From assembly GCA_031308135.1 (NCBI GenBank), contig JAHLJT010008756.1, positions 108,404,453-108,468,452 of the forward strand: a DNA stretch of 64,000 nucleotides, written 5' to 3'. The position numbers were made by a program, and so were the translations under genes. The stretch is from Acheta domesticus (taxonomy: Eukaryota; Arthropoda; Insecta; Orthoptera; Gryllidae). Positions 1-64,000 of this stretch are shown here, piece by piece. The notes beneath the pieces were generated by a model. That model was not told the origin of the DNA, made no database searches, and was given only the letters and a program-made list of their open reading frames with translations. Position 1 is the stretch's first letter, and each line of letters starts with the position of its first letter.

Positions 1-1170
1 ATTGTTTGACCCCTTCTATTCTTTCTTTCACTGGAGCTAGTTGCTCCACTATGCTCTTCTTAGTGCTGCCACTACTAATGGGGTTCTCCCTAGCGACCCT
101 TCATTTTCTTTTTCTTATTTTGTTTTGCCGCATCTTTAATTCTACCTTGGGGATGGTTAAATTGTCCTTCCTGAAGTTCACTCGATTCATTGGTGGGAAC
201 ACTTGTGATCTGTGATAAGGCTCTCTTAACAGGATTGCCTTGGTCGAGTGGGGGAATTCATGGTAACTGAGTACCTTGTCACTTTGTTCGTTGTCGGGGG
301 AAACATTATTTTCAATTACGTCTTCTGATTGATTGGGGTTAACGTCTAAATTTTTGCAGTTTTTGGCAATGTGTCCTTCTTCCTTACAGTGAAAACACTT
401 AATGATGCCGCTAGACATGTAAATCCAGTTTCTTTCTCCTTTGTATGTGATGAGTATGGCTTCAGGTATCTTGCTTACTGAATCTTCCGGTACGAACACT
501 TGTCTACGGAAACTTAAGATATGAGTGAACTTCTCTTTACCGAAACCAGCTCTGAGAAATGACACTTGAGAACTGCGTATCACTTTTAGTTTGTCTAGTT
601 CATCTTCAATTACTGCGTTAGGAATCATAGGATAAACATTTGAAATTACAATGCGCTTTTGCCTACTAACAAGAGAACGAATATTTTGGGAGGAACCTTC
701 AATATTAATAGTCTTGTACTTCTCGGTTACATCATCTACTAACTGTTTACTGCTCAAAAATATACACACTCTATTATTTGAAATTTTGATGCATACGTGA
801 TGTGACTAGGTGAAACAATCATTGCTAGTGCTTCTACATACCGTTCGAGGGGTGTGCTGTGGTCTTTGCCTTCAATTATAATACCTTGTTCCTTCTCCGG
901 GTACATGGCATTGGCAACAACTCTGTTGTACCTTGGACGGTCGGTCTGGTTTCCTTCAACGGGCTGGCTCCTGTAGTCAGAGGCCTGCCCTCCGATAGCC
1001 GCTTCGGTATCGGCCATTTATTTCCTGTTCCCCATTCACAATGAGAAACAGGTAGGTCGTAATCAGAACAGTTCACAGACCGCGGAGCTACACTGAGCGG
1101 GCTACACGATATTGCCTCGACCACTGCTGCCGAGCGAATCTGGGTGCCTTCATTAAGCAACCACATAACA
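1..1170 (-). mobile_element. I-like LINE, 5' portion (left copy)
   Basis: This is the 5' part of a non-LTR retrotransposon read on the minus strand; its 3' part lies left of the window. Bases 1 to about 893 match 63032 to about 63895 almost base for base in the same orientation, and the right copy continues into endonuclease, RT and RNase H, which identifies the family. This copy reaches further 5' than the right one: the ORF1 start is at 1017 and a leader runs to roughly 1130-1170. The exact 5' end was not determined; I saw no clear target-site duplication. Confidence 0.85.
101..1017 (-). pseudogene. ORF1 (gag-like, CCHC zinc knuckle) of I-like LINE
   Basis: ORF1 would encode the RNA-binding nucleocapsid-like protein that packages LINE RNA. 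The N-terminal part starts at the ATG at 1017 (MADTEAAIGG...). It runs in one frame to about 755 and continues in another frame down to 101. The shift lies in a run of T/A near 755-765, where one extra base would restore the reading frame. Near the C-terminus is one CX2CX4HX4C zinc knuckle (CFHCKEEGHIAKNC, around 357-400), typical of LINE ORF1 proteins of the I and Jockey groups. A further one-base C insertion near 106, relative to the right copy, ends the frame; the family protein goes on beyond the window edge. It is either a decayed copy or an intact gene disturbed by homopolymer sequencing errors. Confidence 0.8.
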
Positions 1171-1614
1171 CAAATAGCCCAACATTTTTACCAAAATCTT
1201 CACCCTTCCCCATGCTCCTTAATCTTCAGCCTTCGCAATGCTGCATCCCCACGTATTAAATCCAGGTATCCCAAAGACCAATTCAAACCACCGTAATCCT
1301 CCATAACTGTCAATTGATTGAACTGAAACAATCTTCAACATAGCTTCATTTACTTTAGCACAATGATTACGTTCTTCCAAGTAATATAAACCGCTGCTTA
1401 TGGATGGCGATTCCCAAAAAGTCAATAACTATGAACTGCATAATTTAACCCCTTCGAAATACAAGTACGTCGAACGAGAAGAAATAAATTTAAAAAAACG
1501 AACATGAGACCTCCACCATTGTCTTAAATGTTTTTTCACATTATCCAGGAACAAAATTTATTAAAAAAACAATGGAATCATATTTTTTGAAAATTTGGAA
1601 AATGTTCGAGATGC
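1171..1614. other. Spacer, no recognised feature
   Basis: AT-rich sequence. A 68-codon minus-strand frame (1219-1425) shows no motif I recognise and is not called. Confidence 0.4.
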
Positions 1615-1975
1615 CACATTTCCCAAAATTGAAAAATCGATTTCAAATCCAAGGGGCCGAAATATCAGCCAGATCGATTGAGAGAACAATTTGGAGAAAA
1701 TCGGCTGAAAGTTTTAGCCGCTAGCGTTGTTTGCAGACAGTCTGACGGGCAGAGACAGACGAACAGACGGACGGACAAACGTTTTGCCGTCATTCGATTT
1801 TTTGGTATCAAGGACTCACGAAACATGGATTCTAGCTACACCATGTGTTAGAGGATTTTTTTGTAAACTTTGAAACTGATACACTTTTTCTCTATAAGAA
1901 CTCTGTAATAAGAATTTTTCTGCCGAAAATTCACCGCATTTTGCGCAGCATTACATAACTTTCCCTCTTATCCCA
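1615..1975 (+). repeat. Dispersed repeat family A, copy 1
   Basis: One of five copies in the window, the others being near 6705, 21710, 33905 and 38395. Shared blocks in order are a 'cagatcgat...gagaaaat' segment, a GACAGACGGAC-type stretch, 'acgttttgccgt', 'tttttggtatcaaggac', 'agctacaccatgtgttag', 'ttctgccgaaaattc' and the end block 'gcattacataac'. No long ORF is present. The copies are clearly diverged, so the family is old. Its class is unknown: a non-autonomous DNA element or an untranslated part of a larger element. Confidence 0.7.
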
Positions 1976-3114
1976 AGCGAGAAAGTAAAATTCGGGATAA
2001 CACTAGAAGAGCAAGACACAGTCATCGAAATCTACATACTGATTTTCAAATCCACAGGCATCTGTAAAGTGAATGCATTAGTTATTTTGCAAAAATCGAA
2101 TATGATGCCAGCGTTTTTGTAATGTTAATTCTCTTCTCCCCATTCAAAATAAAAAAACATCCCTCGCATTCAGCAAGTTCCATATCAACGTTCGCTGGCA
2201 CCTCATCGACGTAGGATGACGTGGATGTAAATTTACGCAGGCGGAGTGGCCATGATGTTGGCGAATGTAATGTTTCGGCGGTGACGCGTGCAGTTTCGTC
2301 GTTCCATGTCATGCCTTCGTCTACGGCATTATATTTGACGAATGCTGAGTTGCATTAATACACGGTAATACATGATGCATTACCAATTCACGATGATCTG
2401 TTTTCCCTTAGTTATCTTAACAAATTGAAATCGGAACTGTAGAAACTTTTTCAATGGTCAAAGGAAAGTTTGTGAAAAGTGTACTATTAGTGGTGGAAAT
2501 AGCTCACGCTACATTTTTTCAAATATTTTTATTACTCGCTCAATAAAATATTTTGTCTTTCAAAGAAGTTATATTAACATATTAATAACAACTTTATATT
2601 ATCATATTAATAAAATCAATCACCCTTTTTCGAGACAAATTGTAATTCTTAATAAATAACATTGAACAATATAAGGTGTTTAACCCGACGGCAGGAACAG
2701 GAAAAATTCTCACGTCAGTGGAAACGGTGTGTTGAAGAGACCCGCTAGTTATTATAGACTATTTAAATTATACAAATAATTTATTATGAAGTAAAAGATG
2801 CAAATTACTCATAGATCCTATATATTGCACTAAATATACCTCAGTTTTTATCAGTATCAGACTAGTGAACAAAAAATAAAACTGAAAGTGAACGAAGATC
2901 AAAGCAAAAATGTAGCATTCAGTTAATAACTGCAATATTAACAAAATATATCTACATGTCTTAAACAAACACAATGGAAGCATTTTTACTGTAATGTTTT
3001 ATATAGTTTTATAATATGATTTATAGAAGCGTTTTTCACAATACGTTTTTCGAATTTTTTTTAACCTTTCCGAGTAAGTGCTCTGTGACATACAAAAATT
3101 TTTAATAATTTGCA
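1976..3114. other. AT-rich spacer
   Basis: I see no supported gene. A 76-codon minus-strand frame at 2082-2312 is not low-complexity but has no recognisable motif, and I see no splice or promoter context that would support an exon. Confidence 0.4.
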
Positions 3115-4605
3115 TTAACCCTTTCGTGACCAGTGGGACATGTATGTCCCACTAAACATATTCCTTGAGAAGATCGCTGGGATACATATAACCCTCTACT
3201 GGTGCATTCTGCAATCTTGTGGAGAGTGTGTGTACTGCATTCTAATGCTCAGTTACGAGTGATTCCAAGAATTGTGTGATTTATTGTCATTGTTACAAGA
3301 TGGAGCGTTTTGCGTTCCTCGTTTTAGAGAGTTTTATTATTTTCTGGACGTTTTATTTTGTTGTAAGGATTATTTTTGTTTGTTTTGAATTATTTAGTTA
3401 ATTAAATTGCTTCTATTTTTTTTTCAAATGTGGGGTTACAAGTGATTTTGCGAAGTTTTTGTCTTGTCGTTATTTCAAAAAGTTCTCTGGAAAGTTTTCT
3501 TTTTTCTTATGACTTTTATGTCATTTTAATATTTATTTTTCTTCTTCTTCTTCGGCATTTCCCCTTCATGAGTTTGCCGTTTTCGACCTCCACAGATCTC
3601 GGTTTTCCCAATCACCAGGTCTTAAACTTCTGTTTTCCATGTATTTTCTTTGATGTATTTTTCCCATTCCAGAGTTGGCATTCCTCTCTTCCTTCTTCTT
3701 GATGGTTGCCATTCCAAAATTTTCTTTGGCCATTTTCCTTCTGGCATCCTCTGGACGTGTTCATACCATTGGAAGGCTTTGTTTTCTAATATATTAGTAA
3801 TTGAACAAATTACCTCCATCTGCTTCCATACATCATTTCGGACTTTATCATACCGTGTGAAATGTAAACATCTCCTCATAGAGTCCATTTACACCGTTCG
3901 TATTTTGTCTGAATTTTTTTGGGGGGGCCACATTTCTCCTCCATATAGGACTACATTTTCTACCACGGTATTAAATATTCTTTTCTTTATTTCTTGTCGA
4001 AAATTGCTATCCCATATCACACTGTGTAGAGTTTTTGTTGCTTTCTTCCCCATTATTACTCTGGAGTTAATATCCTTATCGTATGTGCCAGTGTTACTTA
4101 TTATTGAGCCAAGGTATTTAAAGTTGTTACAGGATTTATTTCTTTTTCATTATTTAATTAATGATATTACAGCCTAAATTAAATTTTTGAAATTTTTCCA
4201 TATTGACGACGATGCGTATTTTTTTGCAATTACAAGGCAGCAGTAAGAGTGTAGCAAAGGGAGAAAAGAACAGACACCGTGTGCCAAGAATGCAAGGTAA
4301 CCCATTGTATTGATCCTCCATTTCAATTTTTTAAAAATAAATGTAATTATTATTACTTTTTGATTATTGTGTTGTTTTATAATTAAAATTGTATACAAAA
4401 TCACATTTTCGTCTCAGTATTGTTATGTTTCAACATACCTGTAGGGTTCAATGGGACAGATATGTCCCACTAACAGTTTCTAAAAAACTAACATTAACAA
4501 CAATTTTCAATAATCAATGCTGAAATAGTAACTAAAAAGTAATTTAAATACAAAGTTTTGTTTCAAAATTCGAAAACAAAATTAAATCGGTCACGAAAAG
4601 GTTGA
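3115..4605. mobile_element. piggyBac-like non-autonomous element (TTAA type)
   Basis: Thirteen-base terminal inverted repeats are visible: CCCTTTCGTGACC at 3119-3131 and its complement with one mismatch, GGTCACGAAAAGG, at 4589-4601. The left end follows TTAA (3115-3118) and the right end is followed by TTGA (4602-4605), one base from TTAA, the piggyBac target site. Just inside each end is a palindrome-like block GTGGGACAT.TATGTCCCAC (3132-3153 and 4450-4471), so the subterminal structure is symmetric as well. No piggyBac transposase is present; the interior carries a LINE fragment on the minus strand and AT-rich filler. Total length is about 1.49 kb. Confidence 0.72.
3538..4135 (-). pseudogene. 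LINE reverse transcriptase, C-terminal fragment
   Basis: Read on the minus strand, this encodes the end of a LINE RT. About 4130 to 3900 gives FKYLGSIISNTGTYDKDI followed by a thumb-like region. Then 3888-3622 gives a stretch with LRWYGHVQRM-like content (here FQWYEHVQRMPEGKWPKKI), an arrangement common at the C-terminus of arthropod LINE polymerases. The 3' end runs into a (GAA)n-type tail at about 3538-3555. Two frames are needed, with a stop near 3888-3900, so it is dead. It lies inside the piggyBac-like element and was probably inserted into it. RTE, CR1 or a related clade cannot be decided from this part. Confidence 0.7.
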
Positions 4606-4802
4606 TCCTAAAATGTCGACTTTGTTTATACAACTGTGACAGAAAATAAATAAGTATATTACTTATAAAAGTCTCAGGTTCTATTTCGTGATTCTCAGGT
4701 TCAGCTTCTCAATTTCTTAACCAAGAAAGTTTCGAAAAATATTGCTAATTAATAATAAATGACTGTCATAAAAACAGAGGATAAGTTTTTTATTGAAATG
4801 AA

Positions 4803-4993
4803 CTACATGTCGGGAGACCAGTCGGGAGCATAGTGCTTTTCCCAGCTGAGGCGGTGCCCTGCTAGTAACAGAGTCCTTGGTGGGAAAAACCCAAAAGCCG
4901 AAGTGCAGGTCGACGATGGATCTCACCATGCAATTGGGGAAGAACACAGCCACCTCTTGAGATAAAAGATGCATTATACGCATGGAACCAATG
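4803..4993 (+). mobile_element. tRNA-type SINE, 3' body only
   Basis: The sequence matches the 3' half of the full-length SINE at 41863-42432: 'gtcgggagaccagtcggg', then a 'ttcccagctgaggcggtgccct' block, then 'ggtgggaaaaaccca', 'gcaggtcg' and an ending 'ccaatgacc'. The tRNA-like head with A and B boxes is missing, so this is a 5'-truncated copy. Confidence 0.75.
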
Positions 4994-5229
4994 ACCGTAG
5001 CAGTTGAAGTGTCTTATAGCAAATAAACAATTGATAAATCACTGCACGATATTCTTGGGTTTCTCAAAACTGCAGCGTGTTTGGTACTCATCAACGAACT
5101 GAGATGTAACAGAGATACTACGACGCATTTACACGGTAATAATGGCATAGATTTGAGAGGTCTGTAAAGACTTCTGAGAAGATCGTCAGTCAGACAAAAC
5201 ATGGGTTCGGTTGTGAATTACGGCTGTTC
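4994..5229. other. Spacer
   Basis: No recognised feature between the SINE fragment and the mariner relic. Confidence 0.4.
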
Positions 5230-5798
5230 AATGAATGGAAACTGGTTATCGTCACTCAAAAAACTTGCTCCTGCAAAATGTAATGTGAAAGCAACCTTGT
5301 TGTGGCCAAGGATATAGATGGGGTAATTCTTCATAACCCTGCCCGTCATAGATTGTCGGACAGTGCAGCCTACTACTGATGCTACAACTTCTTCCAACTG
5401 CACTCGGAAGAAAGCGATTGCACGTTCGTCTTCCTTCTGCACTGAGAAGAAAGCGATTGCACGTTCTAGCCCGGACGCCTACAATCCTTCGCGACAATGC
5501 ACGTTGTGAAACGACGAACACTGTGGCGGAGATCCTACGTAACTGGCACTGTGAGCTACTGGAACATTTACCGCATTCACCCGATTTGAGCCGTGTGATT
5601 ATGAACTTTCGCCAAAATTAAGGAACTACTCTGCGGACAAGGACAGCACTACGTCACTAAGGAAACCGGAATTTGAATTAGAGGGCGGTCCTTGTGGGAG
5701 GTGGACAGAAATAGTCGGGCTGACCAACTATGACGCCATCTACATGTGTGAAAGACAAAAGATAAGAGAAGAAGGGTATTTACATTGAAGGAGTGTAA
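5230..5798 (+). pseudogene. mariner transposase, C-terminal half, decayed
   Basis: Several frames together read as the catalytic half of a mariner transposase. They run from a 'DIDGVILHNP' stretch (about 5308-5340), through ALRRKRLHV, to ILRDNARCETTNTVAEILRN (about 5490-5545). LEHLPHSPDLS (about 5557-5590) and a terminal YIEGV followed by a stop at 5796-5798 complete it. DNAR and SPDLS carry the second and third catalytic Asp of the DD34D triad. The frame is broken several times and the first catalytic Asp region is missing or unreadable. A tandem duplication of about 32 bases (5399-5466) repeats the coding segment around GRKRLHV. The copy cannot be active. I did not locate the terminal inverted repeats with confidence. 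Confidence 0.8.
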
Positions 5799-6421
5799 TA
5801 AATGATCTTTGATTAAAGCTTTGTACGAACGAAACTGGGTACACATTAAAACAGTGTTGTCACTTCTTTGCATCCATCCCTTGTACAAAAAACGGAGAGG
5901 GTTTGAGGTTTGAGCGCCAGAAAAATTAAATATTTTAGAATAGGTCGTTCTAGTACACCAACCATACGCAGTTATCTCGCCTGCAATCTACCTGTTGGAA
6001 CAGCACAAGCTACACCCAAGGCGCAGTTAGTGCACAATTATGCAGATGCAGCACCCTTTCCCGAGACCCGCGCCCGGGCAAATTGGATGCATCCCGCTCC
6101 CTGCGCAGCCAACGCAGGCCGTTCCGCCACTCGCTCCAGGAGAGCGGCATTGACAAAGGAGCGATGCACGGCGGTAACGCTCCCTCGCGGTCACGTCAGG
6201 CAGTGGGCCGAAACCGCACACCCGCGTAACTAGTGCTCGACGTGAGCCTTGGCTATTGAAATACATTTCTTACGTACAAACAGAATTTTGAAACCAAAGA
6301 CAGTTTTGTACGAGTTCACAGATTGATTTAGACGTTTACACGAGATTTATTGATCGATGTTTGCAGACACGTCAACCGCTGTGGTCATTAGTCCCAATCA
6401 GTGTAGTGTGTGTTTTATTTC
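5799..6421. other. Spacer with a GC-richer patch
   Basis: The part at about 6000-6240 is richer in G+C and CpG than its surroundings. Short frames lie on both strands there without recognisable motifs. Confidence 0.35.
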
Positions 6422-6660
6422 AGGAAATGGCGATGATTCCTTCCCCGCTGGATGGTGAGAACTAGCGCTGACTTACGGGGTATTTCCACTTTCAGGCACT
6501 TCCCCCAGCCGGGACAATATCTAAGCTCCTGACTAGTCTCCTGACATGTGTGGTAGTATAGGGTTCGTGAGTTCAATTGTAGAGATGTAAGAGGAGAGTT
6601 TCGGATCAGGAAGAAAAAGGAAAGATCGCGCGCGGTCCGTGACTCATTTGATAGGATACA
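6422..6660 (-). mobile_element. tRNA-type SINE, 5'-truncated copy
   Basis: The complement matches the body and 3' part of the SINE at 41863-42432. It has the 'ccatccagcgggg' block near the 3' end (6432-6450 on the plus strand), 'cccggctggg' (6508-6518), 'actaccacacatgtcagg' (6540-6556) and the block around 'cacggaccgcgcgcgatc' further 5'. The tRNA-like head is absent. Confidence 0.7.
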
Positions 6661-6699
6661 ACTCAGACATTCATCTGTCATTGTTCGAAAAAATCACGG

Positions 6700-6925
6700 G
6701 AAACGAGGACGTTTTGCCGTAAATTGGTTTTTTCGGTATCAAGAACCCGCTGAATATGGATTTTGGCTACACCACATGTTGGAGGATTGTTTTCTAAGTT
6801 TAGCAGCCGGATTTATCCAATTTTTGTTACCAGGCCCCGGAATAAGAGTTTTCTGCCAAATATTCACAGTTTTTTTCGCGCAGCATTACATAACTTCCTC
6901 TCTTAACTTACGCAACGTTACGTAA
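6700..6925 (+). repeat. Dispersed repeat family A, copy 2
   Basis: It shares 'acgttttgccgt', 'ggtatcaagaaccc', 'ggctacaccacatgttgg', 'ggatttatcca', 'gttaccaggccc', 'aataagagttttctgcc' and 'cagcattacataac' with the other copies. The 5' half, including the GACAGACGGAC stretch, is missing here. Confidence 0.72.
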
Positions 6926-7120
6926 CTATCTCTCTTCTGCAAGTCTCTAGTCAACAAATGAATAAAGAGTGAATTTGCGATTTGTAACTTTCAGTGTGCC
7001 AGTTTTCAATCTTAATATGTTTTTAACACTGGCTGTTAAAACGATCTGTAATATTAAATAATCCTGAGGAAAGGTTTGCTTTGAATACCGGTTCGTCACT
7101 CGGCTTTCGTGCCCTGCTTA

Positions 7121-7991
7121 AGGATTGCAATCCAGCATTGTTTTCAATCCCGCGGGATTTTTGCTGGATTGACTTCAATCCAGCGGGATCCCGCATAGGT
7201 TAACATTTTTTGGGAATAAAAACTATTGTCTATGGTAATAATCAAATATATTATTAAAAATTGCAAAAATCAATCAACACCTTACTGTATTTAATTGACT
7301 AATTATTTACAGTTCGGCCACTTGGCTACTTAATAAGTAGTGGTGCAACCAAGTAAAATATTTCCCTTTAACTCCATCGCTTACAAATTCTGCCATTAAT
7401 TTTTTAATATCTTTTCGAAGTTTTTCTCTTGTTAGTTCCTGTATGTTTAATTCATCTGTATGTTGTATCATCTGCATTTACATAATCTACAACTACAAGA
7501 TCTACATTTTGAGTATCTTCTTTAATGACTCGATATAAAATGTTTTTCATTTCTTGCCGCAACTAATTCTTTTTCGACATTACAAATATAGAATTGGACG
7601 TTTTCAACTCTTTGTCATACTTTTTTTGATGATGCCAACAAATCAACATGTACGTACTTACACTGCGTCTTTCTTTTGTAGCGTCTCGGTTAATTCATAA
7701 CTTAAAAATGGGTCTTGCTTCACTAGATTCTCTGAAATAAAACAAAATGTTGTGTCTGCCGTTATTAGGGTAATCTTATGTATTATACTATGATGCTAAA
7801 TTGAAAGCGCTGCAAGATGTGAATTACTTTTGATTTTTATACCATTCTTCTTCGTGAAATTTTGTGTCAAATGCTATGTTGATGAGAATTAGAGGTGTCA
7901 AATTTGAATGAATTTACGCGATTTGGTACTTGCGGATCCGCAAGCTGTTGCGGGATCCCGCAGGGTCTAAATTACACTGGATTGCAATCCT
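7121..7991. mobile_element. hAT-like DNA transposon, decayed
   Basis: Ends are inverted repeats: AGGATTGCAATCCAG (7121-7135) and CTGGATTGCAATCCT (7977-7991), a perfect 15-base match. Subterminal copies of GCGGGATCCCGC-type palindromes occur near both ends (about 7150-7195 and 7928-7962). The interior encodes a broken minus-strand protein (next entry). Length, subterminal repeats and the coding remnant fit a hAT-type element. No 8-bp target duplication was obvious, so the superfamily is inferred. Confidence 0.55.
7310..7625 (-). pseudogene. Transposase-like coding remnant inside hAT-like element
   Basis: On the minus strand, from about 7620 to 7455, one frame reads through more than 50 codons with a single TAG: YDKELKTSNSIFVMSKKN, stop, LRQEMKNILYRVIKED and onward to NADDTT. 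After a one-base shift the reading continues to about 7310 as ELNIQELTREKLRKDIKKL and a tail ending near SSQVAEL. The amino-acid make-up (charged, amphipathic, few rare residues) looks like real decayed coding sequence. It sits between the 15-base terminal repeats. I infer a transposase but see no catalytic motif. Confidence 0.45.
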
Positions 7992-9246
7992 AGTACTGCT
8001 GTTGCGTATCTCGTCGGGAAGTCGAATAAAATTAAAATAATACTCCATCTATTTATTGTTTTTGAAACTACTGTGTTTAACTTGATCCCTTACGTTTTCA
8101 CCTTTTATTTATACTGGAGTGTATTAACGCACATTTAAACCAAACACGAGTTTATAGTCCTCTCTTTTAGGGGTCTCCAATATCTTATACAAAATATTTA
8201 ATTTGTGTTTAAGTATGTAAAATAACTTAATAGTTAAGTAGAAAATTTATCGTGTATTTTCATATTAATTTTGTTCACCTATGTCACACATCTCATTGTT
8301 ACTCAGTGGTCAAATAACTTGGTCATGGTTAGAGTCTCCTAAGATAGTACTTCTGCACTGTCTAGGAGAGCGATGCAATATTGTTACACACACACAGATT
8401 GGCTGCTCCAACTCAAGATTTTTGGTTTTAAAGTGTTTCCATCAAGTGTGTTCATTTTCATGCAGTGTTATTCTTATTCTACCCGTCTAAGGATAAGTAT
8501 CAATCGCGGATTTACCAGCTACTTCACGCTTCTCCGTCGCCTCATTGATTTTATTATACTTCACTGTAGACATTCAAATTGTTCGTTAATTAGTACTTCT
8601 TTGAACTCACAATCTATGACATGCATTCTTCTTTCCCTCGGCATTTTGAATATCAGGCAATCCGTTTTCTTTTTTATATTTTTGTTCCTCCGAGCACATC
8701 TCGGCTTGGCGTGCGACGACTCGTGTGTCCCGGCGTCCCTCGTCACTCTCGCGAACACAATGGCCGCAGGAAGGGGCTATTAGAAGCGGAGCAGCGGAGA
8801 GAAACGCAAGTCAGCGACGGCGCCTGCATGCGACCACGTGATTACGAGCGAGTGCGTAAAAGAGCCATTATGACCGCTGGCGGTGGAAAGTGATCGGCGA
8901 GCCGCATTCGACATGCTTTCTACGCTCCTCTCCTGGCGCAAACTGTCCTGTTATAGCTGCAAGTGGGCAGACTCGAGATTTTTACGAGGAGCAAATTACG
9001 GCCGCTCTCAAGGCATGAATACTTTGTTTGTTCGCCTGCTGAGATGATGGCGCGTCAGAATGACATATGACGTCGCGGGTACAGTGTTTCAGGTTACAAT
9101 GTTTCCGAGGTAGCAGGAGTCAGGCGGCTCTCATGTACGAATAGCTATAAATACTGCCTCGTAAATAGTATCTCTTGGAAACAATCATATAATATTACAG
9201 AAGGCAGGGTGATTCCTATTGTAAATAGTGAACTTTTTCTTTTAGT
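7992..9246. other. Spacer with a CpG-richer patch
   Basis: AT-rich, except about 8690-9110, which is rich in CpG ('gcgacgactcg', 'cgtcgcgggt'). Several overlapping short frames there show no known motif. A promoter or first exon is possible but not supported. Confidence 0.35.
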
Positions 9247-9665
9247 ACTAGCGTACCCGTGCGAGAACTCTTGCTTGTTAAATATTGACCTTTTTCCTCT
9301 CCTTTTCCATATTAAGAGAGAAAATTGTTAACGAAACATGTTTATTTGTTTAAAAAATTAAAAATGCATCTTCTCATGTACTTACAGAAATTAAAATTAA
9401 AATAATAAACAATGAAATTGATGTTTGAAAATTTTGAATAAATGTTTATTCAGTAAGTATTCATGTTTTTGTAAAAATTCACAACACTTTCCTACAAACA
9501 ACATTTATAGTAATTATACAATCTTCCTTGACAGTTATCTTTTCGCTTTTCCTGATAGTCACAAAAATATTGCAAAAGGCTCGAGTAAGCAGCGTAAAAT
9601 TGTCCATGTGAAAATGCAGGATCGGACAAGCACAACCCTACTTTTTGGAATATTATTTAACTCTA
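9247..9665 (+). repeat. Dispersed repeat family B, copy 1
   Basis: It begins 'actagcgtacccgtgcgag', the same start as the copies at 52153 and 53165. The copies also share 'aactct.gc', 'gttaac', 'gtttaaa', 'ttgatgtt', 'ttattca', 'ttccttgacag' and a 'tttcg..tttcctgatagtca' block. A short frame spans this copy (9425-9709) but contains no recognised domain. The class of the family is unknown. Confidence 0.65.
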
Positions 9666-9809
9666 TTGTCGATCCGAGAAGTATGCTCATGCAATTTAAC
9701 CGTCTATAATATCAAGTAATTATATTAATTTCACCCACAGTTGCAATCTGCACGTCTCTGAACAGGTGGGCTAGTATCGAGAAGCGTCGAACCAGAAAAG
9801 TGTAACAGA

Positions 9810-11060
9810 ATGTTCAACATGTCCCTTTCTACAGATTTCGGTGTGAGAATCATTTCTTTGTGGAATTTAGACTCATTTCCAGAGTTTAGGGTCTTAGAAC
9901 GCTTCGAGGAATCTATACTTGTGACCGGAGATATACTTGTGAGCTTTGATGTCACCTCCCTGTTCACGATGGTTCCGGTCAGTGACGCAATCAGTATTGT
10001 GGAGGACAACCGCGGGAAACACCAGCTGCCGACGGAGTGGGCGAAACTAGTAGGGGTCTGCCTGTCTACCACCTTTTTCCAGTACAAACAAGATTTCTAT
10101 GCGCAGACTGAAGGCATTGCCATGGGCTCATCGCTCTCCCCGGTAGTGGCGAATCTTTTCATGGGAGCTTTTGAAGAACAGGCCCTCGATAACGCGCCTT
10201 TAAAACCCACGATCTGGCTCCGTTACGTCGATGACACTTTTGTCATCTGGCTCCATGGCCCGAGGCTCTACAAGATTTCCTTTCTCACCTAAACAGCATT
10301 CATCCTCGCATCTACTTCACCAGGGGAATCGAACTTCAGGGCAGGCTCCCATTCCTCGATGTGCTGGTCTCTGGAGGCCCTGATGGTACCCCCGGCCACT
10401 CCGTGTACCCCAAGCCCACCCACACAAACAGATATTTACACGTGGATTCACACCATCACCCTTCCACAAAGCGGGGAGTGCTCACAACCCTAACCCACCG
10501 GGCAGCCATCATCAGTGACAGAAACAATCTCAAAAAAGAAATAGAGACACTTAGAGAGACTTTCCTCGCCAACGGCTACAGCAGTTCCTCGATACATCGT
10601 GCCTTGAAGAACCTTAACGCAAGAGACGCAGCCACATCCAACACCACGAACGAGAAATCCAGCTCACCACAGAAGACGGCGCGACTCCCCTACATCCAAG
10701 GTGCCACAGGATCGGCAGGCTGCTTCGCAGATCCGACATCCGCCCGGTGTTCTACGCCCTCAACAGAATTGAGAGGAGCCTGGTCCAGGTGAAAGTCCGC
10801 CTTGACCCGTGTAATAACGCTGGGGTATATGAAATCCCGTGCAGTTATGGGCTAGCATAAATCGGTCAAACTGGTCGATCTGTAGAGGAACGCATGCGTG
10901 AACACATGCGCACTGACCGACTGAAAAACATCCACAAGTCGGCCCTAGCTCTATACGCCGCTGAAACCGGTCACCTTATTGAGTATAACAAGACCCGTAC
11001 TCTTTACTGTGAGGACCGTTGGTGGCCACGAGTCACGGCGTCATACGTCACGAGTCACGG
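9810..11060 (+). pseudogene. Penelope-like RT plus GIY-YIG endonuclease, broken
   Basis: Penelope-like elements copy themselves with a telomerase-related RT linked to a GIY-YIG nuclease. Seen in order: SFDVTSLFT (9948-9975, first RT Asp); EGIAMGSSLSPVVANLFM (about 10110-10163); and WLRYVDDTFVIW (about 10215-10251, catalytic YVDD). After a frameshift near 10258 come LPFLDVLVSGG (10349-10381), KPTHTNRYLH and SHHHPS (10411-10463). After a second shift near 10670-10700 comes the nuclease: GVYEIPC (10822-10842), then IGQTGRSVEERMREHM (10861-10908). In the second half of the signature the expected Tyr codon is TAA at 10858-10860, so the reading is GVY...*IG. The 5' part is missing. Two frameshifts plus this stop make it inactive as written. 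Confidence 0.88.
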
Positions 11061-11130
11061 CGGCACGGCCAGCTATTATGCCATTGGCCCGCCGGCCCCC
11101 CTCTCCTCGGCGCGCCGTGTGACGAGGAGG

Positions 11131-13072
11131 GAGTTATAGACGGAGCTGAGAGCTTTAAATCCTAAGAAAGCTCGTGGCCCAGATGGTGTATCAGCAGCCC
11201 AACTGCGCGCTTTGGGCGGGCACGGAATCGAGTTTTTACTCGAGCTCCTGAATGTGTGCCTGGCGCGTGGATATTTTCCCAAGGCATGGAGATTAGCGAC
11301 CATCTCGCTATTACCAAAACCTGGCAAAAACAAATTACTCCCGAGCAGTTATAGACCAATTAGTCTACTCTCCATCTTAGAAAAGACGTTTGAGAGACTG
11401 ATTCTGTCGCGGTTGCAACAGGAAACACGTCGTCTCAACCTTTTCAGAGATGAACAATTTGGCTTCAGAGCTGGTCACAGCTCCGCGCAGCAGCTTACGC
11501 GGCATTGCATGGAGTTCGGCCTCGCCCTCGAGAGACGGCAAAATTTGCCTGCGGTCTTTCTGGACATGCGGTCGGCTTTCGACTCATGCGGGGTTGCTCG
11601 CGTGTCTCGCGGGGTTGGGGGTAAGCGACTGCTACCTCAGATTGATCGCGAGTTTCCTCTCTGACAGGCAGTTCAAAGTGCGAGTTAACAAAGTATATTC
11701 GTCCCTCAGACGAGCCGAGGCGGGCGTGCCTCAGGGGAGCGTTCTCTCTCCTACCCTCTTCGGCCATACGCTAATGACGCGCCGCTTCCTGCTGATAAAA
11801 GGACTGGTATTCAACGCTGCGGGCTCCTGATGTTCGCGGATGATTTTGCGTATTACGCGAAATCGGCGAACAATTAAGGCAGTCAATTAAATACTTAAGC
11901 GATTGTCTCGCCGCCCTTCCCGAATGGCTGAGTCGCTCCAAACGACTCGCTCTAAACCTAGGGAAATGTGTGGCTGTCAAATTCACTCGTAAGAGGGCAG
12001 ACCCCAAAGAAAGGGTGAGCTTGACGGGCACGCGTCTCCCATGGCAGAGCAAAGCGAGATATTTGGGCAGCGGTCTTCACTGGCATGCACACGCTCGATA
12101 TCTCGCTGCCAAAATCAAAATTAGAACCCTTCTTCTGAAGCCTTTTCTCCGATCACCCGACCTACACCTCTCCTTGAAGCGCCGCTTATTCACCGCGTGC
12201 GTGCGCCCCTTGTGGGAGTATGCATGTGAGATTTTCGCGGCTGCCCCTCCTTCTACTTTGTGGCCAATTCGGGTCGCAGAAAACAGAGCGGCGCGTCCGC
12301 ATATTCCCAATCTCCGACTTGACCGCACGCCTAAAACCGCTGACGTTTTCAGAATTTTAGGCGTACGAAACCACTTCCTGGCGGAGCTAAAGAAGCGGGC
12401 AAAGACGGCGCTCGTGAGGGCGCTGGGGCCATCTGCTCCACGCATCCTGCGCGAGACCGGCCTAGCGGCGAACAGCGGCGTGCACAGGGCCTTTGACAGA
12501 CGAAAGGGCCCACAGCGCGTCGCCTTCACCTTCCGCGCGCTGCCTCCCACGAGCTCTCTGAGCTGTGCGAAGCGGGGAAGCAGCAAGTGCGTGGGAGGCG
12601 ATCGCCGCTCATTGGAGCCGGAAACCGCGCGGAAACGCGTCTCGCCGGGCCGGAGCCGCCTGGCAACGAAGACGTCGCGGCGCCACGGACGCTTGAGTGA
12701 AGTCGGCGCCGTGGTGACTATAAGTGTTTGTAGTGTAAACAGTGCAGTGAAATGGTGTATGTGTGAGTATGAATGTATTTGTACATATAGTTTAAGAATG
12801 AATGTGAGTGTGAATGAAGAAAAAAATGGAAGAAGAAAACATGTACAATAAAAAGAACTTTTTTTTAGAAACCCCATAACAATTGTGTAAAACTAGCCAA
12901 TGCCCAAAGCGGCAGTTGCAGTAGTTTATTAGTTCTTAAGATAGTTATAACTAGTATTTTAGGACAGGCCCACTCCCTGCTGCATAAGCCCAACGGGCTG
13001 CAGCTAAAATGTACCCCCTGAACGTTAATAAACTCCTGCCTCTCCAGGGTAACTGGAGGGGAGGAATATTTT
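11131..13072 (+). mobile_element. Jockey/CR1-type LINE, 5'-truncated
   Basis: It contains an RT starting inside domain 1 and continuing to the C-terminal region (about 12450), then a long 3' untranslated stretch with 'acaataaaaag', 'ttaataaactcctg' and an A/T-rich end at about 13060-13075. No endonuclease or ORF1 is present, so it is 5'-truncated. It sits between two blocks of Penelope-like sequence. Confidence 0.75.
11143..12475 (+). pseudogene. LINE reverse transcriptase (Jockey/CR1-type), frameshifted
   Basis: The polymerase would copy LINE RNA at the target site. Motifs in order are LNPKKARGPDGVS (11155-11193); LPKPGK and SYRPISLLSILEKTFERLI (11310-11403); EQFGFRAGHSS (11453-11484); and AVFLDMRSAFD (11551-11583, catalytic Asp). 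After a shift near 11590 comes AGVPQGSVLSPTLF (11721-11760). After another, MFADDFAYYAKS (about 11831-11866) carries the F/YADD box. After a third near 11874, LPEWLSRSKRLALNLGKCV leads into the C-terminal region in the frame at 11970-12450. The frame just 5' of 11143 contains a stop, marking truncation. At least three frameshifts make it non-functional. The G+C content is well above the flanks. Confidence 0.85.
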
Positions 13073-13175
13073 TAAAAAATGACAGCAGTACGCTCTGAGG
13101 AAGGCCACAATATGTTAGCCGGAACGTCAGCCACCAAATCGACGACGCGGCTCATCCCGGATAGCCTGGACCTCA

Positions 13176-13849
13176 TGAAGCCGCGGAAGCCTACGCAATC
13201 AAGATTGGAACAAGTTGTAAGGAAATAGGGGTGAATAAGCTAGAAAATTTTAATCACAAGCCGTACACACGCGCAAATAACAGCACAATAACAAATGTTG
13301 AAAAATGTTTCAATTTATTATAACAATTTACATCTAATAACATTAATTTATTCATATTTTTAAAACATATTAATTAGTTAATGTTTTATTACAAGACTCA
13401 AATAAAGGAATTATTTCAGCAAATACTGAAAAAATGTAAAAATAATATCAGTGTAACATTAAACTAATATCCCCTTTTCTCCTATGTAATGCAGCGTAAC
13501 GCTGCCTCAAACCCCCTTTCCCTCTCATTAGCGTTACATAATTAATAGCCAACCCCTAAAACATGAAATGAAGTAGCAGCATCCGGACGGTGTATCAACG
13601 GACGCCCTTTTTTTTAATTTGATCTGATTAATTTGTTCAATCGATCTTTCTAAAAATAAATTTAACATGCTTGCACGTAACATCTAGATCTTGTACTAAT
13701 CTGCACAAAAGAGCATTTACAATACTGTTTGTGCTACGAGAATAGTTCTCTTAGTTTTCGTGCCAATGCTTCAATTTCCCCAGGATATAAATTCATTTGT
13801 TGAAATTACTAATCACTATAAGGAAAATATTATTTCCCAGCTTTTTCAA
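13176..13849. other. AT-rich spacer
   Basis: No gene is seen. A small palindrome GCAGCGTAACGCTGC lies at about 13490-13504. Confidence 0.4.
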
Positions 13850-14110
13850 TGCAATATCACTAAACACACCGACTTGAAAATTTGAATCACTGCTTATAAC
13901 GAAAATATGCCCAGATAAAACGGAAAACAATCCTAACAAGACATAGTCTTCACTATTCACAGTTGTTAGCACATGAGCGCCAAAATTGATTAAAATTTGA
14001 CGCCGTTCGTGTAATTCAATTATTTATAACTATCTTTGGCACTAACCAACAGCGCAAAACATACATTTCAAACGTCGCGCGCCGGAGATAGTCTAAATAA
14101 TTTTCCCAAA
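13850..14110 (+). repeat. Interspersed repeat related to family B interior
   Basis: The block 'gaatcactgcttataacga' followed by 'aaatat' and 'tcttcactattcac' matches 53548-53620 of family B copy 3. The block from about 13985 ('attgattaaaatttgacgcc', 'tttataac', 'ttggcactaa', 'acatacatttcaaac', 'gagatagt') matches 29140-29270. The three places therefore share parts of one longer ancestral element. Confidence 0.55.
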
Positions 14111-15359
14111 ATCCATGCGCTAGTGTCCAACAAGGGAACAGAGTCCTTTATTTCAATGATGTGATTTGAGAGATAAACTCTTTGAAACTAGCCTTCAACT
14201 GACAAATGTTTTCAAACATGGCCGATAGATAGCGGCACCTTCTGGGCAGATAGCTAATTCTTCGACGAGAATGCGGTTCCGTGTAAGACGCGAAATTCAT
14301 TCCATTGTTGAAAATCAGAGAAGCTGAGAGATGTTACAACAGATCGCCTCGCCAAGTCGCGGCTAAGTAATACGCGCGGGTCCACTCCACTGGCAGCTGT
14401 ATTATTATGAAGTTGGTACCGTTTCAAGGCCAAGAGGGATTGCATACACCGTAAACTATAGTCTAAAGAGCGTCAAAACACCTACGTGATGTGTGAACAA
14501 AATATGTAACAAAAAACTCGTTTCGGGTGCCCAAACACAGATACAATTGACAACTTATTCCATACTTCATGATTATTACGCGGAAGTGCTAACCTTTTCG
14601 ATTGCTTGTCGCTTTCAGAAACTTTCCCTGGGGTTAAGGGATTCTGAAGATGCACAGCAGCTTCTGCAGCGTGATATCGTCAGCAGGCTCTCCCAATAAA
14701 AAGCGTCAGTTGTATTTTCGGCCTCATCAACAGTACACAATCGTACATTCTTTCCCAATATTGTTTCTTTCTTCTTTTTGAAGAAGAACATCAAAAGATA
14801 CAAGAACTCTCTTTCCATCATAGTTTGATTTAGTTTCTAAGCTCTCCAATATTGTCTCTTGCAAATTTTCTTGAGCCTTCTGCCTTCTCTTTTGGATACA
14901 CACGCACAACAACCTGATAATTTCGTGGGGATGGTTCCTTCCTTGAATCTCAGTTGTCCCATAGTACACTGTAATTCCTTTCGTAACTTTCCATCATAGC
15001 AAAAGGACTTGCAGTGAATTTCCCTCTTATCAAAGTAAAGTGCACCCAACTTCAAAGAAATGAGAGAAGTGGGATAAACAAGGTAAAATAATTATTTCTC
15101 TTAACTGACTTATGTTATTTCTTTAAAATGAACCACATAAAAAGGAAACATCATTGTGAAAGAAATATAGGCCTATGCTTTCATCAAATTTAATTTTTAA
15201 TTCATCTTTTCAAAAAAATATTTTCCCTGAAATGTGGGGTGCAAATTTAATCATTTCTTACGGATACACAATTTTACACATCCACCGATTTTAAGTGATT
15301 CCTACATTCTTTCTGGGTGTTGCTATTTTACAAACTGCTACAAACAGAAATGTATTTAA
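14111..15359. other. Spacer
   Basis: A 63-codon minus-strand frame (14254-14445) and overlapping frames at 14727-15055 show no recognisable motif. I see nothing I can name. Confidence 0.35.
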
Positions 15360-15570
15360 ATGGTGGCACATGGGTAGAGAGCTTGCTTTTCATGTTTGAA
15401 TCCGGGATGAGGCAAAAATTAAGTTGTCGCTTTCACTGCTTTGTGTCAGTTCTTATATTTGTGTGACAATACGAAAGCTTCTCTCGAGTATAGAATGCAC
15501 AATGAATGGTTTAAGAGGTTGTGACCTGTTTACCTCAGGTCTCTCAATCCTATAGCCACCAGGGTGAAAC
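15360..15570 (+). mobile_element. Possible second tRNA-derived SINE family
   Basis: An A-box-like TGGGTAGAGAG (about 15370) is followed at short distance by a B-box-like GTTTGAATCC (about 15395). The spacing is shorter than in a normal tRNA, as if the middle had been deleted. Downstream sequence is unlike the other SINE family in this window. Only one copy is seen, so this is weak. Confidence 0.3.
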
Positions 15571-18213
15571 GCCAAAGCTTTACATTAACTGCAATTGAGT
15601 AACATACATTAAATAAAATTTAGTGCAACTCTTTTAAAGTAATTAACGAAATAAATGTATATGTAATAATAATGTAATAATAACTACAAAATTAATATAA
15701 AACATATTAATTATATAAATAATAAAATCTTCGGTACTCTCATGAGTCTGAGTTGGCGGTACCCTAGCTATTAGTAGGGCATCTCATGCTGAATAGGTTG
15801 AAGGTAAAGGGGCAGACGAAGAAGTACTCCAAAGGAGAGCCTCAACGACATCTTCGAAGAAGAGATAAGCATTGATGAAGAGGGCGGAAGAGGCACCTCG
15901 AAAATTTAACCGCAGCGTCCGATCCACAGCGAGCGGCTGCAAGCAGCGTCTGTGTCAATGTTAGAAGCGGCTGCATCCATAATGGGAACTAAGTATAGAG
16001 GGACGAATCATGAACACTTGGACTTCCTGTTATCGGCCCATGAAAGGTACAGAAAAGAAACTGGGTTGGCATACCAGGCCACTGATTAGAGTAGAAATCC
16101 AAACCTTACATAAGGCACCAAAGGAAGCTGCCTTCAGCAGTCAGTGAAAATCCCGAAGGGTTTAGCAGGAAAAAACCCATGGGTTAAGTGTAATCCGTAA
16201 ACTCAAACTTGTTTCCTGCGAAACGTCAATTAAAACAAATGAGCAAAAAGGGTGTAACAATAAAATTTGCCTTGTTTTACCAATGCCCCATACCTGCTCA
16301 GAAAGCGAGCTAAGGCCACCTTGGCGATGCCTACTATGCGACGAATATTAGTCCTAGGGACCAAGAATCGTCAGTAGCTCGAAAACATCGACATAAATAA
16401 ACACATGATGAATTAAAAGAGGTGATATGGTGCTTTTGCTATGCAAAAGCGAAAAATAGGGGATCAGAAATAGATGTTTTCAAAATTTGGAGACAGCGGA
16501 ACCCTGATTTGAGACCTACCCTAGATTCGAAGAAGCTTGACAACAGTACTAATTACACACAACAGAGGAAAATTCTGAGCAGAACAACTTGCTGACATTC
16601 AGGGAAATGCGGTTGCAAATTCTGCATAGTCAAATACTAAACAGGGAGTGTCACCATTATTTTTACACTTGCATGTCATTGCATTTTGCTATTGATGAAT
16701 AAATTTATTTACCTCTTGCTTTATGCGCATACGCGCGCCATTGAATGTTGAAGGAAACTAAGTGATGGACATGATATCTTTCAACTCTCAATCTTTTTAT
16801 CTTGCTTGGTAAAAAGGCATAAGTAGTGTCTGAAGGAAGTTCGTTTCTTCACTAAACGATGGAAAAGAATGAAACAATACAAAAATCATCATTAAGTGCA
16901 AAATGAAAAAACATGGATTTAGTTCCTTTCTACATTCACCGATTCAATTATGAACCTCTGTACCGAAATACGTTGATATCTCTAATCTATACTGGATTTC
17001 CTGCCAAAGCGATTGACCTACGTACTAATTACACATATCGCCAAGTAAGGTCTTCTTTGTTTCGAACATTTCCCATAATTTTGATGCGTTTTTCTCGTAT
17101 ATATTTGCAAGTGAATTTTCTTTTGAAGTGTATTTAAATTTTGCTTTATGAGTAATTCTCTAGGGATCCCAACTTCTAACTAGGTATAGAATCGACAAGA
17201 GATGTATGACAGTTACTAGCCTGCAGTAGCAAAAATTCTGCCAAAAAATACACAAAATGATATTCCAAGAGTAGCATGAACGTTCCCAAGAACAACAATT
17301 AAAATAGTGTTGTAGATCACATTAAATTAAATATTTAAACAAAAACAGTCTTCAAAAATATTTCAATGAATAGTATATGGTGTATTCATTCTTCATTTTT
17401 ATTCCAAGAATATTAATAATCCGCTCTCCATATCACAACATGTAAAAGGCAAATGTTAAAGTCTGGTGGCTTCTTCCTTGAAGTTCTCCCGTCGCATGAC
17501 TTTAGGTTTGCCGTAAGCAGTGAACCACTGATTATGAGAATTCAGTCGGTGTGCCCAGTATGAGAAAAGGCGGAATAATAGCATTAAAATAGTATTTTTC
17601 AGTAAAAATAGAAACTGTTTAAATATTTTTGTAATGTTCCCTAGTTTCTTGGAATGTAACAAAACCAAAGACACCTTTCAAAAGGCGCGGCACTGCATAG
17701 TATTTTAATCAAATTATGTGCACATTGGAAATTAATAATGTAGATTATTTCCCGTTTACTTTAAATGTCTTTAACGTTTGCATTAAGAAAGATAAGGACC
17801 TAATTCTCTCCCGTTAACTCACTAATCTAACTGAATACAATGGTCCTTACACGTCGTTGCTAGCAGAATGAAATAGTATCCCAAATAGTAATGAGCTACA
17901 GCCCCTTACTATAATTGATTATTTTCCAATTCATTAATTTCCACATTTATTTTGGCCAAATAACGTAAGTGTCCTCGTGTCCTATGTTTCTGTTTTCAGT
18001 CTAATGCTTTGTAAGAGACTTACATAGCTGACCAATAAGCAAATTCGGGGAATATAGTAATACTTTTAGGAGTGAAAGGACACCACGTTTCTCACGAAGT
18101 TTTGATAATGGAATACTGAAATAGTAATACTTTCCCAAAAGCATTGAATATTGGTTTTCCCGAAAGTAAAAAGTTTTGTGGAAATAAAACCAATATTATA
18201 TAGCTCGTACATG

Positions 18214-18214
<1 letters not shown>
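15571..18214. other. Spacer, no gene recognised
   Basis: Mostly AT-rich. The stretch 15735-16220 is more balanced in composition and could be part of an unrecognised old repeat, but none of its frames is coherent. A 74-codon frame at 16913-17137 has no motif. Confidence 0.35.

Positions 18215-18253
<39 letters not shown>
18215..18253. repeat. (GA)n microsatellite
   Basis: About 19 uninterrupted AG dinucleotides. Confidence 0.95.
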
Positions 18254-18255
<2 letters not shown>

Positions 18256-18479
18256 AGTTTAGGATCAATGATACTGCACTTTCTTTTTTCGAAATTATTA
18301 ATTTTGTAAATGCAGTGAGATTACATCTCCATTAAAAGAAAATTCGAATGAAATACATTATGGTAGCCAGCAATACGAGCAGTATGCTTTTTAGGATGGT
18401 TCTTTTGAATAGACAAAAAAGAAGAACAATCGTAGTAACCAACTCAATCCGGTAACGGCTAGACATCGAGAATGATAGC

Positions 18480-18760
18480 TGAAAAATGGAGGAAGCTGAT
18501 TGACGTAAGAGAGATGTGGCGGAAAAGGCTGAAAAGACGAGATGAGAAGTAGGAAGAGGAAGAAATGACGACGGCCAGAGGTAAAAGAAAAAATAGGTCG
18601 ATGCTGGAAGGTAATAATAGGAGCGACATAGGAGGTTGAAAGGGAGAGGGAAAAAGAAAAGGAAGAGAAGATGCTTAAGAATAATGAAGAGAATGGGTGA
18701 GAGGGAGGGAGGGAGAGGGGGAGAGAGAAGAAGGGAGAAAGAGAGGGTGAGAAAGGTCGA
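18480..18760. repeat. Purine-rich low-complexity tract
   Basis: The plus strand is dominated by G and A ('gagagggagggagggagagg' near 18700). A 147-codon frame on the minus strand is a by-product: it is Leu/Ser/Pro/Phe-rich because the complement is pyrimidine-rich. Confidence 0.8.
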
Positions 18761-19985
18761 TAAATAAAGTGTCACAAATACAAGACACTGAATTGAAAAA
18801 GAAGAAGTTCCCAGAGCACCATTACTGAGCGGAGAGCGACGAGAAATCCCGGGAGAGAGACAAGGGCATACAGAGCGGAGGGCTGCCCCTGAAGCGACAT
18901 GGGAAGACTGGAGGTGGACGGCCGAGCGCGACGCAGCCCTAACTCACTTAACGCAGACTGCGTTAACGCGTCACTCGCTGAGGGTGACCTCTTTCCCGGA
19001 CGCCGCCAGCCCCGCCACGCCGGTCGCAGCGTTCGACCCGTCCAACCCTGCTATGGACGGCGGCGCCCAGCCTCATTGATTATCTCGTGATTTCTCGCGC
19101 GTCAACTAATATTATAATTATTCTCGTATGTTTAGCGCATGTTTTTAGCACGGGAGATGGCGGTGACTGTTGAGGCAGCGAATATAGCTTCAGATTAATG
19201 TGGCTGGGAGAGCTATGAATTGGGTTATGGCGAAACTAACATTCTGGAAAACGCTCGCTCGCTCGATCTCTGGACACACACAATGAACCCCTCTTATTAG
19301 AATATTATATGAAGGAATAAGCAACCATTGAATAAATCGTTCACCTTTTTACCTGTTTTCTCACGGAAAAGCAACCTCCTTTTTTGTTAATTTTTCTCCA
19401 ACAAGTTTCGATCGCTTCCCGCTTAAAAGGCTGTTATTCTTTGGCAGGAGACACTAGAACCAACTTTGAGAGCTTAACCTTTTCTCATAGAACGTCAATG
19501 CACGGTCATTACAACTTGTTCCCTGTGCGTAAAACAACTGCTCAGAAGTTCCTATTTCGGCGTTTGAATTTGGCGACAATGCTATTATAGGTTAAAAACG
19601 GAAATCTACATGCCGTTCTCTTGTGTACACAAGTGTTTTGCGGCGAGGGCCCAGTAGGAGCTGCCACCTGGCGAAGGGAGCTGAACTAACAAGTAGGTCC
19701 GCCAAATCCATTCCAAGACACTCAAGAGCAAAGACGTTTTTCCGTTACCAGCACGCAGGTTTTGGAGGGAATTTTTTACAAGTCCGACGCGGTAGTTTAA
19801 AATGCAAATTCTGAGCTGGTAATTAAGGCCAAAGATTGTTATTAAAAACCAATCGCCCGCCACAGCGCCAAATTTGAATCATTTTTTGATGCCAATGTGC
19901 CAACAGTGACCTTCCTCTGCTGTATGGTAAGTTCTCGCGCCCGACCCACATGACGGTTTGCGTGGATTTGCGTGGTTTGCGTGGA
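18761..19985. other. Spacer with a CpG-rich patch at 18820-19085
   Basis: The patch 18820-19085 is CpG-rich with short frames on both strands. The stretch 19600-19870 has balanced composition and looks repeat-like, but I cannot assign it to a family. Confidence 0.35.
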
Positions 19986-20256
19986 CAGGCATCAGCGGGC
20001 ACCGTCTCACCCGGGACAAGCTCCGAAGTCCTGACGTGTGGTAGTGTAGCACAAGAGTATGTGTATGTAAGGCGTGACGATAGGACAAGGAAATGTGGGG
20101 CGCGGTCCGTGGCCTATTTGTTAGGGCACGGACCAGCATTTGCCTGGCGACCGAAATCGAAGTATCGAAAAATCCGCCATCGTCGGGACTCCAACTCTAG
20201 GACCTGTCAGAGGCTCTTCAGTGACATTAATTGATGCACTGAGCCATCTCCCCTGC
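19986..20256 (-). mobile_element. tRNA-type SINE with tRNA-like head
   Basis: Read on the minus strand it starts 'aggggagatggctcag' (20254 downward, A box). It has the B-box-like GAGTTGGAGTCC at 20198-20187, continues through 'aggccacggaccgcg' and 'acactaccacacgtcagg', and ends near 19986 in the '.ggacggtgcccgctgatg' block. The order is the same as in the copy at 41863-42432, with the 3' end shortened. Confidence 0.8.
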
Positions 20257-20734
20257 TATACAAGAGATTTTAAGTACTACTTTAAATAAATGCGGATTCT
20301 GCTCAGAAGCTTGTGTGTTCTGAGTCGGCTAGTAAGAGCTGACTCCGGCAGCAGCGCAGGTGATTCGGATAGATATGAAAGGACTTTGCTGGCGCGATGT
20401 ATTATGCCACAGAAAAAGCATATAAATTAGGTTACATACCATTTATTCATAAAACGCTTTTTGTATGTCCCATGAGAATACTTAACATTAATACTCCAGG
20501 AGAAGGCGGTGTTGCTTCCCACTGGACGTGAGGTCAGACGACGACCTGTAGTTCAGATTGCGAGAATCCCCCCCGCGTACTACTAAGAAAATATACATAA
20601 CATAACCCAAAGGCTGTTTCTTTGGAATAATGAGCTACGTGGATGTTTAAAAAATTAAATATAGAAAGCATGACAATATAAATTTAAAAAATTAAAGCAG
20701 GTGATCTAATTAACTTTAATAGAGTACGAGTTTT
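20257..20734. other. Spacer
   Basis: AT-rich; no recognised feature. Confidence 0.4.
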
Positions 20735-21010
20735 CTTCTTTTACTTTTTCATTTTATTCTTATTCTTTTCTGTAGATGGAATTTATCATTTTCCACACTT
20801 CACCTTCGTGATGACTCGGTAGATGTTCATGCCCAGCTTTCGACACATCTTTTCTTGATCTTCCTGGATCCCGCGTACCTAAATGTCTAGCATCTCTTGC
20901 TATTTTCATCAGCCTACTATTGCCTGCCCTGCAAACGTATTCATCCCAGCCTTTTATTCCCGTTCTTATGACTTAACTACGTCATTCACTTCACTAATAT
21001 ATGTAGATTA
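20735..21010 (-). pseudogene. LINE RT C-terminal scrap, RTE-like
   Basis: On the minus strand, about 20960 to 20770 reads GWDEYVCRAGNSRLMKIARD followed by ARHLGTRDPGRSRK and, after a shift, a further short stretch. The RLMKIARD...RDPGR pattern corresponds to RLVKIARD...RNPARQQKRW in the remnant at 34558-35440, so both come from related LINEs. The 3' end runs into an A-rich tail around 20740. It is inactive and only the extreme C-terminus is left. Confidence 0.65.
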
Positions 21011-21709
21011 TTTATTCTATTCCATCTTGTTTTACTGTTATTATTAAGGAAAGGAATAACTTTTAACAATTTTTAAAAACTCTTACAATAAAGAGGGAAA
21101 ACGTTTAGTCTCAATCAAAGTTACTTAAAAGGCAACATGAATAGCAATTTACACAAAACGAAAGCTCAATTCCTTTCAAAACACTTCAAAACAAAATTAA
21201 AGAGCTGATTACACTGTCCAAAGTTTTCACATCAATCGACACTCTACAGCCGTGGTTATAGAAGGGGTTTTTAAATATAAAATGCATCTGCCGAAATAAA
21301 TTCTCGGCGCGACGCGTTGTCAAGCCATTGCACGTAGCCACACAGCCTCCCAACAACAGTTTCCTCGCACCAAACACGCCGCACGCCAAACATGCCGTGC
21401 CACGGCGCCACGATATCATCGTCCCGCTCCATGCTCTCTCTAGCCTCTCGACCACCACAGGCCTGGGCTGGGCGGCTGCCGCCAGGGGACGGGTGGCGGG
21501 GCACGGGGGCGGCGGCGGTGGCGGCGATTCCCGCCTCCTCCGGCGCCGACAGGGGGGGGGGCTGCTGAGGTCCCACCATCCAGCACAGTCACTCCAGCTC
21601 CCAACGGCAAAATCAGGACGCCCAAGCGCAGACAGCGAGAAAATCAAATTTATTTATTTATTTTAAGTGCGACGCGCCAAATTAATTTGCGTGCCCCCAT
21701 AATTCACTG
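21011..21709. other. Spacer with GC-rich (GGC)n-type island
   Basis: The island 21300-21625 is CpG-rich and contains a GGC-repeat stretch ('gggcggcggcggtggcggcg' near 21505). Overlapping frames on both strands are rich in Pro, Ala, Gly and Arg, as expected from composition. It could be a promoter or first exon; no start or splice context supports a gene. Confidence 0.4.
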
Positions 21710-22035
21710 CGACACCATGGAAATCCCATATACTCAAATTCAAGGGCCACGAGATTAGTCAGATCGATCGGGGAGTATCAGTTTTGGAGAAAATAGGCTG
21801 AACAATTTAATCGCTAGCATTGTTCACAAACAGACAGACGGGCAGACGTTTTGCTTTCAATTGGGTTTTTGGCATCAAGGACCCACAAAACAGGGATTCT
21901 AGCTGTACCATGTGTTAGGAGATTTTTTCTTAATTTAACAACTGGATTTATCCACTTTTTCGTTACCAGGGCCCTTTAATAAGAGTTTTTCTGCCGAAAA
22001 TTTGCCATTTTTTCGCGTAGCATTACATAACTTTA
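21710..22035 (+). repeat. Dispersed repeat family A, copy 3
   Basis: This is one of the most complete copies. It contains 'caagggccacgagattagtc', 'agatcgatcggggagtatca', 'ggagaaaataggctgaa', 'cgctagcattgttcacaaac', 'agacagacgggcagacg', 'gttaccagggccc', 'gtttttctgccgaaaatt' and 'tagcattacataac'. There is no ORF. Confidence 0.78.
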
Positions 22036-22356
22036 CTACACTATTTACAATGGTGAAATTAAGACATTTACACATTGTAACTAATTAAAAGCTCGTTGAT
22101 ACTAGAATTTTCTTTACACCTTGTAAGGTTTTGCTTGCGTAATAATTTTTAAACCATTAAAGATCTAATATTGACTATACGATATACCTTTTTACACAAT
22201 TGATAAATAATTGATTACTTCCCTTCTTCAGTGCTGGTCTGCGTGCCTGATCATTGAGATACAATCTCCATACCATGCCATTTCATTCTTCTCCTACGTT
22301 TTTGCCAATCATGTACGGCCATGCTCCAAATATTGGTACAAATCCAAGTTTTCTAT
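22036..22356. other. Spacer
   Basis: AT-rich; no recognised feature. Confidence 0.4.
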
Positions 22357-22690
22357 CGGGAGAGGTGGCTCAGGGAGCCAACTGATGTCAGTGCGAGCGC
22401 CTCTGACCGGTAGGGCCTAAGTTCGAGTCCCTACAGTGGCAGAATTTTCGAGTCTGGGTAGATAGTTGGGTCCAGTTGAGTCGCTGTCTGGAGGAGAATT
22501 CTAGTCGCTGTATGGAGGAGCATTCTAGAAGAGTCGCTGTCTGGAGGAGCATTCTAGCCGCTGTCTGCACAAGAATTCTAGAACTGTGATCGGTAGTTCT
22601 CCGTGGTCGGGGAAAAATCCCCGCTGGCGGTCGGTAGGTCGGCCCCGGAACTTGACATCCAGCGGGAGAAAAGCACCTCCACTCAGCTCT
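22357..22690 (+). mobile_element. tRNA-type SINE with internal VNTR expansion
   Basis: The head has an A-box-like TGGCTCAGGGA (22366-22376) and a B box GTTCGAGTCC (22421-22430), with flanks matching the SINE at 41863. The middle differs. The unit 'gtcgctgtctggaggag.att' plus 'ctag', single in the 41863 copy, is repeated about four times here (22480-22578). After 'gatcggtagttctccgtggt' the CA-rich middle part is missing, and the copy ends in the 'ccatccagcggg' block (here 'acatccagcggg') near 22670. Confidence 0.82.
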
Positions 22691-24399
22691 TTGCTCATGA
22701 CTTCATACGACAGTGGACAATAATACATTTTTTATAAAATTAAATAAGGAACGTAAAATTTTACAAACTGTTTAATTAATTACCACCATTTCCCAGTCAC
22801 AAAAAATAAATAGTTGTTAGTTATGATGTTTTTAAACCATTTTCACGCGCGTTTCACCGGCTACTTTTACTGTGCATATGGTATTTTTTACGTGAAAATG
22901 TAAGAAAACGTGATTTTAAAAGAAAAGGAGCATTAAGTATTTAATATAAACTTCATAATATTTCAACTACATGCAACCTCGTCAGGGAAAGTCTTTGCAA
23001 ATTGTTGATGAATTCTTGACTCGTGAGAAGTGGATTTATCTAAGAATATCAAAAGCACGAGTGGTATTTAATAGTACTATTCCACGAGTGAAATTGTGTC
23101 CAACAGAGTTCCAAAATGCGCCAAATATTGAAATAACTTAACGCATTGTAAAATCAAAGATGTTATGTTATATGCGGTTTATTTATACGTAGCGATCAAT
23201 GTGTAGGGTCTCCTAAGGTAGATGAGTCAAAGTTTGTGATTGGTCAATAGGGAGTATCGGTAAGAAAAATCAAATAGAAAAAAGTGATTGACCTTTGGAG
23301 ATACGCCGCCCTAATTAGGGCATTTTGTATGTATACTTAAACACTAATGGTTTTAATTTCACGACTGGAATAGACAACGAAAATCCTAAAGCCACTAATT
23401 TCATCACTCATCACTTCACGTTGCTTCTAAGCATTCAGTAATCAATCATTCCCATCACTATTCCTAACCACATTTCCATTCCGACTCCACACTCCTACCG
23501 ACCACCAATCACCCACCCTCAGATCCCTGCCCGCAAGCACACAGCGAGCAGCCGGAAGCCAAAAATAATTTTTGGAAGTAATTGCATTTGAAGTGCGGAG
23601 CTGCACAAAAATGTTCGAAGTTGTGTCGCGGGTGATCACAGCCACCGCGAGCGGAAACCGCACACAAAAGGGAAGAGAAAACGAAAGGAAAACAAAACAA
23701 AATGGCGAGTCGAACTCGTGAAATAGGGAAACATTTTCAACTGGCGTTGTGTCTTCATATGCAGATTATCGTCTAGACTACATGGATCAACGAGCAAAAC
23801 GAAATCTTGTATTTCCTATTCCTATTGCTTGTGATATTGATTGGTATTATCATGTAAAACACTTCGCCAATTTAATTTGGTGACATTACTGTGCGGATAT
23901 GCCACTCTCTCTATGTCGGTGAAGTTGATAATAAACTTGATGCTCGGCATAATTAATAAAAATTTGCAGAAGAAAGGTCTGACAAGGTATAATACAAATT
24001 AAATAAAAAAATTACACGAGAAATTTTCATATTTTGCATAAGTCGTACATGACCGTATTTAAGGATCTAATTTTGATGGACATATTTTATTAAGAAAAAT
24101 ATCTCTATATTCAATATTATAGCTTAAGTAGAAGATGAAAACTTAAGTCTCACTATTTTCGAAACTTTATGGAATGCAAAGAAAATCAGACTTGCCCTAT
24201 TTTTATAAACGTTTCTGAGATAAAATAAATCCAAAAATATAGAGAAATTTTTCTAAAAGTTCTTGAGGCTAAATGTAAAGTAGTAGGCTGAATGTAATGT
24301 AAAGTAGTTTATGATTCATGTAATAAATGAATCCATTTGCGAGATGAAATAATTAAATGAACAATTTTAATAAAACGATATAACTTCTGATTTTTTTAT
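22691..24399. other. AT-rich spacer
   Basis: No supported gene. Two overlapping minus-strand frames (23442-23700) lie in a slightly GC-richer patch and have no recognisable domain. Confidence 0.35.
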
Positions 24400-25345
24400 T
24401 CGTATCAAAAATAAAAAAGAACTTCGTGCGCACTCTGAGGGCGCCGCTCGGAGGGGTAGAGCGAGCAGGTCGAATCAGGTAGCGGTGCCGGGCTCTTGCG
24501 TGTCGACCAAATACACAGCGCCGTTCACTCGCAGCTACTAATCACCAGATAATGTCTGCCTGACACAAATGATCTCATCACCTTCTGTCCACTGCTCTGC
24601 CCTTTGGAGATCGCGGCAAGTTCGTAAGTGATCTGATTACTTCACTATAACACGCTCAAGCACGAGTACGCGTCAGTCACTTTCCCCTGCGCGATTCTGA
24701 TTATAAATGAGGCGTCTCAAAATTCACGGTCTACGGGTATTTAGAGACCGCGCACATATTCTCCCCTGATGACTTTAAGCTTTCTCACAAGTTCACCACA
24801 GAGAAAAAATTATCTCTCCGGCGCCGGACGCCGCAGTGATCACGACCGGCCTCTCTGACTGCCTCTACGTTCTCTCACGATGCTGCGTCCGCGAAGTCCT
24901 TCGAGCCTCCCTTCCCCCACCAAATTCATCCAAAATGTTCTAGAACTTTCGAACATTTTGCTTAAGTCCGGCGGCTCTTGGCGAAGGGTAGTGCGCCGCA
25001 AAATTAATTTCGTTCCAATCATCGGAGGTTTTCGAGCCGAGAATTGAGAGAGAAACCTGCACTCGTTCCCTCTCACTTCAATTGTGTGTCAAACAGGGGT
25101 AGTAATTAATGGCCGGGGGAAGAAACTGAGAATCTCAAGGGAGGAGGTGGGGCGATGGGGTGCCGCGGAAAAGTACCGGGGTGGGCCGGCCCGGGTGCAC
25201 GTGCATTTCCCTGGCGTCTTGGACACTTGTGCGTGACTAAAGGGGGGTGGGTCGGCGGGGGCTCGGACAGAATCCTTGGCGCCGCCACCGATCTCTCCTG
25301 TCGTGCTTCGTGGAGCAATTCTCGTGTTTGCAGCCGTAATTAATT
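24400..25345. other. GC/CpG-rich island
   Basis: Composition changes sharply from AT-rich flanks to a CpG-rich stretch that includes 'gagggcgccgctcgg' (24437), 'ggcgccggacgccgc' (24820) and a G-rich block at 25140-25270. A TATAAAT hexamer-like element lies at about 24700-24706 and a heat-shock-type element at 24936-24956. This is a plausible promoter region, but no gene start could be tied to it. Confidence 0.4.
24936..24956. promoter_or_regulatory. Heat-shock-element-like site
   Basis: GTTCTAGAACTTTCGAAC contains alternating TTC/GAA units: TTC-ta-GAA-ct-TTC with the canonical two-base spacing, followed by GAA without spacing. Three in-register units meet the minimal HSF trimer pattern. It lies about 230 bases from a TATAAAT motif. 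It may be chance. Confidence 0.25.
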
Positions 25346-28300
25346 CGGTTCCACTACACTTTTTAGTTCATCAAAAGTACTAAAGATATTTTATTTAATA
25401 TTGCAATGTTTTCTTTAGCACTTTCTTCAATAGCAGTAAGCAGACACACAATTTCTTTTCTTGATGTCTTTCTCGGTTGGGCGATTCAAGTAAGCAGGAC
25501 AATTAGGCAACAAAGAAGGCCTAGCTCCACGAAACAATCGTATATGTTTTAAAGGAAGACTGATTTTAGTCATTATCACAAGAGATCACTGAATTCTTCT
25601 CAATTTACCATGTCCATGCCAAATCCAATTCACAAATCTCAAAGTAAATACTGAACTACTGAACTTAGCAACTTACTCTCTTTACTTTTTATAACAATTC
25701 CCTCACCTGGGGACACAGTCCTTATTCACCATGATTCTCCCTGTTATCAACAAGTCTCATCTACATAACCACAACTCGAAAGCTACAAGTAAGTCAAGGA
25801 AGTCACGTAAGTAACGCCCGTGGTGCATACAAAACTTTATGATTTTTCTAGTTCGATACTCAATCAAACGGAATTCTAAGCATTTTATAATTTGTCTGGC
25901 ATCTTAAGTGAAAAGACGCATTGTAATCATCATTGTAAACAAAACAGAGTGTGAATCTAATAATCTAATTGGAATTACATAATCGTTGTTGGTACTGATT
26001 TGTTCGTAGAAAATGAAAGTATGTTGTGAAGTTCCTGAAAAAGTTTCGCAAAAGCTAACAAAGTTACAGGCAGTGGTTTCCAGAAATACTTCGAGAAATA
26101 TATGAAAATGATCGCGGTGTATTTGAGAGTTATGTGGAAAATAACTGTGTTAATTGCGCTGATGAAACGTTTTTTTAAGTTATTTAAAACATTTCTTAAC
26201 ATTAAAAAAGAATATTTCGAAGATGTTAACTAATGTGCCATTTACATCTTATTACTACTTGTAGTACAGCTACCCTCTTAGGTATAAGTCTCTAAAAGAA
26301 GGTAATTCATAACGGTGAAATATGAGTGGCTAGTAAGAATTATAAATTCACGGGAACATTTCAAATTGCAATTTTCAAATCAATTAAGCAAAATAAGTTT
26401 TATAACGCGTTATGTTATTTATGGACATTATATCATTTATTTCTTGTATTTTCTTAAAGTTTAACTAATTTATAAAAATGTGCTTGTTTGCGTGGTATTA
26501 GAGCCGGCCATAATGTTTTCAAAAAACCTGTGCGGTCATACAGAATAAGGAAGTCACGTAAGTGTAACAATGCCATTACGTTTTTTGTTTCAATTCCGTA
26601 AACACACAGCAATGAACTAGTAAATCATAAAAAGAACTATAGAATTATTACAGTGTTCAATTTTTGGTCTACAAAAGCAGGGAGGAAGGAAATATAAAAA
26701 AATTAATTCATGATCTTTAATATGTTCTTGAAAATTTGCGATTTAAAATAGTTTGCAGTTCATTTATTGATCAAGGAAATTAAAAACTAATTTTGAATGA
26801 TACTTGTTGCTTGTTAGTGCCTTCGTTACAGAGTTCGGTATACAGAGCATAACTTACCTGGATTGAGAGGATTATGTTTATGAGAGAAAGTATGAAAACA
26901 GTTGAATGTTCTCTTACAGGGATATGTTACATGTTCTCTTACAGAGAATTATTAGAGGAATTATGGGAGGAAATACGAAAAGACAAATAGAGTCAAGTCA
27001 ACATTTAGTTAATTGATAAAGAAGTAAATCCGAATCATTAAAATTGGGTAAAAATAAATTAAAATCTTGTAAGTACCACAAACGTAAATGGTTCTAATGA
27101 TCATGTGGCTACAAACATTCCCCAGATCAAAGACCCTCGCGCTTTCGTCGCCCCTCGATCATTAGAACCCTAAAAACGCCCTTGTAAATAAATAAATATT
27201 GTCTCTTCTGGAATAATGTTTTGTTTTGTCCTCTTATTTTGTCCTTTGTCATCATACATTTAAGAATTCAATTATCGAAACAGTATTCAAGAATGCTTCT
27301 AAATTCTAAAGATGATTCACATAGTAATCGAATCAATACATGATTTGTTTAAAAATTTTAAAAATTATAATCTCACAAAGTGGCACTACGTTATATTTCT
27401 TAATAACTAATTGGACAAAAAACACAATATTTGTAGAATTTTAAGTTAAGAGTGTATTTTATAAAATTTAATTCAGAGTGTGAAAGGAAAATTTTACACA
27501 TTTCATTTATTACTATGAATATACTTTATGCAAGCAACTAAAGAACTTTCATAACAGATAAAATAAAATCAACATTTTAATGACCTCCCTCTAGTGAAGG
27601 CGGGAATAGTCCAACTAAAACATTTTTAAATGCAAATATGTTGACATTTTCCGAATGATATTTTAATGGATTAGCGCATTATCGAAATTACGCTTTGCGT
27701 TGACACGACCCCAAAGCGATTTTTCTTTGTCATGACAAAATGCAAACGCGAATCGATCCTAGAAAATGACGAGGGTGAAACACGTTAATTAACTGTCAAT
27801 CGTTTTAAACTCTGCTAAAGAAAAATGGATCGTCCATAATGAGAGCGCAATAAAATGCATATTAAGTTACCATTGCTGATGACACGCGCAGATAGAAAAA
27901 ATCAGATCTGATGGAATTTTCATGAATGGACGTAATGACAAAAATATAATGAGCTACAAGCAAAGTGTAAAATATATATTGATGTAAATATTCGATAATT
28001 CGATTTTAACAATTTTATAAAATATTTTGAGTATTTTCACCAAATAAAAAATTCTTGAAGTACACTGTGAATTGGTGAAATAAATATGATGAACATTCCC
28101 CAATTTTCTCACTAAGCATCATCTTTCTACTCTATATGTATAATTTTATTTCGGGAATTAAAAAAGGACTTTTTTAATTATTACTAAATTTTGTTGAAGG
28201 GAATATTCAAATAACAAAAATATTTCAAGGCGAAATAACTGTTGCATTAGTAATTACCCACTGCTCTAATACGATTATTAATTAAGTTTTCAATAAACAC

Positions 28301-29139
28301 ACTATAAAAAAATGAGCATAGCTTTTCCATCGCAAGGCTTCAGTCACAAGGGCGGATGATTTTTAGAGGACCCGTCTCTCTGCAGTTCTCGCGTCCCATC
28401 TGCTTGTGTACTCATGTAGCCCATTTTGTGTGAAATACACTTATAAAACTGACGTGGCAGGTCCACTGTTAACTCTCAATTTTCAAAACTTGCAAAAGTT
28501 TGAATTTTTCCGGCGTCCTTCCTACAACTACAGAACTGTAGATAGAGATTTTTCCTTCAAGTAAAATTGTTTTTTTCATAATTAGTTCTTTCTTTAAGAT
28601 CATGCACATTTTTTGAAAATGTGAGTAGTTTTCGCGCAACACTAGGTGCAATATGCGAAATTTTTAAAACAATAGCATAAATATGCTTGTGGCAAAAAAG
28701 ACTTCAATTTTTTTCTTTAAACTCTTGGAAAGGATAGTGCTAAATTTACTGTATAAGATGACATAAACATCATTCTGGTCCAATAGTTTTTGTTCTTTCA
28801 AAAATGACAAAAATATACTTTTTTGACATCTCCTTCGCATTGTTAATATTTATATTAGCGGAGATATTTTTTTCATTATTGCATATATGAGTACATGTTT
28901 TCTAATGTCTTATAATGTTTCTTGAAAATTCAAAACTTTTCAGTCAAATGAGCTCAAATTTCCGCATTGTCATATATTCACAATAACAGCCAGTGGTAAC
29001 ACACCTAGGGCCCACCACCTTTCAATTGTAGCAAAAATCAGAATTTTCACAATAAACACAAAACGTTTCAGAGAATGAAGTTTTATGTTCATTATGTACA
29101 CTTAAATGTTCAGGTGGATTGTGTTGGCACTTAGGGAAC
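25346..29139. other. Long AT-rich spacer
   Basis: No supported gene or mobile element is seen over about 3.8 kb. The stretch 27560-27930 is less extreme in composition and has many TAAT/ATTA cores. An inverted pair GGTTCTAATGATC...GATCATTAGAACC lies at 27090-27169. Confidence 0.4.
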
Positions 29140-29270
29140 CAAATTAAATCAAATTTGGCGCAGAACCTGGAATTCAATCATTTATAACAATTCTTTGGCG
29201 CTAATTAACATCGAAGAACATACATTTCAAACCTTGTCGCTCCCGAGATAGTTAACTTTTCCCCCCTCAA
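29140..29270 (+). repeat. Interspersed repeat shared with 13985-14105
   Basis: The blocks 'aatttggcgc', 'aattcaatcatttataac', 'tttggcgctaa', 'acatacatttcaaac' and 'gagatagtta' occur in the same order and spacing at 13985-14105. The copies are diverged and contain no ORF. Confidence 0.55.
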
Positions 29271-29488
29271 AAGCCGCCGACTACATTCAGAGTAAAAAAG
29301 AGTTTCATTCCTCTTTTAAAACGGCTTTGAAACTGCTTTCTGAGATGGTTGTAAGATCTCGCCGCATCCCAAGCATTGGGAGCCCAGCGAACTTATACGT
29401 AGAACATGCTTCACGGCTAGCTGCCATTCAATAGTGTTCTTGTACGAGGTAGTCTCTTCCTCGGTGCAACACCGTCGGTGCAGCCTGT

Positions 29489-29517
29489 CTGATGAGTCCT
29501 GATCGAGAACGAAACGC
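29489..29517 (+). ncRNA. Hammerhead ribozyme relic, copy B (5' half lost)
   Basis: The core CTGATGA (29489-29495), a 15-base stem-II segment (29496-29510, GTCC...GAAC, one C-A mismatch) and GAAA (29511-29514) followed by CGC are all present. The 5' part that would carry the cleavage-site GUC and stem I has been removed by the roughly 85-base deletion relative to the right arm. GCCTGT of stem I is still there just before the core. It is probably inactive. Confidence 0.65.
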
Positions 29518-29560
29518 TTTTACTACCCTAACTGCTCATCCTTTGCGCCTCTGCGCATTT

Positions 29561-29630
29561 GAGAAAAAGGGTATAGCGGCGTGTGCCGTATTCCACCTAT
29601 CGCACAAGTGTGCGTTGCAGGGTGACCCTA
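29561..29630. other. Three-hairpin linker, copy 1
   Basis: It lies between the inner inverted arms and contains three successive self-complementary blocks: a GGCGTGTGCC-centred stem (about 29577-29594), CGCACAAGTGTGCG (29601-29614, perfect) and CAGGGTGACCCTA (29618-29630). The same three recur in the same order at 30092-30150, which points to a selected RNA or DNA structure and not to chance. Confidence 0.6.
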
Positions 29631-29669
29631 GCGCAGAGGCGCAAAGGATGAGCAGTTTAGGGTAGTAAA

Positions 29670-29722
29670 AGCGTTTCCTTCTAGTTCAGGACTTATCAGA
29701 CAGGCTTCCAGCCTGTGACGCT
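29670..29722 (-). ncRNA. Hammerhead ribozyme, copy A (G8 mutated)
   Basis: On the minus strand, 5' to 3': stem III strand AGCG then UC (cleavage after C, at 29717); stem I hairpin ACAGGCU-GGA-AGCCUGU (29716-29700, seven perfect pairs); core CUGAUAA (29699-29693); stem II region (29692-29678); GAAA then CGCU. The core should be CUGAUGA: the base at position 8, the catalytic G, is A here, and stem II is poorly paired. Cleavage is therefore not expected, although the fold is recognisable. The order GUC, stem I, core, stem II, GAAA, stem III is a type III layout with a stem III of about five pairs. Confidence 0.75.
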
Positions 29723-30091
29723 GCATGAACAATATGCTCTGTAGGTTCGTACACTCGATGCGCCAAGTAAGTTACGGTTATGCAACGATGTTGCACCCAG
29801 CAGGCAGCGGACAGTATTGCACCGAGGAAGAGACCTACCTCGTGCAAGAACGCTACTCAACGGCAGCTAGCCGTGAAGCATGTTCTACGCAGCGACGCTA
29901 ACACACGCGTTAAGTATGAAGAAACGTCAGTCACGCGGTTCAAGTCCGCGTCTGAAGGGTCGAAACACAAGACGAATCTTACTGGAAAGTTGGTCTCCTG
30001 GCCTATATGTTCACTCGGTCAACGACCAGCGGATGTAGAAGAAGGGTTTTACCTTTCAACTGCTCTCATCTTTTCTCATCGAGGAAAAAGT

Positions 30092-30150
30092 GGATAACGG
30101 CGTGTGCCGTATCCACCTACCGCACAAGTGTGCGTGCAGGGTGACCCTGG
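30092..30150. other. Three-hairpin linker, copy 2
   Basis: GTGGATAACGGCGTGTGCCGTATCCAC is a long near-palindrome (written here in parts: GTGGATAACGGC, GTGT, GCCGTATCCAC). It is followed by CGCACAAGTGTGCG and CAGGGTGACCCTG. The arms are better matched than in copy 1, suggesting that this copy is closer to the ancestral form. It lies 3' of hammerhead copy C on the minus strand. Confidence 0.6.
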
Positions 30151-30179
30151 CGCAAAGGATGAGCAGTTAGGGTAGTTAA

Positions 30180-30233
30180 AGCGTTTCGCCCTAGTTCAGG
30201 ACTCATCAGGACAGGCTTCCAGCCTGTGACACT
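30180..30233 (-). ncRNA. Hammerhead ribozyme, copy C (intact core)
   Basis: On the minus strand, 5' to 3': AGUGUC with predicted cleavage after the C at 30228; stem I ACAGGCU-GGA-AGCCUGU (30227-30211); one extra C (30210); core CUGAUGA (30209-30203); stem II GUCC-UGAACUA-GGGC (30202-30188, four pairs with one G-U); GAAA (30187-30184); stem III strand CGCU. Stem III pairs as A-U, C-G, G-U, C-G, U-A. All core residues are present. The extra C between stem I and the core may weaken activity. Compared with copy A, one stem III pair changes from G-C to G-U, so pairing is kept. Confidence 0.8.
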
Positions 30234-30260
30234 GTATGAGCGAACTTGTGCGTTTTTGTC

Positions 30261-31339
30261 GGCAGGTTCCCAACAATCAGGTTTTTCCACATAAGATGCG
30301 ATGGGATTGCATTTTTGGAGAATCTGCAGACGATCAGTCTCCTGGCAGATCACCTTGCTAGCGTAAAAGCTAAGAATACTATTGTCTGCACTGAAGGTTG
30401 TATTACTTCGTAAAATTGGTAATCGTATTCGGAGGCCACAAGCGATATATTCGCCATGCAACAAGAGTGTTGGTGAGAGAATTGGCTTGTGAATTTCATA
30501 AACAATGAGAGTCAGATAGATCAGTAGAACAGATAGAATCAGAAAGCAAAAGGTTTCGTTTTTTACCCAACAATTTCTTCAATCAATACTTCATAATCCT
30601 TTAGCGGAGATATGCTAACAACCTTAATACTTGTCGTTTCACAACCTTCCGTTGTGTCAAAGGTTTAGAAAGATTAGTGAAAGATGTTCAGCACGAAATC
30701 TTCAGAAGCTCTTCCAAAAACTCAAGCTATATTCGCAGCCTCATCAGCTGGACTTCTCTAAAGGTAGCCAAAATTTCTTCCTTCAGTATCTTCATTTATT
30801 GATACAAGAAATGATTATTTGTGAAAAATTATATTGATAGAGTACAATAAATTGTTTTTCGGTTCTCATGATCGTGTATGCCCAATACACGCAAATGGAT
30901 GTCAGTATGGGTCTAATTAATATATTTATTTTCGATCATCAATTTTGGATGTTAACAACTACTCACTTTCTCTTAGCATCATAATACACAGCGTATAATA
31001 ATTTTCCACAAGTTATAAATTCTTTAAATTATGGTACTTACGTAAACGATGGTCGCCCCTCTAGTTCAGAGGAACCGAACATACTAATCAATAACAGTTA
31101 TGTGTTTCCCTCACCTCCATCATTCATAGTGGTTGCAAAACATGACAAATTACATTAAATTAAATACCAAATGAATGAATTATTTTAAAACTTCCTTCAA
31201 AATGAAATCTAGCCAAATATAAAATATCTATTATGTAGCTATTAGTCGTAACAGTTGTGAACGAGGGATGAAAAGAGGGTGAGTGAGGAGAGAACACAAA
31301 TAGGCACCGATAACGGTACCGCAAGGACAGATGCGAGAG
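30261..31339. other. AT-rich spacer
   Basis: No recognised gene or repeat. Confidence 0.4.
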
Positions 31340-31690
31340 CGATTATGAGAGCGTGTTGGGCAGCGAGGGGGGGGCGAGTGGGAGCGTGGGCAAGGGCGTG
31401 GGCGTGGGCGTGGGTGGGGGTGGGGGCGCTGGGGGTGCGGGGCCAATGTTTGGGCAAGCGTTGACCGCCGGGGGCAGAGCGCGTCGCCCTGTCAATATTT
31501 CCCCTGGCCCGCCCCCGCTGCTTCGCCCCGAGGGCGCTGCGGGCCGTATCCTATCGCGGCGCCCAGCTCGCGTCCACGCCACGCACACGCCGCCCCGCCC
31601 CGCCCCGCACCGCCCCGCGCCGCGCCTCAAGTGCCTCGTAAAGGTCAGGGCTGGCAAGCACACTTGCCGCAAAGTGCGTCAATCACGTAC
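31340..31690. other. CpG island with G-quadruplex-prone tract
   Basis: The first third has a G-run series ('gggcgtgggcgtgggtgggg' near 31405). The rest is C-rich with GCCCCGCC boxes (about 31588-31620), which resemble Sp1/KLF sites. Overlapping frames on both strands exist only because stop codons are rare at this composition. It may be a promoter; no gene is attached with confidence. Confidence 0.45.
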
Positions 31691-32696
31691 AATGCACGCG
31701 CTGCACACACACATAGGCGGATTATCTCCTCAATTCAGATATTTATCACCTCCTGCTTGGGCTGCCTCAGGAGGTTGTTCCTCTCCAAAACGTACAAAAT
31801 TTTTAAAAAATTAAATTTTGTAAATATGCACAAATATAACACTTTTGTCGTTAACTTTTTTGTAACCTTATCCATTAAGGTACTTTTAAAAGAAAATATT
31901 TCAAACTATTTATATGGAAACTGATTCTCTATCAAATTAATTATTAATGATCCCTTTGAAAGGGTTCGAATATGCAAGGGGCACAATTCGGCTTACCTCA
32001 TCTTTCGACTACAATCTACCCCCTTAACTCGCTTCCATACGGAAAACGACAAAACCTGAATATGTTTAATGATGTGCCAGATTGCACAATAATGAACAAG
32101 TTTGTTTTTTTGTACTTTCTTTCGCACTATGAATTTGTTATCATTAAAGATTTCATTTAAATCGAAACAACATCCTTTGAAAATTATTAGCTTTGGTCAT
32201 GACCATGAGAAATAAAATAATTGTTCATACGAACGTTAACCTGAGCTCTCTTCCCGTTGTATCGTTGGATGCTTCGCTCGGACGCCGCGTATCTCCACAC
32301 CAACACCTTCGACCAGTCTTGCTACCTTTTATCTTGTATCATCCGGCACGCCACGAAGTCACTCCCATTCACATAATGTACTAGCCTCCCATATCACCAT
32401 CAGCAGTTGTTCGGCAAAATAATTACAAGTTCATCTAGCTTGGTGCTTCACCTTCGTCACAGGTGAAAACTAATTACAGTTGACAATTTTCTTAAAAGTT
32501 CCTCCCTATCAGTAAGAAAATACTCAAGTCAATGCACGGCTTCACCAAAATGTTTCTATGTTCCACTTTTCACTCGCGGAAGAAAAAAGTTAAAGTCCCG
32601 AACTGTATCTCCGGAATTTTTACAAGTCTCTACTTTCGACCACAAAAATCTATTAAGTCTCAACTCGAACACGCACGCCCTAATTCAGAGATGATC
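31691..32696. other. Spacer up to the assembly gap
   Basis: AT-rich, with short frames and no motif. Confidence 0.4.
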
Positions 32697-33696
32697 NNNN
32701 NNNNNNNNNNNNNNNNNNNNNNNNNNNNNNNNNNNNNNNNNNNNNNNNNNNNNNNNNNNNNNNNNNNNNNNNNNNNNNNNNNNNNNNNNNNNNNNNNNNN
32801 NNNNNNNNNNNNNNNNNNNNNNNNNNNNNNNNNNNNNNNNNNNNNNNNNNNNNNNNNNNNNNNNNNNNNNNNNNNNNNNNNNNNNNNNNNNNNNNNNNNN
32901 NNNNNNNNNNNNNNNNNNNNNNNNNNNNNNNNNNNNNNNNNNNNNNNNNNNNNNNNNNNNNNNNNNNNNNNNNNNNNNNNNNNNNNNNNNNNNNNNNNNN
33001 NNNNNNNNNNNNNNNNNNNNNNNNNNNNNNNNNNNNNNNNNNNNNNNNNNNNNNNNNNNNNNNNNNNNNNNNNNNNNNNNNNNNNNNNNNNNNNNNNNNN
33101 NNNNNNNNNNNNNNNNNNNNNNNNNNNNNNNNNNNNNNNNNNNNNNNNNNNNNNNNNNNNNNNNNNNNNNNNNNNNNNNNNNNNNNNNNNNNNNNNNNNN
33201 NNNNNNNNNNNNNNNNNNNNNNNNNNNNNNNNNNNNNNNNNNNNNNNNNNNNNNNNNNNNNNNNNNNNNNNNNNNNNNNNNNNNNNNNNNNNNNNNNNNN
33301 NNNNNNNNNNNNNNNNNNNNNNNNNNNNNNNNNNNNNNNNNNNNNNNNNNNNNNNNNNNNNNNNNNNNNNNNNNNNNNNNNNNNNNNNNNNNNNNNNNNN
33401 NNNNNNNNNNNNNNNNNNNNNNNNNNNNNNNNNNNNNNNNNNNNNNNNNNNNNNNNNNNNNNNNNNNNNNNNNNNNNNNNNNNNNNNNNNNNNNNNNNNN
33501 NNNNNNNNNNNNNNNNNNNNNNNNNNNNNNNNNNNNNNNNNNNNNNNNNNNNNNNNNNNNNNNNNNNNNNNNNNNNNNNNNNNNNNNNNNNNNNNNNNNN
33601 NNNNNNNNNNNNNNNNNNNNNNNNNNNNNNNNNNNNNNNNNNNNNNNNNNNNNNNNNNNNNNNNNNNNNNNNNNNNNNNNNNNNNNNNNNNNNNNN
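32697..33696. other. Assembly gap (exactly 1000 N)
   Basis: The round length indicates a scaffolding placeholder of unknown true size. Any feature reading through it is meaningless. Confidence 0.99.
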
Positions 33697-33904
33697 ATTT
33701 GTTTTGAAATTTTGACGACAAAGTACTTTTAAAGAGAAAATAGTGTATTTCAGCAATAAATAGAATTCTTCCAAACTTATATAAAATGTAAAAAAAATAT
33801 TCACCGTTTTGTCCTATGCAGACAATTCATTTATTTTGTGATTTAGTTGACAAATAATTCTCCAAGACTTCCTTAACACTGTTTGTCGGTCATTTTTACT
33901 TACC

Positions 33905-33992
33905 CGTATATAGGGAAAGTTATGTAATGCTACGCGAAAACACGGCGTATTTTGGCAGAAAAACTCTAATAAAAGGGTCTTGGTTTTCTTTC
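33905..33992 (-). repeat. Dispersed repeat family A, copy 4 (3' end only)
   Basis: The complement gives 'ctcttatta.agagttttt', 'ctgccaaaata' and 'gtagcattacataactttcc', the terminal blocks of family A. The 5' three quarters are missing. Confidence 0.7.
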
Positions 33993-34557
33993 TGAAAACG
34001 AATTCCAAGTTATTAACAGCATTTGTCTCTATAATAAACGCTTATTGTTATTTATTTATATTTATATACATCAATCCTTTTATACCTGAAGTTAAAAAAT
34101 GTAATTAAAAACTAAATACTTGTTTTTTCTTACTTCTGACGTTCAAAAAGAAAATTAAAGCAAACTTTACTTCGTAATAATTGTTTTTCCACAGAATTGA
34201 AAAAATACACAAAACATTAAGAGCTCTACTGTTTCTATTGTTCATTTAAAGTACAGAAATAGCATCCATGAATTAATTACATGTTAGAACGAAGAAAATA
34301 ACGTTGCTATTAGTAATCAGACTAAAACCTCCAGCAGGCTTGTGAAATAAAAAAATTAATTATTTTTGTTTATAAACTGGAAATCTGGGAATTAAATTTG
34401 AATATTTTTGAACAACTTGAAGTGAAAAGTTTTTCAATTCTCTCATTTTTGTTCTGAAACTATTTACTGCAAACGTCTAAGTGAAAATAGTATTTTGCAA
34501 ATCATTTAGTATGTAGAAACTTATTTAGTTTCATGAAACGTATAATCAGATAAACAT
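33993..34557. other. AT-rich spacer
   Basis: No recognised feature. Confidence 0.4.
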
Positions 34558-35440
34558 AGTCTGTTACGCAGATGACGCAGTGCTTATAGCACTCTCCAAC
34601 TAGCTCAGCACTGCCATATTTCGAGAAAAGCTCTATGCTCCCGTCTGATCTTCCGACATGTGTGGTAGTGTTGTGCAGGTAAGTGTATGTGTAAATTAGG
34701 GACTATTATATAAATTTACAAGGACAGGAAAAGTATTTAATATGATAGACTCAACAGAAAAAAAATCGATGGCAATATCCGAGGAGCCTGTAAGAGTATA
34801 AGTCGGAAATAGAAGGCAAACTCATCCAGCAGGTTGATGAAGCTTCAGTACCTGGGAGTGGACATTTCCAGTGATCGCCATATATGCAAAGAAACAAGGG
34901 AGCAGGCCATGAAGGTGTGCTCGCGTATTAGGATACTTACGAGATGTAAATTCGAAAAATAAATGCATTAGCATAGAAGCTACAGTTAAGATCTGACCAG
35001 ACAATGGTAAGACTAGTACAGACATATGGAGCTGAAACCCGGGGCTGATACAAAGAAAACAAAACAATTATACCGATCAGTAAAAATGAACACACACTAC
35101 GATCGATACGTAAAAATGAGACCACAGACACTACGAAGTCCAAAAAATTAAAGTGTAAGAAATCAGGATGTAAGAAAACAGTGTAAAATGACTGATATAA
35201 CACAATTTATGAAAAGAAAAAAAGAATCGAGTAAACCATATTACACGAATGAGCTGTGATAGACTGGTGAAGATAGCCAGAGATATGAAACAATTAGGAA
35301 GGAGAAACCCTGCAAGACAGCAAAAAAGATGGAGAAAAGATCTGCAGTCAACATCTAGTGAATCCACGGGAAGAAGCGTGAAGAAAAACAGGTGTATAAC
35401 CATCATAAAAGAAGAAGAAGAACGTATTAGTACTGCCGAC
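34558..35440 (+). pseudogene. LINE reverse transcriptase, C-terminal part, RTE-like
   Basis: It begins with VCYADDAVLIALSN (34560-34601), which carries the catalytic YADD box, and is interrupted at about 34636 by a SINE fragment. It resumes with KTKSMAISEEPVRV (about 34755-34796) and a YLGVDISS-like stretch read across frames (34845-34875). Then come RISGYLRDV-like (34925-34945) and HITRMSCDRLVKIARDMKQL (about 35240-35298). A RNPARQQKRWRKDL segment leads to the end, followed by a (GAA)n run at 35408-35420. Many stops and shifts are present. The RT would have copied LINE RNA; now it is dead. The clade is inferred from the C-terminal wording only. Confidence 0.72.
34636..34706 (-). mobile_element. 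SINE fragment inside the LINE remnant
   Basis: 'ctcccgtctgatcttccgac' followed by 'atgtgtggtagtgttgt' and 'taagtgtatgtgta' matches 20013-20070 of the SINE copy there in the same orientation. It lies exactly where the RT reading is interrupted, so it inserted into the LINE. Confidence 0.55.
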
Positions 35441-37135
35441 ATATGCAGGGTTGTTAAACTTGTTTTCCAACCGAAGTGAGTGCTGTGCTTCAAGCAGAAT
35501 AAAGAAGATATTTTAGGAGACTATGCCGTATGCATTCAAACATGTGGATGATAAAAGGAATTGATCATAGTGAGTCCGAACCGCCTGTTCCGATGGCGTC
35601 CGAAAATATCGTCGTAGAACGAGCATCCGTTTTCTTGGTTCTGTCGATCCATTTGCCCGAAAGCAGGTGATAATCAAGTCCACCATCAAGAAGAAAGTCG
35701 GATTTACAAAGTTTTCCACGAAAAAACAGAGCTTGTTAATTCAAACCTTGTAATAGTGTAAACTGATTTTATTTTCTTGTAACTTTTTTCTTCTTGTAAT
35801 TGTAACCTTATCGCATACAATAACGATTGATTATGAGGTCTCAAGTGGGAGTATCCTCGCTCTCCTTTTTGTGATTAAGCGATTGCTACGCGTGCTAAGA
35901 AGCAGCTCTATTCACTCTCATCTTGCCTTGCTGTATGAGAAAATGTAAAATAAAAGTTGATACTCATTCAAAATTATTGATACCATTCCACATCGACTAC
36001 GTTTTATTTGCTAGTCTGGACTGCTTAAACTCTTCGCGCGTCTACTTACCTATCTCAAAAGAACCCCTTAGATTACACTTATGTTTTCTTTACAATGTTA
36101 TCAAACGACCATTTTAATTATTTTGGTTTAATAATAAATATTATTATTATAAATTATGGAAATAATAAATGTTATGAATTGAACAAAATACATTTATTGT
36201 CACGAAATCTGGATTTCTTGAAATTAAACACATTTATAAATTTTGTAGAAATTTAATGAATGCTAAATGCAAGTATATACGGAAAGGAGAGGGGTGTGTA
36301 ATCGCACCATTACAATTATAGGCTCTTGTATGGCACTAGTCCATTTCGAACCACAGTGCTCTGAGGCGAGTGGGGAGGCCAAAGAAAAGGGGAGGAAGTT
36401 GTGACGGGGAAGTTGCGTGGGAACGTGTGACGGGCGAGGGAACGGTGAGGGGATGTAAGCTGGCAGGGAATGTGAGAGGTGATCGTGAATAAGGTATCTG
36501 AGAGAACGCCTGAGTGGGAAAGCAAGAAGCGACCTGGTGAACGCACAAGATCTGATAAAGAGGTAGGTGAGGATATTTTAGAGTTGCAGCGTACATCTGA
36601 GCAGAGGGCTTATTTGCCTCCTAATAAACGGCCAATGACGAGTTGGTGATGGACTGGCAAACGAGGGGTCATACTGTTGCTTGTTGAGGGACAGGGTCAA
36701 GAGGGGAGTCAAATGGCTGAAACTGGTTGGAGAATAAGAGGAATAGGATGAATCAGCTTTGTTGAAGGTTGTACAAATCACTTGCCGTCGACGTTGTTGA
36801 ATAAAAGGAGAAGACGTTAGACACGTGATTAAAATAGTGGAAACGATGATAAAGGTACGAGTAAGTTGTTGATATTTCATTGAAACAATCTACCCCACAA
36901 CTAAGGTATGATTTGAGGAATGGAATGTGGCAAAACTATACGTATCTATGGGACTGTGTCTCATGTGATAATCGATAAGTTTTATCGCGTGGTTCTTTAG
37001 CAGAGTGGTATGGTGTGATGGGTTCGTGTTAGGTGTAGGGATAAAACATGATACATGTTTGTGTGGCGTTGTGTGACTGTGCTTTGCCATCGTTTCTTGA
37101 AGAGAGTAGTGTTGAATTCAGTGGAGTCGTGATAC
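35441..37135. other. Spacer, no gene recognised
   Basis: Short frames at 35513-35719 and 36316-37254 have no known motif. The segment 36290-37100 is GT/GA-rich on the plus strand. Confidence 0.35.
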
Positions 37136-37137
37136 GT

Positions 37138-37185
37138 TGTGACATGCTCAGTTCTGAACTGAGACATGCTGAGTTCTGAACTGAG
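37138..37185. repeat. Tandem palindromic 22-mer pair
   Basis: 'acatgctcagttctgaactgag' is followed directly by the same unit with one change. Each unit contains CTCAGTTC-T-GAACTGAG, a palindrome with 8-base arms (one mismatch in the second). Confidence 0.8.
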
Positions 37186-37296
37186 ATATTGGGGAGGTGT
37201 AACGATGGTGTGGTCAGGAGAGCGGGACCGTACACTCTGCTCCGTCATGTGCATAGTGTAATGTGCTGAGCTCTGTGATGTGCACTGTTAACTATA

Positions 37297-37522
37297 TGCG
37301 ATTTTTATAACTTTGCCTCTCAAGGCCCGTCTTCATGATGGAATATGACACGGTATTTCGAGTCTTACTCGCTCATGGCCGCTAGATATCGCATGACCGT
37401 GACCGTATAAAGCAGTGCTTGCGATCATACGACATCTAGCGGCACGAGCGAGAAAGACGCGAAAAACCGTGCGATATTCATTGTGGCCTAGAGTTTTGAG
37501 GGGCAAAGTTATAAAAATCGCA
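37297..37522. mobile_element. Foldback-type MITE
   Basis: The arms are about 100 bases long and inverted: 37297-37408 and 37418-37522. Both ends read TGCGATTTTTATAACTTTGC inward. Further shared blocks include 'cacggt.tttcg', 'cgctc', 'gccgctagat' and 'cg.atgac/tcgtatgatc'. The arms meet almost without a loop, so the whole 226 bases can fold back. The arms are diverged and there is no ORF. No clear target-site duplication was found. Confidence 0.72.
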
Positions 37523-37539
37523 CTCTAGGCTGTGGCCTG

Positions 37540-37985
37540 GGCCTTAGGCTAGGGTCAGTGCTTGGCGTTTTGCAAGGCCGTATCGTGGCCTTGTACGCTG
37601 TGCGCTACGTAGGGTGCATGCCTGCGTGCTTGGCAGTGGCCCGCGCTGTGCGCAGCGCGTAACCGCGGCGCTCGGCAGGTGGGCGTGGCCGGCGCGGCGC
37701 GGCGCAGGAAGCGCGAGTGCGAAGGCGTGCGGCGGCGGCGGCGGCCCGCGCCGGTGAAGGGCGCTCTCCTCTCCTCCTGCTCCACTGGCGGCGTGCACTT
37801 TCCTCTCACCGCCTCCTCCTGGGAGCGGCTGCGCTCCGCTCCGCTCGCCTCCTCGCCCACCTGCCGCTCCCGCTCCGCTCGGGCGCCTGGCGCGGCCGGG
37901 CCAGATCCCTCTTCCGCGCCAGAGCCCTCCGTGTCGCGCCGTTGCGGATGACCGTCCCATCCCACTTCCTCCATTGACTTCGGCG
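37540..37985. other. CpG island
   Basis: Very CpG-rich ('ggcgcggcgcggcgcaggaa' near 37690). Frames of 86-154 codons exist on both strands, rich in Arg, Ala, Pro and Gly as composition predicts. One minus-strand frame (37555-38019) starts in the AT-rich flank and could be a first exon, but I see nothing to support that. Confidence 0.4.
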
Positions 37986-38394
37986 CCTCCCGGAATACTA
38001 TATTATTATTATTTGCCAACGCGCGCAGAATTTCCAGAAAACTATTCAGCCTACGGCCATGTAAAAAGTGTCTGTTTCGTTGTCACCCAGGACCTCACAA
38101 AAATTCAAAGAAAATGCAACATATCCAACTCTGACTGAAAGTTGGTTTGTGTGCACTTCCACTATTCATTGTGCAATTCCACTATTCTCATACTGCGCGC
38201 ACCGATTGAATTCTCATACTTAGCACGCCACTAATTTTGACACAGCTGACGTCATACGACAGCAAGGCCCTCAAGGAAAAGGCCATCCACCATTAAATAT
38301 TTGATATTCGCAAGTGGGTTTGTGGATCAGCAATTTTTTACCTTCTCGTGTACGAGGTAATATACGTAGTATAAAGAATACCAAGTAAAGCTAA
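37986..38394. other. Spacer
   Basis: No recognised feature. Confidence 0.4.
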
Positions 38395-38700
38395 CGACAA
38401 AAAAAGGCATTTTCGCCAGAACTCGTATTATGGAGCTTTATGCAGAGAAAGTGGATAAATTCTTTTCTAATATATTCCTTTTAACTCGTTATGGAATCAG
38501 ATTTCACAAATTGTTGATATTGAAAAAGTATTTTTAAAGTCCGTTTGTCCGCCACCTGTCTGCCTGCCTGTTTCTCTGTCTGTATGTCCGTCTGTCATCT
38601 GCGGAAAAATCTAGCGAATAAATATTCGTAGAATTTTTTTACAAACTGAATACTCCCCGGTCAATCTGGCTTCACTCAGAGCCTCTACGTCTTGGGGTAC
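38395..38700 (-). repeat. Dispersed repeat family A, copy 5 (diverged)
   Basis: On the complement the order is 'ccagattgaccggggagtat', the GACAGACGGACATAC-type stretch (38560-38600 on the plus strand reads 'tgtctgtatgtccgtctgtc'), 'aaaagaatttatccacttt' and 'agttctggcgaaaatgcc'. It is more diverged than copies 1-3, but the order of blocks is kept. Confidence 0.6.
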
Positions 38701-41028
38701 CCGGAATTTTTGTTCATACAATATAAAACTTAATTATTGTAGTAGTTGTACACATGTGGACAAGTGTGTCATTAAGTGTTATTGTGCTTCTCGGGATAAT
38801 AAAAATATAAAATTAGCATATGAATTTGTATAACGCCATATCAAAAATACAGTTCCACATGTTGGTGGCATATTTAACTAAAACAATCCAAAGTAATGAA
38901 AATAAAACACTGACATGCAACAGTGTTCTAGTAAAATACATCCATTTGTACCATAGAGCATTGTGCTTTGCATATGTTCGATACGCAATTCCAAAAGCAA
39001 AATGAGCTAACGTCTAGAATATCATTGAAAAACAAATTGATACTATATTGCCTTATCAAAATTTATGAGAAACGAATAACAATTATTTGCAACCTGAAAT
39101 ATTAATAAGTTGCAATCTAAAATATTAATGCTATGCGTGTACTAGTCATTACCTTGGATTTGCAAAGAGAACCGTAAATAAACAATTTAATTGTTCAGCC
39201 CGATTAATATTGAAAAGCAATTCCCGAAAAAAATTAATACATATGTGAAATATTTCGAAATTGTTGACTGTCCTTGCGAAGCTCTAAACGGAACGCACTG
39301 AAGAGAAAGAGAATAATTTATCCCTTTAAATGATTGTAACGCGCGCTCCATTTTTCATTGTAATGAGACATTCAATGATATTTATTTTCATGCGCTCCTC
39401 CTCTTTTACAGTGTTTTGGTGAAAATTTTATTCACAAAATGCATGTTAAAATAATGTGTAATACTTTTCTTGATGGCGTTTTGAACTACCGAACAAATTG
39501 TTACTGCACGTTACGAAATGAAAATATAGAACTTGAAATGAGTGTATTAACTCGTAAGAGAACGAACAATTGAGTAATGAATGGGTTACTATAGACGCGA
39601 GCTTGAGACATGCTGGCTAGAGTTTGTAAGAAATGCTCGCTTGACGATAAAGTTGTGATATTTAAATACCCAATAAGTAGCATCTTCAGGTGTTCAGAAG
39701 ATTGGCAAAACTTTGGGGGTAGGTATTAAGTATAATTAATCGGTGGTTCCTGAATACAGAACAAAATATTCGCAGAAGCAGAGCAGGTAACAGTTTGCCA
39801 ATTGATTAAAACTTACAAGCAATTGGAACTTCAAGTGTTTTTTTTGACATTACCTCAAGGGTGAGGTGAACGGACAGCAACGTTGGGTAAGTGAAAAACA
39901 GCGGCAGCTGAATTGTATTACAAATATCCATAATTGCGGGCGCCTATGGAGCACTAACTGTTTGGGGACGTACGTTCATTACACACGTAAAACTGCAAAA
40001 TGCCATTTCATTTCCTGGAAAACTGACGGCTGCAACAGTTCCAAAGATATGTGCATTGACACAAATGATTACTGGAAAAAAATTTATCTCGCATTGTCTT
40101 CTGTTGTTTCCGCAGTAAGTGTGCTGTTCATAAATTCCTCGGTTTTATCAGGAACTTTATTGGATAACTAATTTAATTTGCCTGATGTATACAATCTTTT
40201 AAGTTTTTAATTCTACAAAATAGTACAAATTGGAGGAAAACATAAAAAAATAATTATTTTAAAATTATTATTTTATTCCAGTATTTCGGTGATAGATATG
40301 AGTATTGCTCAGGGTTGTGAGGTTGCGTCTCTCATCTCATCAATATTTTGTATCCCATTACACTCGCAAAATATCTTAAAACAATTCCATTTATAGGCCC
40401 CAAAATTCACATCGAAAAAGAAATTAGAACAGAATTAGGTAAAAACAATATTCTAACCATAAACGCCTGATTTAATAATGTGTTGAAAGATTAAATAAAC
40501 ATAATTACAAATTCGTTGTTTTCAGCAATTTAAATGTTCTTTAAATCCTACGTTGAGTTCCATTATGGTAGTTCAGAATATTTTTTGATCTTCTAAACTT
40601 AATTTACTCAACTTAAATATGTATTTAACAGTTTCCTCTATAACTTTCTTGTTGATACATTGATAATATGAAAAAATCCCCAGACATTTTTGGTTAATTA
40701 ATGTTTTCATATATTATTAACAAAGACAATTATTTAACTCTTTATAGGGTTTTGACAAAGTAGCTGCTTCTTGGTATGTCTTGAAATTTAACCGCAAAGT
40801 ATCTTACACACGGTTTTAATTGTTTTTTGACGTTAAATAAAAGAGAAATAACGTAAAGCTTCTACCATGGAATTAATGAACTAAAAAATTCACAGTAAAT
40901 AGATTCCGTCACAAACTGCACTCCATCGTTCACAGCTTAGCACGCAACTTCATGTGGCGAACGCAACCATCGAGAAAAACGCGACTTCGCCACAAACAGA
41001 AAGAATGGCAAATATGTATGAAACCCGG
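38701..41028. other. AT-rich spacer
   Basis: A 101-codon frame at 39866-40171 has several Cys and Trp but no family I recognise. The stretch 39290-39420 has several ATTA/TAAT cores. Confidence 0.35.
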
Positions 41029-41796
41029 CATTCCAAGTTCCGACATCTCGAGTTCAGCCTCGCAGGTTGGGGGATCTTGTCTGCGTAGGTGGGCAAGATG
41101 TTTGGTGGAGGATTAAAACGGCTACCCGGACCCTTAGATTCATGGCTGAAATTACGTCGTTAGCGTCAACGTGGAGGCAGTGTGTAGGCGATGCTAAGCT
41201 CCTGGTTGATTGGTTGATGGTTCAACCCATCAATCCATCAGTCGGGTCCCTGGCGTGCTGATCTTAAGGCAGGATTGGGTGAAGAAGACCCCTCGGGGTG
41301 CTATGAAATCCACACGTAGAAGTCCGGCGGGCAACCCGACCACTTACCGTCAGGTTGCCTTGATTTTCGGCGGTAACCACGACGATAGCCTAATGTACAG
41401 GCAGTGAGGAGACGGGAAGGTTGCCCCAAGTTGCCCGAACGGGTGGTCCCCTGATGGGCTCTCGGATTCATCGTGGCAGTGGCCCGGTGCTCTGCGCAAG
41501 GAGGAGGGGCTTGATGCCTCAGTGCATGTGAGTGGCGATTTGTCATACCACAATATTGACTCCAAAACTAGCCTGGATAGCTAGTAGCTCTGAGCTGTCA
41601 GGGCGGCCCATCACCCATGGGGAGATTGCCGGGAGGGCAAACTGGGTGCCGGTCAGATCCGGCTGCCGGCATATCGGCGTACTTGTGCGTCGGCGAGGGT
41701 TGAGGATAGAGGCACGAAGCCATAGAAGCCGATCCCGAGGACTTGTCCCCCACCGGTAGAATAGGCATTAGTGTGGGGATGTAGACCACCCTGGGA
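41029..41796. other. Balanced-composition block, unassigned
   Basis: About 770 bases of near 50 % G+C contrast with the AT-rich left flank. It starts and ends with units like those of the minisatellite ('ttccgacatctcgagttc' at 41038). Several overlapping frames are present but no motif. It may be the untranslated 5' region of a retroelement or part of an unknown repeat. Confidence 0.4.
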
Positions 41797-41862
41797 GTCT
41801 ACTATCCCGAGTTTCAACATCCCAACGTCCGACATCCTGACGTGCGAGCTCCCGACGTCCAC
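41797..41862. repeat. 14-bp minisatellite, left part
   Basis: Diverged units of the type CATCCnGACGTnCGA. The array continues after the SINE at 42441. The last bases ACGTCCAC (41855-41862) are duplicated on the other side of the SINE. Confidence 0.7.
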
Positions 41863-42432
41863 ACCGGGAGAGATGGCTCAATGCATCAACCTGATGTCAC
41901 TGCAGTCCCTCTGACCGGGAGGTCCTAGGTTCGAGTCCCGAGGGCGGCAGGATTGTCGACACTAGCTTGTCAGCTAGGTCGAATTCAGTCGCTGTCTGGA
42001 GGAGAATTCTAGCGACCGGCTGCTCTGATCGGTAGTTTTCCGTGGTTTCTCCGATCAACACCAGGCGAATGCCGGAGCAGTACCCTAACAAACGGGTCAC
42101 AGACCTCGCGCGATCTTTTCTTCCTCCTCCGTGTCCTATCCTCTCCTCTTACACACACACACACTTACACTAACATGCACTACACTACCACGCATGCCGG
42201 GAGACCGGTCGGGATCTTACCGCTTGTTCCGGCTGGGACCGTGCCCTCTGGTGGGAGATATCTGGTTAAGGGGAAAACCCAGCTAGTCGATGGCAGGTCG
42301 GCGCCAGATCTCGCCATCCAGTGGGGTAAAGATCATCACCACCTCCCGAGAAAAACACACACTACACTTACGGGACTAATGACCTAAGAAGTTGACGCGC
42401 CCGAAGACACGAATCAATCAATCAATCAACAA
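41863..42432 (+). mobile_element. Full-length tRNA-derived SINE with target-site duplication
   Basis: The head is tRNA-like: A box TGGCTCAATGC (41874-41884) and a perfect B box GGTTCGAGTCC (41928-41938), so RNA polymerase III could transcribe it. The body has a 'gtcgctgtctggaggagaat' unit, a C/T-rich part, a CA-rich part (42145-42175) and a 'ccatccagtggggtaaag' block. It ends in an (AATC)n tail at about 42411-42428. The 8-base direct repeat ACGTCCAC flanks it at 41855-41862 and 42433-42440. It is the reference copy for the five partial copies in this window. Confidence 0.9.
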
Positions 42433-42440
42433 ACGTCCAC

Positions 42441-42606
42441 CATTTTGGCGTCGAACATCCCGAGTTCCGAAATCTCGAGTTCCGACTTTCCAACGTCCGA
42501 CATTCGACATCCGACGTTTGACATCCGACGTTCGACATCTGACCTTCGACATCCGATGTTCGATATCCTATGTACTACATCCGACGATCGACGATCGACG
42601 TCGGAA
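42441..42606. repeat. 14-bp minisatellite, right part
   Basis: At least six adjacent units of CATCCGACGTTCGA with single changes are present (about 42500-42600), ending in GATCGACGATCGACG. With 41797-41862 it forms one array into which the SINE inserted. Confidence 0.8.
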
Positions 42607-42778
42607 GCTCTACTCAGTGGGCTCCATTCTTCGAGGGGAAGGTCGCTTCCTCGCGCGACGCTCTTCGTTCGATTGAGCGCGCACAGCAGCAGGCGATGCG
42701 AAGCGGTGAGAGGGGGAGAAAGAGGCGGAGGTAACGGCGACGCCGCGCGAGAAACGCCTGTATGTGGAGCCCACTGAG
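42599..42778. repeat. Inverted repeat around a CpG-rich loop
   Basis: CTCAGTGGGCTCCA (42613-42626) and its exact complement TGGAGCCCACTGAG (42765-42778) lie 138 bases apart, with looser similarity outside (GTCGGA on both). The loop is CpG-rich. It may be the ends of a small element. Confidence 0.5.
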
Positions 42779-45197
42779 TGGAGGGAAATCCGACTCCTCC
42801 TGCAGCGATCGCCACCGCGTCCTCCACTCGAGATGCGTATCGAGAGCGGACGCTCCCTACCAGGTGCTGCTCTTTGCTTACAGCGCAGGGATCTCAGGGA
42901 ACGGGGGCGAGCAAGGAGATCACCGCTGGATGGAATGCAATGTAATTACATATCGGGTGATGGGCAGATGGTAGACTTGGTGAATACGAATATTTCAGAT
43001 TTTTCAGAAAGTGGAATTCCATACCTAAGAATTTAATGAATTAAACTGATTTCTTATGGATTTATATTATTTTTATTATTATTCTGTTTTTATCCCACTA
43101 AAAGGCTTATTTAGATTCATGGGGAAATATCTCGAGTATTTCAGCTATAATTTTCCACTCACGTCAGAATCGAGGTTTTAGTAGTGCTGTTCAAAAGATA
43201 GTTAAATTCAGAGGCCATAAACGTAATTTTCTTGTCGGGATGTGCGGATGGATGGATGTGTCAGCCATAACTCTGAAGCGTTGGAGCGGAAACTTCGTAA
43301 ATATGTTAGGAATAAGATCTAGTTATATCGTTTCGGAGGCCATTAAGATATTTGAATTTTGTGGGTACTTAACATGTAGCCCCAGTGACATTTTCGAAAT
43401 TTTCTGAAAAAATGGCTGAAATTTTATTCTTGAAATGTTTTGCTCCAATAGAAAAGAGCGCGTTTATAAATGGGTCATTCCATGTCAAATCAGCCAAAAT
43501 TTCCCGACTATCTTCCGATTGGACTGAAACTTAGTTTGACTGGACTGAAAATTGGTTTAGAATGACGACACAACACTGAATATTGTCTTTTTGGCATTAA
43601 ATTTTACTACATTTTGAAAATTTTGTAATTTCATGTTCTGAGGTTTTGAGGGTATTGTAAAAAAGCTGGTAAAACACCTTAGAATTTGATTTTACTTTGC
43701 AACTTGCTTTATATTTCTAATAAGTATATCCCACCTGAAAGGTATGATATGATAAACCTAATTTTAAGGACATTAAAAAGGCCGTATTTAGGCCAAAGTA
43801 AAGAATTAGAATTCTTTTCATAATTCATTTTCTCAAATACTCCATCTCGGATTTTCTTTTTTGTTGTCAAATTGAAGCGGAGACATTGAAGTTTATAGTA
43901 GTTAAAGAATCTCTATGATACATTGTTATTTACCAAAGTTATTACTAGTTAAATTTACATTACCATTTTTGCTTTTTATGGGCTTAGGAATACTATTCAT
44001 AAGCATGCATTCGTACAAATGTGAGAGCTCGTTCCTAATGTTGCTCGTTTTCAAACCATATACTCATGCAAGCAAAGCTCACCGACTAGTTGTATAAGAT
44101 ACTATCAAACGCATATACTATTCTACTAGAAATGAGGCATGATATATATATTTTATAAATTCAGGAAGAAAATATGTCCATGAAATGCATATTTATGACG
44201 CATTTAACACAAGGGCACAGATGAATACAATGTGATATTTACTTTCAGGGTTTTCGTTGCAATATTAACACTAAATATATAACAGTGCTAATCTCTCTGA
44301 AAGTTATAATCAAAAAAGTCATGAAACTCGTATTTAAATTATTGCAAGATACTAATTCTCCTGTTTCCCACACTACATACTAAGAAGGTTAATTGCGCAT
44401 TAATGTAAGATTGTGATCGTCTTATCAAGTTTCAAACGATTTAAACGTGAAGTGTCTTTGGATGAAAACATACCGTTGTGAAAATTGTAAATTCTTGAAA
44501 TTTCTTAAATTAAATATCTTGAAATTTCAAGGACTTATATTAAAGGTATTCAGAGAATATTCGAATACTTATTTAATCTTTCTTATTTTATTAGAATGAT
44601 TTTGTTTTTATTTTAAATAATTAAATAACATATAAAATCTATTGCTAAATAATACTAGAATTATTCGTGTTAGAAACAAATTATAAACAACGTTTCAATT
44701 AAAGATTCAGATTCGGTTCAGCTAAGACGCTCACATTCGACCAATAACATCCGCCTGGGCGAGGTCGTCCAATGGTGGGTTAAGCAAAACATTATCCAAC
44801 AGCTATTGAGTTCCTGGATCCAAAGCAGTGTTTTATTCATACATCAATAGGACACGGCATGTAATAGCGAAAGCGCCCGCTACTTCCTGCACCTGTCGAA
44901 TGAAATGCAACTTAACGCACAAAGGGTTAACGACTTGCAACTTCTTCCTGGGCATTCTAGTGCGAGAAACAGTCTGCTCCCGAGCTCTCCTTCAAGCTCT
45001 GCTGAGCGCCCTGCCCCGCCAAGTTCAACAGTCGACCGCGTTGCAACTCGATGCCGATGGCAGGCGGTGGTCGCGCCGGCAGCGGTCCCCGACAGCGGCA
45101 GATGCACCGAGGCAGCTGTTGGGCAGGCTGTAGCCACGGAGCCTTTTGAGGAAGGGGAAGCTGTGATGGCGGCGGAGGCGGCAGGGGGGAGCGGCTT
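42779..45197. other. Spacer; CpG-rich start and a CpG patch near 44950-45190
   Basis: The middle is AT-rich. The part at 43440-43740 ('gggtcattccatgtcaaatc') resembles wording I associate with dispersed insect repeats, but no second copy is in the window. No gene is seen. Confidence 0.35.
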
Positions 45198-45840
45198 GAG
45201 AAAATAGTGGATGTGATTATGAATGAAAAGGGAAAGGAGGTGGTAGGAGGAAGGGAAAGAGGAGGAGGAAAATAATTATGAGGAAGAAGAGGTGGAAGGG
45301 ACGAAAGGCAGGGAGGAAGGGGGAGGAGAAGAGGAAGGTGGGGTGCAGACGGACGTGGTGGAGATGGAGAAGAAGGAAGAGGAAGAGAAGGAGGTGGAAG
45401 AGGCGGAAGAAGAAAAAGATGGAGGGCAACGGAAGTGAAGGAAAAGGTGGTGGACGAAGAGGAGGAGATGAAGGAAGATGTGGAGAAGAAAGTCGGGGAG
45501 AAAAAAGTGGAGAAAGAGTTGGAGAAGAAGAGGTTGTGGAGAAGTAGGAACTGGACAATGAGGGCGAGGAGAAGAATAGAAAAGGGAGGCGAACGCGATG
45601 GACACGATATTATAGAGCACAGCGAAGCGCTGGTTGGCGAGAAGGTGGGAAAAGCGGAGAACAAAAAGGAGATGAAGAAGATTTTAGAGAAGCAGATGAC
45701 AATCGAGAAGATTACGTAGACAGGTGGAGTGAGTCTGGGTCAAGAAAGATGACGGGGGGAGAAAGAGGAAGGGGGTGGTGATGAGAAAGCAGAAAAGTAG
45801 AAAGCAGGGAGGGCAGGATGGAGGTGGCAGATGGGTGTTG
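45198..45840. repeat. Polypurine tract of about 640 bases
   Basis: The plus strand is almost entirely G and A (GGA/GAA/GAG units) with few pyrimidines. Frames up to 235 codons on both strands result from the lack of stops: Glu/Lys/Gly/Arg on plus, Ser/Leu/Pro/Phe on minus. It is able in principle to form triplex or G-quadruplex structures. Confidence 0.9.
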
Positions 45841-46205
45841 GATGAGGAAAGGGTTGACGAATGCAGTGGCTATAGTTACGGTCGCCAACGGTGATAGTAG
45901 ATCATACGCAATAGCGTATGATCTATTGGCGCGGGGAAGACCGCTTTATCAGTGGGGGTGGAGATGGAGAAGGCGCCGGAATGAAAATTGCGAGGGTGGC
46001 GGTAGTAGAGGCGGAAAAGGCGGTGAAGAAGACGGAGAAGGCTGCGGCTGGCCTCTCGCCTGGGGTCTATGAACGGCGGCGCGAGAAAGGCGACTGCGCC
46101 GGCGTCGATGCTTCGGAGCAAAGGCGTCCAGAGAAGTAGCTCGCGACAGCGCCGCGCCGCGCCGGGGCGGTGAAGGCGGACTTGTCTCCACATTCCATTC
46201 ACCTT
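45841..46205. other. CpG-rich patch after the polypurine tract
   Basis: It contains an exact palindrome pair 'agatcatacgcaatag'/'gcgtatgatct' (45899-45925) and a CpG-rich end (46050-46180). No supported gene. Confidence 0.4.
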
Positions 46206-49200
46206 CTAGACGTCGTTAGGGTGTATTTCATCAAATGTATGGCTGCCATTTCTCTCTGAAAAATGTTTTTCTCCTATAATAGTACCATTCCTATCAATAA
46301 GTACTATTGTAAATAATTATTTTGTACTAATTTCTAATGCGCAGCATATTTCTTAAATAATTTATTTGTAATCCCACTACCGAAAACAGCTACTAATCAT
46401 TTAATTTCATTCAATAAGTAATTGGTACACTTAAGAAACAAACTGAACAAGCTTGGCACGAACATTACAAGCGTGTTTGCTCTTCAATTTTTGCTTTCTA
46501 TGCTCTCTGGGACGATAGGTGGCTCTAAACACTAAGTGAAGCTTTTGACTTTTTTTCGGTAGTAAAAATGTTCATTCCTGGCGGGTTACACAAACGAACA
46601 TCATCATGTAATATATTAATTAAATTTGTTTAAAGAATTGGTCGCCCCGACACAAGGTGACAATTCTGTAATATATTAATAAAAGTTCCTGCATTTAAAG
46701 GAAACGCTACAAACTTGGGAAATGCAATCCCTTGCGAATATGGAAATACTTACTTCCAAATCATTACTAATCTAAATATTAAAATTGCTTGTTACAGAAC
46801 GAAATATGTAGATCAGACATAGACGGAATTGAGAGGTACTAATGCAATAGAATTTAGAGCAGTATTTGAACTCAATTATTATATAGGAATTTTCAAATCA
46901 AGTCATGAATGTTTTGAAACAATGTTCATTATGGATTGGATTGGAACAGACATTTTCGCGTCGTTTTTTCCAAGAAGAGAACTTGTGTTTTACTGTATTA
47001 GCTTGTGTTTTCATGATACCGTGGAAAATGAAAGAAGGCAATCCAAGTGCATCCGAATCACTTATTTTCCAAAGAATGGTGGATAATTCACACTTCTGCT
47101 ATAATAAATGTTCATAATGCCTTTGTTTTTGAAATACAAGTAGGTTTACACGTTTATTGTTAATTTCGAGTTTACATGCCACAAACAGAGAAATTTTGAC
47201 AGATTTTGTGATTTTGTCAGATGCCAACACTAAATATCTTTCGAATTCGTTCAAATAAGCTGGAGAAGATAGTGATGGAATAGTGTCACCAGCAGAAGAT
47301 TCGAAAATGCTAAAACAACTCGGTGGATGCTCGACCAGCGACTCCCATTTAACGTAACAATAGAAATGCCACCGCCGACAATTACTTCTGCTTCTTGGAG
47401 TTAGTGACCCAGTTCAAAGAACGAAAACTCACTAGGTGGGAATAATGCGAATTTGTTTATATTTACTTCTCATCTGTATTTATTGTGAATTAATTAAAAT
47501 CAAGTAGCAATTCTGAATTCGTATTTTGCAAAAAAGGCGCTAATTATAAGTAACTGTTCTAAAAGGCTAACAATTATTTAAATTGACGTTGCATTTTTTA
47601 AACTCTAACAAACGTTTGCCTATTCTTCAAGAAAAGAATTCGTGTATTACTTACAGGAAGAAGTGCAGCGCATTCATGAGTCCGAACTCACCTGCAAGGA
47701 AAAGAGTCAGAGCATGTAATAAATATGAATAATAAGCATACATTGCACTATTTATCTCCCCTCTACTTGCATATCTATACATTTTTATTCATTTCGTATA
47801 ATACGTTCATATGCATACCATGCTCAGTGCCTCACTTGCTTAATGAATTAATCTAATCTGTGAAACAAAACAGACATCACAACTTGTTCTCTTCTTATAC
47901 AGAGTTTTCTTGTATGGAATTTTCAAAACTAAAAAAAATCTTTACAGCATTTTATTCTATTTAGCATGGCCTGGATGGAATAAGTGTCAAAATGAAGAAG
48001 AAGTAAACTCACCAGATTGGTAACACAAAATAAAGGAAGTGGTCCAAATTATTAAAAAAGAAAATTAGAAAAAGATCAAATACCGGATGAGTAAAAAAAA
48101 TCATTTTACAAAAAGAAGCCCTAGTGGTGCTAAAAGAGCACATACTTTCCCGCAATATAAACTTACTAGTTTCGAAATCCAGAGTTCAGCGAAAATGAGG
48201 ACCTCTCTCTTCTTTTAAAGGTTCTTTGTTCTATGCCTGAAAAGAATTGAAGAAATAATTTGGAACGGTTTCTGACAAAGTGCTTTTTTTATACATTGCA
48301 TTAACTTCAAGCATAAATTACGCGAAAATGCCTAGCTTTTTCAGAAATGAGGACTTGATTATTTCAAGGAGCTGATTTTTAGAACAAATTTTGTTAAAAA
48401 AGTTAATAATCTTTATCTCCTCTTTTGTAAAACAACAATTATAATGTGCGCTTGAAGTTCATGTAATTAAAAAAAATACATTTTTCAAAAAACTATTCAT
48501 ATTTTATTTTCAAATTGTTTCCTCGGATTGTTTCCTCGGGAGACAGAGAGAGAGAGAGATTTGTGTTCAGAATATTTACCGACAAACGTACAAAACAAAC
48601 CGATAAAACAAAAATATTGGTTCTGATACTAAGGAGAGAATCATGTAGGTGATTTAATTTTGTATTTCAAAACATGCAATCTGTAAAATATCTATTTTTG
48701 AATTCAATGCATTTATTCTACACCTACGGTGCTTCGTGCAACTGGCACAAAGTAAGGTTCTAAAGCCCGGAGTTTCGTGGGATCGTTGCTCTTCTGACGA
48801 TTTCGAAAGAAACGAAACAAAGTCGTGACCACAGAAGATATAATTCGGCTATTGTTGCGAGCAAAACAACAATACATGATGTCAATACCATTGACATTCA
48901 AACTACAAAAAACGAACTTTTAACAATATTCTTAAAAAAGCACAAAATGAAAATCAACTGCAAGAAACTACATGTTAAATACACAACCACACAAATTTTC
49001 CACTAAATACGAAATGTGAAGTGCGAAATTTGCACAAATTTTAATAATACCATTCATCAAATCTATCTTTAATTCAAAAAAAACTCTCAATCTAAGGAAG
49101 TTCATGATATCTTGTACTTTCGGTTTCTTAAAAATCAGTTTTTCCTTTTACAAGAAATAGCCATGCACTAATTGGCACACATTGCAAATCTCTCACCGTC

Positions 49201-49599
49201 CCTTGCCTTTCGTAAACACTCTCTGTTGCTTCGCACACAAACAATTCAAATGTATCTTGATAACCTGATATCAGCACATATATTTATCAACACATATATG
49301 TGTATACACACACACACGTGTTACGAATATTGTTTAATCATTTATTTCTCGCGTTGTACAATATATCTCGCGAGACATAGAAAAACATATAGCTAGTAAA
49401 TTATGCTATAACTGGACCAAATCTATTGATATCAAAATACTTCATTCAGTTATCTGTGAAACAAAGTTTGTAGCATCTTACCAGATGAAGACCTCGCTAG
49501 CCTCTCTTAATACGGTGAACTCGTGGATTCACGCAGTAGTGGCAGTTCGAAGTGACAAAAAAACCTAGGTGAATTCAGTAAGGACAGGATAGCGACAGG
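46206..49599. other. AT-rich spacer
   Basis: No supported gene. A short (GA)n run lies at about 48541-48558, next to a 13-base direct repeat 'attgtttcctcgg'. Frames at 46829-47117 have no recognised domain. Confidence 0.4.
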
Positions 49600-50425
49600 G
49601 CGGCGGGTGGAGCTCGAGCATGCGCCTCAGCGCAACACTAATTTCTCCGAAACGACGCCAAAGTCCAACGTCTCAAGACACCGGCGCAGAAACGCCTTCA
49701 ACCATTCCACCTCCAGATACCGTCACCAGCACAACTGCTTCCCAAAAAGTTCACTCTCTCAGTCTCTGCTCACACTTCCACAACGGAGGTAGCTGTGGTG
49801 GTGGCGTTGGGGGCTTTTGTTGATAGTGTTCGTAGTGATGATGGCGATGGTGTTGGTGGTGGTCGAGGCGAATATTGTGATGGTGTTGTTGTTGGCATTA
49901 CGTATGGTGATAAGGAGGCGGTGGTACTGGTGGTGACGGCAGGGACGGTGGTAGAGAAAGCAGGTTCGAAGGCGTGGCTAAAGGCTTGCGTGGAGGCGGG
50001 AGTAGCGTGGTTGGTAGTGGTGTTGGTGGAGGGGATGGGTGTGGCGGTGGCGCGGTTGGCAGCGGGAAGGGTGCAAAGATTTGACGAGGGTTGCTGTGGT
50101 TGTGAATCGGGAGTGGCGGCGGGGGCAGTGGCGATGGCAGAGGAGGGGGTGGGGTGCCGGGAGGCGCCGTAATCCGAAGGAGCCCTGCAAATGAGAGCCC
50201 GTGGCATTACGGGCGAAGCCTCGGCCTGTGCCGCCGTTGCCCCAAGGGCTTTCGTCAAGCGCCCCCCGCCCCGCCGAGGAGGATTTTGAGGACGCAACGC
50301 GCAGTGCAGGGCGAGGAGCGGCTGCTCCGCAGGAGATGCGGCGGCGCACGGCGCGAATACAACAGACGCGAGTTCCGCCGCGCGGCAGTCACACACGTGA
50401 GGGCAAGTGAATCGTTCACATGTTG
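49600..50425. other. CpG-rich island with GT/TGG-rich tract
   Basis: The segment 49790-50150 is G+T-rich (GGTGGTGG-type). It yields a Val/Gly frame on plus and a 208-codon Thr/Pro/Ser/Ala frame on minus (49770-50396), both explained by composition. The segment 50160-50390 is CpG-rich. It may be a promoter or an exon of a low-complexity protein; I cannot support either. Confidence 0.4.
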
Positions 50426-50487
50426 ACTGAAAAGTGAAAGACCCAAATCACTTACCACTGAAAAGTGAAAGACCCAAATCACACCTT
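50426..50487. repeat. Two tandem 31-base units
   Basis: 'actgaaaagtgaaagaccca' plus 'aatcac' occurs at 50426 and again at 50457, a 31-base direct duplication. Confidence 0.85.
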
Positions 50488-50489
50488 AT

Positions 50490-51240
50490 CATTTAATAAT
50501 AGCCCCCGAGGTGCCCGTTTTTTTTAGTATAGCACCACGGGATCTCCCCTGTCGTAAAAGGTGACTAACAGGAGCAGCTGTCCGCCGTCCCTCCATCTAG
50601 AATTCATCCATCTTTCATTCTCCATTCCTTTTTACTCTGTACCCTCTATTCCTTTGCCAAAATGTTAACTTAGCTGTTCCTTGACTGTTTTCCCGTTTCT
50701 GTTTCCAAAATATTCCCTATCGATTTCACCCTTTTATTTACAGTCCCCTAAGACCACCTCTACGTGAACTGAGAGAACAGTGGCACGTGGAGGACGGGCA
50801 AAAGCACTATTGAGTGTCGGCTATCAAGGCAATGGCGACCCGCCAAATCGGATGTCTGTCTGTTCTTCTGGGAGCTGGAAGGTGTTCCTGTGTCCGTGAC
50901 TTCCGGGAATAGGAACGGCGAACCAACTGGCAACTGGGACATAGGGCACCATCCGAAATAGCCACCCCTAGGTTTTGCGGGCTGTAGGTGCCTGAACTTC
51001 GTCCTTAGTCGTTGAGTCAGCGTGACCAGATGGGGCTCTGGTTCAGAGGCGAGAGGTGCTTCACCTCTTGACTCTTACCAGGTCCGCCGGTGGAGAAGCA
51101 GTTATGAGAAATCGAAGGATTCGTGATGCATGCGACCCGCACTTGCCTCTCCCAGTTGAGGGTCGTAAAGTTTAAAAGGCAGATATCTATCCAGAACATC
51201 ACAAAGAAATTCCAAACTGCATCAGGATCCACTCCAAATG
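50490..51240 (+). mobile_element. Probable LINE 5' region
   Basis: The opening 'ccacgggatctcccctgtcg' followed by 'taaaaggtgactaacagg' (50536-50574) is wording I associate with 5' regions of arthropod non-LTR elements. The composition is balanced and unlike the flanks, and a LINE 3' end in the same orientation lies at 51590-52153. I infer that both belong to one element with its middle missing and a Tc1 piece in between. No coding motif is seen in this part. Confidence 0.3.
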
Positions 51241-51242
51241 AC

Positions 51243-51590
51243 TATGACAGTTAGGTGGGAGATGAGAAACCTGATTTTTATGCTCGAGCGACTACTCTTA
51301 AACTATACATCACGCAGGTAAATGCCAAACGACGCCTCGCTTGGTGTAAGGAGCGTAAACATTGGACGATTGAGCAGTGAAAAAACGTGGTGGAGTGACA
51401 AATCACGGTACACAATGTGGAGATCCGATGGCAGGATGTGGTAAGGCGAATGCCCGATGAACGTCATCTGCCAGCGTGTGTAGTGCCAACAGTAAAATTC
51501 GGAGGCGGTGGTATTATGGTGTGATCGTGTTTTGGCAGAAACAGAATACCTGAGTCGGCACAACGAGATTGCTGTTGTAGTCCATTAGGC
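51243..51590 (+). pseudogene. Tc1-like transposase fragment
   Basis: Reading across frames gives NAKRRLAWCKERKHWTIEQ (about 51320-51377), a stop, KNVV, then after a shift WSDKSRYTMWRSDGRMW (51390-51440). RRMPDERHLPACVVPTVKFG (about 51447-51507) and GGGIMV follow. The WSD.S..TMW segment carries an Asp of the DDE triad and KFGGGGIMVW is a hallmark of Tc1. The N-terminal DNA-binding part and the C-terminal third are missing. It needs at least one frameshift and has stops, so it is dead. Confidence 0.8.
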
Positions 51591-52153
51591 CCTGGTACAG
51601 AAAGAAGTCCCGCTCTACAAGTTCAAGCCGGATTCAGTTTTGGAGACTAAACGGTGGAAGATCTTGTGGAATGTTGCAGTCACCATTGACCACAGGGTCA
51701 AAACCAACAGACCTGACATAATATGGGTCAACGTGTTAAATACAGCTGCCTCTGTTGCCGAAAAAAGCGAAAATATCAGGCCTTGTCTGTTGAACTGAGT
51801 GGCATGTGGCGGTTAGTGTTTGTTGATGTAGGTTCCTGTGATCATCTCTGCAAATGGGCTGATCTCTGAAGAACTAACTTCTTCGTCTGCAAGGCTTGGC
51901 ACTGGCACATTCGGGCACTGCCAATCGTTTTTCTTCTGAGTGCTGCATGCATCGTGAGGAATTTTTTATTGTTATAACTTCACGTCGAATCCTGACCGTC
52001 CGAGTTTGCAAACGAAGCAGGTACATTGCTTCTCCATAGGTTCCGGTGACTGCTGTAGTAAGTCTCTCGCTAGGCGGGAGACTTGAAAAATTTAATAATA
52101 ATAGTAATAACAATAATAATAATAATAATAATAATATAATAATAATAATAAAA
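51590..52153 (+). pseudogene. LINE ORF2 C-terminal end with (AAT)n tail
   Basis: The first frame reads KEVPLYKFKPDSVLETKRWK, then ILWNVAVTIDHRVKTNRPDI and IWVNVLN (51597-51745). This is the C-terminal module found after the RT in several LINEs (ILW...RPDI). Other frames continue with LSVELSGMW (about 51785) and HIRALPIVFLLSAACIVRNF (about 51906-51965). A run of AAT repeats (52095-52150) is the likely 3' tail. Stops and shifts show that it is inactive. Family repeat B starts immediately after the tail. Confidence 0.6.
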
Positions 52154-52560
52154 ACTAGCGTACCCGTGCGAGATCTCTCGCATGTTAAACCCCACCATTT
52201 GTCTATCCTTTCCATTAAGATGGAACGTGATGAAACGTGTTAATTTGTTTAAAAATGTATAAAAATAACTTCTAATGTACGTACTGAATATCTAACAAAA
52301 ATAAGAATGCGATTGATGTTGAAAAAAAATTCAAAAAAGGTATATTCAGTATTATAGGAGATATGTTCTTGGAACAATTAATACTTCTTTAAAAATAACA
52401 TATGAAATAATTATTCAACCTTCCTGGAGAGTTATCTTTTCGCCTTCCTTGATAGTCATAAAAATATTAGAAAAAATTTACACTAGAGAAAGCGAAGTAA
52501 AATGCGAAAAAACCGGAATGGGCAGTTACAACACTACTATTTGCAATATTATTTATTTTT
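52153..52560 (+). repeat. Dispersed repeat family B, copy 2
   Basis: It begins 'actagcgtacccgtgcgag' like copy 1 at 9247. It also shares 'tctcgcatgttaaa', 'tgttaatttgtttaaaa', 'gattgatgttg', 'ttattcaaccttcctgg', 'agttatcttttcgccttcc', 'ttgatagtcataaaaatatt' and 'aataataa/aatattatttat'. Confidence 0.68.
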
Positions 52561-53164
52561 TCTTGATTTATGGGGAACAGAGGGGGTTTTGGAGAGTCAG
52601 GTCACCAGCTTCCTGGGGTGCAAAAATTGGAAAATTATATGTATACTAAAGAGTAATTGATTATTTTATGGGTTCTTAAGCACCTCAAGAAAAGCAATTC
52701 CGAGCCAAAAAATAATCAAACTAAAATTTTCATCTTTGAGTACTAAATATCATTTGTTACCGTTAGACACAGTTTAGTAGGCTTAGACTTCACTTCGGTA
52801 CATAGGAATGTTGCTCACACGATGTTTGCGTTTTTAATATCTAAACGAACCGACATCATGTGTTTAATATCAAACGGTGTTTCGTTTACAATATGGAGTT
52901 GCAGCTGGGCGTTGATATACAGTACATACTTCCATATACCGCCAACATTTAAATCGTGCGTTTTGACTGCGATCGTTGGCAGTTGTCGAGTGACTTGCGC
53001 TATTCTTTCTATAATTTTAAATTTAGTTGCTCTTGAAATAATTCACGTAGTATTGTGGGATAGCGCGTTTTGATTTTTGTTTTTCATTTATTACAAGCTA
53101 TTTTACTTTAGCCAAAAGTTTACTATTTTACTTTAGTTAATATTTAAGCACACGTTTCAGCCTA
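52561..53164. other. Spacer
   Basis: It contains an 83-codon hydrophobic frame (52822-53073) with no recognised family. Confidence 0.35.
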
Positions 53165-53640
53165 CTACCTCCGCGTACCCGTGCGAGAACTCTCGCATGT
53201 CAAACTCCACACTCACATCTATCCTTCTATTTCCATTCTAAGAGTGTAATTTGTTAACGCAAATTTATATGTTTAAACTATATAAGGTAACTTGCAATGT
53301 ACTAAACACAATATCAAATAAAAAAATAAAAAACAATACAATTTATGTTTTAAAAAAATTCAATAAAGATTTATTCAATATTATTGAGAATTTTCTTGGA
53401 ACAATTTCACAACACTTCCTTAAAGACAACATTTCAACTAATTATTCAATATTCTTTGACACATTACTTTTAGCTTTTCGTGATGGTCACTAAAATATTA
53501 GCTACTTTTGAGAAAGCTACGTGTCTGAACCCGCTGACATGAAATTTCATCGAATCACTGCTGATAACGAAAATACTGCTACAGGTAAAACAAAAACACA
53601 GTCTTCACTCTTCACTGTACACCCACATCCCTCCACAATT
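53165..53640 (+). repeat. Dispersed repeat family B, copy 3
   Basis: It starts with 'cgcgtacccgtgcgagaact' and shares 'ctcgcatgt', 'gtttaaac', 'aataaagatttattca', 'ttcttggaacaatttcac' and 'ttagcttttcgtgatggtca'. Beyond that, 'cgaatcactgctgataacga' with 'cttcactcttcac' ties it to 13850-13960, so it is longer than copies 1 and 2. Confidence 0.68.
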
Positions 53641-55599
53641 ATATACATAGCACTAGTAGACCATGGCAAAACGTTAATTGAATGGTTTCGGTACACGCAT
53701 AAGAAACATCATAGGTATCAAGCAACTATGATAGTACTTCTAGTTATTGCTGGAGAACAATCTTGAATTAATGATTATACAAATAAACCTTGTCAGACTG
53801 CACAAACCACAGTGTATACAGGAAATGTAAATATAAGATGGAGGAATCTAAGCCTTCTAAGCGTGTCGTCACAAAGATGACTATCAGCAACAAGGGCTGA
53901 AATATACAGATCGTTTTGGTAATATCGATGCTCCAAACCGAAAATTTAATTGAATGTCCAAGAATGTCTCATCTTGTAGATTATGGCATGAAAAACGTTT
54001 CTTTGAGGCTTTTGATCTCAAAATTTTAGTTTTTAAGGCCCGAGAACGCTTTGTTTTAGGAGTTATTTAATGATATAGATTCGAAAACATTACCAAGTGC
54101 TGCGGGTTGCATTTAACATGAATATTTAGATGGGTTTTTGTAAACAAATCCTTCATATTTTTTAAGTAAAAATGCAAGTTAGTCATGTCTTGATGAACTT
54201 CTCTTTCTTTGGAGACCACATTTATAAAGATTGGTTGCGTGTGAGTAGCCGCAACGGAAAGGTATACTACTGAAATAATAGAGGAGGCGATAATAATAAT
54301 AAAAACAATAACGCCATCACGATAGCCTGTGCTGTACGATAACCACTCAGTTGCATCAGAAATACAAAATTTCAAAGTATTAATTGAATGTTATTGATCG
54401 AGTCATGTTTTCGTTTAAAGCTAGGAAGCAGTGAAATTCGATCACAATAGTAGAATAAGAAGGATTAACGTTCACTTTGATTCTTATTTGTTGATACCAA
54501 GCATATATGCTGAATTTATTAAACAGCACGCAAAAATATTTATGTTCGTAAAATGTTGATAATCGTTGAGAATGCAGCACAGAAATATTTCTCTTTAATT
54601 TTACTCTCTTTTATTTTTATTTAAAATTATTTGTTCTAAGGAATGATACGTTGAAGTGAAATTGAGTCATATTTTTATAAATATTTCTAAAATACTTTAC
54701 GCAATAAATTATCCAACACAATATCAGGTTCTATATCAGAGTTTGATGATAAATTTAATCCGTTAATGATGTTTGGGAACACTTCAACTCAACATCATTT
54801 AACCTTTTAAAATATAATACAATCTATTCCTCTTAGAAATAGTCTCTTGATGTTAATTTTGAAAACATGAAAATATTTTTGTTAGTTTAAAAACATACAT
54901 CACTCTTTGTGTAAAATGCAGAAAATAGTACACAACACGCAATCTATTACATCCACAATTTTTCTGTACGTTTCTTTCTGTAGTTATCACCAAAATCAAA
55001 CAGGTACAAAGAGACCTTGAATAATTGAATAATATTTGTAACGTTTTGGTTTATTTCCCTCTGAAACTGCATTTCCAAAGAATACACAATACCATCCCGT
55101 TAATTGGATCATGAAAAAAATGTGTTCTGGGGTTTTTATACAGATCCAGTATAATGAAATGAGAAAAGATTTCGGGGAATTATACAATATATGAGAGAGA
55201 AAAATATACTGTGTCGTTTTGATGAGTGCGACATAATTTAAGCTTTGAACTGTAATATAAACAAACTGCGATAATTTAATATTATATTGCAGAACTCAAT
55301 GTGTAAAGCAAAAGAGGTTTTAAGTATCTAAATAAAACAAATTCAAATTCTATTCTATATTCCAGTAAAGAATTCGCTTACATTTCTGTAAGACTAAAGT
55401 ATAAAAAAATATGTATAAAAATTATACATTTATCTTAAAAATGTTAAATATTAATGATGCACCAAGTATGTACTTGTATTTTTTAAGTAAACTAGTGGTA
55501 TTAATAGAGCACGTACGTTCTCGCTCGTATTTTCAAATAAAATTACGCGAAATGTACTCATATTTTCGAAGGAGTGTTTTCAACGAACATGAGAGTCTC
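53641..55599. other. AT-rich spacer
   Basis: No supported gene. Short frames at 54067-54375 and 54380-54580 have no motif. Confidence 0.4.
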
Positions 55600-55834
55600 G
55601 GCCTAGCAGTGGTAGCGTACGCACGTCCCGCTGCGCGGCAGCGCTTACCTTCGCCTCAGTGGTGGCAAATCAAGATAAGCGTTAGGTGGTGACCGTCGGA
55701 TACGGAGCCCGTAACGGGCTAAGTTAATTTAAAACATTGTTTTTTGTGACTTTCTTGCAGCCAAGTCAAGGGCCAGTTTATTGTGAATGTCAGTGAACTC
55801 AGGCCCCTTAACGGGGCAACTTATAAGAAGTGCC

Positions 55835-57273
55835 ATGGAAATTTTAAAGCAAGCGGAAAGTGAATGTGATCATGTGATCTCTCAGCCAGATATTAACATT
55901 ATAGCTCATCTACAACAACTTCAACAATAGCAGCAGATGTATCAACAGCAACTTCATTAGTTGCAAACACAGATGCAACTTGCGCAACAAGGACAAACTC
56001 ATCTGCAGCTAATGGAAGTGCCTCAACAGCCATCATGGCCAGCCTCCGTTAATATCTCAACCAGGGCGAATAGTTACAGCACAAGGAGAACAACAAAGTG
56101 GCGTATGTACTCCTGGTTCTACTAACCCGCAAAATTCACAAGTAAGTGACGTTAACGCCGATAGCAGATCGGACAGTAAGAAGCGCAAATTCTCTCAGCG
56201 TAGTGTAGTAAGCATAGTGAAGAGTGTAGTGAAATTAGGTATAATATTCCAGTCTCATGTAGATACAAGGTGACTGAAAATACTGAAAGTGATTCCATGG
56301 TGCACAGTCAGTTAGAACCAGTGCAAGTGAAAATTCCTCCCATATACGTTCACGAAGTAGATGATTATAATAAGTTATTATCAGACTTAAAAAAATATAG
56401 CCCAAGCCGAATTTACTACTACACCTAACAAAAATTCAGTGAAAATAATGCTCACTTCTATTGAAGACTATGGTAGTTTTAGAAAATTTTGTGATGAACA
56501 AAACATCCACTACTACTCGTTTAGAGATCCTACTCAAAAGCCCCTATCAATGATAATGAAGGACATGCCTACAAGCTACTCAGAAAAAGACATTAAAGAT
56601 GAACTTATTCGGTTGAATCTACCAGTTTTAAAAGTTTGTAGACTTTATAATAAGGAAATATCAGTATGTTGCAGTTCCAGCCCATTCCAGTATGTGCAGT
56701 AGATCTAGAAAACAACAACGAAGCTCGAAAGATATATTCTTTAAACAGATTTATTCATAGGAATAATCAAAGTGCAACAAAGGTTAAATTCCAGAGTAAT
56801 AATGTGTAAAAAATCTCAGGGATATGGTCATTCATAAGCAAACTGTGGATATCATCCAGGTGCGTTAAATGAAATGCGTGGGAAACCATCATTATTCGGA
56901 ATGTAAAAAGTCTAAAGACGCCGCACCACCGTGTGCTGTCATGATTTTCCACGCAACTAATTATAGAGGTTGTAGCTATTATAAAAAATACATTCTGTCT
57001 TTATTAAAACTTCCCCAAAACCAAATGACAGTAATCAAAGAACCAATGTACTTCACCACCCACAATTTCTCCAAAACCCGCCACCACAATCCAATAAACA
57101 TTTCCCACCCTTCCTTGCACGGCAGCCCAGTTAAAGCAGCCAAAACAATATTTACTGCCCAACCTACTAACTGGTCAGATATTATACCAACAATTGTGTC
57201 AAAAGTTGTATCAGCAATTGTTCCACAAATCCAAAATATAGTAGAGGACAATAGTTTCATCAGTAATAAATAA
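55835..57273 (+). pseudogene. Jockey ORF1 (gag-like, PRE_C2HC and zinc knuckles)
   Basis: The likely start is ATG at 55835 (MEILKQAESECDHVISQ), followed by a Gln-rich stretch in which two CAG-like codons are now TAG. Further on, 56439-56660 encodes IEDYGSFRKFCDEQNIHYYS, then KPLSMIMKDMPTSYSEKDI and NLPVLKVCRLYN, the domain preceding the zinc knuckles in Jockey gag proteins. HYSECKKSKDAAPPC (56892-56936) and a following NYRGC (56957-56974) are remains of two CCHC knuckles. The C-terminus ends at the stop just before the ORF2 start. The protein would bind element RNA; here it needs several frame changes. Confidence 0.8.
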
Positions 57274-58140
57274 TGGCAACTATTCAAGAGGTAAATAAGA
57301 TACTAAACAGGAACGCCAACGGTCTAAAAAGACAGGAAAATAGTTTCCGATATTTCCTGAAACATCACCGTATTAATATTGCCTGTGTCACGGAAATCCA
57401 TTTAATTCCGGGAGAAAGTTTCAATATTCCGGGTTTCATCACGTATCGTAATGACAGAGAAACGTCACATATAGCGGCAAGGCAGTGTAGCTATGTTTAT
57501 ATCGAAGAACGTTAAACACGCACAAGTTCCGACACTTACGACAAGAAACCTGGAATCTGTTGGTGTGGCGAATTGAAATCAATGGCAAAACTTTAACTAT
57601 TATAACAGGATATAAGCCCCTAACAGAACCTTTCCGGAAAACTCATACAGAAGTATATTCAGTGATAACAATCCGACACATATTTCTAGGTGACTTCAAT
57701 TGTAAAAATATACCTTGGGGATGTAACTCGACATCGTGGCAAGGACAGAAGCTATCAGATTTTGCAACTGCATATGACATCAACATACTAGCTCCAAATG
57801 AACCAACAAGATATGCGTCCAATCCAAGCATCATCCAAGATGTCTTAGATTATTGTACTTACCAAAAATGTTAATTTTTCCCTTTCATCGAAAAGTTTTA
57901 TCAGAACTCGACTCTGACCACTTCCCGATACTCATATCGTTATCGGCACAAATCAGTAGAATCCAGCTCGACACAGCAGTAAAAGGAATTGTAAATTGGA
58001 ATAAGTATACTAATCTAATGCTATCCTATTACTCATATCCAAAAAGTATCAGTACTATGCACGACATCGACAATGAAGTTGATAAATTGTCTAAAGCAAC
58101 TATTGATGCCGACCTCGTCGTTCGCTAAATGCTAAAACCG
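57273..58140 (+). pseudogene. Jockey ORF2, endonuclease domain
   Basis: The apurinic-type endonuclease nicks target DNA. The ATG at 57273 opens MATIQEVNKILNRNANGLKR (N of the catalytic WNANG-type box). INIACVTEIHLIPGESFNIP (about 57372-57432) has the catalytic E (TEIHL). After shifts, LGDFNCKNIPWGCNS (57688-57732) supplies the GDFN box and LDSDHFPILISL (57908-57943) the SDH box. All four landmark boxes are present, in at least three frames. A typical Jockey endonuclease is about 220-230 residues, which fits this span. Confidence 0.82.
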
Positions 58141-58280
58141 CTTCCAGATAACATAACAGAAATTTAATTAAATCAAATAATAATATGAGACGCTTCTAGC
58201 AAATTACTCGAAGACCGGACATCAAAGCGAAAGTAAATAAGTTAATAAGACTGGTGAAAAACAAAACTTGATAAACTATT

Positions 58281-58873
58281 TTGGCTACGATATCAAAAAA
58301 CAACATTTTTGGCTACGATATCACCACAGACGGTGACTCCAAAATAGCGCTGTACGCAGACGACGTCGCCTTCTTCGCAACGCACAACGACATTGCCGTA
58401 GCCAAGGACTGTATTCAAAACACACTAAACGAGTATGTCAACTGGACACAAAAATGGAGAATCAAAATAAACCCGTTAAAATGCCAAACAAAAAATCTTC
58501 ACGGTACGCCGCCCCAAAAATCCTGCTGAATTAATCTTCACAATACATATATTCTGTGGACCCTCCTCACCGATAAAATATTTAGGAGGGTTGCTTGACA
58601 AAAGATTAACTTGGAAACCCCATATAAATGCAATAGCCAACAAAGTATCTGCAAAAATATCAAAACTCTTCCCTCTAATCAAAGCGCGTTCTTCATTGAA
58701 AAGTCGAATGCCGATTTAAATCCATAATTCTAACACTATGACTTATGCTTGTCCAGTTTGGGGGATGTGCTGCGACTAGGCAATCTCCAAAAATTATCAG
58801 CCATTCAGAATATATTTCTAAGAATTATTTCTAAGAACACTCAGATTCGCAGAGAGATTAAAAGTGCCTTCTT
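58281..58873 (+). pseudogene. Jockey ORF2, RT remnant
   Basis: DGDSKIALYADDVAFFATHN (58330-58389) holds the catalytic YADD. It is followed by YVNWTQKWRIKINPLKCQT (58434-58490), then LLDKRLTWKPHI in another frame (about 58591-58626) and a C-terminal LSAIQNIFLRIISKNTQIRR (58795-58854). Domains 0-4 of the RT are gone, so this is an internal deletion derivative. The reading stops at 58873 in 'agtgccttc'. Confidence 0.82.
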
Positions 58874-58929
58874 TTTTTAATTTTTTTTATTTTATGTCGC
58901 ATCAACTGCTGAGGTTATTAGCGACAGAC

Positions 58930-59040
58930 ATATTAACAACATATACATATACATTTTTATATATACATATACAAATACATTTTTACATATAGATATACAT
59001 TTTTACATAACATATACATATACATTTTTAAATAATTATA
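58930..59040. repeat. (ATACAT)n-type microsatellite
   Basis: Imperfect repeats of 'atacatatacat' with interspersed 'tttt', within the 3' untranslated region of the I-like LINE. Confidence 0.85.
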
Positions 59041-59045
59041 ACATT

Positions 59046-62000
59046 TTAAATTTCTTTGTACAAATTAATGGCCTTCAAAAAATTAACCAATCGACTGCAT
59101 TTTTCTTTGTCATTTAGACTATTTTCATATCATTATTTACAGCATGTCTCACCCGGTCGTCCTCAACCTGGGGCACAAAAATAAATGGTTAATACACATT
59201 GAAACATTACACACATTACACATGACAGTCCAATTCCCGGTGATCAAGTTGCATGAGTGAGCTTAGTATGACCTATTCTGCATCTAGATAACACAATCTG
59301 GTCAGCTCTATAGAAGGATGTGGCCGGATTGTTTAAATCATATTCACAGACACTTCTTAGTTTACAGCGAGCATTATTATTCCATTCTTGCCTGTCCAGT
59401 TCTTGTAGATTTCTCTTTATATGGGCGTGATAGTCTTCTGGTATTACGGAAGGTTACTTCTTTCATCAAGTTGTGATGCCTCTTTTGCGGATCTGTCTGC
59501 CAGCTCATTTTCACTGATACCCACATGAGCCGGAATCCATCCAAAAACTATGTCTTTTCCTTTAATGTGGGAATTTCTTTACATGTTAATGATGTCTAAC
59601 GCTAGCAGATGTCCTGAATAAAACGCATTTCCAATAGTTGATAGAGCCAATTTGGAGTCTGTTACTATCAGATATTTATGGTCACCGTCTTCAAGAATGT
59701 AGTCTAATGCTGTGATGATGGCGTATAACTCGCTGGACAAAACGGAGTACTTGTCGGGCAGTTTGCTTGATATTACTCTTGTTGGTGTTACAGCGGCACA
59801 TCCCACCAAGTTGCTGCTCTTCGAGCCATCTGTGTATACTTTGTTGTAGTTCTTATATTTGGCGATTTCTTCTCCTATTCTGGCTCTTATCTCTTTATTG
59901 TGAGTATTTGTCGTCTTAGAATTGTTTGTCAGTTCCACAGCTTTAATGTCCCTGCATAGTCCATGGTGCATAGTCAGTAACACTGATAGGTTTAAGAGGG
60001 GGAATGTTTTTCTGATATCGTGCTTAGTATTTGTATAGCCCGTAAAGAAATTGGTTTTGGTAGTTTCTTTTTGAAGCATAATTTTTTCTTGTGTCTGCAT
60101 GTAAACTGGTAAATTTGATTCATAGGGTTGCCACAGTTAGCTGTAATTTTTATTATATATCCTACAACTAGATTTCTTCTTCTTTTATCCAGGGGAGGTA
60201 ATTTAGCTTCCTGTAACATGCTTATTACCGGACTTGTTCTATATGCTCCGCATATCAGTCTGGCACCAGTGTTATTGATAGGGTCGAGTATTCTTTTAAT
60301 ATTCTTGTTTGCAGCATCGTAGAATATACTGCCATAATCCATTTTAGCTCTGATCAATGCCTGGTATGTTCTTCTAAGCACTGTATAGTCAGCCCCCCAC
60401 GCTGAGTGGCTTATGATTTTCATCAAGTTTAGTCTTTTGGTGCATTCCACTTTCAAGTTTTTAATGTGAGGTATCCAGGATAGCCTTTCGTCAAGTGTTA
60501 GGCCTAAGACTTTCAAGGTTTTACATTGATTTATCTTATGTTCACCCAGGTTTAAGGATAGAGTCTTCTCAGTGGATCGTTTCCTGGAGAAAATGATGAA
60601 TGTAGATTTCGTCTTCGAGAATTTTAGACCAACTTCAGTGGAGAATGCGAGAATGGTGTCTAAGATTTTTGAGCTATAACTGCTATTGATGACAGATGTT
60701 TACCTGTAATGCATATATTACAGTCGTCCGCGTACATGCTGACTATCGCAGGTGGTTTGATTTTGGTCTGAAGTTCATTTATTATCAACAGGAACAAGGT
60801 TACACTAAGCACAGAGCCCTGCGGTACTCCATTTGCCAACATATACTTCTCTGATAAGGATCCTCTCACTCTGACATTAATGTACCCTTTCTTTAATGAA
60901 GTTATTCACGAACTTAGCTATGTTGCCTTTAATTCCATGTTTCGTAATTATGTCCATGATACGTCTGCGCCAGACCATCTCATATGCCTTTTCGATGTCG
61001 AGACTTATAACACTGTAAACATATTATTGGCGAATCCATTGTAGATGCTGTTCTCGATTACTGCAATGCTGTCAAAAGCAGATCGGTTCTTACGGAAACC
61101 GCTTTGATGGGGTGATATTATCTGATGTTTTTTCAGGTACCATTTAAGTCTGTGGTTCACAACCTTCTCAAGTAATTTACACAGGCAACAAGTTAAGGCA
61201 ATTGGTCTGTAGCTGTCTATTGAAAATTTGTCCTTACCAGGTTTGTGAATTGGGACAATAACTGCTTCTGACCATTTTTGTGGAAAGACATTGTTTAGAT
61301 ATAAATAATTGTAAATGTCTAAAAGGACACTGATAGCTTCTTCAGGAGCATACGGATAAATATGTTAGGTATTCCGTCGGGACCGGCGCTGGTGTCTTTT
61401 AGTTGACGTATATTGACCTTAAGTTCTCGAAACGTAATGGGTGCATTCAGTTGTATAGAATCATCTATTTCATCTTCTTCTACTTCAAGGTTTAGGGGAG
61501 ATCTTTCAGTTTCTTCTTTATGTTTCATGAAGCCATCTGCAAGGTTCTTATCACTAGAATTAGAGGCGAAGCACTTTCCAAAGCTGTTCGCAATGTCGAA
61601 CGGGTCTTCAATAACTTGACCATCTGGCATGTGTATAAACTTCGGGTTATTTGTTCTATATTTTCCATCAATGGCGTTGATTTGCTTCGATGCCTCCGTG
61701 TAGTTCAGTTTACTGTTTAAGGATGATATGTATTCCTTCCAGCAGGTCCTCTTGGATTCTTTATGGTTCTTCTAGCCCTGGCTCGTGCTGACTTAAACCT
61801 GAATTGATTTTCATTTGTTTTATGTTTCTTGAATACAATTGAACCAATGCTTGTAATTCATAACCGCGTCTTCACATTCCTTTGTCCACCAAGGGTAGTT
61901 TCTTTTTACTTTTAGTATTTTTTGTTTTGGTATAGTAATCTCTGCTGTAGACAGTATGAGTTCTGTAAAGTTGCTCAGAATGTCATTTATTTGTACTGAA

Positions 62001-62779
62001 TCGTCGATGTTTAATTTCTTTAGCTTCTGGACTTTGACTGCAATGATGTCTTGGTACAACTTCCAGTTGGCCTTTTTAAATATCCATCTGGGTACATAGA
62101 TATCCTCAGGTGTAATAGAATTCTCATATGTCAATGTTATGGGGTAATGATCACTGTTGTGAAGGTCCTCCATCACATTCCATTTCAGATATCTCGCCAA
62201 AGTTGGATTGCAGATACTTAGGTCGATGCACGTTGAGTTTCCGCTGCCCACGTTGAAGTATGTAGATTTTCTGCAGTTGTTCAAGACCATTAAATCTTCA
62301 TTATTCACAAAATCACCAACAATTTTTCCTCTACGATCCGTTCTGCCTGATCCCCAAATCAAATTGTGACTATTAAAATCACCGACTATCAGTACCGCTC
62401 CTGATATTTGTGAATATAATTTGTCTAGGTGGTGATATTCTAGTTGAAACGCATTTGGGATGTATGCATTGCATGATGAAAGCTACTACCGCCAATATAC
62501 AGTTGTATCACACATACTTCTAGGTCACTTGTAATGGCGCATTCACTACATTTGATCGAGTTATGAACATAGATCGCAACACCGCCACTGGCATTTGCAC
62601 AAACCAATCTGTTTTTATAAAAAACATTGATAACCTTTAATATTGAAATGGTACTTATTTTTGAAATTGGTTTCCTGAATGCACAGTATGTCATAGTTGT
62701 CATCTTTTAGAATCTTCTGAAGAAATTCATATCTGGTGTGAAAACCGTTCACATTCCATTGTAAAATTTTTATCTTCAT
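59046..62779 (-). pseudogene. I-like LINE ORF2: endonuclease, reverse transcriptase, RNase H
   Basis: ORF2 begins at 62779 (MKIKILQWNVNG, the endonuclease N box) and ends at a stop at 59048-59046, about 1245 codons if the frame is restored. The endonuclease has CIQETNF (about 62690-62670), SGGVAIYVHNS (62590-62560) and NSDHYPITLTYE (about 62160-62125). The RT has DTSAGPDGIPN (61398-61366), a SYRPIALTCC-like stretch (about 61220-61190), SGFRKNRSAFDS (about 61110-61075), IVSMYADDCNIC (60744-60709, catalytic YADD) and LKVLGLTLDERLSW (about 60519-60478). The RNase H has YTDGSKSS (about 59845-59820), SSELYAIITALDYI (59740-59700), VTDSKLALS (59665-59640) and, after a stop, WIPAHVGISENELADRSAKE (about 59540-59480), giving the full D-E-D-D set. 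At least five frame breaks occur, one in a T-run (about 62620). RNase H places it in the I superfamily and not in Jockey. Confidence 0.88.
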
Positions 62780-62784
62780 GTTTA

Positions 62785-63900
62785 AAATCTTCGCTTGTTA
62801 TTTCGTTGTCGGACGATTCTCTTGAAGAATCTGAGAGAACTGGTCCTTCAGTTTCTTCATAATTCTGGTAAATCTTGATTTTATTCCTCTGTCAGACAGT
62901 AATGGGTATATTTCTTTAAGCATTTCAATTAGCTTCCCTGTTCTCTTTGGTATAACTGAGAGATATTTGAAGGGGATTACTTACACCGTATGTGTTTCCA
63001 GGAAGTCTTTTAGTTGATCGTACGTGAGTACATTGTTTGACCCTTCTATTCTTTCTTTCACTGGAGCTAGTTGCTCCACTATGCTCTTCTTAGTGCTGCC
63101 ACTACTAATGGGGTTCTCCCTAGCGACCTTCATTTTCTTTTTCTATTTTTGTTTGCCGCATCTTTAATTCTACCTTGGGGATGGTTAAATTGTCCTTCCT
63201 GAAGTTCACTCGATTCATTGGTGGGAACACTTGTGATCTGTGATAAGGCTCTCTTAACAGGATTGCCTTGGTCGAGTGGGGGGAATTCATGGTAACTGAG
63301 TACCTTGTCACTTTGTTCGTTGTCGGGGGAAACATTATTTTCAATTACGTCTTCTGATTGATTGGGGTTAACGTCTAAATTTTTGCAGTTTTTGGCAAAT
63401 GTGTCCTTCTTCCTTACAGTGAAAACACTTAATGATGCCGCTAGACATGTAAATCCAGTTTCTTTCTCCTTTGTATGTGATGAGTATGGCTCAGGTATCT
63501 TGCTTACTGAAATCTTCCGGTACGAACACTGTCTACGGAAACTTAAGATATGAGTGAACTCTCTTTACCGAAACCAGCTCTGAGAAATGACACTTGAGAA
63601 CTGCGTATCACTTTTAGTTTGTCTAGTTCATCTTCAATTACTGCGTTAGGAATCATAGGATAAACATTTGAAATACAATGCGCTTTTGCCTACTAACAAG
63701 AACGAATATTTTGAGAACCTTCAATAATATCTTGTACTTCTCGGTTACATCATCTACTAACTGTTTACTTCAAAATATACACACTCTATTATTTGAACTT
63801 TTTGAATGCATACGTGATGTGAATAGGTGAAACAATCATTGCAGTGCTTCTAACCGTTCGAGGGGTTGTGCTGTGGTCTTTGCCTCAAATATACCTTGTC
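62785..63900 (-). pseudogene. I-like LINE ORF1 (right copy)
   Basis: This is the same gag-like ORF1 as at 101-1017, here including the C-terminal part missing from the window's left copy. RENPISSGSTKKSIVEQLAP (about 63122-63063) leads into a charged C-terminus ending just before the ORF2 start. The zinc knuckle region (about 63388-63432) is present but a base is inserted next to it. Relative to the left copy there are many single-base gains and losses ('ggcttcagg' to 'ggctcagg' at 63487; 'acacttgtct' to 'acactgtct' at 63526). These destroy the frame repeatedly, whereas substitutions are few. Confidence 0.78.
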
Positions 63901-64000
63901 CTTACATTGTTCCCAAACTTTTCACCTCTAACTTTTCCTATTCCTTTGAAATTTTTACTGCCATACGTGATGTTTTTCGCCAGGGCTTTCTGATGTACTT
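63901..64000. other. Sequence beyond the truncated LINE 5' end
   Basis: After about 63895 the match to the left copy is lost, except for a weak echo 'catacgtgatgt' (63963) that also occurs in ORF1 at 63809. It could be a local duplication or rearrangement. Confidence 0.35.

Follow-up and report, generated by a model that had tools for sequence, protein, structure and literature searches.

A worn type III hammerhead composite in Acheta domesticus with the arrangement of a retrozyme-like insertion

Retrozymes of animals carry type I hammerheads and consist of tandem monomers of 150-450 bp with a GC content below 50% and duplications of more than 4 bp; the hammerheads of Penelope elements are type I variants (both from the available part of PMC7229834). 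Plant retrozymes are described, in the portions of text available from two papers, as type III elements of about 700 bp with more than 55% GC, LTRs and 4-bp duplications (PMC7229834, PMC4918200). In Dolichopoda cave crickets the pDo500 repeat has a unit of ~500 bp with 35% T, 43% GC and a G-U pair in stem III (PMC2837043, PMC2808323, excerpts); its hammerhead topology seems to be type I, judging from the extended stem I in these descriptions. Isolated type III motifs are reported from termite and dipteran genomes in the accessible text of PMC7936874, which gives the usual type III helices as 6 bp with a loop of 6-8 nt for helix I and 4 bp with a loop of 4 nt for helix II. A review mentions type III hammerhead elements of bacteria or insects, with reference to one earlier publication and to a study then in preparation (PMC7761336, available part).

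The window analyzed here is a stretch of 64,000 nucleotides of Acheta domesticus DNA. The original prediction had placed two hammerhead motifs on the minus strand (29670-29722 and 30180-30233) and a third, 5'-truncated one on the plus strand, and all three are present. They lie in one composite, the parts of which are the following.

29386-29400, no strand: left copy of a 15-base direct repeat, a probable target-site duplication
29401-30238, minus strand: the composite as a whole, a probable insertion, its bounds accurate to roughly 3 bases and placed by the ends of arm and copy and by the flanking repeat
29398-29556, plus strand: inverted copy of 29631-29889 that lacks two segments, found by alignment
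29482-29520, plus strand: hammerhead copy A, inverted and without the 5' half, recognized by its similarity to copies B and C
29563-29728, minus strand: direct copy with hammerhead B and a hairpin-rich segment, defined by similarity to 30084-30239
29670-29722, minus strand: hammerhead copy B, a degraded direct copy of C
29729-30083, minus strand: 355-base middle (hairpin arm, linker, arm a' and a further segment), defined by its position between the direct copies
30036-30083, minus strand: native imperfect hairpin arm of unit C, which pairs with 30149-30185
30084-30239, minus strand: direct copy with hammerhead C and a hairpin-rich segment, defined by similarity to 29563-29728
30180-30233, minus strand: hammerhead copy C, type III topology (motif; the Rfam match covers 30178-30235)
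30239-30253, no strand: right copy of the 15-base direct repeat, recognized by its identity to the left copy

The inverted arm ends at 29398 and the direct copy at 30239, giving a composite length of about 840 bases. On the minus strand, hammerhead C is followed by its hairpin-rich segment, the imperfect hairpin arm and the linker, and then by arm a', the further segment, hammerhead B with its hairpin-rich segment and finally the inverted copy. The direct copies 29563-29728 and 30084-30239 are 86% identical over 167 columns. Segment 29398-29476 is 90% complementary to 29810-29889 (80 columns), and 29482-29706 is self-complementary at 76% over 229 columns, its own middle included. The inverted arms and the direct partial unit had been predicted with a spacing of about 510 bases, which was borne out at 510-511 bases. 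The direct content of the composite is one full unit (~1.3 units), and no tandem array is found in the window.

None of the stop-to-stop frames of at least 120 codons lies inside the composite; a minus-strand frame of 153 codons (30117-30578) overlaps its right end, and nothing suggests that it is a gene. The unit 29729-30239 has 51.3% GC and 26% T, and the flanks of the composite have 32% and 42% GC. Folded as a circle, the 510-nt unit is compact (z -3.9 against 30 mononucleotide shuffles). A similarity of the linker 29890-30083 to 29707-29809 was rejected, since 222/300 and 238/300 shuffles scored equally well or better. A tRNA gene was likewise rejected (ARAGORN, 0). Inside the unit, the plus strand at 29933-29951, which is opposite to that of hammerheads B and C, contains a T-arm-like hairpin of 6 pairs with a B-box-like word; no A-box pattern was found just upstream of it, and such hairpins with at least 5 pairs and the B-box-like word occurred twice in 200 simulated windows.

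Transposon fragments are frequent in the window. Reverse transcriptase fragments matching RVT_1 were found on the plus strand at 9762-10292 and 11140-11664; we take the first to be Penelope-type and the second to be LINE-like. Named matches of the 9762-10292 fragment come from two beetle species and a flatworm and those of a LINE endonuclease from beetle, ant and lobster; as evidence on the host, these transposon relatives make an arthropod likely. Two near-identical segments about 63 kb apart (11-646 and 63041-63674, 94-100% identity in pieces) lie over a zinc-knuckle frame and are apparently two copies of one LINE. A dispersed repeat at 22400-22504 and 41908-42012 (80% identity), the latter copy with a B-box-like word at 41928, is possibly a tRNA-derived SINE. 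Another one occurs at 29141-29252, 13983-14092 and 19795-19905 (79% and 70% identity), its copy at 29141-29252 ending about 150 bases left of the composite. An assembly gap of exactly 1000 N spans 32697-33696.

In copy C, the GUC triplet, whose C is at 30228, the 7-bp stem I capped by a GGA loop and the 5-pair stem III are all as originally predicted. One pair of stem III is G-U; CUGAUGA, GAAA and a stem II of 4-6 pairs complete the motif. The copy had been called intact, which does not hold, since one surplus C lies between stem I and the core: NUH, CUGANGA, GAAA, three stems and closed helices I and II are all there, and only the junction of stem I and core is not flush. In copy B this junction is flush; A replaces G8, and stem II (GUCC versus GAAG) forms 2 of 4 pairs. 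Copy A, the similarity of which starts at 29482 or 29489, retains CUGAUGA in full, and its junction is flush; stem II has a C-A mismatch, and the GUC triplet and the 5' strand of stem I are absent. The motifs stand, but the claim that the two minus-strand ones have every element of a hammerhead goes too far, each copy having a lesion. The three copies retain different canonical parts, and no copy is intact. The predicted cut lies between 30228 and 30227 in copy C and would fall between 29717 and 29716 in the degraded copy B, which places the predicted cut sites 511 nt apart. Read from the fold, helix I of copy C has 6-7 bp and a loop of 3-5 nt, and helix II has either 4 bp with a 7-nt loop or 6 bp with a 3-nt loop; these sizes do not agree with the usual type III sizes.

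Rfam was searched with the 1.8 kb from 29000 to 30800 at E <=1. The type III family RF00008 matched copy C with 29.9 bits (E 7e-4), which falls below the curated gathering score of 48.5 bits for this family, and it matched copy A on the plus strand at 29469-29520 with 19 bits (E 0.83). No family besides RF00008 matched on 29000-30800 at this threshold. Copy B, queried with its own 101 bases, gave no Rfam hammerhead match even at E 10. The original prediction had proposed covariance models as a check and named the lack of a hit above threshold as speaking against it; since no Rfam family reached its gathering cut-off anywhere in the 64-kb window, the first part of this refutation formally applies.

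A descriptor that demands flush junctions found no hammerhead in the window and, in 60 simulated windows, 2 loose matches and none with strict stems; it misses copy C because of the surplus C between stem I and CUGAUGA. When one surplus base was tolerated, copy C was the single site in the window and was assigned to type III, and 150 simulated windows yielded no type III and one type I site. With a looser core and a 2-pair stem II, an additional type I-like site appeared at 50420-50530, which we take for chance. At minimum energy, copy C folds into the three-way junction of a hammerhead, but the energy of this fold is unremarkable (z -0.82, 37/200 shuffles equal or better), and that of copy B has a z of -1.58 (10/200 shuffles equal or better). 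The motif is judged real on core, stems and related copies jointly and not on fold energy. The hammerheads are genuine but worn, and self-cleavage is at most hypothetical for each of the three copies.

Beyond the original prediction, we observed that a 15-base direct repeat bounds the whole composite. Its two copies are identical at 13/15 positions and overlap the similarity-defined ends of the composite by at most 3 bases. The repeat was spotted by eye and its significance computed afterwards: random pairs of 35-base flanks scored as well as those of the composite in 12/4000 and 13/4000 cases (two runs). For the flanks of the fold-back part alone, 1566/4000 random pairs were as good, and for those of the tandem part alone 1500/4000.

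Substitutions amount to 11/155 between B and C, 4/75 between A and B, 7/79 between the arms a and a', 5/62 between A and C, and 2/15 in the flanking repeat. These similar divergences (5-9% for the copies, 2/15 for the flanking repeat) are compatible with a single event followed by drift. A hand count puts 5 of the 11 B-C substitutions inside the 53-nt motif and 6 in the 102 columns outside it, showing that the motif is kept no better than its surroundings; there is thus no support for local selection on the ribozyme.

In unit C, the pairing of the segment behind the hammerhead with 30036-30083 reached a score attained by 2/1000 dinucleotide shuffles, and the comparison with the arm of copy A gave 1/1000. 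With mononucleotide shuffles and longer arms, four comparisons gave 0, 1, 11 and 11 of 300. Beyond this hairpin, unit C contains no antisense remnant of a hammerhead (72/1000 shuffles as good locally, 435/1000 globally; 421/500 globally for a longer stretch). The significant hairpin with no antisense hammerhead beyond it indicates that the short hairpin is native and that the long palindrome of the other unit is secondary. The simplest account of the inverted copy would be fold-back copying at the native hairpin. A ribozyme native to the opposite strand of the unit was rejected, because the plus-strand motif is an inverted copy and no antisense remnant was found.

We consider it probable, with moderate confidence, that the composite is a single old and decayed insertion of a non-coding, ribozyme-processed, retrozyme-like element, made by LINE-type machinery. 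Type III hammerheads would have cleaved a multimeric minus-strand transcript into units of 511 nt, although no present copy is canonical, and these units may have been closed into circles. From a tandem or circular template, a LINE-type reverse transcriptase would then have made the copy that entered the target, and the observed 15-base repeat would be the 15-bp target-site duplication left behind. The product would have been a full unit from hammerhead C to B and part of a second unit; the growing strand would have folded back at the hairpin of the unit and copied itself, giving the inverted copy. Copies and duplication would afterwards have drifted neutrally, with no visible selection. There is a precedent in Nematostella, where hammerhead repeats have LINE-like flanking duplications of 15 bp (PMC4918200, available part). 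In its favor are also the type III match and fold of copy C, the empty simulated windows, the spacing of the direct copies, the flanking repeat around the whole composite and not around its parts, the similar divergences and the native hairpin where the fold-back starts. Against this explanation speak the sub-gathering score, the lesion in each copy, the negative flush descriptor, the ordinary fold energies, the single full unit, the imperfection of a flanking repeat that was noticed by eye before it was scored, the lack of another copy in the 64 kb, the LTR-like layout, and the type I hammerheads, shorter monomers and lower GC content described for animal retrozymes. The original interpretation is supported in part: of the kinds of ribozyme-processed repeat that it named, a retrozyme or satellite remains the best reading, Penelope-like elements are a poor fit, and the proposed repeat family would have a single member in the window.

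The composite could instead be a fragment of a pDo500-type tandem satellite with an embedded hammerhead, which was inverted later and never retrotransposed. This is unlikely, though it deserves some weight: a single hammerhead per unit of ~500 bp, with a stem III that includes a G-U pair, agrees with the available description of pDo500 (PMC2837043), and the direct copies are 511 nt apart, but the window holds only 1.3 direct units and no array, the flanking repeat bounds the whole composite, and the composition differs from that of pDo500 (26% T and 51% GC here versus 35% T and 43% GC). No further copies of the composite were found elsewhere in the 64-kb window. Exact patterns had 0 matches in viral_contigs and in genome_contigs, and distant blastn gave 100 records among phages (27 bases, E 0.9) and 5 among plasmids (28 bases, E 0.8). 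None of these collections is described as including animal genomes, and their results are therefore uninformative on a repeat family.

The layout, in which a middle of 355 bases separates direct copies of 156-166 bases, is also like that of an LTR retrozyme. A plant-like element of this kind, rearranged after insertion, would account for type III hammerheads within direct repeats that bound a non-coding middle and for a GC content above that of the surroundings. We regard it as improbable, because the flanking repeat has 15 bases and not 4 (PMC4918200, excerpt), one of the direct repeats is non-terminal, and 51% GC and 511 nt compare with the >55% and ~700 bp stated in the available text of PMC7229834. 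A fold-back or MITE-type DNA transposon that acquired a hammerhead would explain arms (29398-29476 and 29810-29889) that are 90% complementary over 80 columns. However, the flanking repeat around 29398-29889 is no better than chance (1566/4000), and direct copy C lies outside the arms, so that little credence is left for such an origin.

Very little probability attaches to an origin from a circular RNA replicon of viroid-like or HDV-like kind, copied into DNA, that had ribozymes in both polarities. Hammerheads do occur on both strands, the 510-nt circle is compact (z -3.9), and an HDV-like RNA of termites has type III hammerheads (PMC7936874, available part); yet the plus-strand motif repeats the minus-strand one in inverted form, unit C has no antisense hammerhead remnant (72/1000, 435/1000, 421/500), no other ribozyme family matched on 29000-30800 at E <=1, and the unit has no long frame. 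That the hammerhead resemblance arose by chance is hardly credible: the Rfam score below cut-off, the negative flush descriptor and the ordinary fold energy would fit, but 150 simulated windows contained no type III site, E is 7e-4 over all Rfam families, and three related copies preserve different canonical parts.

If the composite is a retrozyme-like insertion, it may tentatively be assigned to an animal lineage with type III hammerheads, 511-nt units, about 51% GC, LINE-type insertion and hairpin-promoted inverted cDNA copies, which would bridge plant and animal retrozymes; we hold this to be possible rather than likely. Such a lineage is undescribed in the literature searched, and no type III retrozyme in an insect was among the literature matches listed, most subscription papers lying outside that search. 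If it is real, the unit, with its type III hammerheads and LINE-like duplication, would provide an element behind isolated type III motifs such as those of termites and dipterans, and would show that both ribozyme permutations moved by non-LTR retrotransposition in animals. It would furthermore offer a testable case of fold-back copying of a ribozyme-bearing cDNA.

Among the known systems, Penelope-like elements share with the locus the presence of hammerheads in mobile elements of animals, and a Penelope-type reverse transcriptase fragment, as we take it to be, lies in the same window. The hammerhead here is, however, outside an element that encodes reverse transcriptase. An association with Penelope was rejected, because 19 kb separate the end of the fragment from the locus and the available text describes the hammerheads of Penelope as type I variants (PMC7229834).

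Type III hammerheads in animals, as found here, are described for termite and dipteran genomes and for HDV-like RNAs of termites and a toad in the accessible part of PMC7936874. These have a long helix I in two parts with an internal loop, whereas in copy C helix I is a plain hairpin with 6-7 bp and a loop of 3-5 nt. With pDo500, the locus has in common the unit size of ~500 bp, the single hammerhead and the G-U pair of stem III, a likeness that was judged by the available published description. It differs in that the array of ~500-bp units is absent from the window and the base composition is unlike. Plant LTR retrozymes likewise have type III hammerheads in direct repeats around a non-coding middle; the composite is shorter and less GC-rich, one of its repeats is non-terminal, and it has a 15-base flanking repeat in place of a 4-bp duplication.

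From the non-LTR retrozymes of animals, the locus differs in its type III rather than type I hammerheads, its unit of 511 nt versus 150-450, its 51.3% versus <50% GC, and its mere 1.3 direct units with an inverted copy. Since hammerhead type, size and GC content all disagree, we do not file the composite as an animal retrozyme. What it shares with them is a non-coding unit between directly repeated hammerheads and a putative target-site duplication longer than 4 bp (13/15 identical, at one locus), and its layout and flanking repeat resemble those of an animal retrozyme.
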